From Lentilactobacillus raoultii (GTDB lineage Bacteria; Bacillota; Bacilli; Lactobacillales; Lactobacillaceae), in assembly GCF_900411375.1 (NCBI RefSeq), contig NZ_LS423005.1, forward strand, positions 1 to 64,000: a stretch of 64,000 nucleotides of DNA, given 5' to 3'. The notes beneath the pieces were generated by a model. It saw only the letters and a program-made list of their open reading frames with translations, was not told the DNA's origin and did no database searches. Positions 1 through 64,000 of this stretch are shown here, in pieces. The translations under genes were made by a program, and so were the position numbers. Position 1 is the first letter of the stretch. Each line of letters opens with the position of its first letter.

Positions 1-64
1 TGTTTTCAAGCGGAAAATTAATATTAGCTAGTTTTGAGAGAACGAAGTTCTTTCAGGAAAATAG

Positions 65-181
65 TGTGGTGGCGATAGCCAGAAGGAGACACCTGTTCCC
101 ATGCCGAACACAGCAGTTAAGCTTCTGCACGCCGAGAGTAGTTGGGGGATCGCCCCCTGCCAGGGTAGGACGTTGCCACGC
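65..181 (+). rRNA. rrf: 5S ribosomal RNA
   Basis: A 117-base segment shows the conserved 5S pattern: a 5' strand beginning TGTGGTGGCGA, the internal block CCCATGCCGAACACAG, the GGGGGATCGCCCCC hairpin, and a 3' strand ending GTTGCCACGCA that pairs with the start. Bases 1-64 are the 23S-5S spacer. No 23S sequence is recognisable in the window, so this is the distal end of an rRNA operon. Exact ends are uncertain by a few bases. The maturation enzyme for 5S (ribonuclease M5) is encoded at 29585-30145. Confidence 0.96.
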
Positions 182-190
182 AAACACGAA

Positions 191-230
191 TGAGGTTAAA
201 GCAATTAATAGTTGTTTTGACCTCATTTTC
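191..230 (+). terminator. Probable terminator after 5S rRNA
   Basis: The arms TGAGGTTAAA and TTTGACCTCA (one G-U pair) form a 10-bp stem with a 15-base loop, followed by TTTTCGTTT. The stem-plus-T layout fits an intrinsic terminator between the 5S gene and the tRNA. The T tract is interrupted, so some read-through into the tRNA is possible. Confidence 0.6.
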
Positions 231-309
231 GTTTAAACCGTGAGCCTGTTTTATAAATTAGTAGCCTAATAATATACGAAAGTATTATACAGTTTATCTG
301 GCTTCCTAT

Positions 310-382
310 GCCGTTTTAGCTCAGAAGGTAGAGCATTTCCATGGTAAGGAAAAGGTCCCGGGTTCAACTCCCGGAAACGGCT
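310..382 (+). tRNA. tRNA-Thr (anticodon GGT)
   Basis: A 73-base cloverleaf: acceptor stem GCCGTTT/AAACGGC, D arm GCTC...GAGC, anticodon stem TTTCC/GGAAA enclosing the loop ATGGTAA (anticodon GGT, reads ACC/ACT), T arm CCGGG-TTCAACT-CCCGG, and discriminator T. The CCA end is not encoded: the next bases are TAAAA. It sits just after the rRNA operon, a usual place for tRNA genes in lactobacilli. Confidence 0.96.
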
Positions 383-404
383 TAAAATAAGTGTATGAAA
401 TATT

Positions 405-442
405 AGACGTTGATCAGCTTCTATGGCTGCAACGTCTTTTTT
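405..442 (+). terminator. Terminator after tRNA-Thr
   Basis: Perfect 8-bp stem AGACGTTG/CAACGTCT with a 17-base loop, followed by a run of T (TTTTT). Classic intrinsic terminator for the rRNA/tRNA unit. Confidence 0.85.
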
Positions 443-500
443 GATTGCTGACTAAGATTAATTTGAATGACATAAAAATTTACTCAATATCAAATTAATG

Positions 501-529
501 TTGAGATATAATTACTTTCTTGCTATAAT
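501..529 (+). promoter_or_regulatory. Sigma-A type promoter of the 163-aa protein gene
   Basis: TTGAGA (501-506), a 17-base spacer and TATAAT (524-529), with TG at 521-522 giving an extended -10 element (TGCTATAAT). It lies 47 bases before the chosen start at 576. Confidence 0.75.
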
Positions 530-575
530 ATAATAACGAATGAAAGATCGTGAAAATGTAAAGGGAGTCATAGAA

Positions 576-1067
576 ATGGAGCCAAAAATTCGAATCAATT
601 TAAAAGAAAAAGGCGGTAACGATCGATTTTGTTTTTCTGCAAAATTTGAAAAATATGGGTTTAAATACACAGATCGATCTAAAACACATGCTCAACCCAC
701 ACTTTTATTGAAAGACGTGATGGATGAAGAAAGGAACCTTTTGACGGACCATCTGTGGTTCAACTTGACTAAAGGATTCAAAAATCTAGGCATTTTGCAT
801 GTTGGCGATGTTCTACGTTTCAATGGCCGAGTGAAATCTTATCAAAAGGGGTACCAGGGTCACCAACCGGAAATTAGTCGCACTTTGACAATTGATTATA
901 AAATTGATCGGCCTACTAAAGTCCAATTGAAGGATTGTTGTAATGACCAAAAGATTCACCAAACATTTTTGGGAGAAAATTGGCAGGTATGCAATCAAAT
1001 TTATGATATGTATCAAGCTGATTATCAATCTCGAGGAATTCCAGTTCCTTATTCTTCCTATTTTTAA
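576..1067 (+). CDS. Uncharacterised 163-aa protein
   Basis: I do not recognise a family. The reading frame is open from 540, but a clear ribosome site (AAAGGGAG, 560-567) lies 8 bases before the ATG at 576, so translation probably starts there. The product is soluble, with no signal peptide or membrane segment, and rich in Lys, Asp and Tyr. The central part (about residues 70-110: VGDVLRFNGRV, then SRTLTIDYKIDRP) has alternating strands that could be a small beta-barrel such as an OB-fold; that is only an impression. It has its own promoter and is separated by hairpins from the tRNA before it and the heme operon after it, so it is probably monocistronic. No function is proposed. Confidence 0.7.
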   Translation: MEPKIRINLKEKGGNDRFCFSAKFEKYGFKYTDRSKTHAQPTLLLKDVMDEERNLLTDHLWFNLTKGFKNLGILHVGDVLRFNGRVKSYQKGYQGHQPEISRTLTIDYKIDRPTKVQLKDCCNDQKIHQTFLGENWQVCNQIYDMYQADYQSRGIPVPYSSYF

Positions 1068-1093
1068 AATTGCTAATAGATAGTTTGGTAGTT

Positions 1094-1154
1094 TTTTCTC
1101 AAAAGGTCAACACCTTTTAGACAATTTAACAGATTACAATTTATTTTGAGAAAA
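1094..1154. promoter_or_regulatory. Inverted repeat and candidate promoter before the heme operon
   Basis: Two perfect inverted 11-mers, TTTTCTCAAAA (1094-1104) and TTTTGAGAAAA (1144-1154), are 39 bases apart. The second overlaps a possible -35 (TTGAGA, 1146-1151) that has TATTAA (1168-1173) at 16 bases. Between them AAAAGG/CCTTTT (1101-1118) can form a small hairpin. This could be an operator, or a weak terminator for the upstream gene. No canonical Fur box was seen. Function is inferred only. Confidence 0.35.
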
Positions 1155-1232
1155 TTTTAACAATATGTATTAACTTTTTTAAATAGGTCATGTAAAATTT
1201 ATTTGTACCTAAAAATTCTGGGGGGATTTATT

Positions 1233-2468
1233 ATGAATAAGAAGAATCACCATGTTGGCCAATGGATTTTGGCTGTTATTGCAATTTTGTTTATTGCATT
1301 GATTTCAATGCGACCGGTTAAGGCTGATCAAGCTAGTCTTGGTGATGGGTCTTACAGTGTTCCTGTAACATTATTAAAATCTGGTAGTAGTGCGACTTCA
1401 ATGGCCAATGTGTTTTTTAAAAACACCGCTAATGTTAAAGTCACTGGTTCACAATACCAAATCCAGTTAAACACTACTGGTGCGAATTACATTAAGTCAA
1501 TGACCATGGGAGGTCAGGCGGTGAATGAAGAAGATCGCTCAGGTTCAAATGCGACATTAACTGTGACGTTAACTAGTCCCAGTGACCTGATTCCCGTAAC
1601 ATTCGACTTACAGATGATACCGATTCTTGGTGCAATGAAACAATCAGCTCAATTTCAATTTGATTGGTCGAATGCGACTAGAACGGAAGGTGCCTCGACA
1701 AATGAATCGAGTGCTGGCAATAGTGGCGCAGCAACACCGGCTGCCACTTCGTCTTCAACATCTAGCACGCCAGTTGTTTCATCGTCAAGCAGTTCCGTTG
1801 TAACGAGGGAGCCCAATATGGTGGCCCCATCAACCGCAACCAAGAAGGCCACTAAGTCAAAGAAAGTGTCCAATAAAGCCAATGCAGCTACATGGAAATA
1901 CGTTGTCTTAAAGGCTGATTCTAATGCAAAATCAATGGCCAATAAGTACTATACTCACGTTGCACAAGTTAAAAAGATCAAGCACCATTATCAAGTTTTA
2001 CTAAAGGTTAGTTATAAAAAGTCGCTTAAATTAGGTTCTAAAGCCGTTCGGCCGATTTTAATCAATGGTCGAAAGCCGGCAAATATTAAATATGGATCAA
2101 CGACTAAGACATATACAATGACTTATTCATTCAATGTTAGTTCAACAAAGACATTGAAGAAGGTTATTGCCGGTAAAATTCATGTGAAGGTGCCTTATCT
2201 CAATATTAGCCAAACTTTCGGGATTAGATTTAAGTTTAGCCATGCTGCAACGACTTCTAAAACCGCGACAAAGGTAACCAAATCAAGCAGTCATCAATTA
2301 AAAGCTAAAACAGCCACGGCTTTACCAATTGCACGCAGTCAATCTAAGAGTAAAAGTGAACAATTACCACAAACTGGTAATGATCGGAATACTTCTGCCT
2401 CAGTTATTGGGGCAGTCCTTGGAAGCGGTCTCTTATTTAGCTGGGGGTTAAGTCATGAAATTAAATAA
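1233..2468 (+). CDS. Two-NEAT-domain LPXTG surface protein, probable heme capture
   Basis: A 411-aa cell-wall protein. The start is set by GGGGGGA (1220-1226) just before ATG 1233. Order: signal peptide (about 1-32), NEAT domain 1 (about 39-145), Ser/Thr/Ala linker, NEAT domain 2 (about 221-336), basic Ser/Lys linker, sorting signal LPQTG (378-382), hydrophobic segment and short tail. NEAT domains take heme from host or medium proteins; each here has the lip-helix signature (ATSMANVFF; AKSMANKYY). At the strand that normally carries the heme ligand motif YxxxY, domain 1 has M135/A139 and domain 2 has I325/F329, so neither keeps the usual ligand tyrosine. Heme binding may use other residues, or the protein may bind hemoproteins. 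First gene of the uptake operon; sortase A is at 47431-48150. Confidence 0.88.
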   Translation: MNKKNHHVGQWILAVIAILFIALISMRPVKADQASLGDGSYSVPVTLLKSGSSATSMANVFFKNTANVKVTGSQYQIQLNTTGANYIKSMTMGGQAVNEEDRSGSNATLTVTLTSPSDLIPVTFDLQMIPILGAMKQSAQFQFDWSNATRTEGASTNESSAGNSGAATPAATSSSTSSTPVVSSSSSSVVTREPNMVAPSTATKKATKSKKVSNKANAATWKYVVLKADSNAKSMANKYYTHVAQVKKIKHHYQVLLKVSYKKSLKLGSKAVRPILINGRKPANIKYGSTTKTYTMTYSFNVSSTKTLKKVIAGKIHVKVPYLNISQTFGIRFKFSHAATTSKTATKVTKSSSHQLKAKTATALPIARSQSKSKSEQLPQTGNDRNTSASVIGAVLGSGLLFSWGLSHEIK

Positions 2469-3318
2469 ATTGAAATTTCTACTGTTGATTTTTAGTTTTA
2501 TTATTTCGATTGCAAGTCTTTCAAGTTTCGAAACTGTCGCAAATGCTAAATCAGTTTCTTATAAAGCACTTCGCTATGGGGCAAACCAAACATCCATGGC
2601 AAGCGGCTATTTTGTGAGGCCAGCTACGGTAACTGTTAAACATCATCGATATGTTGTGACGATGCAAATTAAAACGGCTAAGAGTTTATCATCTTTTCCA
2701 GTAGCTGTAAATTGGGTTAATGGTGAAAAGCCCCAGCATGTTCGAAAAATTAAGGACCGGGCTGGCAATTCACACTATTTTTACTCATTTACAACCACTA
2801 ACCTGCGCAAAAAAGTTAACGCTAAATTAGCTATTGATGTTCCCAAGGTTTATAAGGCTCATCACTTAATCACTTTTAAGTTTAATCCAACAGGATTGCC
2901 AAGACTTGGTCGATCCACTGCTTCCACTGCTAAGGTGACAGTTTCCAAATCTCATCCCCAAAAGGCAGTTAAGAAAAAGCAAGTAACACGACCATCAGCG
3001 AGTAAGCGCACACATGTAAATAAGGAAAAAACAACTAATTCACCATCCAAACAAAATTCTTCGGCAAAAGCTGTTAGCCCCAAAAAGTCATCACAATCCA
3101 AAAAACAATCACAGCAGCCAAAAAAATTAAAACAAAGGGCATCGAGTTCTTCTAAAAAGCCAAGTTCGACTGTCAGTTCAACTCCCCATCAAAAAGCGGC
3201 TCCAAAGTCCAAATCAAAGGGTGTTCATTCAAAGAATCATACACCATGGATTGTTAGTGGCGTAGTCGCCGTAGTAGCGGCTATTGGGACTGGCTCTTGG
3301 TTGATTTATCGGCACTAG
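2455..3318 (+). CDS. Single-NEAT-domain membrane-anchored heme-binding protein
   Basis: A 287-aa protein whose start overlaps the previous gene by 14 bases (ATG 2455 after GGGGG), indicating translational coupling. Signal peptide 1-31, one NEAT domain (about 34-143) with lip helix QTSMASGYF, then about 110 residues rich in Lys/Ser/Gln, and a C-terminal membrane helix (about 264-285) ending LIYRH. There is no LPXTG, so it is held by the helix, not by sortase A. On the ligand strand it reads YKAHHLITFKF: Tyr133 stands where IsdA-type domains have the axial tyrosine, and His137 replaces the second tyrosine. It is the best heme-ligating NEAT domain of the operon, probably a relay from the wall to the ABC importer. 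Role by family and context. Confidence 0.86.
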   Translation: MKLNKLKFLLLIFSFIISIASLSSFETVANAKSVSYKALRYGANQTSMASGYFVRPATVTVKHHRYVVTMQIKTAKSLSSFPVAVNWVNGEKPQHVRKIKDRAGNSHYFYSFTTTNLRKKVNAKLAIDVPKVYKAHHLITFKFNPTGLPRLGRSTASTAKVTVSKSHPQKAVKKKQVTRPSASKRTHVNKEKTTNSPSKQNSSAKAVSPKKSSQSKKQSQQPKKLKQRASSSSKKPSSTVSSTPHQKAAPKSKSKGVHSKNHTPWIVSGVVAVVAAIGTGSWLIYRH

Positions 3319-3333
3319 GAGGCCTTAAAATAA

Positions 3334-4242
3334 ATGAAAGGGTCACGAAAAATTGGCTTAGTCTTTTTAGCGGTCATTGCCGTCATCGGAATCGGGTTAG
3401 GTCTTGTTTTTGGTTTTCGATCAACTAAGCCGCGTCAAACCAAGCCAAGAATTATCGCAACGACTTATGCCGTTGTCCAAATTGCGGACAAGTTGGACTT
3501 GCCATTAGTGGGCGTGCCGACAACGGCCAATAAAATACCCACTCGTTATAAAAATGTTGCTAAGGTTGGTAATCCGATGAATCCAAACGTGGAAAAAATT
3601 GCTGACTTAAAGCCGACAGTGATTTATTCTGTTACAACTTTAAAGGATCAATTTGGGAAAGCATTTTCTAAACGACACATTAAGCCCTATTTTTTAAATC
3701 TAACTAGTGTTAAAGATTTGGAGACGACGGTTGCTCAGATGGGAAAACGGTATCAGCGAACCACTCAAGCAAAGACAGCGATTAGCCAAATTAATCAGGC
3801 AAAGCGCCAAGCTAAAAAAATTGCTTTAACGCATCATCGACGCCCCCGTGTACTGGTCTTAATGGGTTTGCCTGGTGCTGCCTACATGATTGGCACCAAT
3901 CGTTCTTATGTTGGTAACTTGGTGGCCACTGCAGGTGGTCGAAATGTTTTTAGCTCATCAAATCAGGAATATATTCAACCAAATGATGAAGCGATTAAAA
4001 AAGCGAACCCAGACGTTATTCTCCGACTAGAGCACGCACTTCCGAAGATGGTGACAGCACAGTTTAAACAAGCGTTTAAAACTGATCCAATGTGGTCAAC
4101 TTTGTCAGCGGTTAAACATCATCGAGTTTATGATCTTCAGGAACCTGATTTCGATGCGACAGCTAATATGAAAGCTGCTACTGCAATTAAAAAGGTTTCA
4201 AAGTGGCTATACCCACAAAATGGGGGGGGCTCAATGCGGTGA
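3334..4242 (+). CDS. Heme ABC importer, substrate-binding protein (IsdE-like)
   Basis: 302 aa, after a strong AGGAGG site. Periplasmic-binding fold of the FecB/IsdE type (about 38-298). The N-terminus has a hydrophobic helix (about 8-28) but no cysteine at all in the protein, so it cannot be a lipoprotein; it is probably tethered by an uncleaved helix. Met82 in GNPMNPNVEKI and His234 in LRLEHALP sit where IsdE of Staphylococcus aureus has its Met and His heme ligands (placement from memory of the family). It would pass heme from NEAT proteins to the permease encoded next, whose start overlaps this stop codon. A siderophore or other metal chelate as substrate is possible, but the NEAT neighbours favour heme. 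Confidence 0.85.
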   Translation: MKGSRKIGLVFLAVIAVIGIGLGLVFGFRSTKPRQTKPRIIATTYAVVQIADKLDLPLVGVPTTANKIPTRYKNVAKVGNPMNPNVEKIADLKPTVIYSVTTLKDQFGKAFSKRHIKPYFLNLTSVKDLETTVAQMGKRYQRTTQAKTAISQINQAKRQAKKIALTHHRRPRVLVLMGLPGAAYMIGTNRSYVGNLVATAGGRNVFSSSNQEYIQPNDEAIKKANPDVILRLEHALPKMVTAQFKQAFKTDPMWSTLSAVKHHRVYDLQEPDFDATANMKAATAIKKVSKWLYPQNGGGSMR

Positions 4243-5195
4243 CAAAACGTGAAGTCATTTGTTATGTAGTGGTTATTATATTGTTGTTAGTCACTATTTT
4301 GGGATCGTTAATGGTTGGGACGACTTTCTTTTCACTAGAGCGCCTTTTAACGGCTTTCTTGGGTCACAATCAAACTGATTTAGCACTCCTGGTTCAAATT
4401 AGGTTGCCAAGAGTATTGGCAAGTTTAATTTGTGGTGGAATGTTGTCAGTTGCCGGCGCAATAAGTCAAGCGACTTTTCATAATTACTTAGCCGATCCCA
4501 GTATTTTAGGGGTTACTTCTGCGGGGAGCTTTCTAACGCTGTTGGCTGGCTTCGTAATCCCGGATTTTCCACTTGATAAGCTAATTTATGCATTTTTGGG
4601 AGGGGGATTGACGCTTGTTTTTCTTTCTTCAAGAACCCTCCTGAAAAATTCTTATAAATTAATTATTGTTGGTGTTGCCCTAAATTTAACGCTTTCTGGA
4701 CTTCAACAGTTGTTTTCCGGTAATTTGCTGGTTGGTACTAACTCATTTAACGGCATTACCTGGCCAGATACGTTAACACTATTGATAATGGGGGTCATCG
4801 GCCTCGCTTTTGCAATTATCTTTTCGCCCTGGGCTAATTATTTAAAAATGCCGGATTCGCAATTAGCACTTCGAGGGGTCACAGCTTCAAAGCTTCGATT
4901 GGTACTTCTGGTAATTGTTGTCTATTTGGCTTCGGGAGCGACTGCTGAAGTTGGGGTGGTTCCTTTTGTTGGTATTATTGTCCCTAACGTTGTTCGATAT
5001 TTGGTGGGACATGATTATCAAACAATTGTGCCATTGTCAATGCTACTGGGATCATGGCTATTACTAATGACTGACACCATCGGTCGAATTATTGTGTTAC
5101 CCGGGGAAATTCCTGTTGCAACAATTATGACAGTTCTGGGTGGGCCATTCTTAATCTGGATGTTGTGGAGGCAAAAATTTAATGAAATTAGATAA
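4239..5195 (+). CDS. Heme ABC importer, FecCD-family permease (IsdF-like)
   Basis: 318 aa, 8-10 membrane helices of the FecCD/BtuC family: RLPRVLASLICGGMLSVAGA near the start of the core, FVGIIVPNVVRYLVGHD (coupling region contacting the ATPase) and GEIPVATIMTVLGGPFLIWML at the end are typical. The frame is open from an ATG at 4203, but the GTG at 4239 forms a GTGA overlap with the preceding stop and lies 9 bases after a run of eight G (4222-4229), so I choose GTG. It forms the membrane channel for the binding protein upstream and the ATPase downstream, with which it overlaps by 14 bases. Confidence 0.9.
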   Translation: MTKREVICYVVVIILLLVTILGSLMVGTTFFSLERLLTAFLGHNQTDLALLVQIRLPRVLASLICGGMLSVAGAISQATFHNYLADPSILGVTSAGSFLTLLAGFVIPDFPLDKLIYAFLGGGLTLVFLSSRTLLKNSYKLIIVGVALNLTLSGLQQLFSGNLLVGTNSFNGITWPDTLTLLIMGVIGLAFAIIFSPWANYLKMPDSQLALRGVTASKLRLVLLVIVVYLASGATAEVGVVPFVGIIVPNVVRYLVGHDYQTIVPLSMLLGSWLLLMTDTIGRIIVLPGEIPVATIMTVLGGPFLIWMLWRQKFNEIR

Positions 5196-5946
5196 TGTTA
5201 GTTTTAGCTTTCAATCTGCTCACCCAATTATTCAGAATGTGTCCGCTGACATCCAACCCGGATCGATTCTTTCGATTGTTGGTCCAAATGGGGCTGGCAA
5301 GAGCACCCTTTTAAAATTAATGGCTCATCAATTGAAGCCAACTTCTGGCAAAATTAAAATTGATGACCGTTCGATTGACCAAATGAGTAATCTTCAACGT
5401 GCTTCAGAAATTGCAGTCGTTAATCAGCAAAATAATTTATATGAGGATATGCGGGTGATTGATGTAGTCAAAATGGGGCGGTTAGTAAAACATCATTTAT
5501 TATCAACAATTGAAGATAAAGAAGTTTTGCCCTTTCTGGAAATGACGAACGTAAGTGACTATGCCTACCGGGGGATGCTACAGCTTTCCGGTGGTCAGAG
5601 ACAGCGAGTTTGGATTGCAGCAGCGCTTGCACAAGAGCCCTATTATTTATTGCTGGATGAACCAACCACTTATTTAGATATTCGGTACCAATCAGAATTG
5701 ATGGCTATTATTCGAAACTTGCATCAAACTCAAAAGATAACGATTGTGATGATCCTTCACGACATTAATCAAGCTTTTAAAATTAGCGACCGACTATTGT
5801 TTATTAAAAATGGGCGATTAATTGCTAGTGGCAAACCGATTCAATTTTATGATGAGCAACTACTAAGCAGAGTCTTTCAAACGTCAATTCACATTGTCAA
5901 AATTCCCGGATACGGCCCCTATATTATTGAATTACCATCCAATTAA
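5182..5946 (+). CDS. Heme/iron-chelate ABC importer, ATPase
   Basis: 254 aa, single ABC ATPase of the FepC/FhuC class. Walker A GPNGAGKST (about 34-42), Q-loop in VVNQQNN, signature LSGGQRQRVW, Walker B YLLLDEP, D-loop TTYLD and switch histidine in ILHDINQAF are all intact. The ATG at 5182 overlaps the permease gene. It powers the importer and is the last gene of the operon; a strong bidirectional terminator follows at 5991-6050. All key residues are present, so the system should be active. Confidence 0.92.
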   Translation: MKLDNVSFSFQSAHPIIQNVSADIQPGSILSIVGPNGAGKSTLLKLMAHQLKPTSGKIKIDDRSIDQMSNLQRASEIAVVNQQNNLYEDMRVIDVVKMGRLVKHHLLSTIEDKEVLPFLEMTNVSDYAYRGMLQLSGGQRQRVWIAAALAQEPYYLLLDEPTTYLDIRYQSELMAIIRNLHQTQKITIVMILHDINQAFKISDRLLFIKNGRLIASGKPIQFYDEQLLSRVFQTSIHIVKIPGYGPYIIELPSN

Positions 5947-5990
5947 AGTAGGGGTTGCTGGGTGTTTTCGAATAATGATGGTTCAATTAA

Positions 5991-6050
5991 AATATTACTC
6001 CCGTCAAATCCTTAATTCTTCTAACAGATTTGACGGGAGTATTATTTTAA
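5991..6050. terminator. Bidirectional terminator between heme operon and ndh
   Basis: Long stem: TACTCCCGTCAAATC pairs with GATTTGACGGGAGTA around a 14-base loop, with T-rich sequence on the + side and A-rich sequence on the other. It can end both the rightward heme operon and the leftward ndh transcript. Confidence 0.9.
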
Positions 6051-6067
6051 TTTTGATTTATAACGAA

Positions 6068-7708
6068 TTACTTTTTATAAATTGATTGTGGCACACCGTA
6101 ACGTGAACGACCCCATGTCTTTTGAAGCCATGGAATAAACCAATAATCCAGTCCAAATGAACGACCAGAACCGTTCATCAAAGCTAATGCCACAAACAGT
6201 ACCCATGTGGTTGTCCAAGTCAGCATTCCAAAGAAGAAGAGACAAATGACCAATAGGTTTGCTAACCAAGTGAAGAAGCCAAAGAAGATCAGAACACCTA
6301 GAACAATTTCAAGCGGGCCCCAACCAGGATGAGCAGTCACTAGAAAGCTGACTGAATCGTTAACGTTGGCCATTCCATCAAAGAACAGTGCCAGGCCAAA
6401 GAAAAGTCTTAGTGGCACACTCCAAAGAACGTTGCTTCTTCTAGAAGTATTATACCCAAAAACGGTTCGGCCATTCTTAACTCTGAAGAATTCTTCCAGC
6501 AGATATTTAAACATGAAGTACCCTGAATGGATGCGCATAAAGTACATGATGTTCGTGAAGTGTTTCATGATGGTTGCAACCCAACCACGAATCCGCTTGC
6601 CACCAAAGACTTGCGCAATGCCATAGTAAGCACCGAAAGATACGGTGAAGCCCATGTTCTTATCTTTGAATTCCATATAGTTTTGATTGCCTTCGATATC
6701 AGCTGCCATATTGGTTGAAACGACGATCGCTTCATTTTCGGCTTCCTGCGCAGTTTGTGGGACAGCTCGTTCGGCACCCTCTTCGGTAGCATTTGCATCA
6801 TCGCCGGCAACGTAGATACTTTTATCTTCAAAGCCCTTTGCCTGTAGATACTTGTTGGTAACCAGTCGACCACCTCGACCGGCTTCGATTCCAAAGCTGT
6901 CTGCGATATGGTTGGTCTTAACACCGGCCGTCCAAATCAGGGTATCCGTGGCGATAGGATCCTGATCTTTAATTTCAACAGAGTTTTTGTTTACCTGAGT
7001 GATCATGGAACCAGTTCGAATTTCGACGTTGTTTTTCTTAAGATAATTCTCTGCATGTGCTGCGTTTGTTCGATCAAGCATATTGATAATGGTTGGTGCA
7101 GCTTCAACCAGCATAATCTTGATCTCACTCGGGTCAATTTTATTTTCGCGTGCCAAAACCTTCTTATAATCAATCAATTCACCAACCGTTTCGGCGCCGG
7201 TAAAGCCAGATCCGCAGACAACCAGTGTCAGCATTTCCTGTCGTTTTTGTGGATCGCGTTCCAAAGCACCTCTGCGAATGGTTAAGTTAATATGATCACG
7301 TAAGGTCATGGCATCTTCCATTGACCAAAGTGTAAAGCCGTTTTCTTTAACGCCAGGTGTACCGAAGTCGTTAGGTTCACCGCCCATACTGATTAACAGA
7401 CTATCAAACGGATAGGTCCCATTTTCGCCAATGACTTGCTTATTTTCTTTATCGACCTCCGTCACATTATCAGTAATCAATTGTACGTTTTTTTGTTTAT
7501 GAAAGATTCGCTGCAAATCATACTGAATACTATCAGGTGCCACCCGCTCCGTTGCAACTTCGTGTAATCGCGTCATATACGTAAAGTACGAATGACGATC
7601 AATTAAGGTAATCTGAACATCAGGATTCCCCTTGAAATGTTTGGCTAACTTTTTAGTGGCGTAAACGCCAGAAAAGCCGGCACCAATGACAACAATATTT
7701 TTTGCCAT
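6068..7708 (-). CDS. ndh: Type II NADH dehydrogenase with C-terminal DoxX-like membrane domain
   Basis: 546 aa. Non-proton-pumping NADH:quinone oxidoreductase on the inner face of the membrane. FAD-binding motif IGAGFSGVYA near the N-terminus, NADH-binding motif VCGSGFTGAETVGEL near residue 160, and the second FAD motif ending in VAGDDANA near 300. Unlike the usual NDH-2 of about 400 aa, it continues with about 140 residues containing four hydrophobic helices (about 410-520), similar to DoxX/quinone-associated membrane domains. Start ATG 7708 follows GGGGGAAGTT. It is divergent from cydA, so the pair makes a minimal NADH-to-oxygen chain. Similar long Ndh proteins occur in other lactobacilli. 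Confidence 0.92.
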   Translation of the reverse strand: MAKNIVVIGAGFSGVYATKKLAKHFKGNPDVQITLIDRHSYFTYMTRLHEVATERVAPDSIQYDLQRIFHKQKNVQLITDNVTEVDKENKQVIGENGTYPFDSLLISMGGEPNDFGTPGVKENGFTLWSMEDAMTLRDHINLTIRRGALERDPQKRQEMLTLVVCGSGFTGAETVGELIDYKKVLARENKIDPSEIKIMLVEAAPTIINMLDRTNAAHAENYLKKNNVEIRTGSMITQVNKNSVEIKDQDPIATDTLIWTAGVKTNHIADSFGIEAGRGGRLVTNKYLQAKGFEDKSIYVAGDDANATEEGAERAVPQTAQEAENEAIVVSTNMAADIEGNQNYMEFKDKNMGFTVSFGAYYGIAQVFGGKRIRGWVATIMKHFTNIMYFMRIHSGYFMFKYLLEEFFRVKNGRTVFGYNTSRRSNVLWSVPLRLFFGLALFFDGMANVNDSVSFLVTAHPGWGPLEIVLGVLIFFGFFTWLANLLVICLFFFGMLTWTTTWVLFVALALMNGSGRSFGLDYWFIPWLQKTWGRSRYGVPQSIYKK

Positions 7709-7801
7709 AGTAACTTCCCCCTTACAAAGTTTGACGATAAGTTAAGCAATTAAAAATATATAATGAAATGAATAATAGCATAACCTATTCTTACCATTCA
7801 T

Positions 7802-7830
7802 ATTATAAAAGCCTGCGGCCAGATTGTCTA
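7802..7830 (-). promoter_or_regulatory. ndh promoter
   Basis: Read on the minus strand: TAGACA (7830-7825), 17-base spacer, TATAAT (7807-7802). It points into ndh, 94 bases before its start codon. Confidence 0.7.
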
Positions 7831-7860
7831 ATGAATGCCATTACAAAACGAAAAAAATAT

Positions 7861-7880
7861 TTGTGAGATTCTTTTCACAA
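7861..7880. promoter_or_regulatory. Rex-like dyad in the ndh/cydA intergenic region
   Basis: TTGTGAGATTCTTTTCACAA, with flanks extending the dyad to 9-bp arms (8 of 9 pair). Half-sites match the Rex operator halves TTGTGA/TCACAA, but they are 8 bases apart where the usual Rex site has 6. It lies between the two divergent promoters. Rex is the NADH/NAD+ sensing repressor of cyd and ldh genes in many Firmicutes. An isolated TTTCACAA half-site is also present near 7941-7949. Confidence 0.45.
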
Positions 7881-7898
7881 GTATTCGTGTGCCTGTGA

Positions 7899-7912
7899 TT
7901 CAAGCGCTTTCT
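7899..7912. promoter_or_regulatory. cre-like CcpA site before cydA
   Basis: Minus-strand AGAAAGCGCTTGAA matches 11 of 14 positions of the symmetric cre sequence TGAAAGCGCTTTCA, including the central AAAGCGCTT. It is 74 bases upstream of the cydA -35. CcpA control of cydABCD is established in Bacillus subtilis; here it is inferred. Confidence 0.5.
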
Positions 7913-7985
7913 GGGATTGTTGAGTTAACCGCAATTTTCTTTCACAAAACATAAATAAATATTCATGCTCAAATGATATTTTCAT

Positions 7986-8014
7986 TTGAATATTAACCGG
8001 CCAATCGATACAAT
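7986..8014 (+). promoter_or_regulatory. cydABCD promoter
   Basis: TTGAAT (7986-7991), 17-base spacer, TACAAT (8009-8014), 51 bases before the cydA start. The 357-base gap 7709-8065 otherwise holds the ndh promoter, the Rex-like dyad and the cre-like site. Confidence 0.75.
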
Positions 8015-8065
8015 AGAAGTATATGGGGAGTACTCATAATTTGTAAGTTAAGGGGGGATACAACA

Positions 8066-9532
8066 ATGTTGAATCTTGGTTTATCAATATTAGGTTTATC
8101 GCGATTTCAGTTTGCAATGACCACGGTCTTTCACTTCTTCTTCGTTCCGTTTTCGATTGGGTTAGCCTTTATCGTATCAATTATGGAAACGGTCTACGTT
8201 GTTAAGAAAGATGAGACGTACAAGAATATGGCGAAATTTTGGGGAAAGATTTTCCTGTTTAGTTTTGCCGTTGGGGTCGTTACCGGGATTATTCAAGAAT
8301 TCCAGTTTGGTATGAACTGGTCCGAATATTCACGATTTATGGGTGATATTTTCGGTGCGCCATTGGCAATTGAAGCCTTGGCCGCATTCTTCCTAGAATC
8401 GACATTTATCGGTCTTTGGATGTTTACCTGGGATCGCTTCAACAAAGTTGTTCATTGCTTGTTTATTTGGTTGACTGCATTTGGGTCAACGCTATCGGCT
8501 TTATGGATTTTAGCTGCTAATAGCTTTATGCAGAATCCGGTGGGATATGTGATCAATTCACAGACCCATCGAGTTAACATGACGAGTTTTTCAGCAGTTG
8601 TCATGAATCGTCAGTTGTGGAATGAGTTTCCACACGTTATTTTCGGTGCTTTCGTAACGGCAGCCTTTGTCGTTGCGGGCGCTTCAGCTTGGCGATTGCT
8701 TAAGAAGGATCATGAACACTTCTATCGTAAGTCGCTAAAAGTTGGCCTGATCGTTGGTCTGTGTGCTTGCTTAGGTTCCATTTGGTCAGGTGATACACAA
8801 ACCCGTTACTTAATTAACAATCAACCAATGAAATTTTCTGCGATGGAAGGCCTTTATAAGAACTCTACTAATAAAGGTGATTGGGACTTAGGCGCTGGCT
8901 TTAACACTAAGCAGCATAAAAAGACCTGGTCCATTGAGATTCCTTATGTGCTGAACATTTTGAGTTATCATAAACTAAGTGGCACTATTAAAGGCCAAAA
9001 TCAAGTTAACAAAGAGTTAAAGGCCAAGTACGATAACACCAAGCAGGGCCAAAAGATTAAGAATTATTATGTACCGACCAAGACACTTTTCTGGAGCTTT
9101 AGAGTAATGGCTTTGTCGGCTGGCTTGTTTGCCTTACTGGCAATCGTTGGTTTGTGGCTCAATCGGGAGAAATCCGATGCGATTATGAGGCAGCGCTGGT
9201 TCCTGTACATTATGGGAATATGCTTGTGGCTGCCGTTTATCGTGAATACAGCAGGTTGGTTTATCACTGAATTTGGTCGTTATCCGTGGGTTGTTTACGG
9301 ACTACTCACAATTGCCGATGCGGTTTCACCAACGTCAACCGTTGTCGGATTGCTGTTTACCAATATCGTTTACTTCCTGATCTTTGCTTCTTTAGGAGCC
9401 GTGATGGTCATTTTGAGTCATCGGGTTCTCAAAGAAGGTCCAGATTCGGTATTGACTGATGGTTATTCCAGCAAGCCGGAGAAATCTTCGGATGTAGATC
9501 CATATGAAATGGGGGCGGCTCATAATGACTAA
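8066..9532 (+). CDS. cydA: Cytochrome bd quinol oxidase subunit I
   Basis: 488 aa, multi-helix membrane subunit that oxidises quinol and holds hemes b558, b595 and d. Visible conserved residues: His23 (heme b595/d ligand, in TTVFHFFFVP), Glu103 and Glu111 (AIEALAAFFLEST), His190 (heme b558, in NEFPHVIFG) and the GRYPWVVYG segment near the C-terminus that corresponds to GRQPW. Start ATG 8066 after AAGGGGGG. First gene of cydABCD; its last 8 bases overlap cydB. Since no heme biosynthesis genes are seen, the enzyme probably depends on imported heme, and a heme-uptake operon lies 2 kb upstream. Confidence 0.97.
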   Translation: MLNLGLSILGLSRFQFAMTTVFHFFFVPFSIGLAFIVSIMETVYVVKKDETYKNMAKFWGKIFLFSFAVGVVTGIIQEFQFGMNWSEYSRFMGDIFGAPLAIEALAAFFLESTFIGLWMFTWDRFNKVVHCLFIWLTAFGSTLSALWILAANSFMQNPVGYVINSQTHRVNMTSFSAVVMNRQLWNEFPHVIFGAFVTAAFVVAGASAWRLLKKDHEHFYRKSLKVGLIVGLCACLGSIWSGDTQTRYLINNQPMKFSAMEGLYKNSTNKGDWDLGAGFNTKQHKKTWSIEIPYVLNILSYHKLSGTIKGQNQVNKELKAKYDNTKQGQKIKNYYVPTKTLFWSFRVMALSAGLFALLAIVGLWLNREKSDAIMRQRWFLYIMGICLWLPFIVNTAGWFITEFGRYPWVVYGLLTIADAVSPTSTVVGLLFTNIVYFLIFASLGAVMVILSHRVLKEGPDSVLTDGYSSKPEKSSDVDPYEMGAAHND

Positions 9533-10535
9533 TCTGCAGTTACTGTGGTTTTTATTGATTGGTGTTTTGTTCAGCGGCTTCTTCTTCCTGGAAGGATTTG
9601 ATTTTGGTATCGGAATGGCCGTTCGGTTCTTTGCGGCAAATCGTGATGAACGTGATGTGATTATTCAAACGATCGGTCCGCACTGGGATGGTAACGAAGT
9701 TTGGCTGATCACAGCTGGCGGTGCCATGTTTGCATCATTTCCGATGTGGTACGCTTCCCTGTTTTCCGGTTACTATATTGTGTTGTTCCTGATTTTAGTT
9801 GCCTTGATTTTCAGAGGTGTTTCGTTTGAGTTTAGAGCTAATATGAGAACAGAGGCTTGGCGAAACTTTTGGGAATGGGCTGCAACAATTGGCAGTTTTT
9901 GCGCCGCCTTTCTCTTTGGAATGATGTTCACGAGTATGATTCAAGGTGTGCCATTGGATAAGCAGGGGAATATGACAGGAACGTTTACAACTTACGTCAA
10001 CTGGTTCTCCTTGGTTGGTGGCGTTGCCGTTTCACTGCTTTGCTTCATTCACGGATTGAATTTCTTGCGCTTGAAGACGAGTGGCGAACTTAGACAACGT
10101 GCTGAGAAATGGAGCAAAGTGCTTTATCCGGTCTTATTGGCTGGCGAGGTTGTCTTTGTTATCCTGCTTTATCTGACCACTGACTTCTTTACCAAGAAGC
10201 CAGCAACTACTTGGAGCATTTTAATTGCGTTAGTCATCTTCACGCTGATTGCATGGTGGGGTGCGATGGCGTCCCACGATTGGGCTTCATTCTTAGCAAG
10301 TGGTTTGTCCTTGATCAGTGTGGTCGTCTTGATCTTTAACGGAATTTTTCCAAGGGTCATGGTTGGTCAAAATAACGTTAACTCAATTTTGATCAAAAAT
10401 GCCTCAAGCTCACCTTACACGTTGCATTTGATGACCATTTTAACGTTCTCGATTTTACCGATTGTGCTCATTTACTTCATTTGGAGTTATTGGGTATTCT
10501 ATAAGCGGTTACGGTCGCCAAAACAGGCAGCCTAA
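9525..10535 (+). CDS. cydB: Cytochrome bd quinol oxidase subunit II
   Basis: 336 aa, the structural partner of CydA in the membrane. Conserved start region LEGFDFGIGM and the GPHWDGNEVWLITAGGAMFA block are diagnostic of CydB. The frame is open from 9504, but GGGGGCGG (9511-9518) lies just before the ATG at 9525, which overlaps the cydA stop, so I choose 9525. About eight to nine hydrophobic helices. Probably co-translated with cydA. A hairpin follows at 10555-10616, but cydC starts only 160 bases later, so partial read-through is likely. Confidence 0.97.
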   Translation: MTNLQLLWFLLIGVLFSGFFFLEGFDFGIGMAVRFFAANRDERDVIIQTIGPHWDGNEVWLITAGGAMFASFPMWYASLFSGYYIVLFLILVALIFRGVSFEFRANMRTEAWRNFWEWAATIGSFCAAFLFGMMFTSMIQGVPLDKQGNMTGTFTTYVNWFSLVGGVAVSLLCFIHGLNFLRLKTSGELRQRAEKWSKVLYPVLLAGEVVFVILLYLTTDFFTKKPATTWSILIALVIFTLIAWWGAMASHDWASFLASGLSLISVVVLIFNGIFPRVMVGQNNVNSILIKNASSSPYTLHLMTILTFSILPIVLIYFIWSYWVFYKRLRSPKQAA

Positions 10536-10554
10536 ACGTTTAAGTTCAAATTAT

Positions 10555-10616
10555 TAAAAAAACAGTGGTTGGTTATTTCCGTTTTAAAAGGAGTAATGAA
10601 TCACTGCTTTTTTAAT
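10555..10616 (+). terminator. Hairpin after cydB
   Basis: An A-rich arm ending in CAGTG (10555-10567) pairs, with one bulged C, with CACTG and a T7 tract (10602-10615). It may be a leaky terminator separating cydAB from cydCD. A weak TATACT box (10656-10661) could give cydCD its own promoter. Confidence 0.55.
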
Positions 10617-10699
10617 TTATTGACATTTACGGTTTTATTGCGTGCAACTTTTCACTATACTGGTACTTGTAATTAATAATAGTTGGGGGAGTGAACGAG

Positions 10700-12427
10700 T
10701 TGATTGATAAACGACTTTTGGCACTGCCGGGGATGCGGCGATACATGGGAATTTTAGGAATCCTGGTATTTGTGCAAGCAGTTGCCATCATTGTTCAGGC
10801 AAGGTATTTATCGATTGCGATCGTGAATCTTTGGAATTTGAAAGCATTAAATTCAATTTTGGTTCCAACGATCGTTTTTGCCATTGCCTTTCTAAGTCGC
10901 CATTTATTAACTGTGGCCGAGAATCGCGTCTTTTTTCCCTTTGTTGAAAAAACGAGTGGTGAGATGCGCGAACATTTAATGGCTAAAATTTTTAAATTAG
11001 GCCCAGCAGAAATTGAGAAACAGGGAACTGGTAACATCGTCACGATGGCACTCGAAGGAATTGACAAGGTGCAGACATATTTGATGTTGGTCATTATCAA
11101 AATCTTGGATATGTCGATTACACCATGGCTGATTTTGATCTATATTCTTTTTTTGCGATGGGAGCAGGCCATCTTTTTATTTATGATTTTTCCAGTTATT
11201 ATATTATTTATGATTATTTTAGGATTAGCCGCTCAAAGTAAGGCTGATCGTCAATATGAGGGCTATCAGCGCCTTTCCAACCATTTCGTTGATACTTTAC
11301 GCGGCCTTTCAACGTTAAAGCAGTTGGGGCTTTCTAAGCGTTATGCGGATAATGTTTATGAAGTGAGTGAGTCATATCGAAAAGAAACGATGTCAACTTT
11401 GCGCATTGCATTGACATCTACGTTTGCTCTGGATTTCTTTACAACGTTATCAATTGCGGTAGTAGCTGTTTTCCTTGGGTTTGATCTACTAGATGGAAAA
11501 GTCATGCTGCTGCCGGCATTAACGATTTTAGTTTTGGCACCCGAATATTTTTTGCCGATTCGAAACTTTGCCAATGATTATCATGCCACTTTAAATGGTA
11601 AAAATGCTTTGACGGCCGTTTTGGAAGTTTTGAATGAACCTGAGATGTCACAAACGAATGTGTTGCCAGACTTTAAGTGGCAATCGACGTCTTCTTTAAC
11701 ATTAAAAAAATTGAATTTTACCTATCCAGATGCTGACCAGCCGGCACTAAAAGATGTTTCAGTAACGGTAAAGGGCATGCAAAAGATTGGCATTATTGGT
11801 GCTTCAGGATCAGGGAAATCAACGCTGATCAATTTAATTGGTGGCTTTTTGGCGCCGGATGCGGATGGCCAGGTCGCCATTAATGGGCAATCTTTGCCGC
11901 ATTTAAATCAAACGGCTTGGCAGAAGAACTTTTTATATATTCCTCAAAACCCATATCTTTTTCATGCAACGCTGGCCCAAAATATTGCTTTTTACGTTGA
12001 TCATGCAACACCAAAAGAAATTAACGAGGCAGTAAAGCGTGCCGGGTTGTCTGCTTGGGTAGCAACCCTTCCAGCGGGGCTGGAAACGATGATTGGTGAA
12101 GGTGCCAGAAGTGTGAGCGGGGGTCAGGCCCAACGAATTGCATTGGCCCGGGCTTTCTTGGACCCGAATCGACGAGTTTTGCTATTTGACGAGCCAACCG
12201 CGCATTTGGATATTGAAACTGAGGCGGCCTTAAAAAAGGATATCTTGCCAGTCTTTGACAATCACCTGGTCTTTTTTGCAACACATCGTCTCCACTGGAT
12301 TAGTGAAATGGATTATGTCTTAGTTATTGATCATGGACGAATTGTTGAGCAGGGAACACCTCAGGAATTGGCAACTCGTAATGGCGAATATGTTAAATTA
12401 CGTTCAGAAATGGGGGCAGCCGAATAA
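10700..12427 (+). CDS. cydC: Heterodimeric ABC exporter for cytochrome bd assembly, first subunit (CydC in Bacillus naming)
   Basis: 575 aa: N-terminal six-helix exporter domain (about 15-310) and C-terminal ABC ATPase with Walker A IGASGSGKST, signature SVSGGQAQR and Walker B VLLFDEPTAHLD. With CydD it exports glutathione/cysteine or acts in heme handling in other bacteria, and it is needed to assemble cytochrome bd. The frame opens with GTG at 10691, but that codon touches the ribosome site GGGGGA (10685-10690); the TTG at 10700, 9 bases after it, is the better start. Stop overlaps the next ATG by one base. In Escherichia coli naming this half resembles CydD. Confidence 0.93.
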   Translation: MIDKRLLALPGMRRYMGILGILVFVQAVAIIVQARYLSIAIVNLWNLKALNSILVPTIVFAIAFLSRHLLTVAENRVFFPFVEKTSGEMREHLMAKIFKLGPAEIEKQGTGNIVTMALEGIDKVQTYLMLVIIKILDMSITPWLILIYILFLRWEQAIFLFMIFPVIILFMIILGLAAQSKADRQYEGYQRLSNHFVDTLRGLSTLKQLGLSKRYADNVYEVSESYRKETMSTLRIALTSTFALDFFTTLSIAVVAVFLGFDLLDGKVMLLPALTILVLAPEYFLPIRNFANDYHATLNGKNALTAVLEVLNEPEMSQTNVLPDFKWQSTSSLTLKKLNFTYPDADQPALKDVSVTVKGMQKIGIIGASGSGKSTLINLIGGFLAPDADGQVAINGQSLPHLNQTAWQKNFLYIPQNPYLFHATLAQNIAFYVDHATPKEINEAVKRAGLSAWVATLPAGLETMIGEGARSVSGGQAQRIALARAFLDPNRRVLLFDEPTAHLDIETEAALKKDILPVFDNHLVFFATHRLHWISEMDYVLVIDHGRIVEQGTPQELATRNGEYVKLRSEMGAAE

Positions 12428-14166
12428 TGAAACAACTAAAACAAACTTTTACGCACGATACTTGGGTCATGCCTTATTTGCGGAAATATAAATTTTTGTT
12501 GCTGCTAGTCTTATTTTTGGGCTTCATGACCTTCTTTTCCGGCGGCGCCCTGATGTTTAATTCAGGTTATCTAATTAGTGAAGCTGCCAGACAACCTTCT
12601 AGTATTGTTTATATTTATGTTCCCGTCGTTTTGGCCCGGGCATTTGGGATTGCCCGCCCAGTCTTTCGTTATGTCGAACGACTGACTAGTCACAACTGGG
12701 TTCTAAGAATTGTATCAGATTTTCGAAAAAAGTTGTATCAGACTGTTGAGCGTAAGGCATCGGCAATTCAGCGTTCCCACCAGACAGGAGATATTCTAAG
12801 TATTTTAGCGGATGATATTGATCATATTGAGAATCTTTATCTTAGGACCGTCTTTCCAATGGTTATTGGTTGGTTACTGTACCTGTTTGTGGTGATTGGG
12901 ATTGGCAGTCTTAATTGGGGTGTGGCCCTCTTGCTGTTGCTGTTACTAGGAATTATTGTCATTATTATGCCGCTGACATCAGTTGCCACCAACGGGGTTC
13001 GCGAATTTAAGCAACATCAAATTCAGCACGAATTTTATACAAATTTAACTGACGAAGTGCTTGGATTGGGAGACTGGTTGATTTCCGGCCGATATGATGA
13101 TTTTATGGCCCTTCAAAAAAAGCCGATTAAATCAATTGCTAAATTGCGACGGAAAGATCATTTTTATCAATGGTGGCGGTCATTTTTCGTCCAGGTTATT
13201 GTATTGCTGACGGTGCTGGTGCTACTGATTTGGAGTGGTCTGTCACTAACCGACACGAAGGCGGAAGCCGATTGGATTGCCGCATTTGCGCTGGCAATTT
13301 TCCCTGCTGTTTCGCCATTTTTAAATATGAGCCAGGGATTGAGTGAGTGGCCAGTTTATCGGCGATCAATTGAACGCGTGAATCAGTTGGATAAGAATCA
13401 ACCTCACTTAGCGCCTCAAAAGAACCTTAAAGAACAATTTAAGTCATTAAAAGTTGATCAGTTAACATTTCGGTATCCTGATGGACCAAAAAACGTTGTG
13501 AACAAGTTGTCAATGACTATTAAGCCTGGGGAAAAGATTGCATTACTTGGCCCGAGTGGAACCGGCAAGAGTACTCTTTTGAAATTAATTGTAGGTGATT
13601 TGAAGCCGGTAAGTGGTCAGGTCACAATTGATGATGTCCCCGTTTCCGCTCTACAGCAGGACCGTGCCGCCTGGTTTGGTATTTTGGATCAACAGCCATA
13701 CCTATTTGACACAACGGTCATGAACAATGTCCGATTGGGAAATATCAACGCTTCTGATGAGGCCGTTAAAGCAGCGATTGAAGCCGTGGGACTTAAGCCT
13801 TTAATTGAATCGTTGCCTGACCAGTATCAAACACATGTTCAAGAAGCCGGTAAACGGTTTTCAGGGGGTGAGCGACAACGGTTATCGTTGGCCAGAATTT
13901 TACTCCAGGATGCGCCTATCATTATTTTAGATGAACCAACGGTCAGTTTGGATCCAATTACAGAACGTTATCTGCTAGACCAGGTTTTTGATCTATTGAA
14001 GAATAAAACGATTATTTGGGTGACCCATCACTTGGCGGGCATTAGTCACGTTGACCAGGTTCGCTTCTTGGAGAACGGACAATTTGACATGCAGGGGGAT
14101 CCCCAAACGTTGTATCGAACCGAACCTAGATTCAGACAATTATACGATTTGGATCGAGGAAAATAG
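12427..14166 (+). CDS. cydD: Heterodimeric ABC exporter for cytochrome bd assembly, second subunit (CydD in Bacillus naming)
   Basis: 579 aa with the same layout as its partner: six-helix exporter domain, then an ATPase with Walker A LGPSGTGKST, signature RFSGGERQR, Walker B IIILDEPTVSLD and switch histidine in WVTHHLAG. The N-terminal TM region (GGALMFNSGYLISEAARQP, then YVERLTSHN) is typical of the E. coli CydC half. It overlaps cydC by one base (TAATG), so the two chains are made together. Ends the cydABCD unit; terminator at 14216-14252. Confidence 0.93.
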   Translation: MKQLKQTFTHDTWVMPYLRKYKFLLLLVLFLGFMTFFSGGALMFNSGYLISEAARQPSSIVYIYVPVVLARAFGIARPVFRYVERLTSHNWVLRIVSDFRKKLYQTVERKASAIQRSHQTGDILSILADDIDHIENLYLRTVFPMVIGWLLYLFVVIGIGSLNWGVALLLLLLLGIIVIIMPLTSVATNGVREFKQHQIQHEFYTNLTDEVLGLGDWLISGRYDDFMALQKKPIKSIAKLRRKDHFYQWWRSFFVQVIVLLTVLVLLIWSGLSLTDTKAEADWIAAFALAIFPAVSPFLNMSQGLSEWPVYRRSIERVNQLDKNQPHLAPQKNLKEQFKSLKVDQLTFRYPDGPKNVVNKLSMTIKPGEKIALLGPSGTGKSTLLKLIVGDLKPVSGQVTIDDVPVSALQQDRAAWFGILDQQPYLFDTTVMNNVRLGNINASDEAVKAAIEAVGLKPLIESLPDQYQTHVQEAGKRFSGGERQRLSLARILLQDAPIIILDEPTVSLDPITERYLLDQVFDLLKNKTIIWVTHHLAGISHVDQVRFLENGQFDMQGDPQTLYRTEPRFRQLYDLDRGK

Positions 14167-14215
14167 CTCAGTTGATTTTACAATCAGCTAATTGAATTAA
14201 TTTAATATTGTTTTG

Positions 14216-14252
14216 CGATTAACCAATGATGTTTTTTGGTTAATCGTTTTTT
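14216..14252 (+). terminator. Terminator after cydD
   Basis: Stem CGATTAACC/GGTTAATCG with a 13-base loop, followed by TTTTTT. Ends the cydABCD transcript. Confidence 0.9.
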
Positions 14253-14408
14253 GTTTTAAACTAGCTAAGAATGTTCATCTGTGAAAAAATTAATAAACGA
14301 TGCAACTGAGTGACGCCAATCTTTTTGAATAATGATAGCGTTTACTAAGCTAAATTGGCTGATCTCTTTAACTTATTTTAAAAAACAAATTAATGGATAT
14401 CGGAAAAA

Positions 14409-14440
14409 AATATCAATTACTTTTAAAAGTTAGTGATATT
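14409..14440. promoter_or_regulatory. 32-base near-perfect palindrome before the FMN-reductase genes
   Basis: Arms of 16 bases with no spacer, 13 of 16 pairs matching, centred on ACTTTTAAAAGT and ending in AATATCA/TGATATT. It sits 176 bases before the first reductase gene and just upstream of an AT-rich stretch with TATATAAT-like boxes (14454-14480). It looks like a binding site for a dimeric regulator (HxlR or MarR type would fit the size), or possibly an RNA hairpin. Apart from the cydD terminator nothing else was recognised in the gap 14253-14615. Confidence 0.5.
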
Positions 14441-14615
14441 AATCTCAATATGGTATATAATTATATTATATTTTTATATACGTTATTAGAATGTTGGCTA
14501 ATAAAACAAGTTAATCGACCATTTGGATCCCATTTAATCATGGTATGATAATGGCGAAACGAGGAGTTTAGTTAGTGGTCAAATGATGGAGCAACTAGTG
14601 AAGGGATGATCTTTA

Positions 14616-15227
14616 ATGAGAAAATATATTGGTTTAGTCGGAACAACGACTGCCAAGTCAACTAATCGACAGCTTCTAAAGTTTATGAAACGTCATTTTG
14701 AAAAACAAGCGACGATTGAATTGATTGAAGTATCCGGATTACCAATGTTTAACAAGCCCCAGGATTTGAAAGTACCGCAGCGAGCAGTCGAAATTGCCAA
14801 AAAAATTAATAGCAGCGATGGTGTGATTATTAGTACACCGGAATACGATCATGCGGTACCGGCGGTTTTAATGAATGCTTTGGAATGGCTGTCCTATGGG
14901 ATTCATCCATTGCTTGATAAACCAGTGATGATCATCGGGGCTTCATTTGGATCTTTAGGAACTTCCAGAGCGCAGGCCCACTTGCGTCAGATGCTGGATT
15001 CTCCAGAAATTGGCGCTCGGGTGATGCCTAGTTCTGAATATTTGGTTGGCCACGTTCTTGAAGCGTTTGACAAGGATGGCAATTTATGTGATCAGGAGAA
15101 AATTGATCAATTAGACGCCCTATTCGCTGATTTTGAACAATTTGTCAAAATTTCAAAAGAACTTTGGCATACAGAAAAAGCTGATCGAAAAGCAATTCAG
15201 AAGCTTGATAAACAGGATTTTAAGTAA
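14616..15227 (+). CDS. NADPH-dependent FMN reductase family protein
   Basis: 203 aa, single flavodoxin-like domain. The segment [21 protein letters not shown] is the family hallmark (PEYxxxxPxxLKNAxDWxS), and the N-terminal [15 protein letters not shown] is the FMN phosphate loop region. Such enzymes reduce FMN, quinones or azo compounds with NAD(P)H; the substrate here cannot be told. ATG 14616 follows GAAGGGATG. The paralogous, longer gene begins 15 bases after the stop, so the two form an operon. This copy lacks the PAS domain and the tail motifs of its neighbour. Cytoplasmic: no signal or membrane helix. Confidence 0.88.
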
Positions 15228-15241
15228 GGAGAGTGCGTCAT

Positions 15242-16525
15242 ATGAAATTAGTAGGAATTGCCGGCACGGTGGAAGATAAGTCCTATAATAAAATGTTACT
15301 TCAATTTATTGCGAACCATTTTAGCCAGTTAATTGATATTGAAATTCTAAGCATTGATGATATCCCGATGTTTGATCAGGATAACGATCAAACAAACAGC
15401 GGCGCCATTCAGTATTTGAATCGTAAAATTGCGGGTGCCGATGGCGTCATTATTGCAACGCCTGAGCACAATCATACTATTACGGCAGCCCTAAAAAGCG
15501 TGATTGAATGGTTATCATTTAAAGTTCATCCATTTTCAGGCAAACCAGTGATGATCGTTGGTGCTTCTTATTATGAACAAGGGTCATCAAGAGCTCAGTT
15601 GAATTTGCGACAAATTTTGGAAGCCCCGGGCGTTAATGCAATTGTCTTTCCAGGAAATGAATTTCTTTTGGCTAACGTAAAGGAAGCATTTGACGATAAT
15701 GGTAATTTAAAGGACGAGAAAACGGTTGCCTTTCTTCAAACAACACTTCAAAAGTTTCTGAAATTTGTCGAAGTCATTAATACAATGAATCAGAAACCTA
15801 AGGGCGGCAGTGATGCTTCCGACAGTGAAGATTTAAATGCTACCGGAAAAATTTCGACGACAGTTGAGGGTGTTGATATGGCAGCCGATGATTGGGTTGA
15901 GAAGGCGGCAGAGAAAGTTAAGGCGGTTGATGGGTCGACTTATGTTAAATTGGATCGGGGGTTATTAACGGTTGACCAGCTTAATTATTTTCTGAATTCA
16001 ATGCCAATTGAGTTGACGTACGCTGATAGTAACAATCAGTTTATTTATTATAATAAAATGACCGAGACTAAGAAAATGCTGGCACCAAGGCGTCCCGGCC
16101 AAGTCGGTGACCCATTGGCACTCGTCCATCCCAAACGGGCAATTAAAGGCGTTAAGCACGTGATTCACGCATTGCGAACTGGCCAAACCGATTTGGTTAA
16201 AATGCCGGTTCCTGGAAATGGTCCCGATAAGTATATTGTGCATTATTATAAAGCGATGCACGATGAGAAGGGCAAGTATGTCGGAATCAATGAATTTGTG
16301 GCAGACATTATGCCGATTGTTAAATGGTATCTAAAGAAAACGGGCCAAAAGTTAACGGTTGATCCCAATGCCAAGGCTGACGCAAACACTGGCGCATCAG
16401 CTAAGGATGATCAAACTGATGACTCTGCAGATGCCAATACTGGGGCTTCAGAAAAGGAAGAACCAACGGCGTCCACTAGCACTGAAACCAGTAGTGATGC
16501 GACGACTGGTGCATCAGAAAATTAA
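15242..16525 (+). CDS. FMN reductase-PAS fusion with three flavinylation-like tail motifs
   Basis: 427 aa. Residues 1-185: flavodoxin-like NADPH-FMN reductase domain ([21 protein letters not shown]). About 235-360: a PAS-like domain ([20 protein letters not shown] ... YYNKM ... [16 protein letters not shown]), of the kind found in DUF438/PAS_10 proteins. Residues 370-427: acidic low-complexity tail with three copies of D-A-[N/T]-T-G-A-S at 380-386, 397-403 and 419-425. These fit the ApbE flavinylation consensus Dxx[ST][GS]A[ST], in which FMN is joined to the last Ser/Thr. I infer a multi-flavin electron relay; no ApbE gene is in the window. Start: AAGGAG (15226-15231) is 10 bases before ATG 15242, whereas the upstream GTG 15233 is too close. 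Confidence 0.85.
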
Positions 16526-16580
16526 ATTATTTGATTATGAAATCAGCTAATGATTTAGTTGGCTGTTAATGATTCAGACT

Positions 16581-16633
16581 TAAAAAATTCCGTAAAATCA
16601 ATGCTTCAAAAACATTGGTTTTGCGGAATTTTC
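16581..16633. terminator. Bidirectional terminator between reductase operon and polyprenyl synthase
   Basis: Long hairpin: AAAATTCCGTAAAATCAATG pairs with CATTGGTTTTGCGGAATTTT (two G-U/A-C differences) around CTTCAAAAA, A-rich on one side and T-rich on the other. Ends both converging transcripts. Confidence 0.9.
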
Positions 16634-16637
16634 ATCG

Positions 16638-17615
16638 TTATTGATTTCTTTGCAGAAGCATTTTAGTTAATTTGCGTAAGTCGTTTTTGGCTTTTTGATC
16701 AGTAAGCTGGTCAATCAGTGCTAAGGATTTTTGGGTCAACTCATGCGCAATATTGTGGGCTTGTTTTAAGCCGCCAGAATCAATGACAATTTTTTGAATT
16801 TGATGGATATCGTCATCGGTTAATTGTTGTCGTTTGGCCAAAAGAGGCGCTAGTTGCTGGCCAGCCGTTTGAATTGCCATAATTAACGGCAATGTGTAGA
16901 CCCCAGACCTAAGATCTTCTAAAACCGGCTTTTTGGTCTGGTCAGAATGACCTTGATAGTCCAAAATATCATCCTGGATTTGATAAGCCTGGCCAACTGC
17001 AAGACCAATTTTTTCACCCAGCTTGACGATTTTTGGGGATGCATGAGTTAAGATTGCGGCTTGTTCGAAGCTTAATTTGAAGAGTTCGGCAGTCTTACCC
17101 GTGATTTCGTGAAAGTAGTCGCTTTGGGACATGTCTTGTCGATAGTTAAAGGTCATTTGATCCAACTCACCGTTGAGAATGGTTTGCATTGCATTGATAT
17201 GCCGTTTTAGATCAGCTGTATCGTGGGTTGATTTTAAAACCTGATCGAAATAACAGGTAAATAAATAGTCTCCTGCATATATGGCATTTTTTTGCCCATA
17301 TTGAGTTTGAATTGTCTGAACGCCCCGGCGAAGAGGTGATTGGTCAATTACATCATCGTGGATGAGTGTGGCGACGTGAAGCAATTCAATCGCTGCAGCA
17401 CCGGCACGTAATTGGTTACTTGGTGTCGGTTCTCCAAATTCTGAATATATGTAGAAAAACCCTGGTCGTAGCAATTTTCCCCCAGATTTTAGTAAAGCCA
17501 AAATTTTTGAATGAACGGGTTGATTCGACAATGAAACCGCCTTTAAAAGGTACGGTTCAAGTTGAATTAATTTTAACTGAATGCGTGGAAATTGGTGCCA
17601 AATTCGATGAACCAT
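16638..17615 (-). CDS. Long-chain polyprenyl diphosphate synthase
   Basis: 325 aa, all-helical trans-prenyltransferase. Both Asp-rich motifs are present: LIHDDVIDQSPLRRG (first) and YQIQDDILDY (second), plus the GKLLRPGFF substrate region. It joins isopentenyl units into long tails, most likely for menaquinone or demethylmenaquinone, which fits the neighbouring NADH dehydrogenase and cytochrome bd; a farnesyl/geranylgeranyl product is less likely. The frame extends to a TTG at 17630, but GAGG with 9-base spacing precedes ATG 17615, so I use that. It has its own promoter at 17660-17688. Confidence 0.88.
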   Translation of the reverse strand: MVHRIWHQFPRIQLKLIQLEPYLLKAVSLSNQPVHSKILALLKSGGKLLRPGFFYIYSEFGEPTPSNQLRAGAAAIELLHVATLIHDDVIDQSPLRRGVQTIQTQYGQKNAIYAGDYLFTCYFDQVLKSTHDTADLKRHINAMQTILNGELDQMTFNYRQDMSQSDYFHEITGKTAELFKLSFEQAAILTHASPKIVKLGEKIGLAVGQAYQIQDDILDYQGHSDQTKKPVLEDLRSGVYTLPLIMAIQTAGQQLAPLLAKRQQLTDDDIHQIQKIVIDSGGLKQAHNIAHELTQKSLALIDQLTDQKAKNDLRKLTKMLLQRNQ

Positions 17616-17659
17616 AGGATATAACCTCAAGTCTTAAGAAAATTTTAATTACCTTATCT

Positions 17660-17688
17660 AAGATACAAATTACTTGGGTAATTGTCAA
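17660..17688 (-). promoter_or_regulatory. Promoter of polyprenyl synthase gene
   Basis: On the minus strand: perfect TTGACA (17688-17683), 17-base spacer, TATCTT (17665-17660). It is 45 bases before the start codon. Confidence 0.8.
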
Positions 17689-17708
17689 TCATTGGCAATA
17701 ATTGAAAT

Positions 17709-17753
17709 ATTAAAAAAATAACCCGCAATTCCTGATTAAGGATTGCGGGTTGA
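17709..17753 (-). terminator. Terminator after helD
   Basis: Minus-strand stem AACCCGCAATCC/GGAATTGCGGGTT (small mismatch) followed by ATTTTTTTAA. Ends the helD transcript. Confidence 0.88.
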
Positions 17754-17783
17754 GGTAAAACAGCTTATTTTAGAACCGTGAAT

Positions 17784-20102
17784 TTAGACCTTTTTGTTTT
17801 TTAGGGTTCGTTCAATTTTGACTTGGCGGTTGGTAAGTGACTCGTCGGTGATAAGTGGCGTCACATTGCCAATACTAATCAGTGTTAAATGATGCATTGC
17901 CCGGGTGATAATCGTATAAAGGGTCCCTAGCAGAGAGCTGTCGGGATAGTTTGTAATTGATGTGTCCCAAGCAATCACCGCGTCAAATTCAAGCCCCTTG
18001 GCCAGGTAAATCGGTAAGACCAAAATTCCCTTTGGCAGCGTTCGATCAGCATCCTTAAGCAGCTTTGCCCCAGTTTGGCTGTGAATTAACTGGTAGACCG
18101 TTTTAGCCTCAGCCATATCTTTGGTTAAAACTGCAATGGTTGCATACGTCTGGCGTTGATTTGAAATAGTCTTAAGTAACTGATCAGTTGCTTCTGACAT
18201 ATCCGGCGTCACAATTAGTTCCGGAATATCGCCATCCCGGTTAAAGGCTTCAATATCATCGCCATTTGGCAGGATCGATTTGGCAAATGTGGTAATGGGA
18301 TAGGTTGATCGGTAGGAACGCATTAAATTAATAAGGCGTGAGTGACGAACGTGAAATGCCTGGTTTAATTTGTTCAAAATTTCTTTTGGCTGTTCAACGT
18401 CTTTAAACAATGCCTGTTCGCTATCACCTAACAATGTCCACTTGGTTTGTGGGAACGCGTACTTTAAATATTTTAATTGAGCGACCGAATAATCTTGCAT
18501 TTCGTCGACAAACAAATATTTCATCGTATTATTTTGGCCACTTTGACAAATATAATCCCGCATATACAGTAATGGCGCACAATCATCAAGTTTGATTGAA
18601 TGAAATTCAATTTCTTGGTTGAATTCGGAAATGGTGCGGTGCCACTGAGTTGAATCAATTTCATTTGGTAGCGGAACACGGGTCAGAAAATCAACGTATT
18701 GGACATAGGGGTCAAAGAAATTATTATTGAAGATTGCATCATAAACAACCTGAAGCCGTGCGGTCACAATCTTTTTAGCAATATAGAAGCGTTCGTCGTC
18801 TTCGTTCTGGAAATCTCGAAGTCGCTTAGTACCTAGTAAATCATGATATTTTTCTTCACTTAACTGGTCGATTTCTTCGTTAACCCAGTTAGCCTTGGTT
18901 TCTGTTAAGATTCGATGCTTTAATCGCTTGATCAGGGTATTTTTGGTTTTTAAAAAGCGATCCGGTACGGCCATTGCTGTCGGAAACGAGGCAAAGATTT
19001 GCTGAATTTCCTGCTTGCTGAAGAAAACATTTTCGTTAAAAATAATGTCACTAAATTGAATTCGATCAGCGGTTAATGATTGACAATAGTTTTCAACGTT
19101 GGCCATAAAGGCAGCGGATTCTTTGAACTCACGGATCTTTTTTTGCTGGGGAGTGAGATGGCCATCGGATTCATAACGATCAAACAAACTTTGAACATTT
19201 AACCCTTTCAAACGGTTGTCAATAAATTCGTCAAAAGTGACTTGTCGCATATTGCGTTCACCCAAGCTTGGTAAAACTTCTGAAATGTAGTGGCTAAAAA
19301 GCTTATTGGGTGAGAAAAGAATAATCTGATCAGCCTCTAATGTATCGCGACTGTGATAAAGTAAAAAAGCAATTCGTTGTAAAATAGCTGAAGTTTTTCC
19401 TGATCCAGCAACACCTTGAACAACGAGTAAGTTGCTTTTAGTGTCACGAATGATATCGTTTTGTTCATGCTGGATGGTGGCAACGATGTTTTGCATATAG
19501 TCATCATTTTGGGCGCCTAGAGCACTTTGAAGCATCTCATCGCCAACCGTTTCGTTTGTATCAAACATGTTTCGAATTTGACCGTCAACAATTTGAAATT
19601 GACGTTTTTTGGTCAGGGTGGTTTGTTGCTGGCCCATCGGTGTCTCATAGCTGACTTTGCCTAACGTGCCGTTATAGTAAATACTTGAAATGGGTGCCCG
19701 CCAATCATAGACTAAAAATTCACCATCGTCATTCTCGAAAGAGGCAATCCCAATATATAATTTTTCGGTCTCAGCCTGATCATCATCTTTGATATCGATT
19801 CGGCCGAAATAAGGTGATTTTTGCAAATCTTTCAGAGTTGAAAGTTGATGTTTTAAAATTGTTTCGTTTTCAGTTAGCCGAGAAACCAAACCACGTTGTT
19901 GCTGGAGTTCGGCACTGGTTTCAATTCGATCATCAACTTCAAAATAGTTGACAGAAGTATTATCGGAATAAGTCTGCTGAACCTTCTTGGTTTCGGTGTG
20001 GGCACGGTTGTATTCGTTTTCCGTGCTGGTAATCTTAGCACTGATTTTATCGATAACCTTGTCAACCCGCTGCTGTTCTTTTTTCTGTTCTTTACTTTCC
20101 AA
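17784..20102 (-). CDS. helD: RNA polymerase-recycling ATPase HelD (UvrD-like)
   Basis: 772 aa. HelD removes stalled RNA polymerase from nucleic acid using ATP. It has an N-terminal coiled arm (Glu/Lys/Gln-rich, residues 1-75), Walker A VQGVAGSGKTSAIL, Walker B FVDEMQDYS, motif III LLGDSEQALF and the C-terminal motif GLEFDAVIAWD, all of superfamily 1. The frame runs up to a GTG at 20168 with no good ribosome site; inside it GGAGG is followed at 8 bases by TTG 20102 (TTG-Glu-Ser-Lys-Glu). That start gives 772 aa, close to the 774 aa I recall for Bacillus HelD, so I choose it. A DNA helicase role is less likely. Confidence 0.88.
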   Translation of the reverse strand: MESKEQKKEQQRVDKVIDKISAKITSTENEYNRAHTETKKVQQTYSDNTSVNYFEVDDRIETSAELQQQRGLVSRLTENETILKHQLSTLKDLQKSPYFGRIDIKDDDQAETEKLYIGIASFENDDGEFLVYDWRAPISSIYYNGTLGKVSYETPMGQQQTTLTKKRQFQIVDGQIRNMFDTNETVGDEMLQSALGAQNDDYMQNIVATIQHEQNDIIRDTKSNLLVVQGVAGSGKTSAILQRIAFLLYHSRDTLEADQIILFSPNKLFSHYISEVLPSLGERNMRQVTFDEFIDNRLKGLNVQSLFDRYESDGHLTPQQKKIREFKESAAFMANVENYCQSLTADRIQFSDIIFNENVFFSKQEIQQIFASFPTAMAVPDRFLKTKNTLIKRLKHRILTETKANWVNEEIDQLSEEKYHDLLGTKRLRDFQNEDDERFYIAKKIVTARLQVVYDAIFNNNFFDPYVQYVDFLTRVPLPNEIDSTQWHRTISEFNQEIEFHSIKLDDCAPLLYMRDYICQSGQNNTMKYLFVDEMQDYSVAQLKYLKYAFPQTKWTLLGDSEQALFKDVEQPKEILNKLNQAFHVRHSRLINLMRSYRSTYPITTFAKSILPNGDDIEAFNRDGDIPELIVTPDMSEATDQLLKTISNQRQTYATIAVLTKDMAEAKTVYQLIHSQTGAKLLKDADRTLPKGILVLPIYLAKGLEFDAVIAWDTSITNYPDSSLLGTLYTIITRAMHHLTLISIGNVTPLITDESLTNRQVKIERTLKNKKV

Positions 20103-20375
20103 AAAGGGTTCCTCCAGTCTACTTACTGTCCGGTCATCAAATTTAACTTGCAATAAAGGATAATTCACTCATGACACTTATCTTTAATTTATAGATGTTA
20201 ATGAGTTGGTTTTTGATGAAAATTTGGTCATGAGTTGTCAATTCTTGAGACTTTTTTATCTTAATGCTTGCACAATTTTAGTTTGATTTTTGCATTCTGT
20301 CAATTGAAAGCGCACAGCTTTTATTTGAGGTCATGATGATCGGCTATGACTTAGGGAGCTATGGCAAGGGACCCT

Positions 20376-20404
20376 TTGACATTTGTGGGATTTATCAGTA
20401 AAAT
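20376..20404 (+). promoter_or_regulatory. trpS promoter
   Basis: TTGACA (20376-20381), 17-base spacer, TAAAAT (20399-20404). Transcription would begin about 20411, right at the T-box leader. Between the helD start (20102) and this promoter nothing else was recognised. Confidence 0.85.
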
Positions 20405-20410
20405 TAATAT

Positions 20411-20604
20411 GTTATTAATGATGAGTAGAACCGCCGCAAAAAGAGAGGCTACATTTGCTGAAAGTGGCCATGGCGGTACGAATTGGTTTTTATGAAAGGG
20501 TGGCCCCCTTATCGCTTAGAGAGGTAACTACACTTACAGCTAGTTACAATTTAGGTGGTACCACGTTTTAGCGTCCTATTGGTCAATCAATAGGACGCTT
20601 TTTC
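20411..20604 (+). promoter_or_regulatory. T-box riboswitch controlling trpS
   Basis: Leader RNA that senses uncharged tRNA. Visible parts: AGTA motif after the 5' end (20422-20427 region), a long stem I, a candidate specifier TGG (Trp) at 20484-20486 in GAATTGG, the conserved T-box core GGTGGTACCACG (20554-20565), and a terminator GCGTCCTATTG/CAATAGGACGC followed by T5 (20571-20603). The downstream gene is tryptophanyl-tRNA synthetase, which agrees with the TGG specifier. Stem I was not folded in full. Confidence 0.9.
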
Positions 20605-20657
20605 GGAAAATAATGGATCGGTCATCAATTATCGAAAATTGAAAGGAACGTTGTCTC

Positions 20658-21674
20658 ATGGCAAAAAAAGTTATTTTAACGGGAGATCGGCCAACGGGCA
20701 AGTTGCACATTGGACACTACGTCGGTTCTTTAAAAAATCGGGTTGAATTACAAAACTCGGGTAATTATGAAACCTTTATCATGATTGCGGATATGCAAGC
20801 TTTGACCGATAATGCACGGGATCCTGAGAAAATTCGTCATAGCTTAATTCAAGTGGCACTGGATTATTTAGCTGTTGGCATTGATCCTAAGAAAGCGACC
20901 ATCTTAGTTCAGTCTCAGATTCCTGCGCTACCGGAGTTAACACAGCATTATTCAAATCTGGTTACGGTGGCGAGGTTAAACCGGAACCCAACGGTTAAAA
21001 ATGAAATCAAGCAAAAGCATTTTGGTCAGAGTGTGCCGGTAGGTTTTGAAATGTATCCGATTAGTCAGGCAGCTGATATTACTGCTTTTAAAGCAACGAC
21101 CGTTCCTGTCGGTGATGATCAGGAACCCATGCTTGAACAAACTCGTGAAATTGTGCGGTCATTTAATTCGATCTACCAACAGGATATTTTGGTTGAACCG
21201 GAAGGCTACTTTCCACCAAAAGGAATGGGGCGGATCCCTGGCTTAGACGGAAATGCCAAAATGAGTAAGTCACTTGGAAATGCAATTTACTTATCGGATG
21301 ATGAGGATACCATTTATAAAAAAGTGATGTCGATGTATACGGATCCAAATCACATTCATGTTGAAGAACCTGGACGAGTTGAGGGCAACACGGTCTTTAC
21401 CTACTTGGACATTTTTGATCCGGATAAGCAAAAAGTTGCGGACTTGAAAGCCCAATACCAACACGGCGGCCTTGGTGATGTTAAAATCAAGCGTTATTTA
21501 AATGACGTGCTTCAAGCTGAATTAAAGCCGATTCGTGAACGTCGAAATCAATACGAAGAAGATATTGCCGGCGTTTATGATATTTTAAAAAAGGGCAGCG
21601 AATATGCAAATACGGTTGCCAATCAAACCTTGAAGGAAGTTCGTGATGCTATTGGAATCAATTACTTTGGCTAG
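20658..21674 (+). CDS. trpS: Tryptophanyl-tRNA synthetase
   Basis: 338 aa, class I synthetase that charges tRNA-Trp. HIGH-type motif PTGKLHIGHYVGSL near the N-terminus, KMSKS motif NAKMSKSLGNAI near residue 200, and TVPVGDDQEPMLEQTREI in the active-site region. ATG 20658 follows GAAAGGAACG. Expression is controlled by the T-box leader in front. Probably read together with the Ppx/GppA gene 23 bases downstream. Confidence 0.97.
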   Translation: MAKKVILTGDRPTGKLHIGHYVGSLKNRVELQNSGNYETFIMIADMQALTDNARDPEKIRHSLIQVALDYLAVGIDPKKATILVQSQIPALPELTQHYSNLVTVARLNRNPTVKNEIKQKHFGQSVPVGFEMYPISQAADITAFKATTVPVGDDQEPMLEQTREIVRSFNSIYQQDILVEPEGYFPPKGMGRIPGLDGNAKMSKSLGNAIYLSDDEDTIYKKVMSMYTDPNHIHVEEPGRVEGNTVFTYLDIFDPDKQKVADLKAQYQHGGLGDVKIKRYLNDVLQAELKPIRERRNQYEEDIAGVYDILKKGSEYANTVANQTLKEVRDAIGINYFG

Positions 21675-21697
21675 CACTGCCGGAAAGGATGGCAGGG

Positions 21698-22627
21698 ATG
21701 CAAAACCTTGTAATTTTGGATATTGGCTCTAATTCGGTTCGAATGGCGATTAATCAGATTTTAAGTGATGGCAGCTATCGTGAAATTAAGCGGGTTAAAA
21801 ATGACAGCCGGCTGTCGGAAGGAATGGGCAAAGCCAAGGTACTCCAGGTATCAGCAATGGAAAGGACGATTCAAGCCTTGGCAGATTTTAAGGTGATTTA
21901 TCGTCAATACCGGGCGGATTACGTCATTGGCATTGCAACCGCTGCAGTTAGGCAAGCTAAAAATCAAGCGGCCTTTTTACAGGCAGTGAAAAAGCGAATT
22001 GGTATTACCATCCGGGTCCTTTCGGGTGTTCAAGAAGCTTATTATGATTATTTGGGCGTGATTAATCGCTTGGGAATTCAAAATTGTTTGATTTTGGATA
22101 TTGGCGGTGCCAGTTGTGAGTTAATTAGGGTAGTTGGTGGCCAGGGTAAACATTTGACCAGCATCCCGATTGGCGCTGTCAATATTTCCGAAAGGTTTCA
22201 CTTAAATGATGTTATTTCGGGAGCCAATCTTTTTAATGCCCAGTTTCATATTCAAAAACGATATTCGAAAATTAAATGGTTAAAACATTCACAACGAGAA
22301 CCGTTGGTGCTGCTTGGTGGGGCCAATCGGACGTTAGCCCGTATCAATCGAACGCGACAAGGGATGAAACGGGTGGATTCGATTCATGGCTATCACCTGA
22401 GTTATGACCAAGTTTGTCGGACCTATTTGGCACTCTTAAGAGGGGATGTCAGACATCGACGGCAGATTCAAGGATTAGAACGTGATCGGGCCGATATTAT
22501 CGTTGGTGGGTTATTACCACTAATGGTTTTGATGGATAAAGTCGATACGCGAAAGGTCCTCTTTTCCGAAAGTGGTGTTCGTGAGGGAATTATCACTGAA
22601 TTTGTTGAAAAGAATCGCCGTAGTTGA
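21698..22627 (+). CDS. Ppx/GppA family phosphatase
   Basis: 309 aa, sugar-kinase/Hsp70-type fold. Phosphate-binding motif LDIGSNSVRMAI at the N-terminus and the second one LILDIGGASCELI near residue 135 mark the exopolyphosphatase / pppGpp phosphatase family; it hydrolyses polyphosphate or guanosine pentaphosphate. It is a single-domain form of normal length for small lactobacillus members. AAAGG (21684-21688) touches the first ATG (21689); the ATG at 21698 is at proper spacing and starts MQNLVILDIG, so it is preferred. No polyphosphate kinase gene is nearby. Confidence 0.88.
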   Translation: MQNLVILDIGSNSVRMAINQILSDGSYREIKRVKNDSRLSEGMGKAKVLQVSAMERTIQALADFKVIYRQYRADYVIGIATAAVRQAKNQAAFLQAVKKRIGITIRVLSGVQEAYYDYLGVINRLGIQNCLILDIGGASCELIRVVGGQGKHLTSIPIGAVNISERFHLNDVISGANLFNAQFHIQKRYSKIKWLKHSQREPLVLLGGANRTLARINRTRQGMKRVDSIHGYHLSYDQVCRTYLALLRGDVRHRRQIQGLERDRADIIVGGLLPLMVLMDKVDTRKVLFSESGVREGIITEFVEKNRRS

Positions 22628-22662
22628 CGACACTGGACTGGTTGATGGAAATATGATGAACG

Positions 22663-22696
22663 GGCTGGCATCGGGAAAATTCCTGTCCAGCTTTTT
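22663..22696 (+). terminator. Possible terminator after the Ppx/GppA gene
   Basis: Arms GGCTGG and CCAGCT (one wobble) with an inner GGGAA/TTCCT stem, followed by TTTTT. The next gene starts 28 bases later, so its promoter, if separate, must be weak or inside this region. Confidence 0.5.
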
Positions 22697-22723
22697 GTTG
22701 CTAAGAAGAGTTGGAGTGATTAA

Positions 22724-23974
22724 ATGGCATCTCACTGGGCCCACTTTTATCAAAAATCATATCAGGAACGTTTAAAACTAGTCGCAACGTTTGCCGGGTT
22801 AACGCCTGAACAGCTTGCTGATTTAAAAACGGATAACCGGGAGATTTTCGATCATTTAATCGAAAATTATTTGGCGGATTATCCATTACCTGAAGGAGTT
22901 GTCACCAACTTAAAGATTAATGGCCAATCCTATGTTGTGCCATTGGTTACGGAAGAACCTTCCGTGATTGCGGCTGCTAATAATGGGAGTCAGCTATTAG
23001 CGAGCGGTGAGGGCATCCTGGGCAAGGTTGATCAACGACTTTTGGGCGGTCAAGTGATCCTAAAAGACGTTTCAAATGTTCAAAAGTTGCAGCGGCTGAT
23101 CGTTAATCAACAGGTGAAACTTCTAAAAATTGCCGATCAAAGTCATCCCCAAATCCTAAAACACGGTGGCGGTGCGAAATCGCTGACACTGCGATCATTG
23201 AACGCCCATTTTTGGTCCGTTGATTTGTTAGTTGATCCTGGCGAAGCAATGGGGGCCAATTTGATTAATACCATGCTTGAAGCCCTTGCCGATGAATTTC
23301 GATCACTTGGGTGTCAAGTCACAATGGCCATTCTGTCAAATGCGGCTGATCAAAGCCTGGTTCAGGTAGTCGGGAAAGTGCCGGTATCGCGCCTTTCGCG
23401 TGCCAAAATGGCCGGTCAGGAAGTGGCCCAACGAATTTCGGATGCTTCTCAAGTAGCGCAAATTGATCCTTATCGAGCGGTTACTCATAATAAAGGAATC
23501 ATGAACGGGGTTGATGCGGTGGTTATGGCAACCGGTAATGACTGGCGAGCCGTCGAAAGTGCCGTGCATGCTTTTGCAGTCAAGGATGGTCAATATCGGG
23601 GCCTGAGCACTTGGCAGCTAAAAGGAGAATTCTTGGTTGGACAGATGACGTTGCCGTTACCAATTGGGGTGGTTGGCGGTGCGACCAGCGTTTTGTCGAT
23701 GGCAATGGTTAATAAAAAAATCATTGGGATTAATCATGTTAGTGAATTGATGCAAGTAGCCGCCGGAATTGGGCTTGCACAAAATTTGGCGGCCCTTAAG
23801 GCGCTGGTGACTGAGGGAATTCAGAAGGGCCATATGAGTTTACAAATGAGATCATTGGCAATGGCCAACGGGGCAACCGAAGCCGAATTACCGATGGTTG
23901 TTAAACGACTCAGAAAAATTGATCACCCGAATTCAACAACTGTCGCAAAAATTTTGAACGAATTACGAAAGTAG
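22724..23974 (+). CDS. mvaA: Hydroxymethylglutaryl-CoA reductase, class II
   Basis: 416 aa. Converts HMG-CoA to mevalonate, the committed step of isoprenoid synthesis in lactobacilli. Typical class II features: VPLVTEEPSVIAAANN (catalytic Glu), GEAMGANLINTMLEAL (dinucleotide/HMG site), the N-terminal SHWAHFYQKSYQERL (similar to the FYKLSPEERL consensus) and GVVGGATSVL near the C-terminus. Products feed undecaprenyl and the polyprenyl synthase at 16638-17615. It is followed after 9 bases by the next gene, so they are probably co-transcribed. Confidence 0.94.
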   Translation: MASHWAHFYQKSYQERLKLVATFAGLTPEQLADLKTDNREIFDHLIENYLADYPLPEGVVTNLKINGQSYVVPLVTEEPSVIAAANNGSQLLASGEGILGKVDQRLLGGQVILKDVSNVQKLQRLIVNQQVKLLKIADQSHPQILKHGGGAKSLTLRSLNAHFWSVDLLVDPGEAMGANLINTMLEALADEFRSLGCQVTMAILSNAADQSLVQVVGKVPVSRLSRAKMAGQEVAQRISDASQVAQIDPYRAVTHNKGIMNGVDAVVMATGNDWRAVESAVHAFAVKDGQYRGLSTWQLKGEFLVGQMTLPLPIGVVGGATSVLSMAMVNKKIIGINHVSELMQVAAGIGLAQNLAALKALVTEGIQKGHMSLQMRSLAMANGATEAELPMVVKRLRKIDHPNSTTVAKILNELRK

Positions 23975-23983
23975 GATAAAAGC

Positions 23984-24955
23984 ATGGATAATGAAATTAA
24001 TTTTGACTTAAACGATCAGGTGCACAGCTTGATTGACGCGGTGAACCATTATTTTCCGGGAACGGTGACCGTCACTTTTCTGGGGAAGCTTCAGGCAGGG
24101 TATGTTCGTCATGATCAGTCACAGGTGGTGCAGGATGGTAAAAACGTGATTATCCAAATTGCAGATCTAAGTGCGCCAAACTACACGGCATCGCATGAAT
24201 TGCTGCATTTGCTAATGGTCTTAAGAGGGTTCCCCCAAGTCTTCTTTTCATTGACCACCGGCAATTCCCAACTGGATGATCAACTCAAAATGATGGGGAC
24301 TGAATTATATGATATCGTTTCTCATTTTGTGGTGGTTTCCGAACAGCGAAAACACGGCTTGATTGACGATGACGTTGAAGAGATGTACTTGAAGGGAATT
24401 TATGCAACCATTAAACCCGAACCGAATCCACTTGATGATCAAATGACTTTGCGCTTAATGACATTACTGGATGCCATGGTGTTTTATGGCGATCATTTTG
24501 ATCAAGTTGTTGGGAAATTAAAACAGGACTTTCCGATTTCATTAGCGGCCGCTGAAAAGTTGTATCAAGTGATCACCGAAAAACCGACCGATTCACCCTT
24601 TGGTTTGCGACGAAACGTTGTCAAATTGTTTAAAGCTTTTGATGAGCAGTTAAAGCAGTGGGAATTGCCGCCCCTTCACAATACTGAATTTACGACGTTA
24701 ACCAGCGTCCTATCTAAACGGCAACTAAATCTTCAAGTTCGTCAATTATTCGAAGTTTTCCATTCGGAATTAATTGAGATTCACAGCAATACGCGAGCTT
24801 ACGTTGGTTTTAATCGGGTTGATGATCAAAATGCGTTTGTTTTGGCTAATCCAAAGGGTGACCAGGATAATCCGGAATTTTTCAAAAAAATTTACGATAA
24901 AACAGTCAAAGAACTGTTCGATAGCTTAAAAATGCCTTATATTGAACGTGAGTAG
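23984..24955 (+). CDS. Protein with HELLH motif, probable zinc metallopeptidase (IpaB/EvcA-type annotation)
   Basis: 323 aa, soluble. Residues about 70-85 read TASHELLHLLMVLRGFP, an HExxH zinc-peptidase signature, with a downstream acidic candidate ligand in MMGTELYDIVSHFVVV. Homologues in lactobacilli are, as I remember, named IpaB/EvcA family, a label without functional support in this group. The rest is helical, without signal peptide or membrane helix, so a cytosolic protease or peptidase-like sensor is the best guess. It stands between HMG-CoA reductase and a sirtuin with short gaps, suggesting one transcript. Catalytic activity is inferred from the motif only. Confidence 0.72.
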   Translation: MDNEINFDLNDQVHSLIDAVNHYFPGTVTVTFLGKLQAGYVRHDQSQVVQDGKNVIIQIADLSAPNYTASHELLHLLMVLRGFPQVFFSLTTGNSQLDDQLKMMGTELYDIVSHFVVVSEQRKHGLIDDDVEEMYLKGIYATIKPEPNPLDDQMTLRLMTLLDAMVFYGDHFDQVVGKLKQDFPISLAAAEKLYQVITEKPTDSPFGLRRNVVKLFKAFDEQLKQWELPPLHNTEFTTLTSVLSKRQLNLQVRQLFEVFHSELIEIHSNTRAYVGFNRVDDQNAFVLANPKGDQDNPEFFKKIYDKTVKELFDSLKMPYIERE

Positions 24956-24975
24956 TTAATTAAGGGGGATGCAAA

Positions 24976-25692
24976 ATGATTGATCAAAAAATTCAAGACT
25001 TATTTGATAATGCGAAAAAAATCGTTTTTCTGACAGGAGCGGGTGTTTCAACCGCATCTGGAATCCCAGATTATCGTTCTAAAAATGGCTTATACACTAA
25101 TGATAAGTCTGATAAACCGGCTGAATATTATTTAAGCGCTGACTGTTTGCGCGATGAACCCAAAGTCTTTTATCAATATGAGAAGTCGAATATGTATTAT
25201 CCGGATGCCAAGCCGAATGTCATTCATGAAAAGCAGGCTGCTTTCACGCAAAAGCGGGATGCAGTGGTTGTGACGCAAAATATTGACAGCTTATATCGAA
25301 AAGCTGGGACTAAGCACTTAGTGGAGTTTCACGGGAACCTTTACAATGTTTACTGCCAAAAATGTCGGAAAAAAGTGGACTATCGAGAATATTTAAAGAG
25401 CATGTATCATCGAAATTGCGGGGGGATTCTCCGACCTGATATTGTCCTTTATGGTGAGGGCTTGAATCCCAGTGCAATTTCTCAAAGTATTAAGGCGGTT
25501 TCAGAAGCCGATTTAATTGTCATCGTCGGCACCTCCATGCGGGTTTATCCCTTTGCCGGCCTGATTGATTACCGAACTAATCACGCAACTGTTTTGGCCG
25601 TTAATGAAGAACAACTATCATTTTCATTTCCATTCACGATGATTAAAGAAAATGCGGTTGACTTCTTTGATGATTTAAAGGTCAACGCTTAA
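24976..25692 (+). CDS. NAD-dependent protein deacylase (sirtuin)
   Basis: 238 aa, full SIR2 fold. NAD-binding FLTGAGVSTASGIPDYRSK, catalytic region TQNIDSLYRKAG and VEFHGNLYNVYC (His of FHG is the catalytic base), and VGTSMRVYPFAGL are intact. It removes acyl groups from lysines using NAD+. The zinc module is unusual: CQKC is followed by HRNC where sirtuins normally have a second CxxC, so one ligand may be His. ATG 24976 follows AAGGGGGATG. No macrodomain or lipoate partner gene is adjacent, so it is probably a general deacylase. Confidence 0.9.
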   Translation: MIDQKIQDLFDNAKKIVFLTGAGVSTASGIPDYRSKNGLYTNDKSDKPAEYYLSADCLRDEPKVFYQYEKSNMYYPDAKPNVIHEKQAAFTQKRDAVVVTQNIDSLYRKAGTKHLVEFHGNLYNVYCQKCRKKVDYREYLKSMYHRNCGGILRPDIVLYGEGLNPSAISQSIKAVSEADLIVIVGTSMRVYPFAGLIDYRTNHATVLAVNEEQLSFSFPFTMIKENAVDFFDDLKVNA

Positions 25693-25729
25693 GGGTTGCG
25701 TTGGTGCATTTAAAGTGAGGTGAGACGTG

Positions 25730-26578
25730 ATGATTACAATTGGGTTAACCACTTTTTCGGAGCATCCGGCACTCATCGGGCATGCCAAGCGAAAGGTTCG
25801 TTTATCGGAATACAGTGCTCATTTTCCAGTTGTTGAATTAGATACGCCGTTTTATGCAGTTCCTAAAGTGACAGTGATTCAACATTGGCAACAGCAAGTG
25901 TCGGATAATTTTCAGTTTATTTTAAAAGCTAACCGGGTGATGACGATGCACGATCAGGGAAGTGGTGATCCGGTAAGTACTGAAGAGCGTTTAGCCATTT
26001 TTAAGGACTATAAACGGACGGTGACGCCTTTAATGAAGGCGGGGCAGTTAAAAACCATCCTATTTCAATTTCCACCTTATTTTTCCCGTAGAGTAGAAAC
26101 CATCGAATATTTACGTCGGATCAGCCGGTTAATGGCCGGCTATCCGGTTTCGGTTGAATTTCGGAATCCCTCATGGTATGGTCAGGGCATTCTGAATGAT
26201 GTTTCCGGTTACTTGAAAGAGTTGGGCTTTGATTTAGTGGTAGTCGACGAACCCCATACAACTAATATGGGCGTACCATTTGAACCGGTGGTCACCAGTG
26301 ACCAACTGTGCATGCTGCGGTTGCATGGTCGTAATGTTAAGGGATGGACGGATACGACGGGAGATTGGCGAAGTAAACGAACACTTTACCGCTATTCAAC
26401 TAAAGAACTCATGCAATTAAAAGAGGTTGTTTTGTCACTGCAGAAACGGACAAAAGAGGTTTGCGTTATTTTCAATAACAATGCTGGTCGGGATGCCGCT
26501 GACAACGCCCTTGAGTTGCAAAAGCTACTGGGAATTTCCTTTGACGGGTTATCGCCTCTTCAAATGGATCTGTTTTGA
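25730..26578 (+). CDS. DUF72 family protein
   Basis: 282 aa. The family (YecE-like) has a TIM-barrel shape and no assigned reaction. Visible family marks: N-terminal ITIGLTTFSEHP, the YSAHFPVVELDTPFYAVP segment, FILKANRVMT, VSVEFRNPSWYG and the FNNNAGRDAADNA motif near the C-terminus. The GTG at 25727 is only 6 bases from GTGAGG (25715-25720); the ATG at 25730 has 9-base spacing and is preferred. Possibly in one transcript with the sirtuin; function unknown. Confidence 0.85.
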   Translation: MITIGLTTFSEHPALIGHAKRKVRLSEYSAHFPVVELDTPFYAVPKVTVIQHWQQQVSDNFQFILKANRVMTMHDQGSGDPVSTEERLAIFKDYKRTVTPLMKAGQLKTILFQFPPYFSRRVETIEYLRRISRLMAGYPVSVEFRNPSWYGQGILNDVSGYLKELGFDLVVVDEPHTTNMGVPFEPVVTSDQLCMLRLHGRNVKGWTDTTGDWRSKRTLYRYSTKELMQLKEVVLSLQKRTKEVCVIFNNNAGRDAADNALELQKLLGISFDGLSPLQMDLF

Positions 26579-26661
26579 GAAACTTTTCTTAGCACCTCTC
26601 GCACCCGTTTGCTTTTTTTGCTATACTTGATGGTAATTATTATCAAAGAATCATAGATTAA

Positions 26662-28713
<2,052 letters not shown>

Positions 28714-28730
28714 CTCATAAAATGGACCAA

Positions 28731-28775
28731 TTTTCTCATCTTTTCATTTGATAAGAAAAGCGGCCCGTTTTTCTT
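28731..28775 (+). terminator. Hairpin after metG
   Basis: TTTTCTCATC pairs with GATAAGAAAA (one mismatch) and the stem continues with CC/GG pairs before TTTTTC. Probably a partial terminator before tatD, 38 bases ahead of it. Confidence 0.6.
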
Positions 28776-28812
28776 TCATAACATTAATAAATTAAATAAA
28801 GGGAATTTTTAA

Positions 28813-29598
28813 ATGAAAATTTTTGATTCACACACACATTTAAACGATGATCATCTTTACCCTCAAGCTGAAAAATATGCCACTCACGCACGTCAACTTG
28901 GGGTCGTTAAGCTGGCTAATGTTGGGTCTAATCAACTCCTTAACGATCGTTCATTGGCGTTAAGTGCAAAGTATGATGGGATGTATTCAATTATTGGCTG
29001 GCATCCTGAAGATTCAATTCACTTTCATGAGGCCCAAAGACAATTGTTAATCGAGCAGCTTCAACAGCCTAAAGTTGTGGCCTTAGGCGAAATTGGGTTG
29101 GATTATTATCAAACCACGTCGCCGCGTGCTGTTCAAAAGCGAGTCTTTAGAGAACAGATTGAAATTGCCAAAACACTTCATTTACCGATTTCAGTTCATA
29201 ATCGTGAAGCATTTGAAGACACCTACGCCATTTTAAAAGAATCGAATGTGAAGGAAATCGGTGGCGTCATGCACAGTTTTAATGGCGATGCTGAGTGGCT
29301 AAAGAAATTCTTGGATTTAGGCATGATGGTTTCCTATAGTGGTGTGGCGAGCTTTAAAAAGACTCACGAAGTTCATGATGCTGTTAGACAGACGCCATTT
29401 GACCGAATGTTGGTAGAAACTGATGCGCCGTATTTAGCCCCTGAGCCGCTCAGAGGCAAACAAAACGAGCCGGCTTATAGTCTATATACCGTTGAAGCGA
29501 TTGCTCGCTTCTGCGATGTGAATCCGGACATGATTGCTGAGAATACTTATCGAAATGCATTGAAATTATTTGGACTTGATAAAAATGAAGAAAATTAA
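28813..29598 (+). CDS. tatD: TatD family metal-dependent hydrolase (DNase)
   Basis: 261 aa, TIM-barrel amidohydrolase. Metal ligands are visible in FDSHTHLNDD (first HxH), GEIGLDYYQT (Glu), SVHNREAFED (His), GVMHSFNGD (His) and VETDAPYLAPEP (Asp). Family members are 3'-5' exonucleases active on DNA/RNA in repair, with other substrates possible. ATG 28813 follows AAAGGGAATT. Its 3' end overlaps the ribonuclease M5 gene by 14 bases, as in the Bacillus yabD-rnmV pair. Confidence 0.93.
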   Translation: MKIFDSHTHLNDDHLYPQAEKYATHARQLGVVKLANVGSNQLLNDRSLALSAKYDGMYSIIGWHPEDSIHFHEAQRQLLIEQLQQPKVVALGEIGLDYYQTTSPRAVQKRVFREQIEIAKTLHLPISVHNREAFEDTYAILKESNVKEIGGVMHSFNGDAEWLKKFLDLGMMVSYSGVASFKKTHEVHDAVRQTPFDRMLVETDAPYLAPEPLRGKQNEPAYSLYTVEAIARFCDVNPDMIAENTYRNALKLFGLDKNEEN

Positions 29599-30145
29599 AG
29601 AAGTTATTGTCGTCGAAGGAAAAGATGACACAAAGCGAGTTTTAAGGGCCGTTGACGCTGATACAATTGAAACCCGTGGATCCGCGATTCCAGACGAAAC
29701 ATTGGCACTGATAAAGAAGGTGGCCAAAACGCGCGGGATTATTGTTTTCACGGATCCTGATTTTTCGGGTGAAAAAATTCGAAAAACAATTGCGGCTGAG
29801 GTACCAAACGCGAAGCATGCTTTTATTACCAAGTCTCAGGGAATTCCTAAACGGTCAGAAGGCTCTTTAGGAGTTGAACATGCCAGCCCTGAGGCCATTC
29901 GAGAAGCACTTAGCCGAGTTTATACAGAAGATGAACAAGCCGAAGAATTAATTTCTCGTGAGTTGCTCATGAAATACCGGTTAATGGGGAGCCCAGACGC
30001 TCGAAAGCGCCGAGAAAAACTTGGTGAATTACTCGGCATCGGCTACGTTAATGGGAAACAATTGCAACATCGATTGCGAATGTTTGGCATTACCGCCGAT
30101 CAGTTTAAGCATGCCGTTGAAGAGATAGACAAAGGTGAGAAATAA
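29585..30145 (+). CDS. rnmV: Ribonuclease M5
   Basis: 186 aa, TOPRIM-domain nuclease that trims 5S rRNA precursor. TOPRIM marks: VVEGKDDTKRV (catalytic Glu) and VFTDPDFSGEKIR (DxD), then the family segment GVEHASPEAIREAL. The frame is open from a TTG at 29570, but the protein homology starts at ATG 29585, inside the end of tatD, so translation is probably coupled. Its target, the 5S gene, is at 65-181. Stop TAA is followed one base later by ksgA. Confidence 0.95.
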   Translation: MKKIKEVIVVEGKDDTKRVLRAVDADTIETRGSAIPDETLALIKKVAKTRGIIVFTDPDFSGEKIRKTIAAEVPNAKHAFITKSQGIPKRSEGSLGVEHASPEAIREALSRVYTEDEQAEELISRELLMKYRLMGSPDARKRREKLGELLGIGYVNGKQLQHRLRMFGITADQFKHAVEEIDKGEK

Positions 30146-30146
30146 A

Positions 30147-31037
30147 ATGAATGATTATCCAGAAATTGCTTCGCCGGCAAGGACTCAGGCAATTTTAAAC
30201 CGCTACCGGTTATCGGCTAAAAAGAGTTTGGGCCAGAATTTTCTAGTAGACCTCAATATTCTTAAAAAAATTGTTGAAACTGCCAACTTAACTAAAAATG
30301 ATAACGTGATTGAAATTGGTCCCGGGATTGGTGGATTAACGGAACAGTTGGCTAAGGTTGCCAACCAAGTACTGGCATTTGAAATTGATCAGAATTTACT
30401 GCCGGTTTTAGCGGAGACACTAGCGCCTTATGATAATATTGAAATTATTAACCAAGATATTTTAAAGGCCAATCTTCCAGAAATAGTTGGTCAAAAATTG
30501 ACACCGGATCAGCCATTGAAAGTGGTTGCCAACTTGCCGTATTATATTACGACACCGATTGTAATGGATCTACTGGCAAATCCGGTTAAGTTTGACTCAA
30601 TTGTTGTGATGATGCAAAAAGAGGTGGCGGATCGATTAAATGCTGTTCCGGGGACCAAAGCGTATGGCTCTCTTTCCGTGATCGTTCAGCAACAGAATGA
30701 AGTTGAAATCTCGTTTATTGTGCCAAAAACGGCTTTCATTCCCCAACCCAAAGTTGACTCGGCAATTGTTAGGTTATCCCAGAAGTCATCTGGTGATGAG
30801 CAACCATTTAATCATAAGCGGTTTGTTGGTTTTGTCAGGGGATGCTTTATGCATCAGCGAAAGACATTATGGAATAACTTGTTAGGAATCTTTGGGAAAG
30901 AGCCGCCTGCAAAGGCGCACATTAAATCAATATTAGCGGATTTGGCAATCGACCCAACCGATCGTCCGGAGCAGTTGGCAGTGCAACAATTTGTCTCTTT
31001 GGCTAATGCATTTCACAAAGTTGGGCTGCTTAATTGA
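30147..31037 (+). CDS. ksgA: 16S rRNA (adenine1518/1519-N6)-dimethyltransferase
   Basis: 296 aa, Rossmann methyltransferase that dimethylates two adenines near the 3' end of 16S rRNA during 30S maturation. Motifs: KKSLGQNFLVD, NVIEIGPGIGGLTEQL (SAM site), VVANLPYYITTPI (catalytic NLPY) and the C-terminal helical domain. A GTG at 30135 would lengthen it by 4 residues, but AAAGGTGAG lies 6-8 bases before ATG 30147. Loss of this gene gives kasugamycin resistance in other bacteria. Confidence 0.96.
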   Translation: MNDYPEIASPARTQAILNRYRLSAKKSLGQNFLVDLNILKKIVETANLTKNDNVIEIGPGIGGLTEQLAKVANQVLAFEIDQNLLPVLAETLAPYDNIEIINQDILKANLPEIVGQKLTPDQPLKVVANLPYYITTPIVMDLLANPVKFDSIVVMMQKEVADRLNAVPGTKAYGSLSVIVQQQNEVEISFIVPKTAFIPQPKVDSAIVRLSQKSSGDEQPFNHKRFVGFVRGCFMHQRKTLWNNLLGIFGKEPPAKAHIKSILADLAIDPTDRPEQLAVQQFVSLANAFHKVGLLN

Positions 31038-31082
31038 TTTGAGTAGGAGCTGGGTTGAATGAGTAAAATGTTAAACTTTTTG

Positions 31083-31111
31083 TTGCCAGATAAGGTATTT
31101 TGTGATATAAT
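31083..31111 (+). promoter_or_regulatory. veg promoter
   Basis: TTGCCA (31083-31088), 17-base spacer, TATAAT (31106-31111). The veg gene of Bacillus is known for a strong promoter; this one is close to consensus. Confidence 0.85.
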
Positions 31112-31161
31112 TTGAATTTTTTTCACATTAGTGGTATCATTACTTAATATGAGGTGGTAAC

Positions 31162-31410
31162 ATGCCAATTACTTTATCTGTGATTAAACACAGATTAGAT
31201 GATCATATTGGTCAGCATGTTCTTGTAACTTCTCAAATTGGCCGTCGCAAGACAACCAAGCGGCATGGCGTTTTGAGGGAAACATTCCCTGCCGTTTTCA
31301 TTGTTGAATTGGATCCGGGAAAATCCAGTTTTGAAAGGGTATCGTATAGTTATACTGACATTTTAACGAAGAATATCGCAGTGAATTTTGATGATGAACA
31401 AGTCGATTAA
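31162..31410 (+). CDS. veg: Veg family protein
   Basis: 82 aa, small beta-rich protein. Family marks: MPITLSVIKHRLDDHIGQ (similar to LxxIKxxLDxxxG), TSQIGRRKTTKRHGVL and YSYTDILTKNI. In Bacillus subtilis Veg stimulates biofilm gene expression; its biochemical action is not settled. ATG 31162 follows GAGGTGGT. It has its own promoter and a terminator right after, so it is a single-gene unit in the conserved ksgA-veg-ispE order. Confidence 0.92.
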   Translation: MPITLSVIKHRLDDHIGQHVLVTSQIGRRKTTKRHGVLRETFPAVFIVELDPGKSSFERVSYSYTDILTKNIAVNFDDEQVD

Positions 31411-31429
31411 TATGTTTACCTATGTCTAG

Positions 31430-31467
31430 GGGCGAGCGCAATTTGAATTGTGCCTGGCCTTTTTTTC
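31430..31467 (+). terminator. Terminator after veg
   Basis: The arms GGCGAGCGCAATT and AATTGTGCCTGGCC form a stem with minor mismatches, followed by TTTTTTT. Confidence 0.85.
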
Positions 31468-31522
31468 TGGCCTAAATAAACTTTAATTGTGACAGCTTTT
31501 AACCACACTTACTGATTGTTCA

Positions 31523-31551
31523 CTGACAAGTGCCGGATAATTTAGTATAAT
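31523..31551 (+). promoter_or_regulatory. ispE promoter
   Basis: CTGACA (31523-31528), 17-base spacer, TATAAT (31546-31551), 91 bases before the chosen ispE start. Confidence 0.7.
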
Positions 31552-31642
31552 TTTGTTAATTAATCCTAATCCGATGGTCGACCGATTGGGCAGTCATTGT
31601 TTAGGTGGAGAATAAATAAGTGTGTGAAAAGAGGTGTCGCCG

Positions 31643-32512
31643 TTGAAAATTATGACACGGGCGCCGGCAAAACTAAATTTAAGTTTGGACACGCCACGCA
31701 TTCATTCAGATGGAACGATTGAGTGGCGAATGATCATGATTTCAATTGGTTTAAGTGATTACGTTCAAGTAGAAACGACCATGACTAACTTAATTGAGAT
31801 TTTTTCAGATAGTGGCTTTTTACCACAAGATAATCGAAACCTGGCTTACAAAGCTGCCCAAATTTTTCTTGAAGAAACGCAAATTAAAACGGGGTTGAAG
31901 ATTACCATCGAAAAGAATATTCCGGTAGCGGCCGGCTTAGGGGGTGGCTCTTCGGATGCCGCAGCTGTTTTTCGAGCTTTAAATGACCTCTTTCAAGTTA
32001 ACTTACCGTTAGTTGCACTTGCAAAAATGGGACTTCGGGTAGATTCTGATGTTCCCTACTGCATTTACGGTGATACTGCGTTGGTTAGCGGACGGGGTGA
32101 TGTGATTACGCCCTTACCAAAACTGCCTAAAATGTGGTTTGTGCTGGCGAAACCCCACGCTAGTGTCTCAACACCACGGATTTTAAAGAAACTGTCAACA
32201 ACGGCTGTGCAACACCCAAGAACGGAGGCATTGCTTGCCGCAATTACCAACCGTAATTATCAAGAAATTATTTCGAATATGGGCAATGCATTGGAGACCA
32301 TTACAATTGCAGAGCATCCTCAAATTTTAACGCTTAAAGAACGATTAATAAAATATGGGTGCGACACTTCTCAAATGAGTGGCAGTGGGCCAACAGTTTT
32401 TGGCGTCTGTCGAACTGAATCCAGGGCTAAACGAGTGTACAACAGTCTTTCAGGTTTTTGCCATGAAGTTTATCTAACTCAGGTGACTTCTGAGAAGCCG
32501 AGTATTAATTAA
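31643..32512 (+). CDS. ispE: IspE-like GHMP kinase (orphan 4-diphosphocytidyl-methylerythritol kinase homologue)
   Basis: 289 aa, GHMP kinase fold. RAPAKLNLSLD carries the catalytic Lys, PVAAGLGGGSSDAAAV is the ATP loop, RVDSDVPYCIYGD holds the catalytic Asp and MSGSGPTVFG is the third motif. In authentic IspE a DGYHE/DGYHT segment binds the cytidine ring; here it reads DGTIEW, so the Tyr-His pair is gone. The window encodes mevalonate-pathway HMG-CoA reductase and no other MEP gene, so the enzyme may act on another substrate. Start: GAGG (31631-31634) is 8 bases before TTG 31643; an upstream GTG at 31634 overlaps that site. Position between veg and purR is conserved in Firmicutes. Confidence 0.88.
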   Translation: MKIMTRAPAKLNLSLDTPRIHSDGTIEWRMIMISIGLSDYVQVETTMTNLIEIFSDSGFLPQDNRNLAYKAAQIFLEETQIKTGLKITIEKNIPVAAGLGGGSSDAAAVFRALNDLFQVNLPLVALAKMGLRVDSDVPYCIYGDTALVSGRGDVITPLPKLPKMWFVLAKPHASVSTPRILKKLSTTAVQHPRTEALLAAITNRNYQEIISNMGNALETITIAEHPQILTLKERLIKYGCDTSQMSGSGPTVFGVCRTESRAKRVYNSLSGFCHEVYLTQVTSEKPSIN

Positions 32513-32526
32513 AAATGGGTTAAAAC

Positions 32527-32570
32527 GAACTGCTTTTAAAAGTTGTTTTGAGAAAGCAGTTCATTTTTTA
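32527..32570 (+). terminator. Terminator after ispE
   Basis: Stem GAACTGCTTT/AAAGCAGTTC with a 16-base loop, then TTTTTTA. Confidence 0.9.
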
Positions 32571-32686
32571 TGCTAATCTGACCATTATTTTAGGTAGGGG
32601 GATAGAGGCAAAGACGTTGTGAAATGCATCATTGTATTTTAAACTATAACAGTAATACTTACTTTTTTAGGTGGAGGGAAAGTTGT

Positions 32687-33370
32687 TTGAATGAGACACT
32701 CATTTCAGTTAGAAATTTATCGTTAAGTTTTCCAAATCATCAAGTCCTTTCTAATTTAAGTTTTGATGTTAAGCGCGGCGATTTTATAGGCATCATTGGC
32801 GAAAATGGGGTTGGCAAGACCACGCTGGTTCGATTGATTCTGAAACAATTGCGGCCGTCATCCGGTGAGATTGTGTTGAAAAGTGGTCTAAAAATTGGCT
32901 ATGTGCCACAATTTCGAAATATTGACGTAGAATACCCGTTATCTATTAAAGATTTTATTTCTCTGAGTTATACCGGTATTAAGTGGCCGTGGCTCTCGAG
33001 AAAAGAGCACACCAGAGTTGATGAAGTAATGGCACACATTGGGTTAACAGAGATTGCCAATCGACCGCTTGGGCTGGCTTCCGGCGGAGAAAAGCAAAAG
33101 GCTTATTTAGGTCAGGCATTGTTAAAGCATCCGGATCTATTGATCTTAGATGAATCAACTGCCAGTTTGGATCCAAACACCAAAAAAGAGTTGCTGGATG
33201 TTGTCAAACAGTTGAATCAGAAATTGGGTTTGACAATTTTATTTGTCTCTCATGATATGCAGGTAGTGCGGAACTATCCTAAACGGTTTTTGTGGCTTCG
33301 GCGGGATGGCTACCAGACTGGATTGACATCGCAGTTACAAACCGACTCAAGGGGGGAATTGCATGTTTAG
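32687..33370 (+). CDS. Metal ABC importer, ATPase (ZnuC/AdcC-like)
   Basis: 227 aa. Walker A IGENGVGKTT, signature LASGGEKQKAY, Walker B LLILDESTASLD and switch His in FVSHDMQVV are present; Glu-Ser replaces the common Glu-Pro after Walker B. Sequence style (KIGYVPQFRNID) fits the zinc/manganese importer class. The frame is open from ATG 32624, but that start has no ribosome site and adds an unlikely N-terminus; GGTGGAGG (32670-32677) precedes TTG 32687. It overlaps the permease gene by 8 bases. No solute-binding protein gene is adjacent. Confidence 0.85.
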   Translation: MNETLISVRNLSLSFPNHQVLSNLSFDVKRGDFIGIIGENGVGKTTLVRLILKQLRPSSGEIVLKSGLKIGYVPQFRNIDVEYPLSIKDFISLSYTGIKWPWLSRKEHTRVDEVMAHIGLTEIANRPLGLASGGEKQKAYLGQALLKHPDLLILDESTASLDPNTKKELLDVVKQLNQKLGLTILFVSHDMQVVRNYPKRFLWLRRDGYQTGLTSQLQTDSRGELHV

Positions 33371-34166
33371 TTTTGAGTTTATGCAGAATGCCTATCTTGC
33401 CGGGACCTTGATTGCCATTGTGAGCGGGATGATGGGGATCTTTGTGACAGCCCGAAATATGCCATTTATGACCCATACACTTTCAGAAATTGGTTTTTCT
33501 GGAGCAGCGTTTGGCATTTTTGCCGGTTGGACACCACTAAACGGGATGTTGGCATTTACGACGATTAGTTCAATTTTGGTTGGCGAGCTTAGCGGTAAAG
33601 TTGAATCACGGCGTGAAGCGGTGATTAGTGCGATCTCAGGTTTCTTTATCGGGCTGGGAATTTTATTCTTGTCGCTCTCTAATAAAAATTCGAGTTATGC
33701 AACCAATATTTTGTTTGGTAGTGTTATTGGCATCAGTCGGCAGGACGTTTATCAAATGGTCGGCTTATCAGTAGTGGTTTTACTCATCCTGTTTTTGATT
33801 TTTAGAAATTTAAAAGCTGATTCTTTTGACCCGGTGGGCGCTCAGACTAATCACGTGCATAGTGCTTTGATCTCGGTAATCTTTTTAGTTTTATTAGCAT
33901 TCAGTGTCAGTGTTGCCGCCCAAATTGTTGGCTCGCTTTTGATTTTTGTTTTGCTAACGTTGCCGGCTGCCAGCGCTAAGTACTTTGCCCACTCGGTTTT
34001 GAAGATGATGTCATTAAGTGTCGGTTTTGCCCTAATAGGCGTTTGGTTGGGACTATATCTTGGCTATATCACAAATTGGCCGGTGACCTTTTTTATTTCT
34101 TCAATTGAAGCGGGAATCTATGCGTTTTCACTGGCCTATCGTCATTTACAGAGTCACAGTGGGTAA
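33363..34166 (+). CDS. Metal ABC importer, permease (ZnuB/AdcB family)
   Basis: 267 aa, about eight membrane helices of the ABC-3 family. Typical segments: NAYLAGTLIAIVSGMMGIFV, MPFMTHTLSEIGFSGAAFGI (contains the family SHxxxxG-like helix) and VGSLLIFVLLTLPAASA. ATG 33363 lies inside the ATPase gene end with GGGGGG before it. Together the two genes form an importer for zinc or manganese; the missing binding protein must come from elsewhere. Cargo is by family and not proven. Confidence 0.85.
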   Translation: MFSFEFMQNAYLAGTLIAIVSGMMGIFVTARNMPFMTHTLSEIGFSGAAFGIFAGWTPLNGMLAFTTISSILVGELSGKVESRREAVISAISGFFIGLGILFLSLSNKNSSYATNILFGSVIGISRQDVYQMVGLSVVVLLILFLIFRNLKADSFDPVGAQTNHVHSALISVIFLVLLAFSVSVAAQIVGSLLIFVLLTLPAASAKYFAHSVLKMMSLSVGFALIGVWLGLYLGYITNWPVTFFISSIEAGIYAFSLAYRHLQSHSG

Positions 34167-34216
34167 TTCTTGATAAAATTACTAAGAAATTGATGATAAT
34201 TTTGTCAAACTTCCCT

Positions 34217-34229
34217 AAACCCGAACATT
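34217..34229 (+). promoter_or_regulatory. PurBox in the purR promoter
   Basis: AAACCCGAACATT matches 12 of 13 positions of AWWWCCGAACWWT. It lies just upstream of a TAAAAT -10 (34235-34240), so PurR probably controls its own gene. A clear second, inverted PurBox was not found. Confidence 0.6.
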
Positions 34230-34275
34230 TATGATAAAATCAAATAGATATTACATAAACTAGAGGTGGGAGAAT

Positions 34276-35094
34276 TTGAAAGTACGAAGAAGTGACAGAC
34301 TGATTGATATGACCAGATACTTGTTAGAACGACCGCATACGTTAGTTCCTTTAACCTTTTTTGCGGACCGGTATGATTCAGCGAAATCGTCAATCAGCGA
34401 AGATTTAACGATTTTAAAACGAACTTTCCAAGCCCGGGGAACCGGTCTTTTGGAAACCATTCCCGGAGCTGCCGGTGGTACCCGATTTTTGCCTTATATT
34501 TTGAAAGAAGAGGCTCAACAAGTTGTTGGTGGCTTAATTGATGAAATGTCTTCCGATAAACGCTATTTGCCAGGCGGTTACGTCTACATGTCCGATTTAT
34601 TGGGGAATCCAGCAACGTTGCGGCAAATTGGCCGGATCTTTGCGACCCAATATTTAAATCAAGACGTTGATGCAGTGATGACAATTGCGACGAAGGGTGT
34701 GCCAATTGCACAAAGCGTTGCTAACTTTCTAAATGTTCCCTTCGTAATTGTTCGTCATGATACTGAAATCACCGAAGGCTCAACGGTTAATGTCAATTAT
34801 GTTTCCGGGTCATCAACCCGAATTGAAAAAATGTCCCTTTCAAAACGAAGTTTAAAACCGGATTCAAACGTTTTAATTGTTGATGATTACATGCGTGGTG
34901 GTGGCACCATTGGTGGGATGATCTCAATGGTTGAAGAATTTGATGCCCATTTAATTGGGGTTGGCGTTGTGGCTGAAAGCACTGCGCCGGCAGGTCGAAC
35001 AGTTGGTGACTACACGTCACTAATGCGAGTAGATGCTGAAAATAATACGGTGGTTTCCCAGGCAGGTAACTACCTTGAAAAGATTTTTAATTAG
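34276..35094 (+). CDS. purR: Purine operon repressor PurR
   Basis: 272 aa. N-terminal winged helix (RRSDRLIDMTRYLLERPHTL, then SAKSSISEDLTILK recognition region) and a C-terminal phosphoribosyltransferase-like domain with the PRPP loop VLIVDDYMRGGGTIGG. It binds PurBoxes and is released or switched by PRPP. TTG 34276 follows GGTGGG at suitable distance and gives the normal family length. The gene order purR-glmU-prs places a PRPP sensor next to PRPP synthetase; the Bacillus genes yabJ and spoVG are absent here. Confidence 0.95.
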   Translation: MKVRRSDRLIDMTRYLLERPHTLVPLTFFADRYDSAKSSISEDLTILKRTFQARGTGLLETIPGAAGGTRFLPYILKEEAQQVVGGLIDEMSSDKRYLPGGYVYMSDLLGNPATLRQIGRIFATQYLNQDVDAVMTIATKGVPIAQSVANFLNVPFVIVRHDTEITEGSTVNVNYVSGSSTRIEKMSLSKRSLKPDSNVLIVDDYMRGGGTIGGMISMVEEFDAHLIGVGVVAESTAPAGRTVGDYTSLMRVDAENNTVVSQAGNYLEKIFN

Positions 35095-35119
35095 ATAAAT
35101 TTACTGAGGAGAAGTTAGA

Positions 35120-36496
35120 ATGGCAACAAAAAATACGATCATTTTGGCAGCTGGTAAAGGGACACGAATGAAGTCCAAACTTTACAAGGTCCTTCATCGA
35201 TTGTGCGGTAAAACAATGGTTGATCATGTTTTAACTCAAGTTGAAAAAGCCCATATGGACCACATTATTACGGTGGTTGGATTTGGTGCCGATGCGGTCC
35301 GTGATAATCTTGGCAATCGAACTGAGTATGCGGTTCAAGAAAAGCAACTTGGTACGGGTCATGCGGTTTTGCAGGCTGAATCATTACTGGGTAAACTGGA
35401 CGGGATGACGATGGTGGTAAGTGGTGATACACCCTTATTGACGGCCCAAACTTTTGAAAATTTGTTTACCTATCATCAAAATAAAAAAGCCAAAGCAACA
35501 ATTCTAACATCAATGGCACCGGATCCAACGAGTTACGGTCGAATTGTTCGTAATGATTTGGGAATTGTTGAAAAAATTGTTGAACAAAAGGATGCAACGA
35601 CTGAAGAACAGGCCATTCATGAGATCAACACTGGGGTTTACGTGTTTGATAATCAAGCGTTATTTGAAGCACTTCACAAAATTAATAATCATAATGCGCA
35701 AGGCGAGTACTACTTAACCGATGTCATTGAAGTGCTTAAGTCAGAAGGCGAAACGATTGCAGCTTACCGGATGGCAAATTTTGATGAGTCAATGGGGGTT
35801 AATGACCGGATTGCGTTGGCTCGAGCTACTAAAATTATGCAAGCCAGAATCAATCGCCAGCACATGCAGGCTGGTGTTTCAATGATTGATCCGGAACGGG
35901 CTTACATTGATGTTGGGGTCAAAATCGGGGCTGATACCGTGATCGAGCCCGGTGTGCAATTAAAGGGCACAACGACGATTGGCAATGATTGTTATATCGG
36001 AGCCGGTTCTGAAATTCGAGATTCCGTTATTCATGATCATGTCACCGTGACCTCTTCTCTGATTGAAAGTTCAGAGATGTCGGCCCATTCTGATATTGGT
36101 CCTAACAGTCACCTTCGACCGGGGGCACTGATTGGTAAACACGTTCACCTTGGCAACTTTGTCGAAGTTAAAAAGGCTTCCATCGGTGAAGGAACCAAGG
36201 TTGGCCATCTCACTTACGTTGGAAATGCTAAGTTGGGTAAGAATATCAACGTTGGTTGCGGTGTAATCTTTGTTAATTACGACGGTGCCAGAAAGCATGA
36301 GACGACGGTTGGTGATGATTCCTTTATTGGCAGCAACGCCAATCTAATTGCGCCACTTGAGATTGCTGATCATTCCTTTATCGCCGCAGGATCGACCATT
36401 AACCGGCCAATAAACCGATACGATATGGCAATTGCCAGGTCTCGTCAGACCAATAAGCCGGGTTATTTTAAAAAATTACCGTATCAAAAGGATTAA
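35120..36496 (+). CDS. glmU: Bifunctional UDP-GlcNAc pyrophosphorylase / glucosamine-1-phosphate acetyltransferase
   Basis: 458 aa. N-terminal nucleotidyltransferase ([32 protein letters not shown]) and C-terminal left-handed beta-helix of hexapeptide repeats (about 250-450), including the acetyltransferase His region [20 protein letters not shown]. Makes UDP-GlcNAc for peptidoglycan in two steps. ATG 35120 follows GAGGAGAAG. It uses the same UDP-GlcNAc route as murA (44365). No terminator before prs, so the two are likely co-transcribed. Confidence 0.97.
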
Positions 36497-36557
36497 ACCT
36501 GATTTTTCCACTTGAAACATTGTATAATTAAGTTAGAAAAATGGAATGGAGGATCAT

Positions 36558-37538
36558 ATGGCTCGGCAATATTTTGATTCTAAATTAAAAATCTTCGCGT
36601 TGAATTCTAACCGCCCTTTGGCAGAAAAAATTGCGAAAACGGTGGGCGTGCCACTTGGAAAAACGTCTGTTGATCGTTTTAGTGATGGCGAAATTCGAAT
36701 TAACATCGAGGAAAGTATTCGTGGTGACAATATTTTTATCATTCAATCCACTTCTGCGCCGGTTAATGACAATTTGATGGAATTACTTATTATGGTAGAT
36801 GCATTGAGGCGAGCTAGTGCCGGCACGATTAACGTCGTAATTCCTTATTATGGTTATGCTCGTCAGGATCGTAAAGCGCGCTCACGTGAGCCAATCACCG
36901 CTAAGCTGGTCGCAAATATGATTCAAAAGGACGGTGTTGATCGGGTTGTCACGCTTGATTTACACGCAGCCCAGATTCAGGGCTTCTTTGATATTCCAGT
37001 CGATCACTTAATGGGAGCACCTTTGTTAGCTGATCATTTTATCAAAGAGGGCTTTGGCAGTGACGATGTTGTTGTCTCTCCAGATCATGGTGGTGTTTCG
37101 CGAGCGAGAGCCTTGGCTGAATTTTTAAAGTCACCGATTGCCATTATTGATAAGCGTCGGCCAAGAGCCAACGTTGCTGAAATTATGAATATTATCGGTG
37201 ACGTGGCCGGTAAACGGTGCTTAATGATTGACGATATGATTGATACAGCCGGAACGATTACCTTGGGTGCCCAGGCATTGATGGATGCCGGCGCAAAGGA
37301 AGTTTACGCTTGTTGTACCCATCCTGTTTTATCAGGGCCGGCAATTGAGCGGATTAAGCAGTCACCAATCAAACAATTAGTGGTCACGGATACCATTCAG
37401 TTGCCAGCTGAAAAACGGATTGACAAGATTCAACAGGTTTCGGTAGGCCCATTAATTGGTGATGCAATTAAGCGGATTAATGAAAATAAACCGGTTAGTC
37501 CATTGTTTAATAACCGGTTTCGTGGTGATAATGATTAA
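36558..37538 (+). CDS. prs: Ribose-phosphate pyrophosphokinase (PRPP synthetase)
   Basis: 326 aa. Makes PRPP from ribose 5-phosphate and ATP for purine, pyrimidine, His and Trp synthesis. Marks: [33 protein letters not shown], the metal/ATP site [18 protein letters not shown], and PRPP loop [12 protein letters not shown]. The first ATG (36546) is part of the ribosome site GGAGG (36548-36552); ATG 36558 starts the protein. A TATAAT box lies at 36523-36528. Stop overlaps the next ATG (TAATG). Confidence 0.97.
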
Positions 37539-37909
37539 TGATTGATTGGTTAAAGCAGCGACCGGCTTCAGCAGGGATTATTCTGGTAACTCTCTTGAAC
37601 GTCACGACAATTTTAAGTGGTTTATCAATGATGGTCATCGGTAACTTTGACTTTTTGATTGGTCTCTTTTTACTAGTACTGGCTTCTATTTTCATTGTTG
37701 GATCAGGGCATTTATTTACTGGTTGGCGGTTTTTTTCAAAGAAGAAAACGGATTTGGAAAATGAAAATATGCCTAAGCACCCAGCAGCCAAAGATGTCGC
37801 CTCAATTAAAAATCAACCGATTAAAGTGAATCGGCATGCCCGTTTTTGTTTAAGGGTTGGTGGCTTTTTAGTTGTGTTGGGGATTGTCTTAACAAGCATT
37901 GTATCGTAA
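37538..37909 (+). CDS. Small membrane protein (DUF3899-like)
   Basis: 123 aa, overlapping the prs stop by one base, so it is translationally coupled. Three hydrophobic segments (about 10-30, 34-58 and 98-120) with a conserved-looking GSGHLFTGWRFFSKKK loop. It resembles small DUF3899 proteins of lactobacilli, which have no known function; this assignment is from memory and tentative. It ends the purR-glmU-prs unit and is followed by a strong terminator. Confidence 0.75.
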   Translation: MIDWLKQRPASAGIILVTLLNVTTILSGLSMMVIGNFDFLIGLFLLVLASIFIVGSGHLFTGWRFFSKKKTDLENENMPKHPAAKDVASIKNQPIKVNRHARFCLRVGGFLVVLGIVLTSIVS

Positions 37910-37927
37910 ATAAAAAATCAAAGAAGA

Positions 37928-37987
37928 AAGCCCAACGGCCGGTGATTGGCATCAAATTGCTTATCACACTGGTCGTTGGGCTTTTGC
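37928..37987. terminator. Bidirectional terminator
   Basis: AAGCCCAACGRCCRGTGAT-type arms pair across a long stem (AAAGCCCAACG/CGTTGGGCTTTT, continuing with GGCCGGTG/CACTGGTC), with A- and T-rich ends. Shared by the rightward prs unit and the leftward HAD gene. Confidence 0.9.
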
Positions 37988-38006
37988 TAAATCCTGTTAG
38001 CTATTT

Positions 38007-38813
38007 TTAAAGTAGCCATTTTTTAATCGCGTAAGCCACCCCATCTTCTGAGTTGGGCTTTGTTACGAAAGAAGCGGCCTGTTTGACGTCGTCAATCGCA
38101 TTCCCCATCGCAACTCCGAAGCCGGCATACTTGATCATCGTCAAGTCGTTTCCCTGATCACCAATAGCCATTACATTCTCAGAAGAAAAGCCTAAGTCGG
38201 TGGTTAATGCTTGAAGCGCGGTTCCTTTACTGGCGTTTTGGTTCATTAGCTCAATAAAAAACGGCTCACTTTGAACAATGTACAGTTTATCGCGCAGTTC
38301 TTGTGGGATCTGATTGTTTGCCTGAGTGATCAGCTTTGGAAAATCAACAAACATGGCTTTTGAAATGACTAGGTCGGTTTGAATTTCTTCCGGTGTTCTG
38401 AATTTAATCGGTAGACGTACCAGGTAACTTTCGCCAATGCTGTAAGGACTTAGATCCCGATTAAAAACGTAAATCGCATCCATCGTCTCAAATTGGTAAT
38501 GGACGCCAAGTTTTCTGGCAAGCATCTCAGTCTCTAAAAAATCATTGCGGGTTAGTGTTTGATGAGTAATGACCTTTCCACTCAGATTTTGAGACATTGC
38601 GCCATTAAAGGTAATCGCGTATTCATTTGAACCGTTGATGCTTAACGCGTCTAAATAAGGCTTAACACCACTCAAAGGTCGGCCCGTGCAAAGGATAACT
38701 TTGATTCCTTTTTGTCGGGCAGCGGTAATCGCATCAATGGTTGGCTGAGCCAGACGATTTTTTTCGTTTAGCAGCGTGCCGTCAATGTCGATTGCGATGA
38801 TTTTAATGTCCAT
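38007..38813 (-). CDS. Cof-type HAD-IIB sugar-phosphate phosphatase
   Basis: 268 aa. HAD motif I IAIDIDGTLLNE (nucleophile Asp9, acid Asp11), motif II ILCTGRPLSGV, and motifs III/IV near the C-terminus (MAIGDQGNDLTMI), with the type IIB cap between. Such enzymes dephosphorylate sugar phosphates, flavin or pyridoxal phosphate; the substrate is unknown. ATG 38813 follows AAAGGAGAAT. It is 19 bases after the HD-domain gene on the same strand and probably in one transcript with it and the lipoate-type gene. Confidence 0.9.
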   Translation of the reverse strand: MDIKIIAIDIDGTLLNEKNRLAQPTIDAITAARQKGIKVILCTGRPLSGVKPYLDALSINGSNEYAITFNGAMSQNLSGKVITHQTLTRNDFLETEMLARKLGVHYQFETMDAIYVFNRDLSPYSIGESYLVRLPIKFRTPEEIQTDLVISKAMFVDFPKLITQANNQIPQELRDKLYIVQSEPFFIELMNQNASKGTALQALTTDLGFSSENVMAIGDQGNDLTMIKYAGFGVAMGNAIDDVKQAASFVTKPNSEDGVAYAIKKWLL

Positions 38814-38832
38814 AAAAATTCTCCTTTAAACA

Positions 38833-40167
38833 TTAGTTAATTAGTTTACCGTTGTGAATGTGACCCTTGAATTCTTCATACTCTGGTTCAAAGAGATCAA
38901 CGTTTTTAGCGGGCTGAAGGACCTCGCGGGGGAAGAAGAAACGATTATCGCCAGTTTGACGGTCCGAAATGGCTGCCACAAGTGGACTGACCGTTGAAAG
39001 ATCGACTAAGCTGCCATCGTCCTGCATTAATTCAATCTGCTTTTTACCAGGGCGATAAGCGTCATAAGGTAAATCAAAGCTGTTATCGGTAGCCGTATAA
39101 TAATCAGGATTAAATCCGGATTGTTCGATGATTTTACGTAACCGTGGTAACAGTGATTCAGTTGTTTGGTCATATTTAACAGATTTTAAGGGTTTACGAT
39201 CAATGAATCGAGTTGCCAAATTACTCAAAATATCGTCTGGATAACGTTTCCAGTGAATGAAATAGGTGTTTAAAACGCCATCGTCCAGCTGCAGGTAATC
39301 ATCCAAGTTGAATTCACCTTTTAGGAAAGGTAATAGTAAGTATGGCGTTGTTGGCCCATTTTGGGTGGTTTCAGCGAAAATTACCCGCGCCCGTCTTAAT
39401 AACCGGTTCAAAACGACCTCCATTGCCCGCGATACGGGATGAAAGTAAACCTGCTGGTACATTTGAAATCGACTGACGATGTAATCTTCAACAGCGTGCA
39501 TGCCACTCATTTCAAAACAAATCCCGTCTCGATAGGGCCGCATGACTTCCAAGATTCTGGAAAGGTCAAAAGTGCCATATTTAACGCCGGTATTGTATGC
39601 GTCTCGTAACAGATAATCCATCCGATCGGCATCCAGTTGACTGGAAATCATTTCGACAACTTGTTTGTTTGGATAAGTCTTGTTAATCACACTGGCTACC
39701 TGACGGGGGAAGTCTGGACTGACACGTGTCAGGATGTGGTTGATTTCAGTTGAATCAGATGTGATAATTGCTTGGGTAATTTTTTCGTGATTCGTTCCAA
39801 AAATATGCTCAAAGGTATGAGAGTAGGCACCATGCCCAATATCATGAAGTAGGGCGGCACATAACACAACCAAATCTTCGCTTGGATTCCATAAGCCATC
39901 ACCCGGCTGTGTGGAAAGAAAGTTTTTTTCGAAGGATTCAATAATTCGTCTGGCAATTTCATAGACACCCAAAGAATGTGAAAATCGTGAATGTTCGGCG
40001 CCGTGAAAGATTAATGAAGTTGTACCAAGCTGATGAACTCGTCTGAGACGCTGAAATTCAGTTGAATTAATTAAATCTAAAATGACTTGATATTTGACGT
40101 AAACGTAATTATGAACGGGATCACGAAAAACTTTTTCCCGTTTTAATTGTTGATGAGCGTAATCCAA
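38833..40167 (-). CDS. HD-domain nucleotide hydrolase (dNTPase/SAMHD1-like)
   Basis: 444 aa. Family start FRDPVHNYVYVKYQVILDLI, the HD motif in HSRFSHSLGVYEIARR and ALLHDIGHGAYSHTFEH, and SSQLDADRMDYLLRDAYNTG are diagnostic of the YwfO/SAMHD1-like group that removes triphosphate from dNTPs. Metal ligands His and His-Asp pairs are intact. TTG 40167 follows GGAGGG at 6 bases. It is next to a LipL-type gene, as ywfO is near ywfL in Bacillus, which supports both names. Confidence 0.9.
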   Translation of the reverse strand: MDYAHQQLKREKVFRDPVHNYVYVKYQVILDLINSTEFQRLRRVHQLGTTSLIFHGAEHSRFSHSLGVYEIARRIIESFEKNFLSTQPGDGLWNPSEDLVVLCAALLHDIGHGAYSHTFEHIFGTNHEKITQAIITSDSTEINHILTRVSPDFPRQVASVINKTYPNKQVVEMISSQLDADRMDYLLRDAYNTGVKYGTFDLSRILEVMRPYRDGICFEMSGMHAVEDYIVSRFQMYQQVYFHPVSRAMEVVLNRLLRRARVIFAETTQNGPTTPYLLLPFLKGEFNLDDYLQLDDGVLNTYFIHWKRYPDDILSNLATRFIDRKPLKSVKYDQTTESLLPRLRKIIEQSGFNPDYYTATDNSFDLPYDAYRPGKKQIELMQDDGSLVDLSTVSPLVAAISDRQTGDNRFFFPREVLQPAKNVDLFEPEYEEFKGHIHNGKLIN

Positions 40168-40188
40168 AAATAACCCTCCATGGAAAAG

Positions 40189-41016
40189 TTAATGGCTGGG
40201 AAGCTGTTGATTTCTCAGCTGAATTTTTCTTAAATGTTTCTTTTGTAAATTTAAAAAGGTTTCGGAACTCAGAAGCTGGCGATCACCATCGAGATCCAAC
40301 GGGATTTGCTGCCGGCTGATACTGGTTAAAAAGTTTTGGGTGACGGTTTGAGAATTAATTGTTGGCAAACCGAGGGCCTCAATTGTGGTCATTGTTGTTT
40401 TGTCCACATGCGGGAAAGTCCATTGGCTTTGTGAGTACGCATCGCCTGCACGGTAAAAGTCAGCCACCACACTGCTTCTGGCATCCTGATCACCGGTAAC
40501 GCTTAAGTACAGCATGAGGACAACGGCATGATTGGTTCGGCGCTGGGCAATTCCGGCAATCTTTTGGCCATTCACACTCAGATCATATTTTCCGGGACAG
40601 TAGGAATTAGTGATTTCATAAGTCGCAATTTGAAGTGTCGGAAATGTTTGCTTGATTAAATTGGCAATCACTTCGTATGCATTGTCAACGGTTAATTTCT
40701 GTGGGCCATCCGGAATAAATAGTGAAATATTTAAGACTCCCGGATCACTGATAACAGCCAGGCCGCCGGAATTTCGTAAAAAATAATCATATTGGTGATG
40801 TGTCAGGCTGTTGAGCCCCGCTGATAATTTAGGTAAATGACGATCGTTAATCCCTAAAATTAAGGTGGGCTGATCCGTCGTCCAGAAATGAACAAATGGT
40901 CGTTGAAATTGATCACAATAATCCAACAGCGCGTTTGTATCCGCAAACGAAATCAACTTGTTCACTGGCGAATAGCGTCGTTTGATGACCGTTATCGGCG
41001 TATCGGTAAAAGGCAT
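40189..41016 (-). CDS. Lipoate/octanoate transferase family protein (LipL-like)
   Basis: 275 aa, biotin/lipoyl ligase fold. RNSGGLAVISDPGVLNISL is the acyl-binding region; NSYCPGKYDLSVNGQKIAG places a Cys where LipL/LipM octanoyltransferases of Bacillus have their nucleophile, together with the family Lys (GQKIAG). It most likely moves octanoyl or lipoyl groups between GcvH and dehydrogenase E2 subunits; a ligase activity is an alternative. The frame extends to ATG 41049, but GGAGGG with 5-base spacing precedes ATG 41016. No GcvH gene is in the window. Confidence 0.83.
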   Translation of the reverse strand: MPFTDTPITVIKRRYSPVNKLISFADTNALLDYCDQFQRPFVHFWTTDQPTLILGINDRHLPKLSAGLNSLTHHQYDYFLRNSGGLAVISDPGVLNISLFIPDGPQKLTVDNAYEVIANLIKQTFPTLQIATYEITNSYCPGKYDLSVNGQKIAGIAQRRTNHAVVLMLYLSVTGDQDARSSVVADFYRAGDAYSQSQWTFPHVDKTTMTTIEALGLPTINSQTVTQNFLTSISRQQIPLDLDGDRQLLSSETFLNLQKKHLRKIQLRNQQLPSH

Positions 41017-41201
41017 ATTTTCCCTCCATTCTGCTAACACACAACTCATTTAATTATAACAGAATCTAAGCCATTTTTCGCTTCACAGCCGATACTAATA
41101 ATAGTGGCATCATCGGATCAGGCAATTCAATTATGTGCACAAACCGACCGTTGGTTATATAATAATCTAATTAGAACAAGAAGAATTTAAGAAGGTGTAC
41201 T

Positions 41202-41636
41202 ATGGATAATTTAGCAACTGGGGTTCCGGTTCAGATTCACTTGGAAACAAATATTTTGCAGAATGGTGAGACTTCGAATTTTGTGTTTGATGCAACGGGA
41301 CAACTAGTTCAGGTAGGAACGTCAATCTACATTCGTTATCAGGAAGAAACTGATGACGGATCCGTTCCCGTAACAATTAAATTAATGGAGAATGGAGATG
41401 TTAAGTTAACCCGTTCGGGCGAAAATCGCCTGCAGTTAATCTTTTCGGCTGGGAAGCGGGTGGCTGCCCGGTATCGGACGCCCTATGGTCAGCTGGAAGT
41501 CCAAACGGTGACTTCCTCACTGGACATGGAGATTCTTAACCAGCCATTAAGAGGAACGGTCGGCATTGATTATCTGCTATATGCTGGAAGTGATTTATTA
41601 GGGAAATACAATATTAGATTGCAATTTACAATTTAA
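41202..41636 (+). CDS. DUF1934 domain protein (YwiB-like)
   Basis: 144 aa, all-beta protein predicted to form a calycin-like barrel. Marks: GTSIYIRYQEETDDG, VTIKLMENGDVKLTRSGE and the C-terminal GTVGIDYLLYAGSDLLGKYNIRL. Function is unknown; the gene is near argS/rpoE in many Firmicutes, and here it precedes rpoE by 44 bases. ATG 41202 follows AGAAGGTG. Confidence 0.88.
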   Translation: MDNLATGVPVQIHLETNILQNGETSNFVFDATGQLVQVGTSIYIRYQEETDDGSVPVTIKLMENGDVKLTRSGENRLQLIFSAGKRVAARYRTPYGQLEVQTVTSSLDMEILNQPLRGTVGIDYLLYAGSDLLGKYNIRLQFTI

Positions 41637-41680
41637 TCGGGTATAGTAGTTTTTAGACTGTTGAAAGGACGTGTACCAGT

Positions 41681-42295
41681 TTGGAATTAGAAGTCTTTAA
41701 AGGCCAAAATAAAAGTGAACTATCGATGATTGAAGTTGCCCACGCAATTTTAGCAAAACGAGGCGATACCATGCCATTTGCTGATCTTGCTAATGCGGTA
41801 CAGGCTTATTTAGGCGATAGTAACAAAGAAATTCGAGATCGCTTGTCGCAATTCTATACTGATTTGAACGTTGACGGTAGCTTTATTTCACTTGGTGATA
41901 ATCTTTGGGGCTTACGAACATGGTACCCATACGAATCAATTGACGAAGCCACTGTTCATGCGGAAGATGAGGATGAAGATCGGCCAAAGCGCAAGAAGCG
42001 TAAGAAAGTTAATGCCTTTTTGGCAGATGCTTCAGATGATGACGATGTCATTGATTACGATGATGATGATCCCGAAGACGATGATGATTTCGATGAAGAT
42101 GAAGCTGATGATGACGATGAAGCGGCATCGGATGAAGATCTTGGCAAATACAATAAAGATTTGCAGGATATCGAAGACAATGCCGACGATCCGGATGATT
42201 CTGATTTACCAGACGGCATTGAGGGCCAACTTAATGAGTTGAGCGATGATGACGATTTTAATGACGACGATGACGATGATTCCGATTCAAAGTAA
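41681..42295 (+). CDS. rpoE: DNA-directed RNA polymerase delta subunit
   Basis: 204 aa. N-terminal winged-helix-like domain ([22 protein letters not shown], ending in [18 protein letters not shown], a family signature) followed after residue 85 by a disordered tail almost wholly Asp/Glu. Delta speeds RNA polymerase recycling and works with HelD (17784-20102). Start is TTG 41681; the ribosome site GAAAGGA (41663-41669) is at a rather long distance of 12 bases. The tail is encoded by GAT/GAC repeats, prone to length variation. Confidence 0.95.
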
Positions 42296-42321
42296 AAGTA
42301 AGCTTGAGTTGAGGATTATTC

Positions 42322-44096
<1,775 letters not shown>

Positions 44097-44117
44097 TTTA
44101 GTTAATCATTAAGCTAA

Positions 44118-44168
44118 TCGACAGCCAACTGACAGAGTGATGTGACTCTCAGTTGGCTGTTTTTTGTT
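44118..44168 (+). terminator. Terminator after pyrG
   Basis: Stem ACAGCCAACTGA/TCAGTTGGCTGT continuing inward with GAGT/ACTC, followed by TTTTTT. Confidence 0.93.
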
Positions 44169-44364
44169 TAACCAGCCCTTAACCCTCAATTTCACAATTG
44201 AAACATGGTACACTAACTATAGCGACCAGTTGGGCATTCTTCAACTGTTTGAAATATTACAAATTGTATAATTCAAGTGAAGGTATTGTATTTTGATGCT
44301 ATTTTCTATAATATGTTTCATGACATGAAAAAATGTTCGAATGTAAAAAATGAGGAAAGTTTCA

Positions 44365-45651
44365 ATGAGCAAATTAATAGTAAATGGAGGGAACCGACTG
44401 TCTGGTGAGGTTTCAATCGGCGGTGCTAAAAATAGTACAGTTGCTTTGATTCCGGCTGCTATTTTGGCAGATACCCCAGTTAGATTTGATTCGGTTCCAG
44501 ATATTTTAGATGTCCATAATTTAATGCTGATATTAAAATCAATGAATGTTTCGTCAACTTTTAAGGGTGACGTGTTAACAATTGATCCAACAAATATTGT
44601 CGAAGCTCCTTTACCCAGTAAAGCCATCAAAAGTTTAAGAGCGTCTTACTATTTTATGGGGGCTTTACTAGGTAGGTTTCAACGGGCAGTAGTGAGCTTT
44701 CCCGGTGGTGACAATATCGGCCCGCGGCCCATTGACCAGCATATCAAGGCGTTTAAAGCATTGGGAGCAGAAGTCAGTGAAGTGGATGGCACCGTTACTA
44801 TTAAAACGGGGCCTAAGGGGTTACACGGTGCCCAGATTTTCTTGGACATTGTCTCAGTTGGTGCAACAATCAACACGATTTTAGCATCTGTTAAGGCTCC
44901 CGGGACAACGGTTATCGGTAACGCCGCTAAAGAACCTGAAATTATTGATATTGCGACTTTTCTTAATAACATGGGTGCAAACATCCGGGGTGCCGGGACG
45001 GACGTGATCCGGATTGAAGGTGTACCAACACTACAGGCAAAAAATACGCATACAATTATTCCGGATCGAATTGAAGCTGGCACGTACTTATCTTTAGCGG
45101 CAGCGATTGGGGATGGGGTTTTAATTACCAACATCATTCCAGAACATTTGGAATCATTTGTTGCCAAGTTGGAAGAGATGGGATGCGACTTGACGGTTTA
45201 TGAAGATAGTATTTATGTCGGACGATCTCAACATTTAAAACCAATTCGAATTAAAGTCATGCCATATCCGGGATTTGCAACTGATTTGCAGCAACCGATC
45301 ACGCCATTGCTCTTTAAAGCAGACGGCCGAAGTGTCATTATTGATACGATTTATCCACAACGGATTAAACATATTTCTCAACTTAATAAGTTGGGTGGGC
45401 GAATTAAGTCCAAAGATACCGATGAGGGCATCATCGTTGTTGACAATTCACCACATTTAAAGGGAGCAAAGGTCGATGCTGGCGAAATTCGGGCTGGTGC
45501 CTCCTTGCTGATCGCTGGCTTAATGGCAGATGGTGTCACAGAGATTTCGCATGCCGAAAATATTATGCGTGGCTATGGCAGCCTGGTTGATAAATTGACT
45601 GGTCTGGGTGCTGATGTTAAGCTAAGTGTTGAGGACGAAGAACGCGTTTGA
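44365..45651 (+). CDS. murA: UDP-GlcNAc 1-carboxyvinyltransferase with Asp at the catalytic Cys position
   Basis: 428 aa. First committed step of peptidoglycan synthesis: transfers enolpyruvate from PEP to UDP-GlcNAc. KNSTVALIPAAIL near the N-terminus, the PGG loop region (residues 113-125) and the C-terminal SHAENIMRGYGSLVDKL are clear. The loop reads PGGDNIGPRPID: residue 116 is Asp (GAC at 44710-44712), where most MurA proteins have the Cys that fosfomycin alkylates. Asp in this place is known to keep activity and give fosfomycin resistance (for example mycobacteria). ATG 44365 follows GAGGAAAG; the upstream ATG 44350 lies in front of it. Confidence 0.95.
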   Translation: MSKLIVNGGNRLSGEVSIGGAKNSTVALIPAAILADTPVRFDSVPDILDVHNLMLILKSMNVSSTFKGDVLTIDPTNIVEAPLPSKAIKSLRASYYFMGALLGRFQRAVVSFPGGDNIGPRPIDQHIKAFKALGAEVSEVDGTVTIKTGPKGLHGAQIFLDIVSVGATINTILASVKAPGTTVIGNAAKEPEIIDIATFLNNMGANIRGAGTDVIRIEGVPTLQAKNTHTIIPDRIEAGTYLSLAAAIGDGVLITNIIPEHLESFVAKLEEMGCDLTVYEDSIYVGRSQHLKPIRIKVMPYPGFATDLQQPITPLLFKADGRSVIIDTIYPQRIKHISQLNKLGGRIKSKDTDEGIIVVDNSPHLKGAKVDAGEIRAGASLLIAGLMADGVTEISHAENIMRGYGSLVDKLTGLGADVKLSVEDEERV

Positions 45652-45703
45652 AAATCATGCAATCAACTTTTTGTGATTGATGTAAGGATTTATCGAAAGA
45701 TCG

Positions 45704-45732
45704 TTGATTGGAATAAATAAGTGTGGTACACT
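45704..45732 (+). promoter_or_regulatory. rpmE2 promoter
   Basis: TTGATT (45704-45709), 17-base spacer, TACACT (45727-45732), 66 bases before the L31 start. Confidence 0.7.
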
Positions 45733-45798
45733 AACAAGGTTGACTAATCGATAATCTCTGGGCCATCATATTGACTCAGGGCAAAGGAGCGATATATT

Positions 45799-46050
45799 AT
45801 GAAAAAAGGAATTCATCCAGATTATCATCAAGTTGTATTTCAAGATTCAAGTACTGGCTTTAAGTTTTTATCAGGCTCAACTAAGACTTCTGATGAAACC
45901 ATTGAATGGGAAGATGGCAAGACGTATCCATTGATTCGTGTTGAAATTTCATCTGATTCTCATCCATTCTACACGGGAAAGCAAAAGTTTACCCAGGCCG
46001 ATGGTGCTGTGGATCGATTCAACAAGAAATATGGTTTTTCAAACAACTAA
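45799..46050 (+). CDS. rpmE2: 50S ribosomal protein L31 type B
   Basis: 83 aa. Start [16 protein letters not shown] and [12 protein letters not shown] are typical. It has no cysteines, so it is the zinc-free (C-) type B form, longer than the zinc-binding type. Placement after murA mirrors the murA-rho-rpmE order of Bacillus, without rho. In some bacteria the zinc-free form is made under zinc starvation; many lactobacilli, as I recall, have only this form. ATG 45799 follows AAAGGAGCG. Confidence 0.97.
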
Positions 46051-46061
46051 TATTAGTTAAA

Positions 46062-46102
46062 AGATTGGTGGCAGAAAATTATTTTTGCTTCCAATCTTTT
46101 TT
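46062..46102 (+). terminator. Terminator after rpmE2
   Basis: Stem GATTGG/CCAATC with inner GCAGAAAA/TTTTTGC pairing, followed by TTTTTT. Confidence 0.85.
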
Positions 46103-46120
46103 ATTAATTATTGATAAGTT

Positions 46121-46167
46121 AAAAAGCGCCCGTCAAAAAGCAGTCACCTCTTTTTTGGCGGGCGCTG
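46121..46167. terminator. Bidirectional terminator after the MFS gene
   Basis: AGCGCCCGTCAAAAA pairs with TTTTTGGCGGGCGCT around GCAGTCACCTC; on the minus strand it is followed by TTTTTAAC. Ends the leftward MFS transcript. Confidence 0.88.
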
Positions 46168-46173
46168 AATAAA

Positions 46174-47391
46174 CTAAGCGTGATTCTTTCGCATGACCTT
46201 GGTATTGTTATAGACTAATATTAAATTTAAAAAGACTAAAATAGCAGTTGAAATGAAAACGCCAGCGTAATTAAACGTGGTGGAAATAATCGAGCCAATA
46301 ATTGGGCCGGAGACGTTTCCCATCGCTTGAAAAGATTGATTCCAACTAAAGACCCGACCAGTTACTTCAAATGGTGTGTTTTTAGCTAAAATCGCTTGGA
46401 CGGCCGGCAACATTGTGGCGTTTGCAATCCCAATTAAAAATCGCAACCCAATTAGCTGCCAAACATTAGTGACAAAGGCCATTGGCACATAAACAATCAT
46501 GGCCAAAATGAAGCCAATAATTATGATTCGGTCAGTCCCAATTCGATCGCCGAGTTTGCCCAACATTGGAGCAGCTGCTAAAGTTGCTATTCCAGGAACG
46601 GCCGCAACAATTCCGCTATAGAAAGTGGTAGCTGAGCTGTCATTCATAATTTGCCGAACGTATAATGCCAGAATCGGGGCAATTGAATTGTTGGCAGCTT
46701 GGATAATCATCGTGGTGATAAACATCCCAAAAACCAGTTTGGAATTGGTTAATCGCTTAATCACACCACGAGTGCTCAACATCATGGTCTTAGCAACTGG
46801 TTTAAAATCTTCGTGAACTAAGAGAAGCGTTAGCAGGAAAACGGATAGCAACAAGCCACCGGTAATAAAAAAAGTGATCCGATAGCTGAATAACGAAGCT
46901 AAAATCCCACCTAGTAAAGGGCCAAGCAAAGTACCGGAAACGTTTCCTGTTACCAATGTTCCTAAAGCTTGGCCGCTTTTATCTTTGGGAACCTGGGTGG
47001 CGATTAAGGCGTTGGCGTTACTGATATATCCTGAAAAGACGCCCTGCAGTAATCGAAGTGCAATTAATTCCCAGACGTTGGTCACCAATCCCATTAGAAA
47101 GAAGACGATTGCCATTCCGGCTGAAGCTCGAACCAACATTAATTTTCGACCGGTTTGATCGGCCAGTTTTCCCCAAAATGGTGAGGCAAGAGCTGTGACA
47201 AGATAGGTTGCAGCAAAAGCTAGGCCACTGTATAAGCTTAATTGATCATGTGAAAAATTTCCCATTGTATCAACATAAAGCGATAAAAATGGCATAACTT
47301 CACTAAAACCAATTCCAGCCATAAAGGTGCCAAACCAGAGAACGGTTAAATTTTGACGCCAGGAATTGGGTCGGCTCTTTAATTTTAGCAA
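46174..47391 (-). CDS. MFS drug-efflux-type transporter
   Basis: 405 aa, twelve membrane helices. The loop GKLADQTGRKLMLV between helices 2 and 3 and its repeat GKLGDRIGTDRIIII in the second half mark the major facilitator superfamily; GNVSGTLLGPLLGGIL matches the antiporter motif C of drug:H+ exporters (DHA1, similar to TetA/MdtG types). The substrate is unknown. Start ATG 47391 follows AAAGGAG on the minus strand. It is divergent from the sortase gene. Confidence 0.88.
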   Translation of the reverse strand: MLKLKSRPNSWRQNLTVLWFGTFMAGIGFSEVMPFLSLYVDTMGNFSHDQLSLYSGLAFAATYLVTALASPFWGKLADQTGRKLMLVRASAGMAIVFFLMGLVTNVWELIALRLLQGVFSGYISNANALIATQVPKDKSGQALGTLVTGNVSGTLLGPLLGGILASLFSYRITFFITGGLLLSVFLLTLLLVHEDFKPVAKTMMLSTRGVIKRLTNSKLVFGMFITTMIIQAANNSIAPILALYVRQIMNDSSATTFYSGIVAAVPGIATLAAAPMLGKLGDRIGTDRIIIIGFILAMIVYVPMAFVTNVWQLIGLRFLIGIANATMLPAVQAILAKNTPFEVTGRVFSWNQSFQAMGNVSGPIIGSIISTTFNYAGVFISTAILVFLNLILVYNNTKVMRKNHA

Positions 47392-47430
47392 TGGTAAACT
47401 CCTTTCAAAAAGTAATGGTGGTCATTAAAA

Positions 47431-48150
47431 ATGAAAAAGATAAAAATTAAATCCAAATTTTTTACACTGATCTTTAGCTTGTTAACTTTGACGGCATTGG
47501 GGTTAATTTTTAATCGACCAATCAAAAATCAATTAATTGATTCTTACCACCCCAAAATTACACGTCAAACAGTTGCGGCAACTAAACGACGAATGGCGGA
47601 GAAAAACCCTCAACATCAACAAAACGTCAGCTATGATTTTAAAAAGGTGAGGTCACTTGATTTCGAAACGGCTTTTCGCTCGCGCTTCAATACACAACGA
47701 ATTGAATTAATCGGCCAACTTCTAATTCCCGAATCGGGCATTCATTTACCAATTGGCTTAGGAGTTTCAAATCAAACGTTAGCATTGGCTGCGGGAACGA
47801 TGCGACCAGATCAGCAAATGGGGGATGGAAATTATCCCCTCGCCGGTCACCACATGGTTAATCGAAACGTCCTGTTTGGCCCGCTTTATTTTAAAACGCG
47901 CGTTGGCCAGCCAATTTATTTAACGGATATGAAACGCGTCTACCAATATCGGGTTTATCAACGAGTGTTTATTGCGGCTAATCGAATAGATGTCATTAAA
48001 CAGACACGTCGATCAATTGTGACGCTGATAACGTGCGATGCAACTGGGAAGGGACGGTTAATGGTGAGGGGTCGTTTGATTCGTTCTTTGGCACTTTCGC
48101 AGGCGTCACCAAAATTAAAACGAGCCCTTTTGAGGCCCGCCAACACTTAA
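47431..48150 (+). CDS. srtA: Class A sortase
   Basis: 239 aa membrane transpeptidase that joins LPXTG proteins to peptidoglycan. N-terminal signal-anchor helix (about 9-27) and catalytic triad His140 (PLAGHHM), Cys202 (TLITCDATG) and Arg209 (GKGRLMVRG). The LPQTG protein of the heme operon (1233-2468) is a likely substrate. ATG 47431; the ribosome site is weak (AATGGTGG). Its stop codon overlaps the stop of the convergent phosphatase gene. Confidence 0.93.
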   Translation: MKKIKIKSKFFTLIFSLLTLTALGLIFNRPIKNQLIDSYHPKITRQTVAATKRRMAEKNPQHQQNVSYDFKKVRSLDFETAFRSRFNTQRIELIGQLLIPESGIHLPIGLGVSNQTLALAAGTMRPDQQMGDGNYPLAGHHMVNRNVLFGPLYFKTRVGQPIYLTDMKRVYQYRVYQRVFIAANRIDVIKQTRRSIVTLITCDATGKGRLMVRGRLIRSLALSQASPKLKRALLRPANT

Positions 48151-48614
48151 AGCAGATTTGATTTAATATAGTCCAACCAGTAGGGCAGCGCCAGTGACAG
48201 TTGTCGATAGGTCCGGCCAAATCGATGATCGTACCATGGATCAGGAATATCCTGGCCGGCTTTTTCAGGAACAATGTCAAAGCAAAGGTGAACTTTTTTC
48301 TGATCAGCTGGTGGTGCCATTTGTTTTAAATAATAAATGTTTTGACTGTCCATGCCGATGATGAGATCAGCCCGATGGAAGTCTTCCAAGGTAACCGGCC
48401 GGGAACGCAAGTTGGAAATATCCAAACCATGCTTGGCCATTTCCACCTGAGCACCGGGGTGGGGTGGGTTGCCCTGTTCTTCAGTACTGATTCCTGCTGA
48501 GTCAACCGTGACTTTGTTTTCCAACTGTTGATCTTTCAGCATTTTTTTAAATAGTCCCTCAGCCATTGGTGAGCGACAAATATTTCCTAAGCAGACAAAT
48601 AAAACGTTAGTCAT
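48147..48614 (-). CDS. Low-molecular-weight protein tyrosine phosphatase
   Basis: 155 aa. P-loop VCLGNICRSPMAEG (Cys nucleophile, Arg) at the N-terminus and the general acid Asp in IPDPWYDH near residue 125. Such enzymes act on phosphotyrosine (often in capsule control) or on arginine phosphate (YwlE type). The frame extends to ATG 48629, but GAGG is 9 bases before ATG 48614. It converges on sortase with a 4-base overlap of stop codons (TTAA). Confidence 0.92.
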   Translation of the reverse strand: MTNVLFVCLGNICRSPMAEGLFKKMLKDQQLENKVTVDSAGISTEEQGNPPHPGAQVEMAKHGLDISNLRSRPVTLEDFHRADLIIGMDSQNIYYLKQMAPPADQKKVHLCFDIVPEKAGQDIPDPWYDHRFGRTYRQLSLALPYWLDYIKSNLL

Positions 48615-48806
48615 CACATACATCCTCAAATCAATAGTCTATTAATTCTAATCATACCAATGATCGCTTGGGAGGGCAACCAACTCGCAATTTATTAAAT
48701 TGTTGCAATGCTTGTTCACTAATTAGTTATTTTAAAAAGATTTTAGAGACAGATATTCTATTCCGGAGTACAATGAAAATGAAAAGCTGAGATGGAGACA
48801 TGAACG

Positions 48807-49568
48807 ATGAAGGGTAATTTCATATTTATTAATACAAATCCAATTTCCAACATGATTTTGTCGTCTGGAATTACGACGGCTGATTATGTTAACGGGCTTG
48901 ACGAGCTTCCGGATAATATTATCTTGCTTAATGGTGACGATGATGTTGCTAATGGGTATAATTCACATTCCCGGTTTGATTTACTGAGCGGGTCGGGTGA
49001 GATTCGCCGATACCTTTTAAGGAACCCGACTAAGCAAAAGAAATTCATTGATTTTAATGACGAAGACAGTTTAAATAGCTTATCGCCGTTTGAAATTGCT
49101 GAACTGCTATACTTGGGGCATATGGGCACGCCGATGGGGAGACCATTTTCTTCCAAGCTGCTCAACCATTACATCTATCTTGATTTGGAAAACAATACCA
49201 CAAGAACCTATTATCGCCGTTTTTCGGATTTCAATCATGTCTTGGAGATTGCTTTGAAGCGTAATTTACGAGAAGTTCATAATACATTACGGGTCTTTCT
49301 ACGGCCATTGGCGATTAAAGATGTTGACAATTCAATTTTGATTAAGTTGATTACACGAGCTAATGACGGTTTATTTGTAGTATTTGGCGCACTTAGAGAA
49401 AAAAGTCGAATTTACCATATTCCGTTAAGGATTTTGAAAAATCCGGATCAGGTTTCGATTATTTTAAAAACAAAGGAAATTGAATCCAATACAGATTATA
49501 TGGGTGATTTAACGTATGATTTACAGCATTCAAAGTGGGATTTGCAGTGGCGTGACGATCAAAGCTAA
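48807..49568 (+). CDS. Uncharacterised 253-aa protein
   Basis: Not recognised. Soluble, no signal or membrane helix, Asn/Asp/Leu-rich, with two-part look: about 1-135 (DELPDNIILLNGDDDV; SPFEIAELLYLGHMGTP) and 136-253 (YIYLDLENNTTRTYYRRFSDF; FLRPLAIKDVD). The phrase LLYLGHMGTPMGRPFSSKL looks conserved and could be a site. It may be one of the lactobacillus-only proteins of unknown role. ATG 48807 follows GATGGAGACATGAACG (GGAG at 11 bases). It is placed alone before murF. Confidence 0.75.
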   Translation: MKGNFIFINTNPISNMILSSGITTADYVNGLDELPDNIILLNGDDDVANGYNSHSRFDLLSGSGEIRRYLLRNPTKQKKFIDFNDEDSLNSLSPFEIAELLYLGHMGTPMGRPFSSKLLNHYIYLDLENNTTRTYYRRFSDFNHVLEIALKRNLREVHNTLRVFLRPLAIKDVDNSILIKLITRANDGLFVVFGALREKSRIYHIPLRILKNPDQVSIILKTKEIESNTDYMGDLTYDLQHSKWDLQWRDDQS

Positions 49569-49678
49569 TAATAGTTTGTGTCGAGGGGATGGCACACCGA
49601 TTTAAAGACGGTGGCTGTTTCGTCGATTATTTTTTGTTATAATAAATAGTAATTATATTTTAAATTGGAGCGCTAAAA

Positions 49679-51061
49679 ATGAAAATGACGATTGGCGAAA
49701 TTGTCAAAGCAATTGATGCCAGCATTGATGATCAAACTGATAAGGCTTTACAAACCGAAGTGGTTGGGGTTTGCTTTGATACACGTAAGCTAACACCCGG
49801 CCAGCTCTTTATCCCGCTAAACGGGTCACACGATGGGCATGATTTTATTGACAAAGCCATTCAAGGTGGCGCTGCTGCAACGCTTTGGGGACGCGATCAT
49901 GCTGATCGGCTGCCCTTAGAGATTCCCGCTTTGGTGGTTGATGATCCGTTAACAGCTTTTCAGAAATTAAGTCGATATTACCTGACTAAAATTAACCCTC
50001 GAGTCATTGCAGTCACCGGTAGTAACGGCAAGACCACTACCAAGGACATGATTGCCTCAGTCTTGAGTGATGAATTTAATGTCACTAAGACGTATGATAA
50101 TTTCAATAATGAAATTGGAGTGCCATATACTATTTTACAGATGGATTCCAATACTGACTTTTTAGTTGTTGAAATGGGGATGGATCGGCCAGGCCAGCTT
50201 GATTTTCTTTCTAAATTAGTTCAACCTGATGTTGCAATTATTACAATGATTGGGGAAGCCCATATTGAGTTTTTTGGCACCAGGGATAAAATTGCGGATA
50301 CTAAAATGGAAATTACGCATGGCTTGAAAGCTGACGGATATTTCATTTATGATGGTGACGAGCCTTTATTGGTTGAACGAGCCAAACAAGTAGACTTTGC
50401 AAAGATGACCTTTGGCAGGTCTAAGACGGATGACGTTTACGCGACTGAAACCAGTGATGGTCAGTATGATACGTCGTTTAAAGTCAATCTTTGGCCAGAG
50501 CAAAAAATAACCATTCCAATGATGGGAGACTATAACGTTAATAATGCGCTGGCAGCGATCGCCGTTGGTAAACTGTTTCAAATTCCTCAGATTGAAATTG
50601 TTCGGAAACTTTCCAAATTTGATTTAACGAAGAATCGAACCGAATGGTTAACCGGCAAAAATGGCGAAAAAATTTTGAGTGATGTCTACAATTCAAACCC
50701 AACGGCTGCCAGAGAAGTTCTTAGCGCTTTTTCCCGAACGCCCGTCTCTGGGCGGCGAATTGTTGTATTGGGCGACATGCTCGAGCTTGGACTGAAGTCA
50801 CCCCAGATGCATGCGTCGTTAGCCAAAGAGATTAATTCAAATGAAATTGCGATGGTTTATCTAATTGGTGAAGACATGAAAGCATTATACGAGAAATTAA
50901 AGCCGGTTTTTGCACCTGAAAATCTGCATTACTATCGCGCCGATCAGTTGGATCAACTCAGTGAGGATTTAAGAAAAGAACTGCAAGCTGACGATGAGGT
51001 TATGCTTAAGGCCAGTCATGGGCTGCATCTTGAGAATGTGGTGACCAGGCTGACTGCGTAA
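49679..51061 (+). CDS. murF: UDP-MurNAc-tripeptide--D-Ala-D-Ala ligase
   Basis: 460 aa, Mur ligase. ATP loop VTGSNGKTTTKDMI, central domain marks FNNEIGVPYTIL and VVEMGMDRPGQLDFL, and C-terminal domain YNSNPTAAREVL with GDMLELG. It adds the D-Ala-D-Ala dipeptide to the peptidoglycan precursor in the cytosol. ATG 49679 follows TTGGAGCGC. A TATAAT box (about 49637-49642) gives it a likely promoter. D-Ala comes from the racemase at 53345. Confidence 0.96.
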   Translation: MKMTIGEIVKAIDASIDDQTDKALQTEVVGVCFDTRKLTPGQLFIPLNGSHDGHDFIDKAIQGGAAATLWGRDHADRLPLEIPALVVDDPLTAFQKLSRYYLTKINPRVIAVTGSNGKTTTKDMIASVLSDEFNVTKTYDNFNNEIGVPYTILQMDSNTDFLVVEMGMDRPGQLDFLSKLVQPDVAIITMIGEAHIEFFGTRDKIADTKMEITHGLKADGYFIYDGDEPLLVERAKQVDFAKMTFGRSKTDDVYATETSDGQYDTSFKVNLWPEQKITIPMMGDYNVNNALAAIAVGKLFQIPQIEIVRKLSKFDLTKNRTEWLTGKNGEKILSDVYNSNPTAAREVLSAFSRTPVSGRRIVVLGDMLELGLKSPQMHASLAKEINSNEIAMVYLIGEDMKALYEKLKPVFAPENLHYYRADQLDQLSEDLRKELQADDEVMLKASHGLHLENVVTRLTA

Positions 51062-51345
51062 AATTACCCAATTTAATTAAGAATTGTTAAATGAAAATTC
51101 TACTGTTGCTTTTCAACAAATTAATTGATAATGGATTTTTGCTTAATGATTTTTCCTTGCGTAATTGATGTAAACGATGTAGAATTAATAAGTTACTTTT
51201 TGAAAATCAAATTTAGTTTGAAAAAGAAGCTGGATTAATTTAAAATTTAAAGAAAACTAGTCAAGTAATTAACGATTTACGAAAAACGGACTTTTTTCAG
51301 TTAATTACGGCACTGCTATTGTTTCAATTTTAGGAGGAAACATAT

Positions 51346-52845
51346 TTGAAGTTTAGTGAATTAGGACTATCGGATTCTCTGCTTTCTGCAATCTCGAAGA
51401 GTGGTTTTGAAGAGGCAACGCCGATTCAGGCAGAAACTATTCCAATGGTTCTTAAGGGACAAGACGTTATTGGTCAGGCACAAACCGGTACTGGGAAAAC
51501 AGCTGCCTTTGCCTTGCCAATTTTGCAACATTTGGATTTTAGCAATCCTAATGTACAGGCACTCATTATTTCACCGACCCGTGAATTAGCTATTCAAACC
51601 CAGGAAGAAGTTTATCGACTTGGAAAAGATGAACACGCTAAGGTCCAGGTTGTTTACGGTGGTGCTGACATTCGTCGACAAATCAATGCTTTGAAGAGTC
51701 ATCCACAGGTTATTGTGGGGACTCCGGGAAGAATTTTGGATCATATTAGTCGCCATACATTAAAGTTGGATCATGTTAAGACCTTAGTGTTGGATGAAGC
51801 TGATGAGATGTTGAACATGGGCTTCTTAGACGACATCGAATCAATTATTAAACAGGTTCCGGATGATCGACAGACCCTTCTTTTTTCGGCAACGATGCCG
51901 CCGCAAATTAAGCGGGTCGGGGTTCAGTTTATGAAGGATCCAAAGCAGGTAAAGATTAAGGCTAAGGAATTGACGACTGACCTAATTGATCAGTACTACG
52001 TTCGTGTTAAGGAATACGAGAAGTTTGATACGATGACTCGGTTCTTCGATGTCCAAGACCCTGAAGTAACGATTGTCTTCTGTCGAACCAAGCGCCGAGT
52101 TGATGAAGTTTCGAAAGGCTTGGAAGCCCGTGGCTATAATGCGGCAGGCCTTCATGGCGATTTGACTCAAGCCCGTCGGACCGAGATTATGAACGAGTTT
52201 AAACGGGGTAAGGTTGATATTTTAGTTGCGACAGACGTGGCAGCTCGTGGGATCGATATTTCAGGTGTGACTCACGTTTACAACTATGATATTCCTCAAG
52301 ATCCGGATAGTTATGTTCACCGGGTTGGCCGAACAGGGCGAGCAGGGAAACATGGTGTTTCCATTACCTTTACGACCCCTAATGAAATGGATTATCTGCA
52401 TGAAATTGAAAAATTAACTAAGGTGCGGATGTTACCACTGAAGCCACCAACGGAACAAGAAGCATTTGTTGGTCAGTTAAACGCTGCTGAATCAGATATC
52501 GGCGAATTAATTAAACGCACGAACACTGATAAGTACGAAAAAATGGCTGACAAGCTTTTGGACGAATATGAAGCTACCGATTTAGTAGCGGCATTATTGA
52601 ATGATGTTACTCGAGACTATGTCAAGGTTAAAATTACGCCTGAGCGGCCATTATCACGGCGGCATCATGGAAGTGGACGTCGTAACAATAATCGCGGCGG
52701 TGGCCACTGGAACAATCGACGAAATGGTGATCATCATTCATCACACAATCGAAATCGTCGCAATGGCGGTGGTAATCGTGATCGAAAACGAAATGATGAA
52801 CGTCATTCAAGCAGTAAACATCGGTTTACGATTAAAAACAAATAG
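51346..52845 (+). CDS. cshA: DEAD-box RNA helicase CshA
   Basis: 499 aa. Q motif SGFEEATPIQAETIP, Walker A AQTGTGKTAAF, PTRELAIQ, DEAD box VLDEADEML, SAT, and C-terminal motifs VATDVAARGIDISG and HRVGRTGRAGK. The tail after residue 440 is rich in Arg/Gly/Asn/His and binds RNA. It unwinds RNA in the degradosome and ribosome assembly and is important in cold. Start TTG 51346 follows AGGAGG. The 284 bases before it hold an AT-rich leader with no clear feature. Gene order cshA-acpS-alr-mazEF is as in Bacillus. Confidence 0.96.
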   Translation: MKFSELGLSDSLLSAISKSGFEEATPIQAETIPMVLKGQDVIGQAQTGTGKTAAFALPILQHLDFSNPNVQALIISPTRELAIQTQEEVYRLGKDEHAKVQVVYGGADIRRQINALKSHPQVIVGTPGRILDHISRHTLKLDHVKTLVLDEADEMLNMGFLDDIESIIKQVPDDRQTLLFSATMPPQIKRVGVQFMKDPKQVKIKAKELTTDLIDQYYVRVKEYEKFDTMTRFFDVQDPEVTIVFCRTKRRVDEVSKGLEARGYNAAGLHGDLTQARRTEIMNEFKRGKVDILVATDVAARGIDISGVTHVYNYDIPQDPDSYVHRVGRTGRAGKHGVSITFTTPNEMDYLHEIEKLTKVRMLPLKPPTEQEAFVGQLNAAESDIGELIKRTNTDKYEKMADKLLDEYEATDLVAALLNDVTRDYVKVKITPERPLSRRHHGSGRRNNNRGGGHWNNRRNGDHHSSHNRNRRNGGGNRDRKRNDERHSSSKHRFTIKNK

Positions 52846-52881
52846 TGTTAATGAACAACGTTAGCTCATTAATTAATTGAT

Positions 52882-52925
52882 AACAAAAGCTGGGGCAGAA
52901 AAGATTGTTCCGGCTTTTGTTACTT
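52882..52925 (+). terminator. Hairpin after cshA
   Basis: Stem AACAAAAGCTGG/CCGGCTTTTGTT (one wobble) with a 16-base loop; the T tract lies inside the stem, so efficiency is uncertain. Confidence 0.55.
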
Positions 52926-52979
52926 ACATAAAAAATATGGTATTATTAAATGTAATGCGAATTTGTGAGGAATTTATCT

Positions 52980-53345
52980 ATGATTACCGGACTTGGCGTT
53001 GATATTACAGATATTGATCGAATTAAAGCAGCTGTCGCTCATAATGGTCACTTTATTAAGCGGATCTTAACGGAAGCTGAAATCAAACAAATGGTTAATT
53101 TTTCTGAAAAACGGCGAATCGAGTACATTGCGGGGCGATTTTCTGCCAAAGAATCCTATTCAAAAGCATTTGGCTCCGGATTGGGATCGGCTGTTAGATT
53201 TCACGATTTAACGATTGTCGACGATGAGAAGGGAAAACCAATCATTTTGACACATCCGTTTGACGGCCGCGCCTTCGTATCCATCTCTCACACAAATGAA
53301 ATAGTGATGACTGAAGTGATTTTAGAGAGAATCGAGGATAAGTAA
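52980..53345 (+). CDS. acpS: Holo-[acyl-carrier-protein] synthase
   Basis: 121 aa. Transfers phosphopantetheine from CoA to acyl carrier protein. Marks: TGLGVDITDIDRI (Asp metal ligand), YIAGRFSAKESYSKAFG (Glu/Lys) and SISHTNEIV. The frame opens with GTG at 52965, which is part of the ribosome site GTGAGG; ATG 52980, 9 bases later, is the start. Stop overlaps alr by one base. Confidence 0.96.
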   Translation: MITGLGVDITDIDRIKAAVAHNGHFIKRILTEAEIKQMVNFSEKRRIEYIAGRFSAKESYSKAFGSGLGSAVRFHDLTIVDDEKGKPIILTHPFDGRAFVSISHTNEIVMTEVILERIEDK

Positions 53346-54469
53346 TGACAGTTGGAACTTTACGAAATGCAAAATTGATTATTGATCAAAAAGCAATTTT
53401 TAATAATGTCCGAAATGCTGTTCAGAACACCGATTCAGGAACTGACTTATTTGTGGTGGTTAAGGCAAACGGCTATGGGCATGGTGCCATTCAAGTGGCC
53501 AAAGCGGCAGAAAAAGCTGGTGCAAAGGGGTTCTGTGTTGCTTTGTTGGAAGAAGCATTGGAACTGCGACAGGCTGGCTTTACCGAACCAATTTTAGTTT
53601 TGGGAATTACTGAACCGACTTTTGCGCCATCAGCTTGTGAACATCAAATTTCGTTGACTGTTAGTTCAACTGAATGGTTGACGACGGCTGCTTCAATTTT
53701 AGCGACTCAATCTTTAAAAACTAAATTACACATTCACTTGGCGATGGATACCGGGATGGGCCGGATTGGCTTTCAAACGCCGGCTGAACTACAGCAAGCA
53801 ATTGCAATTTTAAACCAGCATGCGACACTGTTAGATCTAGAAGGTTTGTTTACACATTTTGCGACAGCAGATAGCCAAAATGATTCCTATTTCAACTACC
53901 AATATGAAAATTATCAAAAAATGATGGCGGTCGTTGATCAACGGCCCAAATACGTCCATGTTGCCAACACCGCAACTAGTCTTTGGCATCGGGTTTGTGG
54001 TGCCAATATGATTCGCTATGGAATTGCAACTTATGGATTGAACCCTTCTGGAAGAACTATTACTAAAACACCTTATCCATTACATCCGGCAATGCGATTT
54101 GAAGCGGGATTAACCTATGTTAAACGTGTCGCCAAGGGACGCTCAATTGGTTATGGTGCAACCTATCAGGCATCTGAAGATGAATGGATTGGCACCGTTC
54201 CAATTGGCTATGCAGATGGCTTTCCTAGGAAAATGCAGGGCTTTTCAGTGTTAGTGGATGGTCAGTATTGCCCCGTAGTTGGCAGAGTTTGCATGGATCA
54301 ATTTATGATTAAGTTACCGAAGGCTTATCCGATTGACACGACCGTTACGATCATTGGAAAATCCGGGAATCGTGAGATTACGGTTGATGATCTTGCGGAG
54401 CAGTTAGGGACAATTAATTATGAGGTGGTTTGTGGATTTAGCGAACGACTTCAAAGGAAATATGTCTGA
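53345..54469 (+). CDS. alr: Alanine racemase
   Basis: 374 aa, PLP enzyme making D-Ala for cell wall. N-terminal barrel with the PLP lysine in VVVKANGYGHGA, HLAMDTGMGRIGF, and the C-terminal domain with the second catalytic Tyr region IGYGATYQA and GRVCMDQFM. Translation coupled to acpS by TAATG. Antitoxin and toxin genes follow 72 bases later, as in Bacillus. Confidence 0.97.
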   Translation: MTVGTLRNAKLIIDQKAIFNNVRNAVQNTDSGTDLFVVVKANGYGHGAIQVAKAAEKAGAKGFCVALLEEALELRQAGFTEPILVLGITEPTFAPSACEHQISLTVSSTEWLTTAASILATQSLKTKLHIHLAMDTGMGRIGFQTPAELQQAIAILNQHATLLDLEGLFTHFATADSQNDSYFNYQYENYQKMMAVVDQRPKYVHVANTATSLWHRVCGANMIRYGIATYGLNPSGRTITKTPYPLHPAMRFEAGLTYVKRVAKGRSIGYGATYQASEDEWIGTVPIGYADGFPRKMQGFSVLVDGQYCPVVGRVCMDQFMIKLPKAYPIDTTVTIIGKSGNREITVDDLAEQLGTINYEVVCGFSERLQRKYV

Positions 54470-54541
54470 CCTTACTGTTTTATTCGTGGTTTCATGGTAT
54501 ATTAGAAGGTAAAGTAATCTTGAAAAGTAGGAGATATCACA

Positions 54542-54826
54542 ATGGAAAAGGCGACTAATCAACAGCAATTTTCAGTTGTAATCAATGATCGAGTTGCAGA
54601 GAGGTTGGCTCAATTCTGTACAACCGTTGGCGTCTCTGAGAATGCAGCGGTTGGACTTGTAATCAACTATTTTTTTGATGATCCTAAATTAATTAGTAGA
54701 CTCATGAAGGGGTATCGCGAAATGGCAACTCTTAATCGCGAAATCAGTCATGATTTTTCTTGCTGTGAGGAGGATGCCGACGCTCATCTCGCACAGTATC
54801 GGCGGAGATTACGGAATTTTTATTAG
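54542..54826 (+). CDS. mazE: MazE-type antitoxin
   Basis: 94 aa. N-terminal ribbon-helix-helix pattern (FSVVINDRVAERLAQFC, then VSENAAVGLVINYFF) for DNA binding, and a C-terminal part that would wrap the toxin. It neutralises the ribonuclease encoded 38 bases after its stop and probably represses the pair. Position alr-antitoxin-toxin equals ndoAI of Bacillus subtilis. The C-terminal half has an unusual pair of cysteines (DFSCCEEDADAH). ATG 54542 follows GTAGGAGAT. Confidence 0.85.
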   Translation: MEKATNQQQFSVVINDRVAERLAQFCTTVGVSENAAVGLVINYFFDDPKLISRLMKGYREMATLNREISHDFSCCEEDADAHLAQYRRRLRNFY

Positions 54827-54864
54827 TTAAATAATTAAATGTTGCGATGATGGGAGGTGTGAGG

Positions 54865-55224
54865 GTGACTGACGTTATTTTTAAACGTGGAGACATTTTC
54901 TACGCTGATCTATCACCCGTTGTCGGTTCTGAACAGGGTGGTATGCGACCGGTGTTAATTATTCAAAATGACATCGGCAACCACTATAGTCCAACCGTCA
55001 TTGTTGCTGCCATAACCGCTAGAATCTCAAAACCAAAGATGCCGACGCATGTTGGAATATCAGCTAATAATGGTATCGAAAGAGACTCGGTCATCTTATT
55101 GGAGCAGATTAGAACGATTGATAAGCAACGACTAAAAGATAAGGTAACCCATTTAAATAATTCGACAATGACCAAGGTTGATAAAGCGATTCGAATTAGT
55201 TTAGGGTTAGCCAAAAACGCGTGA
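54865..55224 (+). CDS. mazF: MazF/PemK-type mRNA interferase toxin
   Basis: 119 aa, sequence-specific endoribonuclease. [50 protein letters not shown] and the [18 protein letters not shown] segment closely follow the Bacillus NdoA pattern; catalytic Arg and Thr are kept. GGGAGG (54852-54857) supports GTG 54865 rather than ATG 54847. The UACAU cleavage preference of Bacillus MazF may be shared but is not shown by sequence. Confidence 0.95.
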
Positions 55225-55283
55225 AAGATCAGTATACATATAGGGACGTTCAAAGTGAATGAAACTAGGGGAAATGAGGAAGC

Positions 55284-55397
55284 GTGAATAATTTGGATTT
55301 CTTACTGAAGTCCAAGGGTATTTTTTACAAAAGTAGAGAATACCTGGTGACCAGTGACGAAGGCTGGTTACTAATTGATGACAGATCGGGTATTTAA
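55284..55397 (+). CDS. Possible 37-aa peptide
   Basis: GTG start 4-5 bases after GAGGA; the peptide starts MNNLDFLLKSKG and ends LLIDDRSGI, with normal amino acid use and no similarity that I know. It lies in the gap between mazF and the HsmA gene, downstream of mazF without a terminator. It could be a real small gene or a decayed remnant. The rest of the gap holds the twin operators. Confidence 0.3.
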   Translation: MNNLDFLLKSKGIFYKSREYLVTSDEGWLLIDDRSGI

Positions 55398-55471
55398 ATA
55401 TAAAAGTCGAAGTTCAGTTAATTCATTGGAATTGGTTGAACTTTTTTAATTTAATTTAAAAAATCTTTTTA

Positions 55472-55530
55472 GTGACACGGTGTCATTTATGTGTTAAACT
55501 AGGTTCAATTAGTAAATGACACGGTGTCAC
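55472..55530. promoter_or_regulatory. Promoter with twin perfect palindromes (TetR-type operator)
   Basis: TGACACGGTGTCA occurs at 55473-55485 and again at 55517-55529. A promoter GTGACA (55472-55477), 17 bases, TAAACT (55495-55500) is bracketed by them: the first covers the -35 and the second lies just after the start point, 26 bases before the HsmA gene. This is a repressor layout; a TetR-family protein is the likely binder, but no such gene is in the window. Confidence 0.75.
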
Positions 55531-55554
55531 TTAATAACTTTTGGAGGATTTTTT

Positions 55555-55941
55555 ATGACAATCACATTGTTTCTTGCCATCACGACGATTACTTTAGCAC
55601 TTATTTTCTATACAGTTGGTGTTTTTTCGGAACGCCATGCTGGTTCACTTAAACTAAGACACATTATTTGGTTTGGCTTAGGCTTGATTTTTGATACGAC
55701 GGGAACAACGATCATGTCCTCAATTGCGAATGCTGAAGCTGGCGGGAGTCAGTTCTCACTTCATCAAATAACTGGGATGGCGGCAATCCTTTTAATGGCG
55801 TTTCACTTTGTTTGGGCAATCTATGTTTTAATCAGGGGGACTGAAAAAGCTAAAACAAACTTTCACCGTTTTAGTTTACTAGTTTGGTTATTCTGGCTGA
55901 TACCATACATTGTTGGTGTGGTAATCGGTATGGGACAATAA
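55555..55941 (+). CDS. HsmA-like four-helix membrane protein
   Basis: 128 aa, four hydrophobic helices (about 2-22, 36-58, 72-95 and 104-126). Marks TTGTTIMSS and HQITGMAAILLMAFHFVWA match the family I know as HsmA (TIGR03987), of unknown biochemical role and often next to transporters. GGAGGATTTTTT precedes ATG 55555; a longer frame from 55516 would cover the operator. First gene of a two-gene operon with the MFS exporter under the twin palindromes. Confidence 0.8.
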   Translation: MTITLFLAITTITLALIFYTVGVFSERHAGSLKLRHIIWFGLGLIFDTTGTTIMSSIANAEAGGSQFSLHQITGMAAILLMAFHFVWAIYVLIRGTEKAKTNFHRFSLLVWLFWLIPYIVGVVIGMGQ

Positions 55942-55961
55942 AGGGAGGTCAATAAACAAAC

Positions 55962-57443
55962 ATGGCTCGAAAAAATGCATCATTAGCGATGGTCATCTTA
56001 ACACTAGGCGTCTTCATGTCAGCCCTTGATAATGGGATTATTGCAAGCGCGTTAAGCAGCATTAACTATTCATTTAATGTTAATGAAGTGCAAGGGACTT
56101 GGGGCATCACATTGTACACACTGGGCATGGCCATTGTGACGCCGATTATTGGCAAGTTGGCAGATAAATATGGTCGAAAAAAATTATTTTTAATTGAAAT
56201 TGCGACTTTCGCCCTTGGCTCGTTATTGGTCTCACTGAGTCCATCATTTATATTGTTTTTAGCAGCGAGATTAGTTCAGTCCATTGGCGGTGGCGGAATC
56301 TTTATTATTGCTTCCAGTCACGTTTTATCAACCTATCCAAAAAATAAACAGGGTGGGCTGCTTGGTATTCTTGGTGCAGTTAATGGCATTGCGTCAGTTG
56401 TTGGTCCCAATCTGGGAAGCTTAATTCTAAATATGACTGGTCGTTGGAACTGGTTATTTCTAATTAATTTGCCAATTGCAATCCTCATTATTGTGAGCGG
56501 CTGGCTTGTAATTCCAGAAACCAAGGGCGCCGATTTAAAGGAGCTTGATCTAAAGGGACTGGTTTTTCTGAGCCTTGGAATTTTCAGTTTGATGCTAGCG
56601 GTCACTAACTTGCAAAGTGGTGCTTTAATAGCTAGCTTATTACGACCGCAAGTATGGGGATTATTACTGATTTCACTAGGTTTATTTGTGGCATTTGTTA
56701 GAAGTGAGCGAAAGGTCTCTTCTAAGATTGATCCATTCTTACCCTATCAATTGCTGAAGAATAAAGGCTTCATCATAACGTTGTTAATGGGATTATTATC
56801 TGGGATGCTAATTGCGATTTTCGTGTTCATTCCAAGTTTTGTTGAGCAGCGATATGGTATTTCTGCGGATAATAGTGGTGTCTGGATGACCGGAATTGGG
56901 TTAGGGTCAATCTTTGGCGCAGCTTTTGGTGGTAAATTAGTGACCAAAATGGGCGCTGATAAGACGACGGTGGTTTCAGGATTAATCTCAGCTGTTGGGT
57001 TTGCACTGATTGCATTTCTTAGTCCAACCACGGTTTGGTTTATCGTGTCGTCAACAATTGCCGGCTTGGGTTTTGGCATGTTAATGGGAGCACCATTATC
57101 AGTCTTGATGTCTGAAGCAGCTAGTCAAAAAGATAATGGTGTCGCACTTGGGACGCTATCAGTTAGCCGCCAAGTGGGATTGACCATTGCCCCAACCATT
57201 TACGCCACAATTGTCCAAGCAGGTTTTACATCGCTAAATAGCAATACTTCAATTGAAAATTATTATCGGCATCTGTTATCTTCAACTGTCGTCAATAAAC
57301 AATCGTTACTGACTAATTTCTATCGTTTAGCTGTTTCAGCCTACCAGCATATGTTCTGGTTAGCGATTGCGGCTTCGATCATAATTATGCTGGGTGGTTG
57401 GTATTTGAAGCGTCGGCGTCAGAACCGGGAAGCGACAGAATAA
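55962..57443 (+). CDS. MFS exporter, DHA2 (14-helix) family
   Basis: 493 aa. N-terminal motif LDNGIIASALSSI (motif D1 of DHA2), loop GKLADKYGRKKLFL, motif C GAVNGIASVVGPNLGSLIL, and about 14 helices. Such pumps export drugs, dyes or bile salts with proton exchange. ATG 55962 follows AAAGGGAGG, 20 bases after the HsmA gene, so both are induced together when the repressor at the palindromes lets go. The natural inducer is unknown. Confidence 0.92.
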   Translation: MARKNASLAMVILTLGVFMSALDNGIIASALSSINYSFNVNEVQGTWGITLYTLGMAIVTPIIGKLADKYGRKKLFLIEIATFALGSLLVSLSPSFILFLAARLVQSIGGGGIFIIASSHVLSTYPKNKQGGLLGILGAVNGIASVVGPNLGSLILNMTGRWNWLFLINLPIAILIIVSGWLVIPETKGADLKELDLKGLVFLSLGIFSLMLAVTNLQSGALIASLLRPQVWGLLLISLGLFVAFVRSERKVSSKIDPFLPYQLLKNKGFIITLLMGLLSGMLIAIFVFIPSFVEQRYGISADNSGVWMTGIGLGSIFGAAFGGKLVTKMGADKTTVVSGLISAVGFALIAFLSPTTVWFIVSSTIAGLGFGMLMGAPLSVLMSEAASQKDNGVALGTLSVSRQVGLTIAPTIYATIVQAGFTSLNSNTSIENYYRHLLSSTVVNKQSLLTNFYRLAVSAYQHMFWLAIAASIIIMLGGWYLKRRRQNREATE

Positions 57444-57452
57444 CAAGTTAAT

Positions 57453-57492
57453 AAAAAGCCGAAGCAACACTGATTATTGCTCCGGCTTTTGC
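57453..57492. terminator. Bidirectional terminator
   Basis: AAAAGCCGAAGCAA pairs with TTGCTCCGGCTTTT (one bulge) around CACTGATTA. Shared by the MFS gene and the leftward CBS-domain gene. Confidence 0.88.
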
Positions 57493-57505
57493 GTTAATTA
57501 ATTGA

Positions 57506-58150
57506 TTATTTGTTTTCTTCTTTTAGGTTCTCCACTTCAGGCACTCGAAATTCTTTTCGTTCCAGCGCAGCAATAATTCGATTAAGTCGATCTTCGTCAA
57601 CTTCTGCTGGTAAGGTAAACATGATTCGATGAACAAGTTCACCCTCTTGGGCATCCAGTGAAATGACACTGGCAATGTTGGTGTATTTAGTAATGATCTT
57701 GGCAATTTCTTCAAGATCACCGCGTTCGCCACTGGAGACAACGGTGAGAACGTAACTACCGATATTAACGTTCCAAGATTGTGATAGCATATCGAGTAAA
57801 CGGGTGTGGGTTAAAATGCCATAAAAATGATTTTGGGCATCCAGAACTGCGATATAAGGTAAATCTTTAATTGAAAAGAATACTTGGAAGAAGGCTGAAT
57901 TCACATTAACAAATTTAGTGGCATTTTTTAAAAGAGTCGTAACAGGTAATGACATATCGCCGCCCCGAGATTTATGACGATAAATATGCATTTTGTAAAT
58001 GTTGCCGCGGAAAATTGTTCCGGTTTCATCAAGAATTGGGACACATCGGTAGCCAGAATCTTCGAGCGTTTGGAGGGCTTCTTCAAGTGTTGCGTCCTCT
58101 TTAACGGTCACCAGGCGTTCCTTAGGCTTAACAAGTGTTTTTAATAGCAT
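57506..58150 (-). CDS. CBS-pair and ACT domain protein (CbpA-like, possible c-di-AMP binder)
   Basis: 214 aa, cytosolic. Two CBS motifs (about 8-60: EALQTLEDSGYRCVPILDET; about 70-130: DLPYIAVLDAQNHFYGILTH) and a C-terminal ACT-like domain (about 140-200: GSYVLTVVSSGERGDLEEI). Proteins of this shape in Firmicutes are annotated as c-di-AMP-binding CbpA-type; that is by recall. GGAGG with 9-base spacing marks ATG 58150; the open frame up to 58237 is not used. Ligand binding is inferred. Confidence 0.8.
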   Translation of the reverse strand: MLLKTLVKPKERLVTVKEDATLEEALQTLEDSGYRCVPILDETGTIFRGNIYKMHIYRHKSRGGDMSLPVTTLLKNATKFVNVNSAFFQVFFSIKDLPYIAVLDAQNHFYGILTHTRLLDMLSQSWNVNIGSYVLTVVSSGERGDLEEIAKIITKYTNIASVISLDAQEGELVHRIMFTLPAEVDEDRLNRIIAALERKEFRVPEVENLKEENK

Positions 58151-58307
58151 TTTAAAATTCCTCCAACTTGGACTGTATATGATCATGATACCATAGCTGC
58201 ACTTCGAACAGTACAAATAAAAATAATAAAATCTCACTAATTACTAATCGAAATGACATTTTGTTAGTGATTTTTGAAAAAAGACGCGTATTGGGTGAGT
58301 GTACACA

Positions 58308-58340
58308 AAAACTGGTGCAAAACAATTCACACCAGTTTTT
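58308..58340. terminator. Terminator after ldh
   Basis: AAAAACTGGTG pairs with CACCAGTTTTT around CAAAACAATTCA; on the minus strand it is followed by TTTTTGTG. Ends the ldh transcript. Confidence 0.9.
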
Positions 58341-58373
58341 GATTAATTTGTTCATTTTAAATAAACTGATTGA

Positions 58374-59333
<960 letters not shown>

Positions 59334-59356
59334 CTAATCATTTTTTATCAGTATTA

Positions 59357-59389
59357 ATTATACCACAGGGTAGTTTTGATTTTCACAAA
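59357..59389 (-). promoter_or_regulatory. ldh promoter with Rex-like half-site
   Basis: Minus-strand TATAAT (59362-59357) is preceded by TTTGTGAAAA (59389-59380), a good left half of a Rex operator with a poor right half, overlapping the -35 area. Rex repression of ldh is known in other Firmicutes. The gap 59322-59661 also holds an extended -10 (TGCTATAAT, 59555-59563, +) and a hairpin at 59609-59634. Confidence 0.4.
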
Positions 59390-59608
59390 TTGAATCATAA
59401 TAATTTGATTAGAGCGGGTTAAAAGGCATTATAAGGGGTGAATAAACTTGCTCAGTAAGTATCTAGACCAATTAGTAAGCCAGCTGACTGAGCCAATTAA
59501 AGGCAGCTTTTTGGCTTGAGATAATCGCCAACTTCGCGCATTTGGGCGGATGTATGCTATAATTTACTCAACAAGTTTTAAAAAATGATTAATTTAATGT
59601 TAACAACT

Positions 59609-59634
59609 GCTGAACTGTTTTGGTTCAGCCTTTT
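59609..59634 (+). terminator. Small hairpin in the pth leader
   Basis: GCTGAAC/GTTCAGC stem with loop TGTTTTG followed by CTTTTGTG, 28 bases before pth and after the TGCTATAAT promoter. It may act as a weak attenuator, or do nothing. Confidence 0.4.
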
Positions 59635-59661
59635 GTGTTGCAGGAATGTGAGGAAAAATTA

Positions 59662-60222
59662 ATGAAGATGATTGTTGGTCTGGGTAACATTGGCCCTCAA
59701 TATGATAGCACTCGGCATAATACAGGATTTATGGTCGTTGAAGCATTTGCTCAAAAACATGGCATTAAGATTAAAACTCGAAAAATGAATGCTAAAATGG
59801 GCGACACTTTTATCGACCAGGAAAAAGTTTTAGTGGTAGAGCCGACAACGTTTATGAATGATTCTGGATTAGCGGTTAAACCATTAATGGATTATTTTAA
59901 TATCGCTGTTCGGGATGTGATGGTTGTTCATGATGATATGGACCTGCCAATCGGAAAAATTCGAATTAAAGATAAGGGATCTGCAGGGGGCCATAATGGC
60001 ATTAAAAGCCTAATAAGCAGCCTGGGGAGTGAACATTTTTCAAGAATTCGGATAGGAATTGATCATCCTGACCAGCATCATTCAGTGGTTAATTATGTAC
60101 TAGGACGCTTCTCAAAAGACCAGCTTCCTGAATTTAAAATTGCAACGGATAATGCTGTCAACGCATTGGAAGATTGGGTTGCCGATGTTTCAATTCCCGA
60201 ATTAGAGAATCGTTATAATTGA
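59662..60222 (+). CDS. pth: Peptidyl-tRNA hydrolase
   Basis: 186 aa. Frees tRNA from peptidyl-tRNA dropped by ribosomes. Marks: IVGLGNIGPQYDSTRHNTGFMV (catalytic His in RHN, Asn), FMNDSGLAV, HDDMDLPIGKIR and GSAGGHNGIKSLI. The frame opens at 59620, but GTGAGGAAA precedes ATG 59662. Followed 17 bases later by mfd, the Bacillus order. Confidence 0.96.
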   Translation: MKMIVGLGNIGPQYDSTRHNTGFMVVEAFAQKHGIKIKTRKMNAKMGDTFIDQEKVLVVEPTTFMNDSGLAVKPLMDYFNIAVRDVMVVHDDMDLPIGKIRIKDKGSAGGHNGIKSLISSLGSEHFSRIRIGIDHPDQHHSVVNYVLGRFSKDQLPEFKIATDNAVNALEDWVADVSIPELENRYN

Positions 60223-60239
60223 CGAAAGGACGATAAACT

Positions 60240-63200
60240 GTGCAATTTGATCAATTACTTTCGAAGACCCCACAGGTTAAACGGCTTGAAGCCAGTTTGG
60301 CCACTGATAACCGACAATTAATTACCGGAATTGGCGGTTCAGCCAGAACTCTCTTGATTACCAATTTGCTGAAAGATACCCAACGGCCAATTGTTGTAGT
60401 GGTTGACACGTTATTTCATGCAGACCAACTTGTGAGTGACTTTTCCAATTTATTACCTGATAACCAAGTCTTTGAATTTCCAGTTGAAGAAATGGGTGCG
60501 GCTGAATTGGCAACCAGCTCACCAGAATATAAAGCGCAGCGGGTTTTGGCGATGAATCAGCTGGTTAGCGATGAGCCAGCTGTTATCGTCACGTCGGTCT
60601 CCGGCTTACGACGGTTGCTGCCGGCGCCCGACCAGTTTAAGCAAGCCCAGCTGAAAATTGACATGAACTCTGAGTACGAGCTCGAGGCGTTAAAACTGAA
60701 ACTTCATCAGATGGGTTACAACTTTCAAAAATTAGTCGCTGCCCCAGGTGATTTTTCAATTCGGGGGTCGATTCTGGATATTTTTCCGTTAAATCATCAG
60801 GATCCGGTTCGAATTGATTTCTTTGATACAGAAGTTGATTCAATGCGTGTTTTTAACGTTGCCAATCAACGAAGTATTCGGACAATTGATCATATTCAAA
60901 TTCTTCCAGCAACAGATTTATTAATTACTAATCAACAACGCCAACAAGCGGTTACCAAGTTAAGACGCCAGTTGGCTAATGAGGCTGAGAAACTGGATGA
61001 TCAGGCGGCTAAGAAATTGACTCAGACATTGGAGCCGCAACTGATGGATCTGGAAAACGGGTTGAATGATCCTAAGCGGTTGCTGTTTGCCGATTCATTT
61101 TATGATCAGTCCAACTCGATTTTAAATTACTTACCCACTAATGGCGTTGTTGTTTTTGATGATTATTCTCGACTGATGGATGCGAACCGCCAGTTGGCAA
61201 GTGATGATCAGGTTTGGCTGGCGGATAAGGAAAAGAATCATGAGTTATTGAAGTCGACTAATTATACAAATGATTTTAAGAAGATTTTTAAAGAAAACCG
61301 ACGAGCAACCTTAATTTTGTCACTTTTCCAAAAGGGATTGGGCAGGATGCGGCTTGATAACATTGTTGAAATTACCGTTCGTCCGATGCAACAGTTCTTT
61401 TCACAGATGCCGATGCTAAAAACTGAAGTTGGCCGCTGGCAAAAAATGAAACAGTCGGTGGTCATTATGGTTCAGAATCAAAATCGGATGCAGAAGGTCG
61501 CTCAAACCTTGGCGGATTTTGATATTTCGGCAGTCCAAACGGAAATGGCGGAAATTTTGCCACATCAAGTTCAACTGGTTCATGGAAACCTTGAAAATGG
61601 ATTTGAATTACCAATGGCTAATCTAGTTGTCATTACTGAAAAAGAAATGTTTGGAACGATTGTTAAAAAGCGGCCGCGACAAACCACTTTTAACAATGCT
61701 GAACGAATTAAAAGTTACACGGATCTTAAGCCTGGTGACTATGTAGTTCACGTTAATCATGGGATTGGCCGATATGAAGGCATGAAAACCATGGAGGTTA
61801 ACGGGAAACATCAGGATTATCTGACAATTTCTTACCGTGATAGTGCTAAACTGTTTATTCCGGTGACCCAACTTAATATGATTCAGAAGTACGTGTCGTC
61901 TGAGGACAAAAAACCGAGAATCAACAAATTGGGCGGCAGTGAATGGCAGAAAACCAAACGCAAAGTGGCTTCAAAAATTGAGGACATTGCAGATGATTTG
62001 GTAACATTATATGCTAAGCGGGATTCTGAAAAGGGATACGCTTATCCACCTGATGACACTTTGCAAAACGAGTTTGAGGCGCGCTTCCCGTACACTGAGA
62101 CGCCTGACCAATTACGCAGTGCGGATGAGATTAAACGTGATATGGAACGGGCAAAGCCTATGGACCGGCTGTTGGTTGGTGATGTTGGATACGGTAAAAC
62201 TGAAGTGGCATTACGGGCGGCCTTTAAAGCAGTTGAAGTTGGTAAACAGGTTGCATTTTTAGTTCCGACAACTATTTTGGCACAACAGCATTATGAAACA
62301 ATGTTGGAGCGTTTTAGCGATTACCCGATTGAAGTCAGGGTACTTTCTCGATTTCAAACGGCTGCTCAAATTCGCGAGACTTTAGCGGGACTAAAAAAAG
62401 GCACTGTGGACGTTGTTGTCGGAACGCATCGATTGCTGTCAAAAGACGTGGTCTTTAATAATCTGGGACTGTTAATCGTCGATGAAGAGCAACGATTTGG
62501 TGTGAAGCATAAGGAACGGATTAAAAAGATGCGAACCGATGTTGATGTCCTAACATTAACCGCGACGCCGATTCCCAGGACGTTGAATATGTCGATGATG
62601 GGCGTTAGGGATTTATCAGTGATTGAAACGCCCCCATCGAATCGTTACCCAATTCAAACTTACGTGATTGAGCAAAACGCCGGGACCATTAAAGAAGCCA
62701 TTGAACGGGAAATGGCTCGGGGCGGGCAAGTCTTTTATTTACACAACCGGGTTGCTGATATCGAGAAAACGGTTGAACAATTGAGCGAGCTGGTACCGGA
62801 TGCCCGCATTGCATACATCCACGGCCAAATGACCGAAAACCAGATGGAAGACATTTTGTATGATTTTATTAATGGTGAATACGATGTTTTGGTCACAACC
62901 ACAATTATTGAAACCGGGGTCGATATTCCAAATGTCAATACATTGTTTGTAGAAAATGCGGATCATATGGGGCTTTCACAACTCTATCAACTAAGGGGCC
63001 GAATTGGTCGTAGTAGTCGTGTAGCTTATGCATACTTTATGTACCAGCCCAACAAAGTGTTAACTGAAGTTGGTGAAAAACGCTTGGAAGCAATTCGTGA
63101 TTTCACAGAATTAGGTTCTGGGTTTAAGATCGCAATGCGGGATTTGTCAATTCGGGGTGCCGGAAATCTTTTAGGCAAACAGCAGTCAGGATTTGTTGAT

Positions 63201-63773
63201 TCAGTCGGTTACGATTTGTATACGCAGATGCTGTCTGATGCGGTTTCAAAGAAGCGTGGTCAACACGTCGCTTTTAAAACGGATGCGACAATTGAACTTG
63301 ATCTTGAAGCTTATCTGCCAAGCGACTATATTCAAGATAATCAGCAAAAAATCGAAATTTATAAGCGAATCCGGCAAGTCGAAAATCAGGATCAACTAAA
63401 CGAAGTCAGCGACGATTTGTTGGATCGGTTCGGTGATTATGGTCAGCCGGTTACCAATTTATTGAAAATTACTGAAATGAAAATGTATGCGGATTATTCA
63501 ATGGTTGAGAAAATTCATCAAGAAAATCAAAAAGTCACGATAACCTTTGCTAAACAGGCAAGTGAAACTTTTAGTAGCAAAGATCTGCTGGCAGCCATTG
63601 CACAGACCAAGTTCCGAGCAACGGTGAACAGTGCTGACCATAAATATCAGGTAGTCATGACCATTCAGCCTAACATGAAGGACTGGCTGGATCAGATAAT
63701 TGCTTTTAATCGGTCTTTGGCGAAAACCAGGAAAAAACATCAAAATGACAAGGTAACTTCAAATGACAAATAA
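60240..63773 (+). CDS. mfd: Transcription-repair coupling factor
   Basis: 1177 aa. Removes RNA polymerase stalled at DNA damage and recruits UvrA. N-terminal UvrB-like domain (SIRGSILDIFPL near 175), RNA polymerase-interacting domain (LKPGDYVVHVNHGIGRYEGM near 500), helicase with Walker A LLVGDVGYGKTEVA near 645, DEEQ box IVDEEQRFGVKH, and RGRIGRSSRVAYAYF followed by the C-terminal TRCF domain. GTG start at 60240 after GAAAGGA. Complete, no frameshift. Confidence 0.97.
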   Translation: MQFDQLLSKTPQVKRLEASLATDNRQLITGIGGSARTLLITNLLKDTQRPIVVVVDTLFHADQLVSDFSNLLPDNQVFEFPVEEMGAAELATSSPEYKAQRVLAMNQLVSDEPAVIVTSVSGLRRLLPAPDQFKQAQLKIDMNSEYELEALKLKLHQMGYNFQKLVAAPGDFSIRGSILDIFPLNHQDPVRIDFFDTEVDSMRVFNVANQRSIRTIDHIQILPATDLLITNQQRQQAVTKLRRQLANEAEKLDDQAAKKLTQTLEPQLMDLENGLNDPKRLLFADSFYDQSNSILNYLPTNGVVVFDDYSRLMDANRQLASDDQVWLADKEKNHELLKSTNYTNDFKKIFKENRRATLILSLFQKGLGRMRLDNIVEITVRPMQQFFSQMPMLKTEVGRWQKMKQSVVIMVQNQNRMQKVAQTLADFDISAVQTEMAEILPHQVQLVHGNLENGFELPMANLVVITEKEMFGTIVKKRPRQTTFNNAERIKSYTDLKPGDYVVHVNHGIGRYEGMKTMEVNGKHQDYLTISYRDSAKLFIPVTQLNMIQKYVSSEDKKPRINKLGGSEWQKTKRKVASKIEDIADDLVTLYAKRDSEKGYAYPPDDTLQNEFEARFPYTETPDQLRSADEIKRDMERAKPMDRLLVGDVGYGKTEVALRAAFKAVEVGKQVAFLVPTTILAQQHYETMLERFSDYPIEVRVLSRFQTAAQIRETLAGLKKGTVDVVVGTHRLLSKDVVFNNLGLLIVDEEQRFGVKHKERIKKMRTDVDVLTLTATPIPRTLNMSMMGVRDLSVIETPPSNRYPIQTYVIEQNAGTIKEAIEREMARGGQVFYLHNRVADIEKTVEQLSELVPDARIAYIHGQMTENQMEDILYDFINGEYDVLVTTTIIETGVDIPNVNTLFVENADHMGLSQLYQLRGRIGRSSRVAYAYFMYQPNKVLTEVGEKRLEAIRDFTELGSGFKIAMRDLSIRGAGNLLGKQQSGFVDSVGYDLYTQMLSDAVSKKRGQHVAFKTDATIELDLEAYLPSDYIQDNQQKIEIYKRIRQVENQDQLNEVSDDLLDRFGDYGQPVTNLLKITEMKMYADYSMVEKIHQENQKVTITFAKQASETFSSKDLLAAIAQTKFRATVNSADHKYQVVMTIQPNMKDWLDQIIAFNRSLAKTRKKHQNDKVTSNDK

Positions 63774-64000
63774 TTCTCGGCGAAAACAAGTTCTAACGGG
63801 GACATTTTTGTTAACAATCGCGTCGTTTATTGCTAAATTCTTAAGTGCGGTTTATCGGGTTCCTTTTCAAAATATGGTGGGAAACGTTGGCTTTTATGTC
63901 TATCAGCAAATTTATCCGATTTATGGTATTGGAATGACCATCGCACTAAACGGTCTGCCACTGTTTATTTCCAAGCTGGTTGTTGATGTGAGAGATCCAA
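63763..64000 (+). CDS. Polysaccharide/lipid flippase family protein (partial, cut by window end)
   Basis: At least 79 aa, reading on beyond base 64000. It starts MTNNSRRKQVLTGTFLLTIA and continues with AKFLSAVYRVPFQNMVG, QQIYPIYGIGMTIALNG and LFISKLVV, matching the N-terminus of the MATE/MurJ-like oligosaccharide flippases (Bacillus YabM/SpoVB group). ATG 63763 overlaps the end of mfd by 11 bases, with AAGG 8 bases before it. Order mfd-flippase agrees with Bacillus, where yabM follows. Function beyond the family level is not visible. Confidence 0.85.
   Translation, partial: MTNNSRRKQVLTGTFLLTIASFIAKFLSAVYRVPFQNMVGNVGFYVYQQIYPIYGIGMTIALNGLPLFISKLVVDVRDP

Follow-up and report, generated by a model that had tools for sequence, protein, structure and literature searches.

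Predicted ApbE flavinylation sites on the disordered tail of a PAS-linked FMN reductase in Lentilactobacillus raoultii and its relatives

What would a flavin reductase of a lactic acid bacterium do with three covalent flavin attachment motifs in its tail, and are these motifs used at all? This question is raised by a protein encoded in the analysed window, a stretch of 64,000 nucleotides of Lentilactobacillus raoultii. The original prediction described it as an FMN reductase-PAS protein whose tail holds DANTGAS twice and DATTGAS once, and both statements were confirmed: the three motifs are present in the open reading frame and fit the ApbE consensus D-x-x-[S/T]-G-A-[S/T], which ends in the modified residue (PMC12052999), and the FMN_red and PAS_10 domains were identified by Pfam (Table 1). 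The reading frame starts with an ATG, an alternative GTG is situated upstream at 15233, and the gene of the partner FMN_red protein ends 5 bp before this GTG. Promoter and terminator scans gave hits at shuffle level only, and for neither of the two FMN_red genes was an NCBIfam model found above its cut-off. With an E limit of 1, Pfam matched no FMN_bind domain in the protein. Judged by reading the sequence, it has no signal peptide, and the FMN_red domain begins at residue 1. The PAS fold was confirmed by the domain match and by fold comparison, with 2QKP and PF0695 (3cax) as best folds. A LOV-type FMN site in the PAS domain was rejected, since the LOV and haem PAS folds scored far weaker than 2QKP and 3cax, and no ligand can be named.

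Table 1. Positions of the FMN_red gene pair and of the domains and tail motifs in the window.
Feature	Positions	Strand	Length or evidence
FMN_red-PAS_10 protein, FRedB-LjPAS type fusion, three-motif C-terminal tail	15242..16525	+	427 aa
FMN_red domain (flavodoxin-like NAD(P)H:flavin reductase), residues 1-146	15242..15679	+	PF03358 E 2.8e-35
PAS_10 domain, residues 247-356	15980..16309	+	PF13596 E 5.1e-27
Disordered tail, residues 377-427	16370..16522	+	pLDDT <50 over 377-427
Motif 1 DANTGAS, from residue 380, predicted FMN-bearing Ser386	16379..16399	+	sequence
Motif 2 DANTGAS, from residue 397, predicted FMN-bearing Ser403	16430..16450	+	sequence
Motif 3 DATTGAS, from residue 419, predicted FMN-bearing Ser425	16496..16516	+	sequence
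Partner FMN_red protein, FRedA type, without PAS or motif	14616..15227	+	PF03358 E 2e-32

The gene pair resembles an enzyme that has been characterised in Lactobacillus johnsonii N6.2, where purified FRedA and FRedB form a heterodimeric NADH oxidase that has two FMN sites and produces H2O2, while the 28-kDa PAS protein LjPAS slows the assembly of the dimer (Valladares 2015, PMC4500961). The window likewise encodes an FMN_red pair and a PAS_10 domain, the two FMN pockets and the reaction from NADH to H2O2 being those of the L. johnsonii proteins. The pocket residues Ser14 and Phe44, named for FRedA/B in the same paper, are invariant in 31/31 sequences; they were matched by number and context, and are the only two named pocket residues matched by number. 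With these conserved residues, an adjoining second FMN_red subunit and the PAS_10 domain, the protein shows the traits of a FRedB/LjPAS-type fusion. In L. johnsonii, however, the PAS protein is encoded by a separate gene and was treated as a regulator; fusions of LjPAS to an FMN reductase were reported for other species including L. plantarum (PMC4500961). Hence, the claim of an undescribed system was too strong, because the 2015 study already covered the three proteins and the fusion of PAS to FMN reductase, and flavinylated FMN_red tails followed in 2024 (PMC11334425), and the proposed NADPH dependence has to be replaced, since the characterised relative uses NADH. Those PAS-only open reading frames among our sequences whose genus was taken as Lactobacillus are probably counterparts of LjPAS, as suggested by their size and architecture.

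It might be argued that the tail motifs are just a low-complexity repeat of Ala, Ser and Asp that is not modified in vivo, a view to which the finding that Ser is a poorer acceptor than Thr for the ApbEs tested so far (PMC12052999) lends some support. The codons of the three copies differ (GAC GCA AAC ACT GGC GCA TCA, GAT GCC AAT ACT GGG GCT TCA and GAT GCG ACG ACT GGT GCA TCA for motifs 1 to 3), hence a recent duplication at the DNA level was rejected. In 200,000 shuffles of the 61-residue tail, a single motif or more arose in 2.5% and a pair or more in 0.02%, while three never occurred. The other stop-to-stop reading frames of the window with at least 150 aa contain a single strict motif, in a NEAT-domain protein. 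Conservation among orthologues, which had been set beforehand as a test, was analysed with homologues from 47 named loci (L085-L088 match the FMN_red part only), 120 stretches of a Lactobacillaceae sample, 40 stretches from the rest of the order, and additional short loci. They provided 146 distinct FMN_red-PAS tails, five of which fell outside the accepted length of 15-260 residues. The remaining 141 tails, the window's own included, are related sequences and contain 399 strict motifs, whereas 1000 shuffles yielded 2.46 on average and never more than 9. Strict motifs were absent from 7 tails, while 9 have one, 35 two, 55 three, 26 four and 9 five to seven; if Ala is allowed at the fourth place, two or more motifs exist in 140/141 tails. 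Moreover, Asp is found six residues before the end at 442/486 [GS]A[ST] sites of the tails, and the last residue is Ser in 428/438 motifs. A chance or low-complexity origin was rejected by the shuffling.

The number and chemistry of the motifs are kept among homologues while the linkers vary. The gaps between motifs range from 1 to 76 residues, and the last motif ends 1-5 residues short of the C-terminus in 138/141 tails. The linkers had been called acidic, however, across the family they are rich in Ala, Glu, Pro, Thr and Lys and not simply acidic. The motif copies rise with the number of PAS domains: proteins with one PAS domain (n=138) have a median of 3 and a maximum of seven motifs, while three homologues with three PAS domains have 7, 8 and 9, which are placed after the FMN_red and after the PAS domains. 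This architecture, FMN_red plus three PAS_10 domains, is found at loci L245-L248 with 6-9 flavinylation-like motifs, the frame at L247 ending inside the third PAS domain with 6 motifs. At least one strict motif occurs also in 38/43 PAS-only frames, the 5 motif-free ones including some Lactococcus-like cases, whereas only 2/208 FMN_red frames of the size of the partner have a motif, namely the Lactococcus-like tail proteins of L235 and L236. Some single cases deserve mention. A distant second PAS_10 branch (L194-L208, ~28-38% identity) has tails with 1-5 motifs, and apbE adjoins in 10/15 of these loci. The tail of the Lentilactobacillus diolivorans homologue (L043:5986-7350) contains relaxed motifs only, with Ala at position 4 (e.g. 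DADASAS, DTDASAS, DATASAS), and apbE is situated in the same cluster, which makes it a natural test of the tolerance of ApbE at this position. In Lentilactobacillus farraginis (L053:6607-7904) the homologue occupies two reading frames, with the break inside the PAS domain, due to either an assembly error or a pseudogene.

The presence of apbE elsewhere in the genome was also sought, as the original prediction had suggested. In the window itself, tblastn with two ApbE proteins found nothing credible over the whole length, hence also a hidden apbE remnant was rejected. The genome has one apbE copy on another contig (C9; PF02424, E 5.9e-72), the product of which shows by eye neither a signal peptide nor an N-terminal hydrophobic segment. 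Two FMN_bind targets are encoded in the same genome, hence this apbE does not exist for the tail protein alone. Among 301 Lactobacillaceae genomes, counted raw with kinship ignored, apbE was found in 121 of the 122 with a PAS-tail gene, the exception being a genome of 76% completeness. FMN_bind domains are the classic substrate of ApbE and could explain its presence alone, therefore genomes encoding them were removed. In the remaining 158 genomes, again with kinship ignored, apbE was present in 27/28 with and in 11/130 without a PAS-tail gene; the latter 11 have neither known substrate type. At the level of gene order, an FMN_red-only frame is located directly upstream in 139/141 homologous loci, and apbE lies on the same strand within 1.5 kb upstream in 62/141 (49/119 if only loci with 2 kb or more of upstream sequence are counted), resulting in the order apbE, FMN_red, FMN_red-PAS-tail. 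This unit was found in named Companilactobacillus, Pediococcus, Levilactobacillus and Loigolactobacillus and in other families of the order. Anywhere in the stretch examined, apbE was detected at 71 (by clustering) or 74 (by profile) of the 141 loci. Counting FMN_red-only relatives as well, matches to the protein of the window with an E of 1e-30 or lower were obtained in 228 of 395 genomes sampled across the order.

Taken the motif, its conservation beyond chance and the apbE gene in the genome together, flavinylation of the tail by ApbE is predicted with high confidence, despite the lack of apbE beside the gene, which is usual for ApbE substrates and not defining. The counts of strict motifs, the position of Asp and the coupling to apbE argue against an unmodified repeat, as does the flavinylation proven for tails of Lactococcus kin (PMC11334425), so that such a repeat appears very improbable.

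Those kin are the FMN_red proteins WP_021723379.1 of Lactococcus lactis and WP_205872264.1 of L. taiwanensis, for which Ser/Thr-dependent flavinylation has been demonstrated; their C-terminal extension contains one or two motifs, their genes are co-localised with apbE, and a figure legend marks a serine in the flavinylated FMN reductase (Huang 2024, PMC11334425). The window's protein shares with them the FMN_red domain and the C-terminal extension with the ApbE motif, but it has three motifs behind a PAS domain, and its apbE is encoded on another contig. In the accessible passages of Huang et al., the two text matches of 'pas' belong to other words. Our comparison is based on eight Lactococcus-like loci (L229-L236); here, an FMN_red frame without PAS and with 1-4 motifs is followed by apbE, and at four of these loci apbE is followed in turn by a PAS frame of its own that has no motif. 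Several ApbE sites on one chain, as predicted here, are also known from FMN_bind-repeat proteins (Meheust 2021, PMC8238504; SaFMN3 and CbFMN4, PMC10339131), however, these are described as extracytosolic and carry FMN-binding domains, while our sites reside in a disordered tail and the protein lacks a signal peptide. The hydroxycinnamate reductase HcrA/HcrB of L. plantarum, which needs NADH and FMN (PMC10295242), likewise consists of an FMN_red partner and a main subunit containing FMN_red, but the frames of 764-835 aa taken as HcrB-like (L263-L267) have one motif each (one relaxed) and a large C-terminal part. FMN_bind is present in frames of this length from the family search. A paper joining FRedA/B/LjPAS with flavinylation by ApbE was not found in a literature search that covered mostly sources outside subscription journals. 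What exists already is the FRedA/B/LjPAS enzyme and the ApbE-flavinylated FMN_red tail; new is a widespread variant in which the FRedA/B reductase carries a disordered, PAS-linked tail with several predicted flavin sites.

How could such a tail work? The FRedA-type and FRedB-PAS-type proteins would form a cytosolic heterodimeric NADH:flavin reductase, and the cell's own ApbE would transfer FMN from FAD onto the last Ser of each tail motif (Ser386, Ser403, Ser425). Because the tail is flexible, its FMNs could act as tethered, swinging carriers, which would enter the two shallow FMN pockets between FRedA and FRedB, pick up hydride and pass the electrons outward. With air the acceptor would be O2, giving H2O2 as shown for the L. 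johnsonii kin, and without air probably soluble fumarate-reductase-type flavoproteins. SaFMN3, a multi-FMN protein of a different type, is likewise quick to react with O2 once it is reduced (PMC10339131). We regard this mechanism of a multi-FMN carrier as a whole as evenly balanced between true and false. Alternatively, the tail FMN may serve as a leash that keeps the two FRedA/B pockets supplied with cofactor, with spare motifs aiding the loading. Cofactor retention has been argued for the Lactococcus FMN_red tails, the sites of which are near the flavin pocket (Huang 2024, PMC11334425), it would fit to the FMN KD of ~2 uM at two sites per FRedA/B dimer (PMC4500961), and the eight Lactococcus-like frames without PAS carry their motifs all the same. 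However, two pockets need fewer than the mostly three motifs of our family, not to mention up to seven behind one PAS domain or 7-9 with three, and tails are also found on the PAS-only frames. Two motifs are thus explained by retention as well as by a carrier, three to nine less well, and we consider a mere leash rather unlikely. Against the carrier count, on the other hand, the preference for Ser-ending motifs, the own apbE on another contig, the 79/141 loci without apbE in the near upstream region, the tails without strict motif including that of L. diolivorans, the 5 motif-free PAS-only frames, and the activity of the L. johnsonii FRedA/B with free FMN (PMC4500961).

A further possibility is that the PAS domain senses a ligand or the redox state and slows the assembly of the heterodimer, in which case flavinylation of the tail would be a switch that tunes this effect and not an electron path. 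The confirmed PAS fold is in line with such a role, and the initial rate was roughly halved when LjPAS was pre-mixed with FRedB (PMC4500961). The accessible passages of that paper leave tail motifs unmentioned. Its available text has no match for 'ApbE' or 'covalent', hence the purified LjPAS was probably unmodified, and two to nine conserved FMN sites are not obviously needed for a switch; a regulatory function therefore seems improbable. In contrast, the carrier reading might be extended to LjPAS itself, which would then be a carrier and not a regulator: the FMNs on disordered tails would form a swinging arm built by ApbE that feeds O2 or Frd-type flavoproteins, the flavin of LjPAS would have been missing in the earlier assays, and Lactobacillales would possess a cytosolic relay without FMN_bind domains. 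For this combination of claims our expectation is tentative, leaning somewhat to the negative.

Regarding the acceptor without air, soluble fumarate-reductase-type flavoproteins have no NADH module. A natural fusion of 1024 aa (L208) combines FMN_red, PAS_10, a motif tail, FMN_bind and FAD_binding_2. Genes of FAD_binding_2 type, recognised by similarity to two such proteins, are situated near 22/182 PAS loci and absent from the examined stretch of the other 160. In 16 of the 22 the gene is divergent and encodes 609-662 aa (Companilactobacillus where named), while in six it encodes 460-476 aa, on the opposite strand in two; all six loci also have a fumarase-like and/or transporter-like gene, named by eye. 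Among these loci, that of Lentilactobacillus kosonis (L057) has a same-strand fumarase-frd-transporter run upstream, with gene names given partly by eye. A homologue of the own 464-aa flavocytochrome-c-type Frd was found in 94/113 PAS-tail genomes and in 65/163 others, with kinship ignored, in a search of 276 genomes taken to be the first 276 of the Lactobacillaceae sample. However, 9/113 PAS-tail genomes have neither Frd nor FMN_bind, and most PAS loci are without a FAD_binding_2-type neighbour, hence fumarate reductase was rejected as universal acceptor. The neighbours and the one natural fusion suggest soluble fumarate-reductase-type acceptors too, though not universally. The own genome also encodes a FAD_binding_2-FMN_bind enzyme (L037:1417-3312) with an extra DATTSAS in the interdomain linker besides its FMN_bind motif.

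The original prediction placed the protein next to a respiratory chain. Genes of cytochrome bd (cyd) recur beside the homologues in the two nearest kin examined (L042, L053), but not at L043, L057 and L084, so that this vicinity was taken as local and the cytochrome bd operon was rejected as functional partner; constant neighbours of the family are the FMN_red partner and often apbE. The region 1203-5946 (+) of the window encodes two NEAT-domain proteins, one of which gives a weak match to an LPXTG anchor, and a Peripla_BP_2 binding protein according to Pfam, followed by the permease and ATPase of an ABC importer by eye, and it adjoins an NDH-2-like gene and the cyd genes. It looks like a haem capture set beside a haem-dependent oxidase.

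Collectively, our data join two lines that have been separate so far, the H2O2-forming FRedA/B/LjPAS of lactobacilli and the ApbE-flavinylated FMN_red proteins. If the proposed function is true, the PAS protein had been assayed without its cofactor, and in many lactic acid bacteria the balance of H2O2 and NADH would pass through covalently bound flavins. The chemistry of ApbE, mostly discussed as extracytosolic, would turn out to be widely used in the cytosol, and several working FMNs could be held by no more than a short peptide tail.
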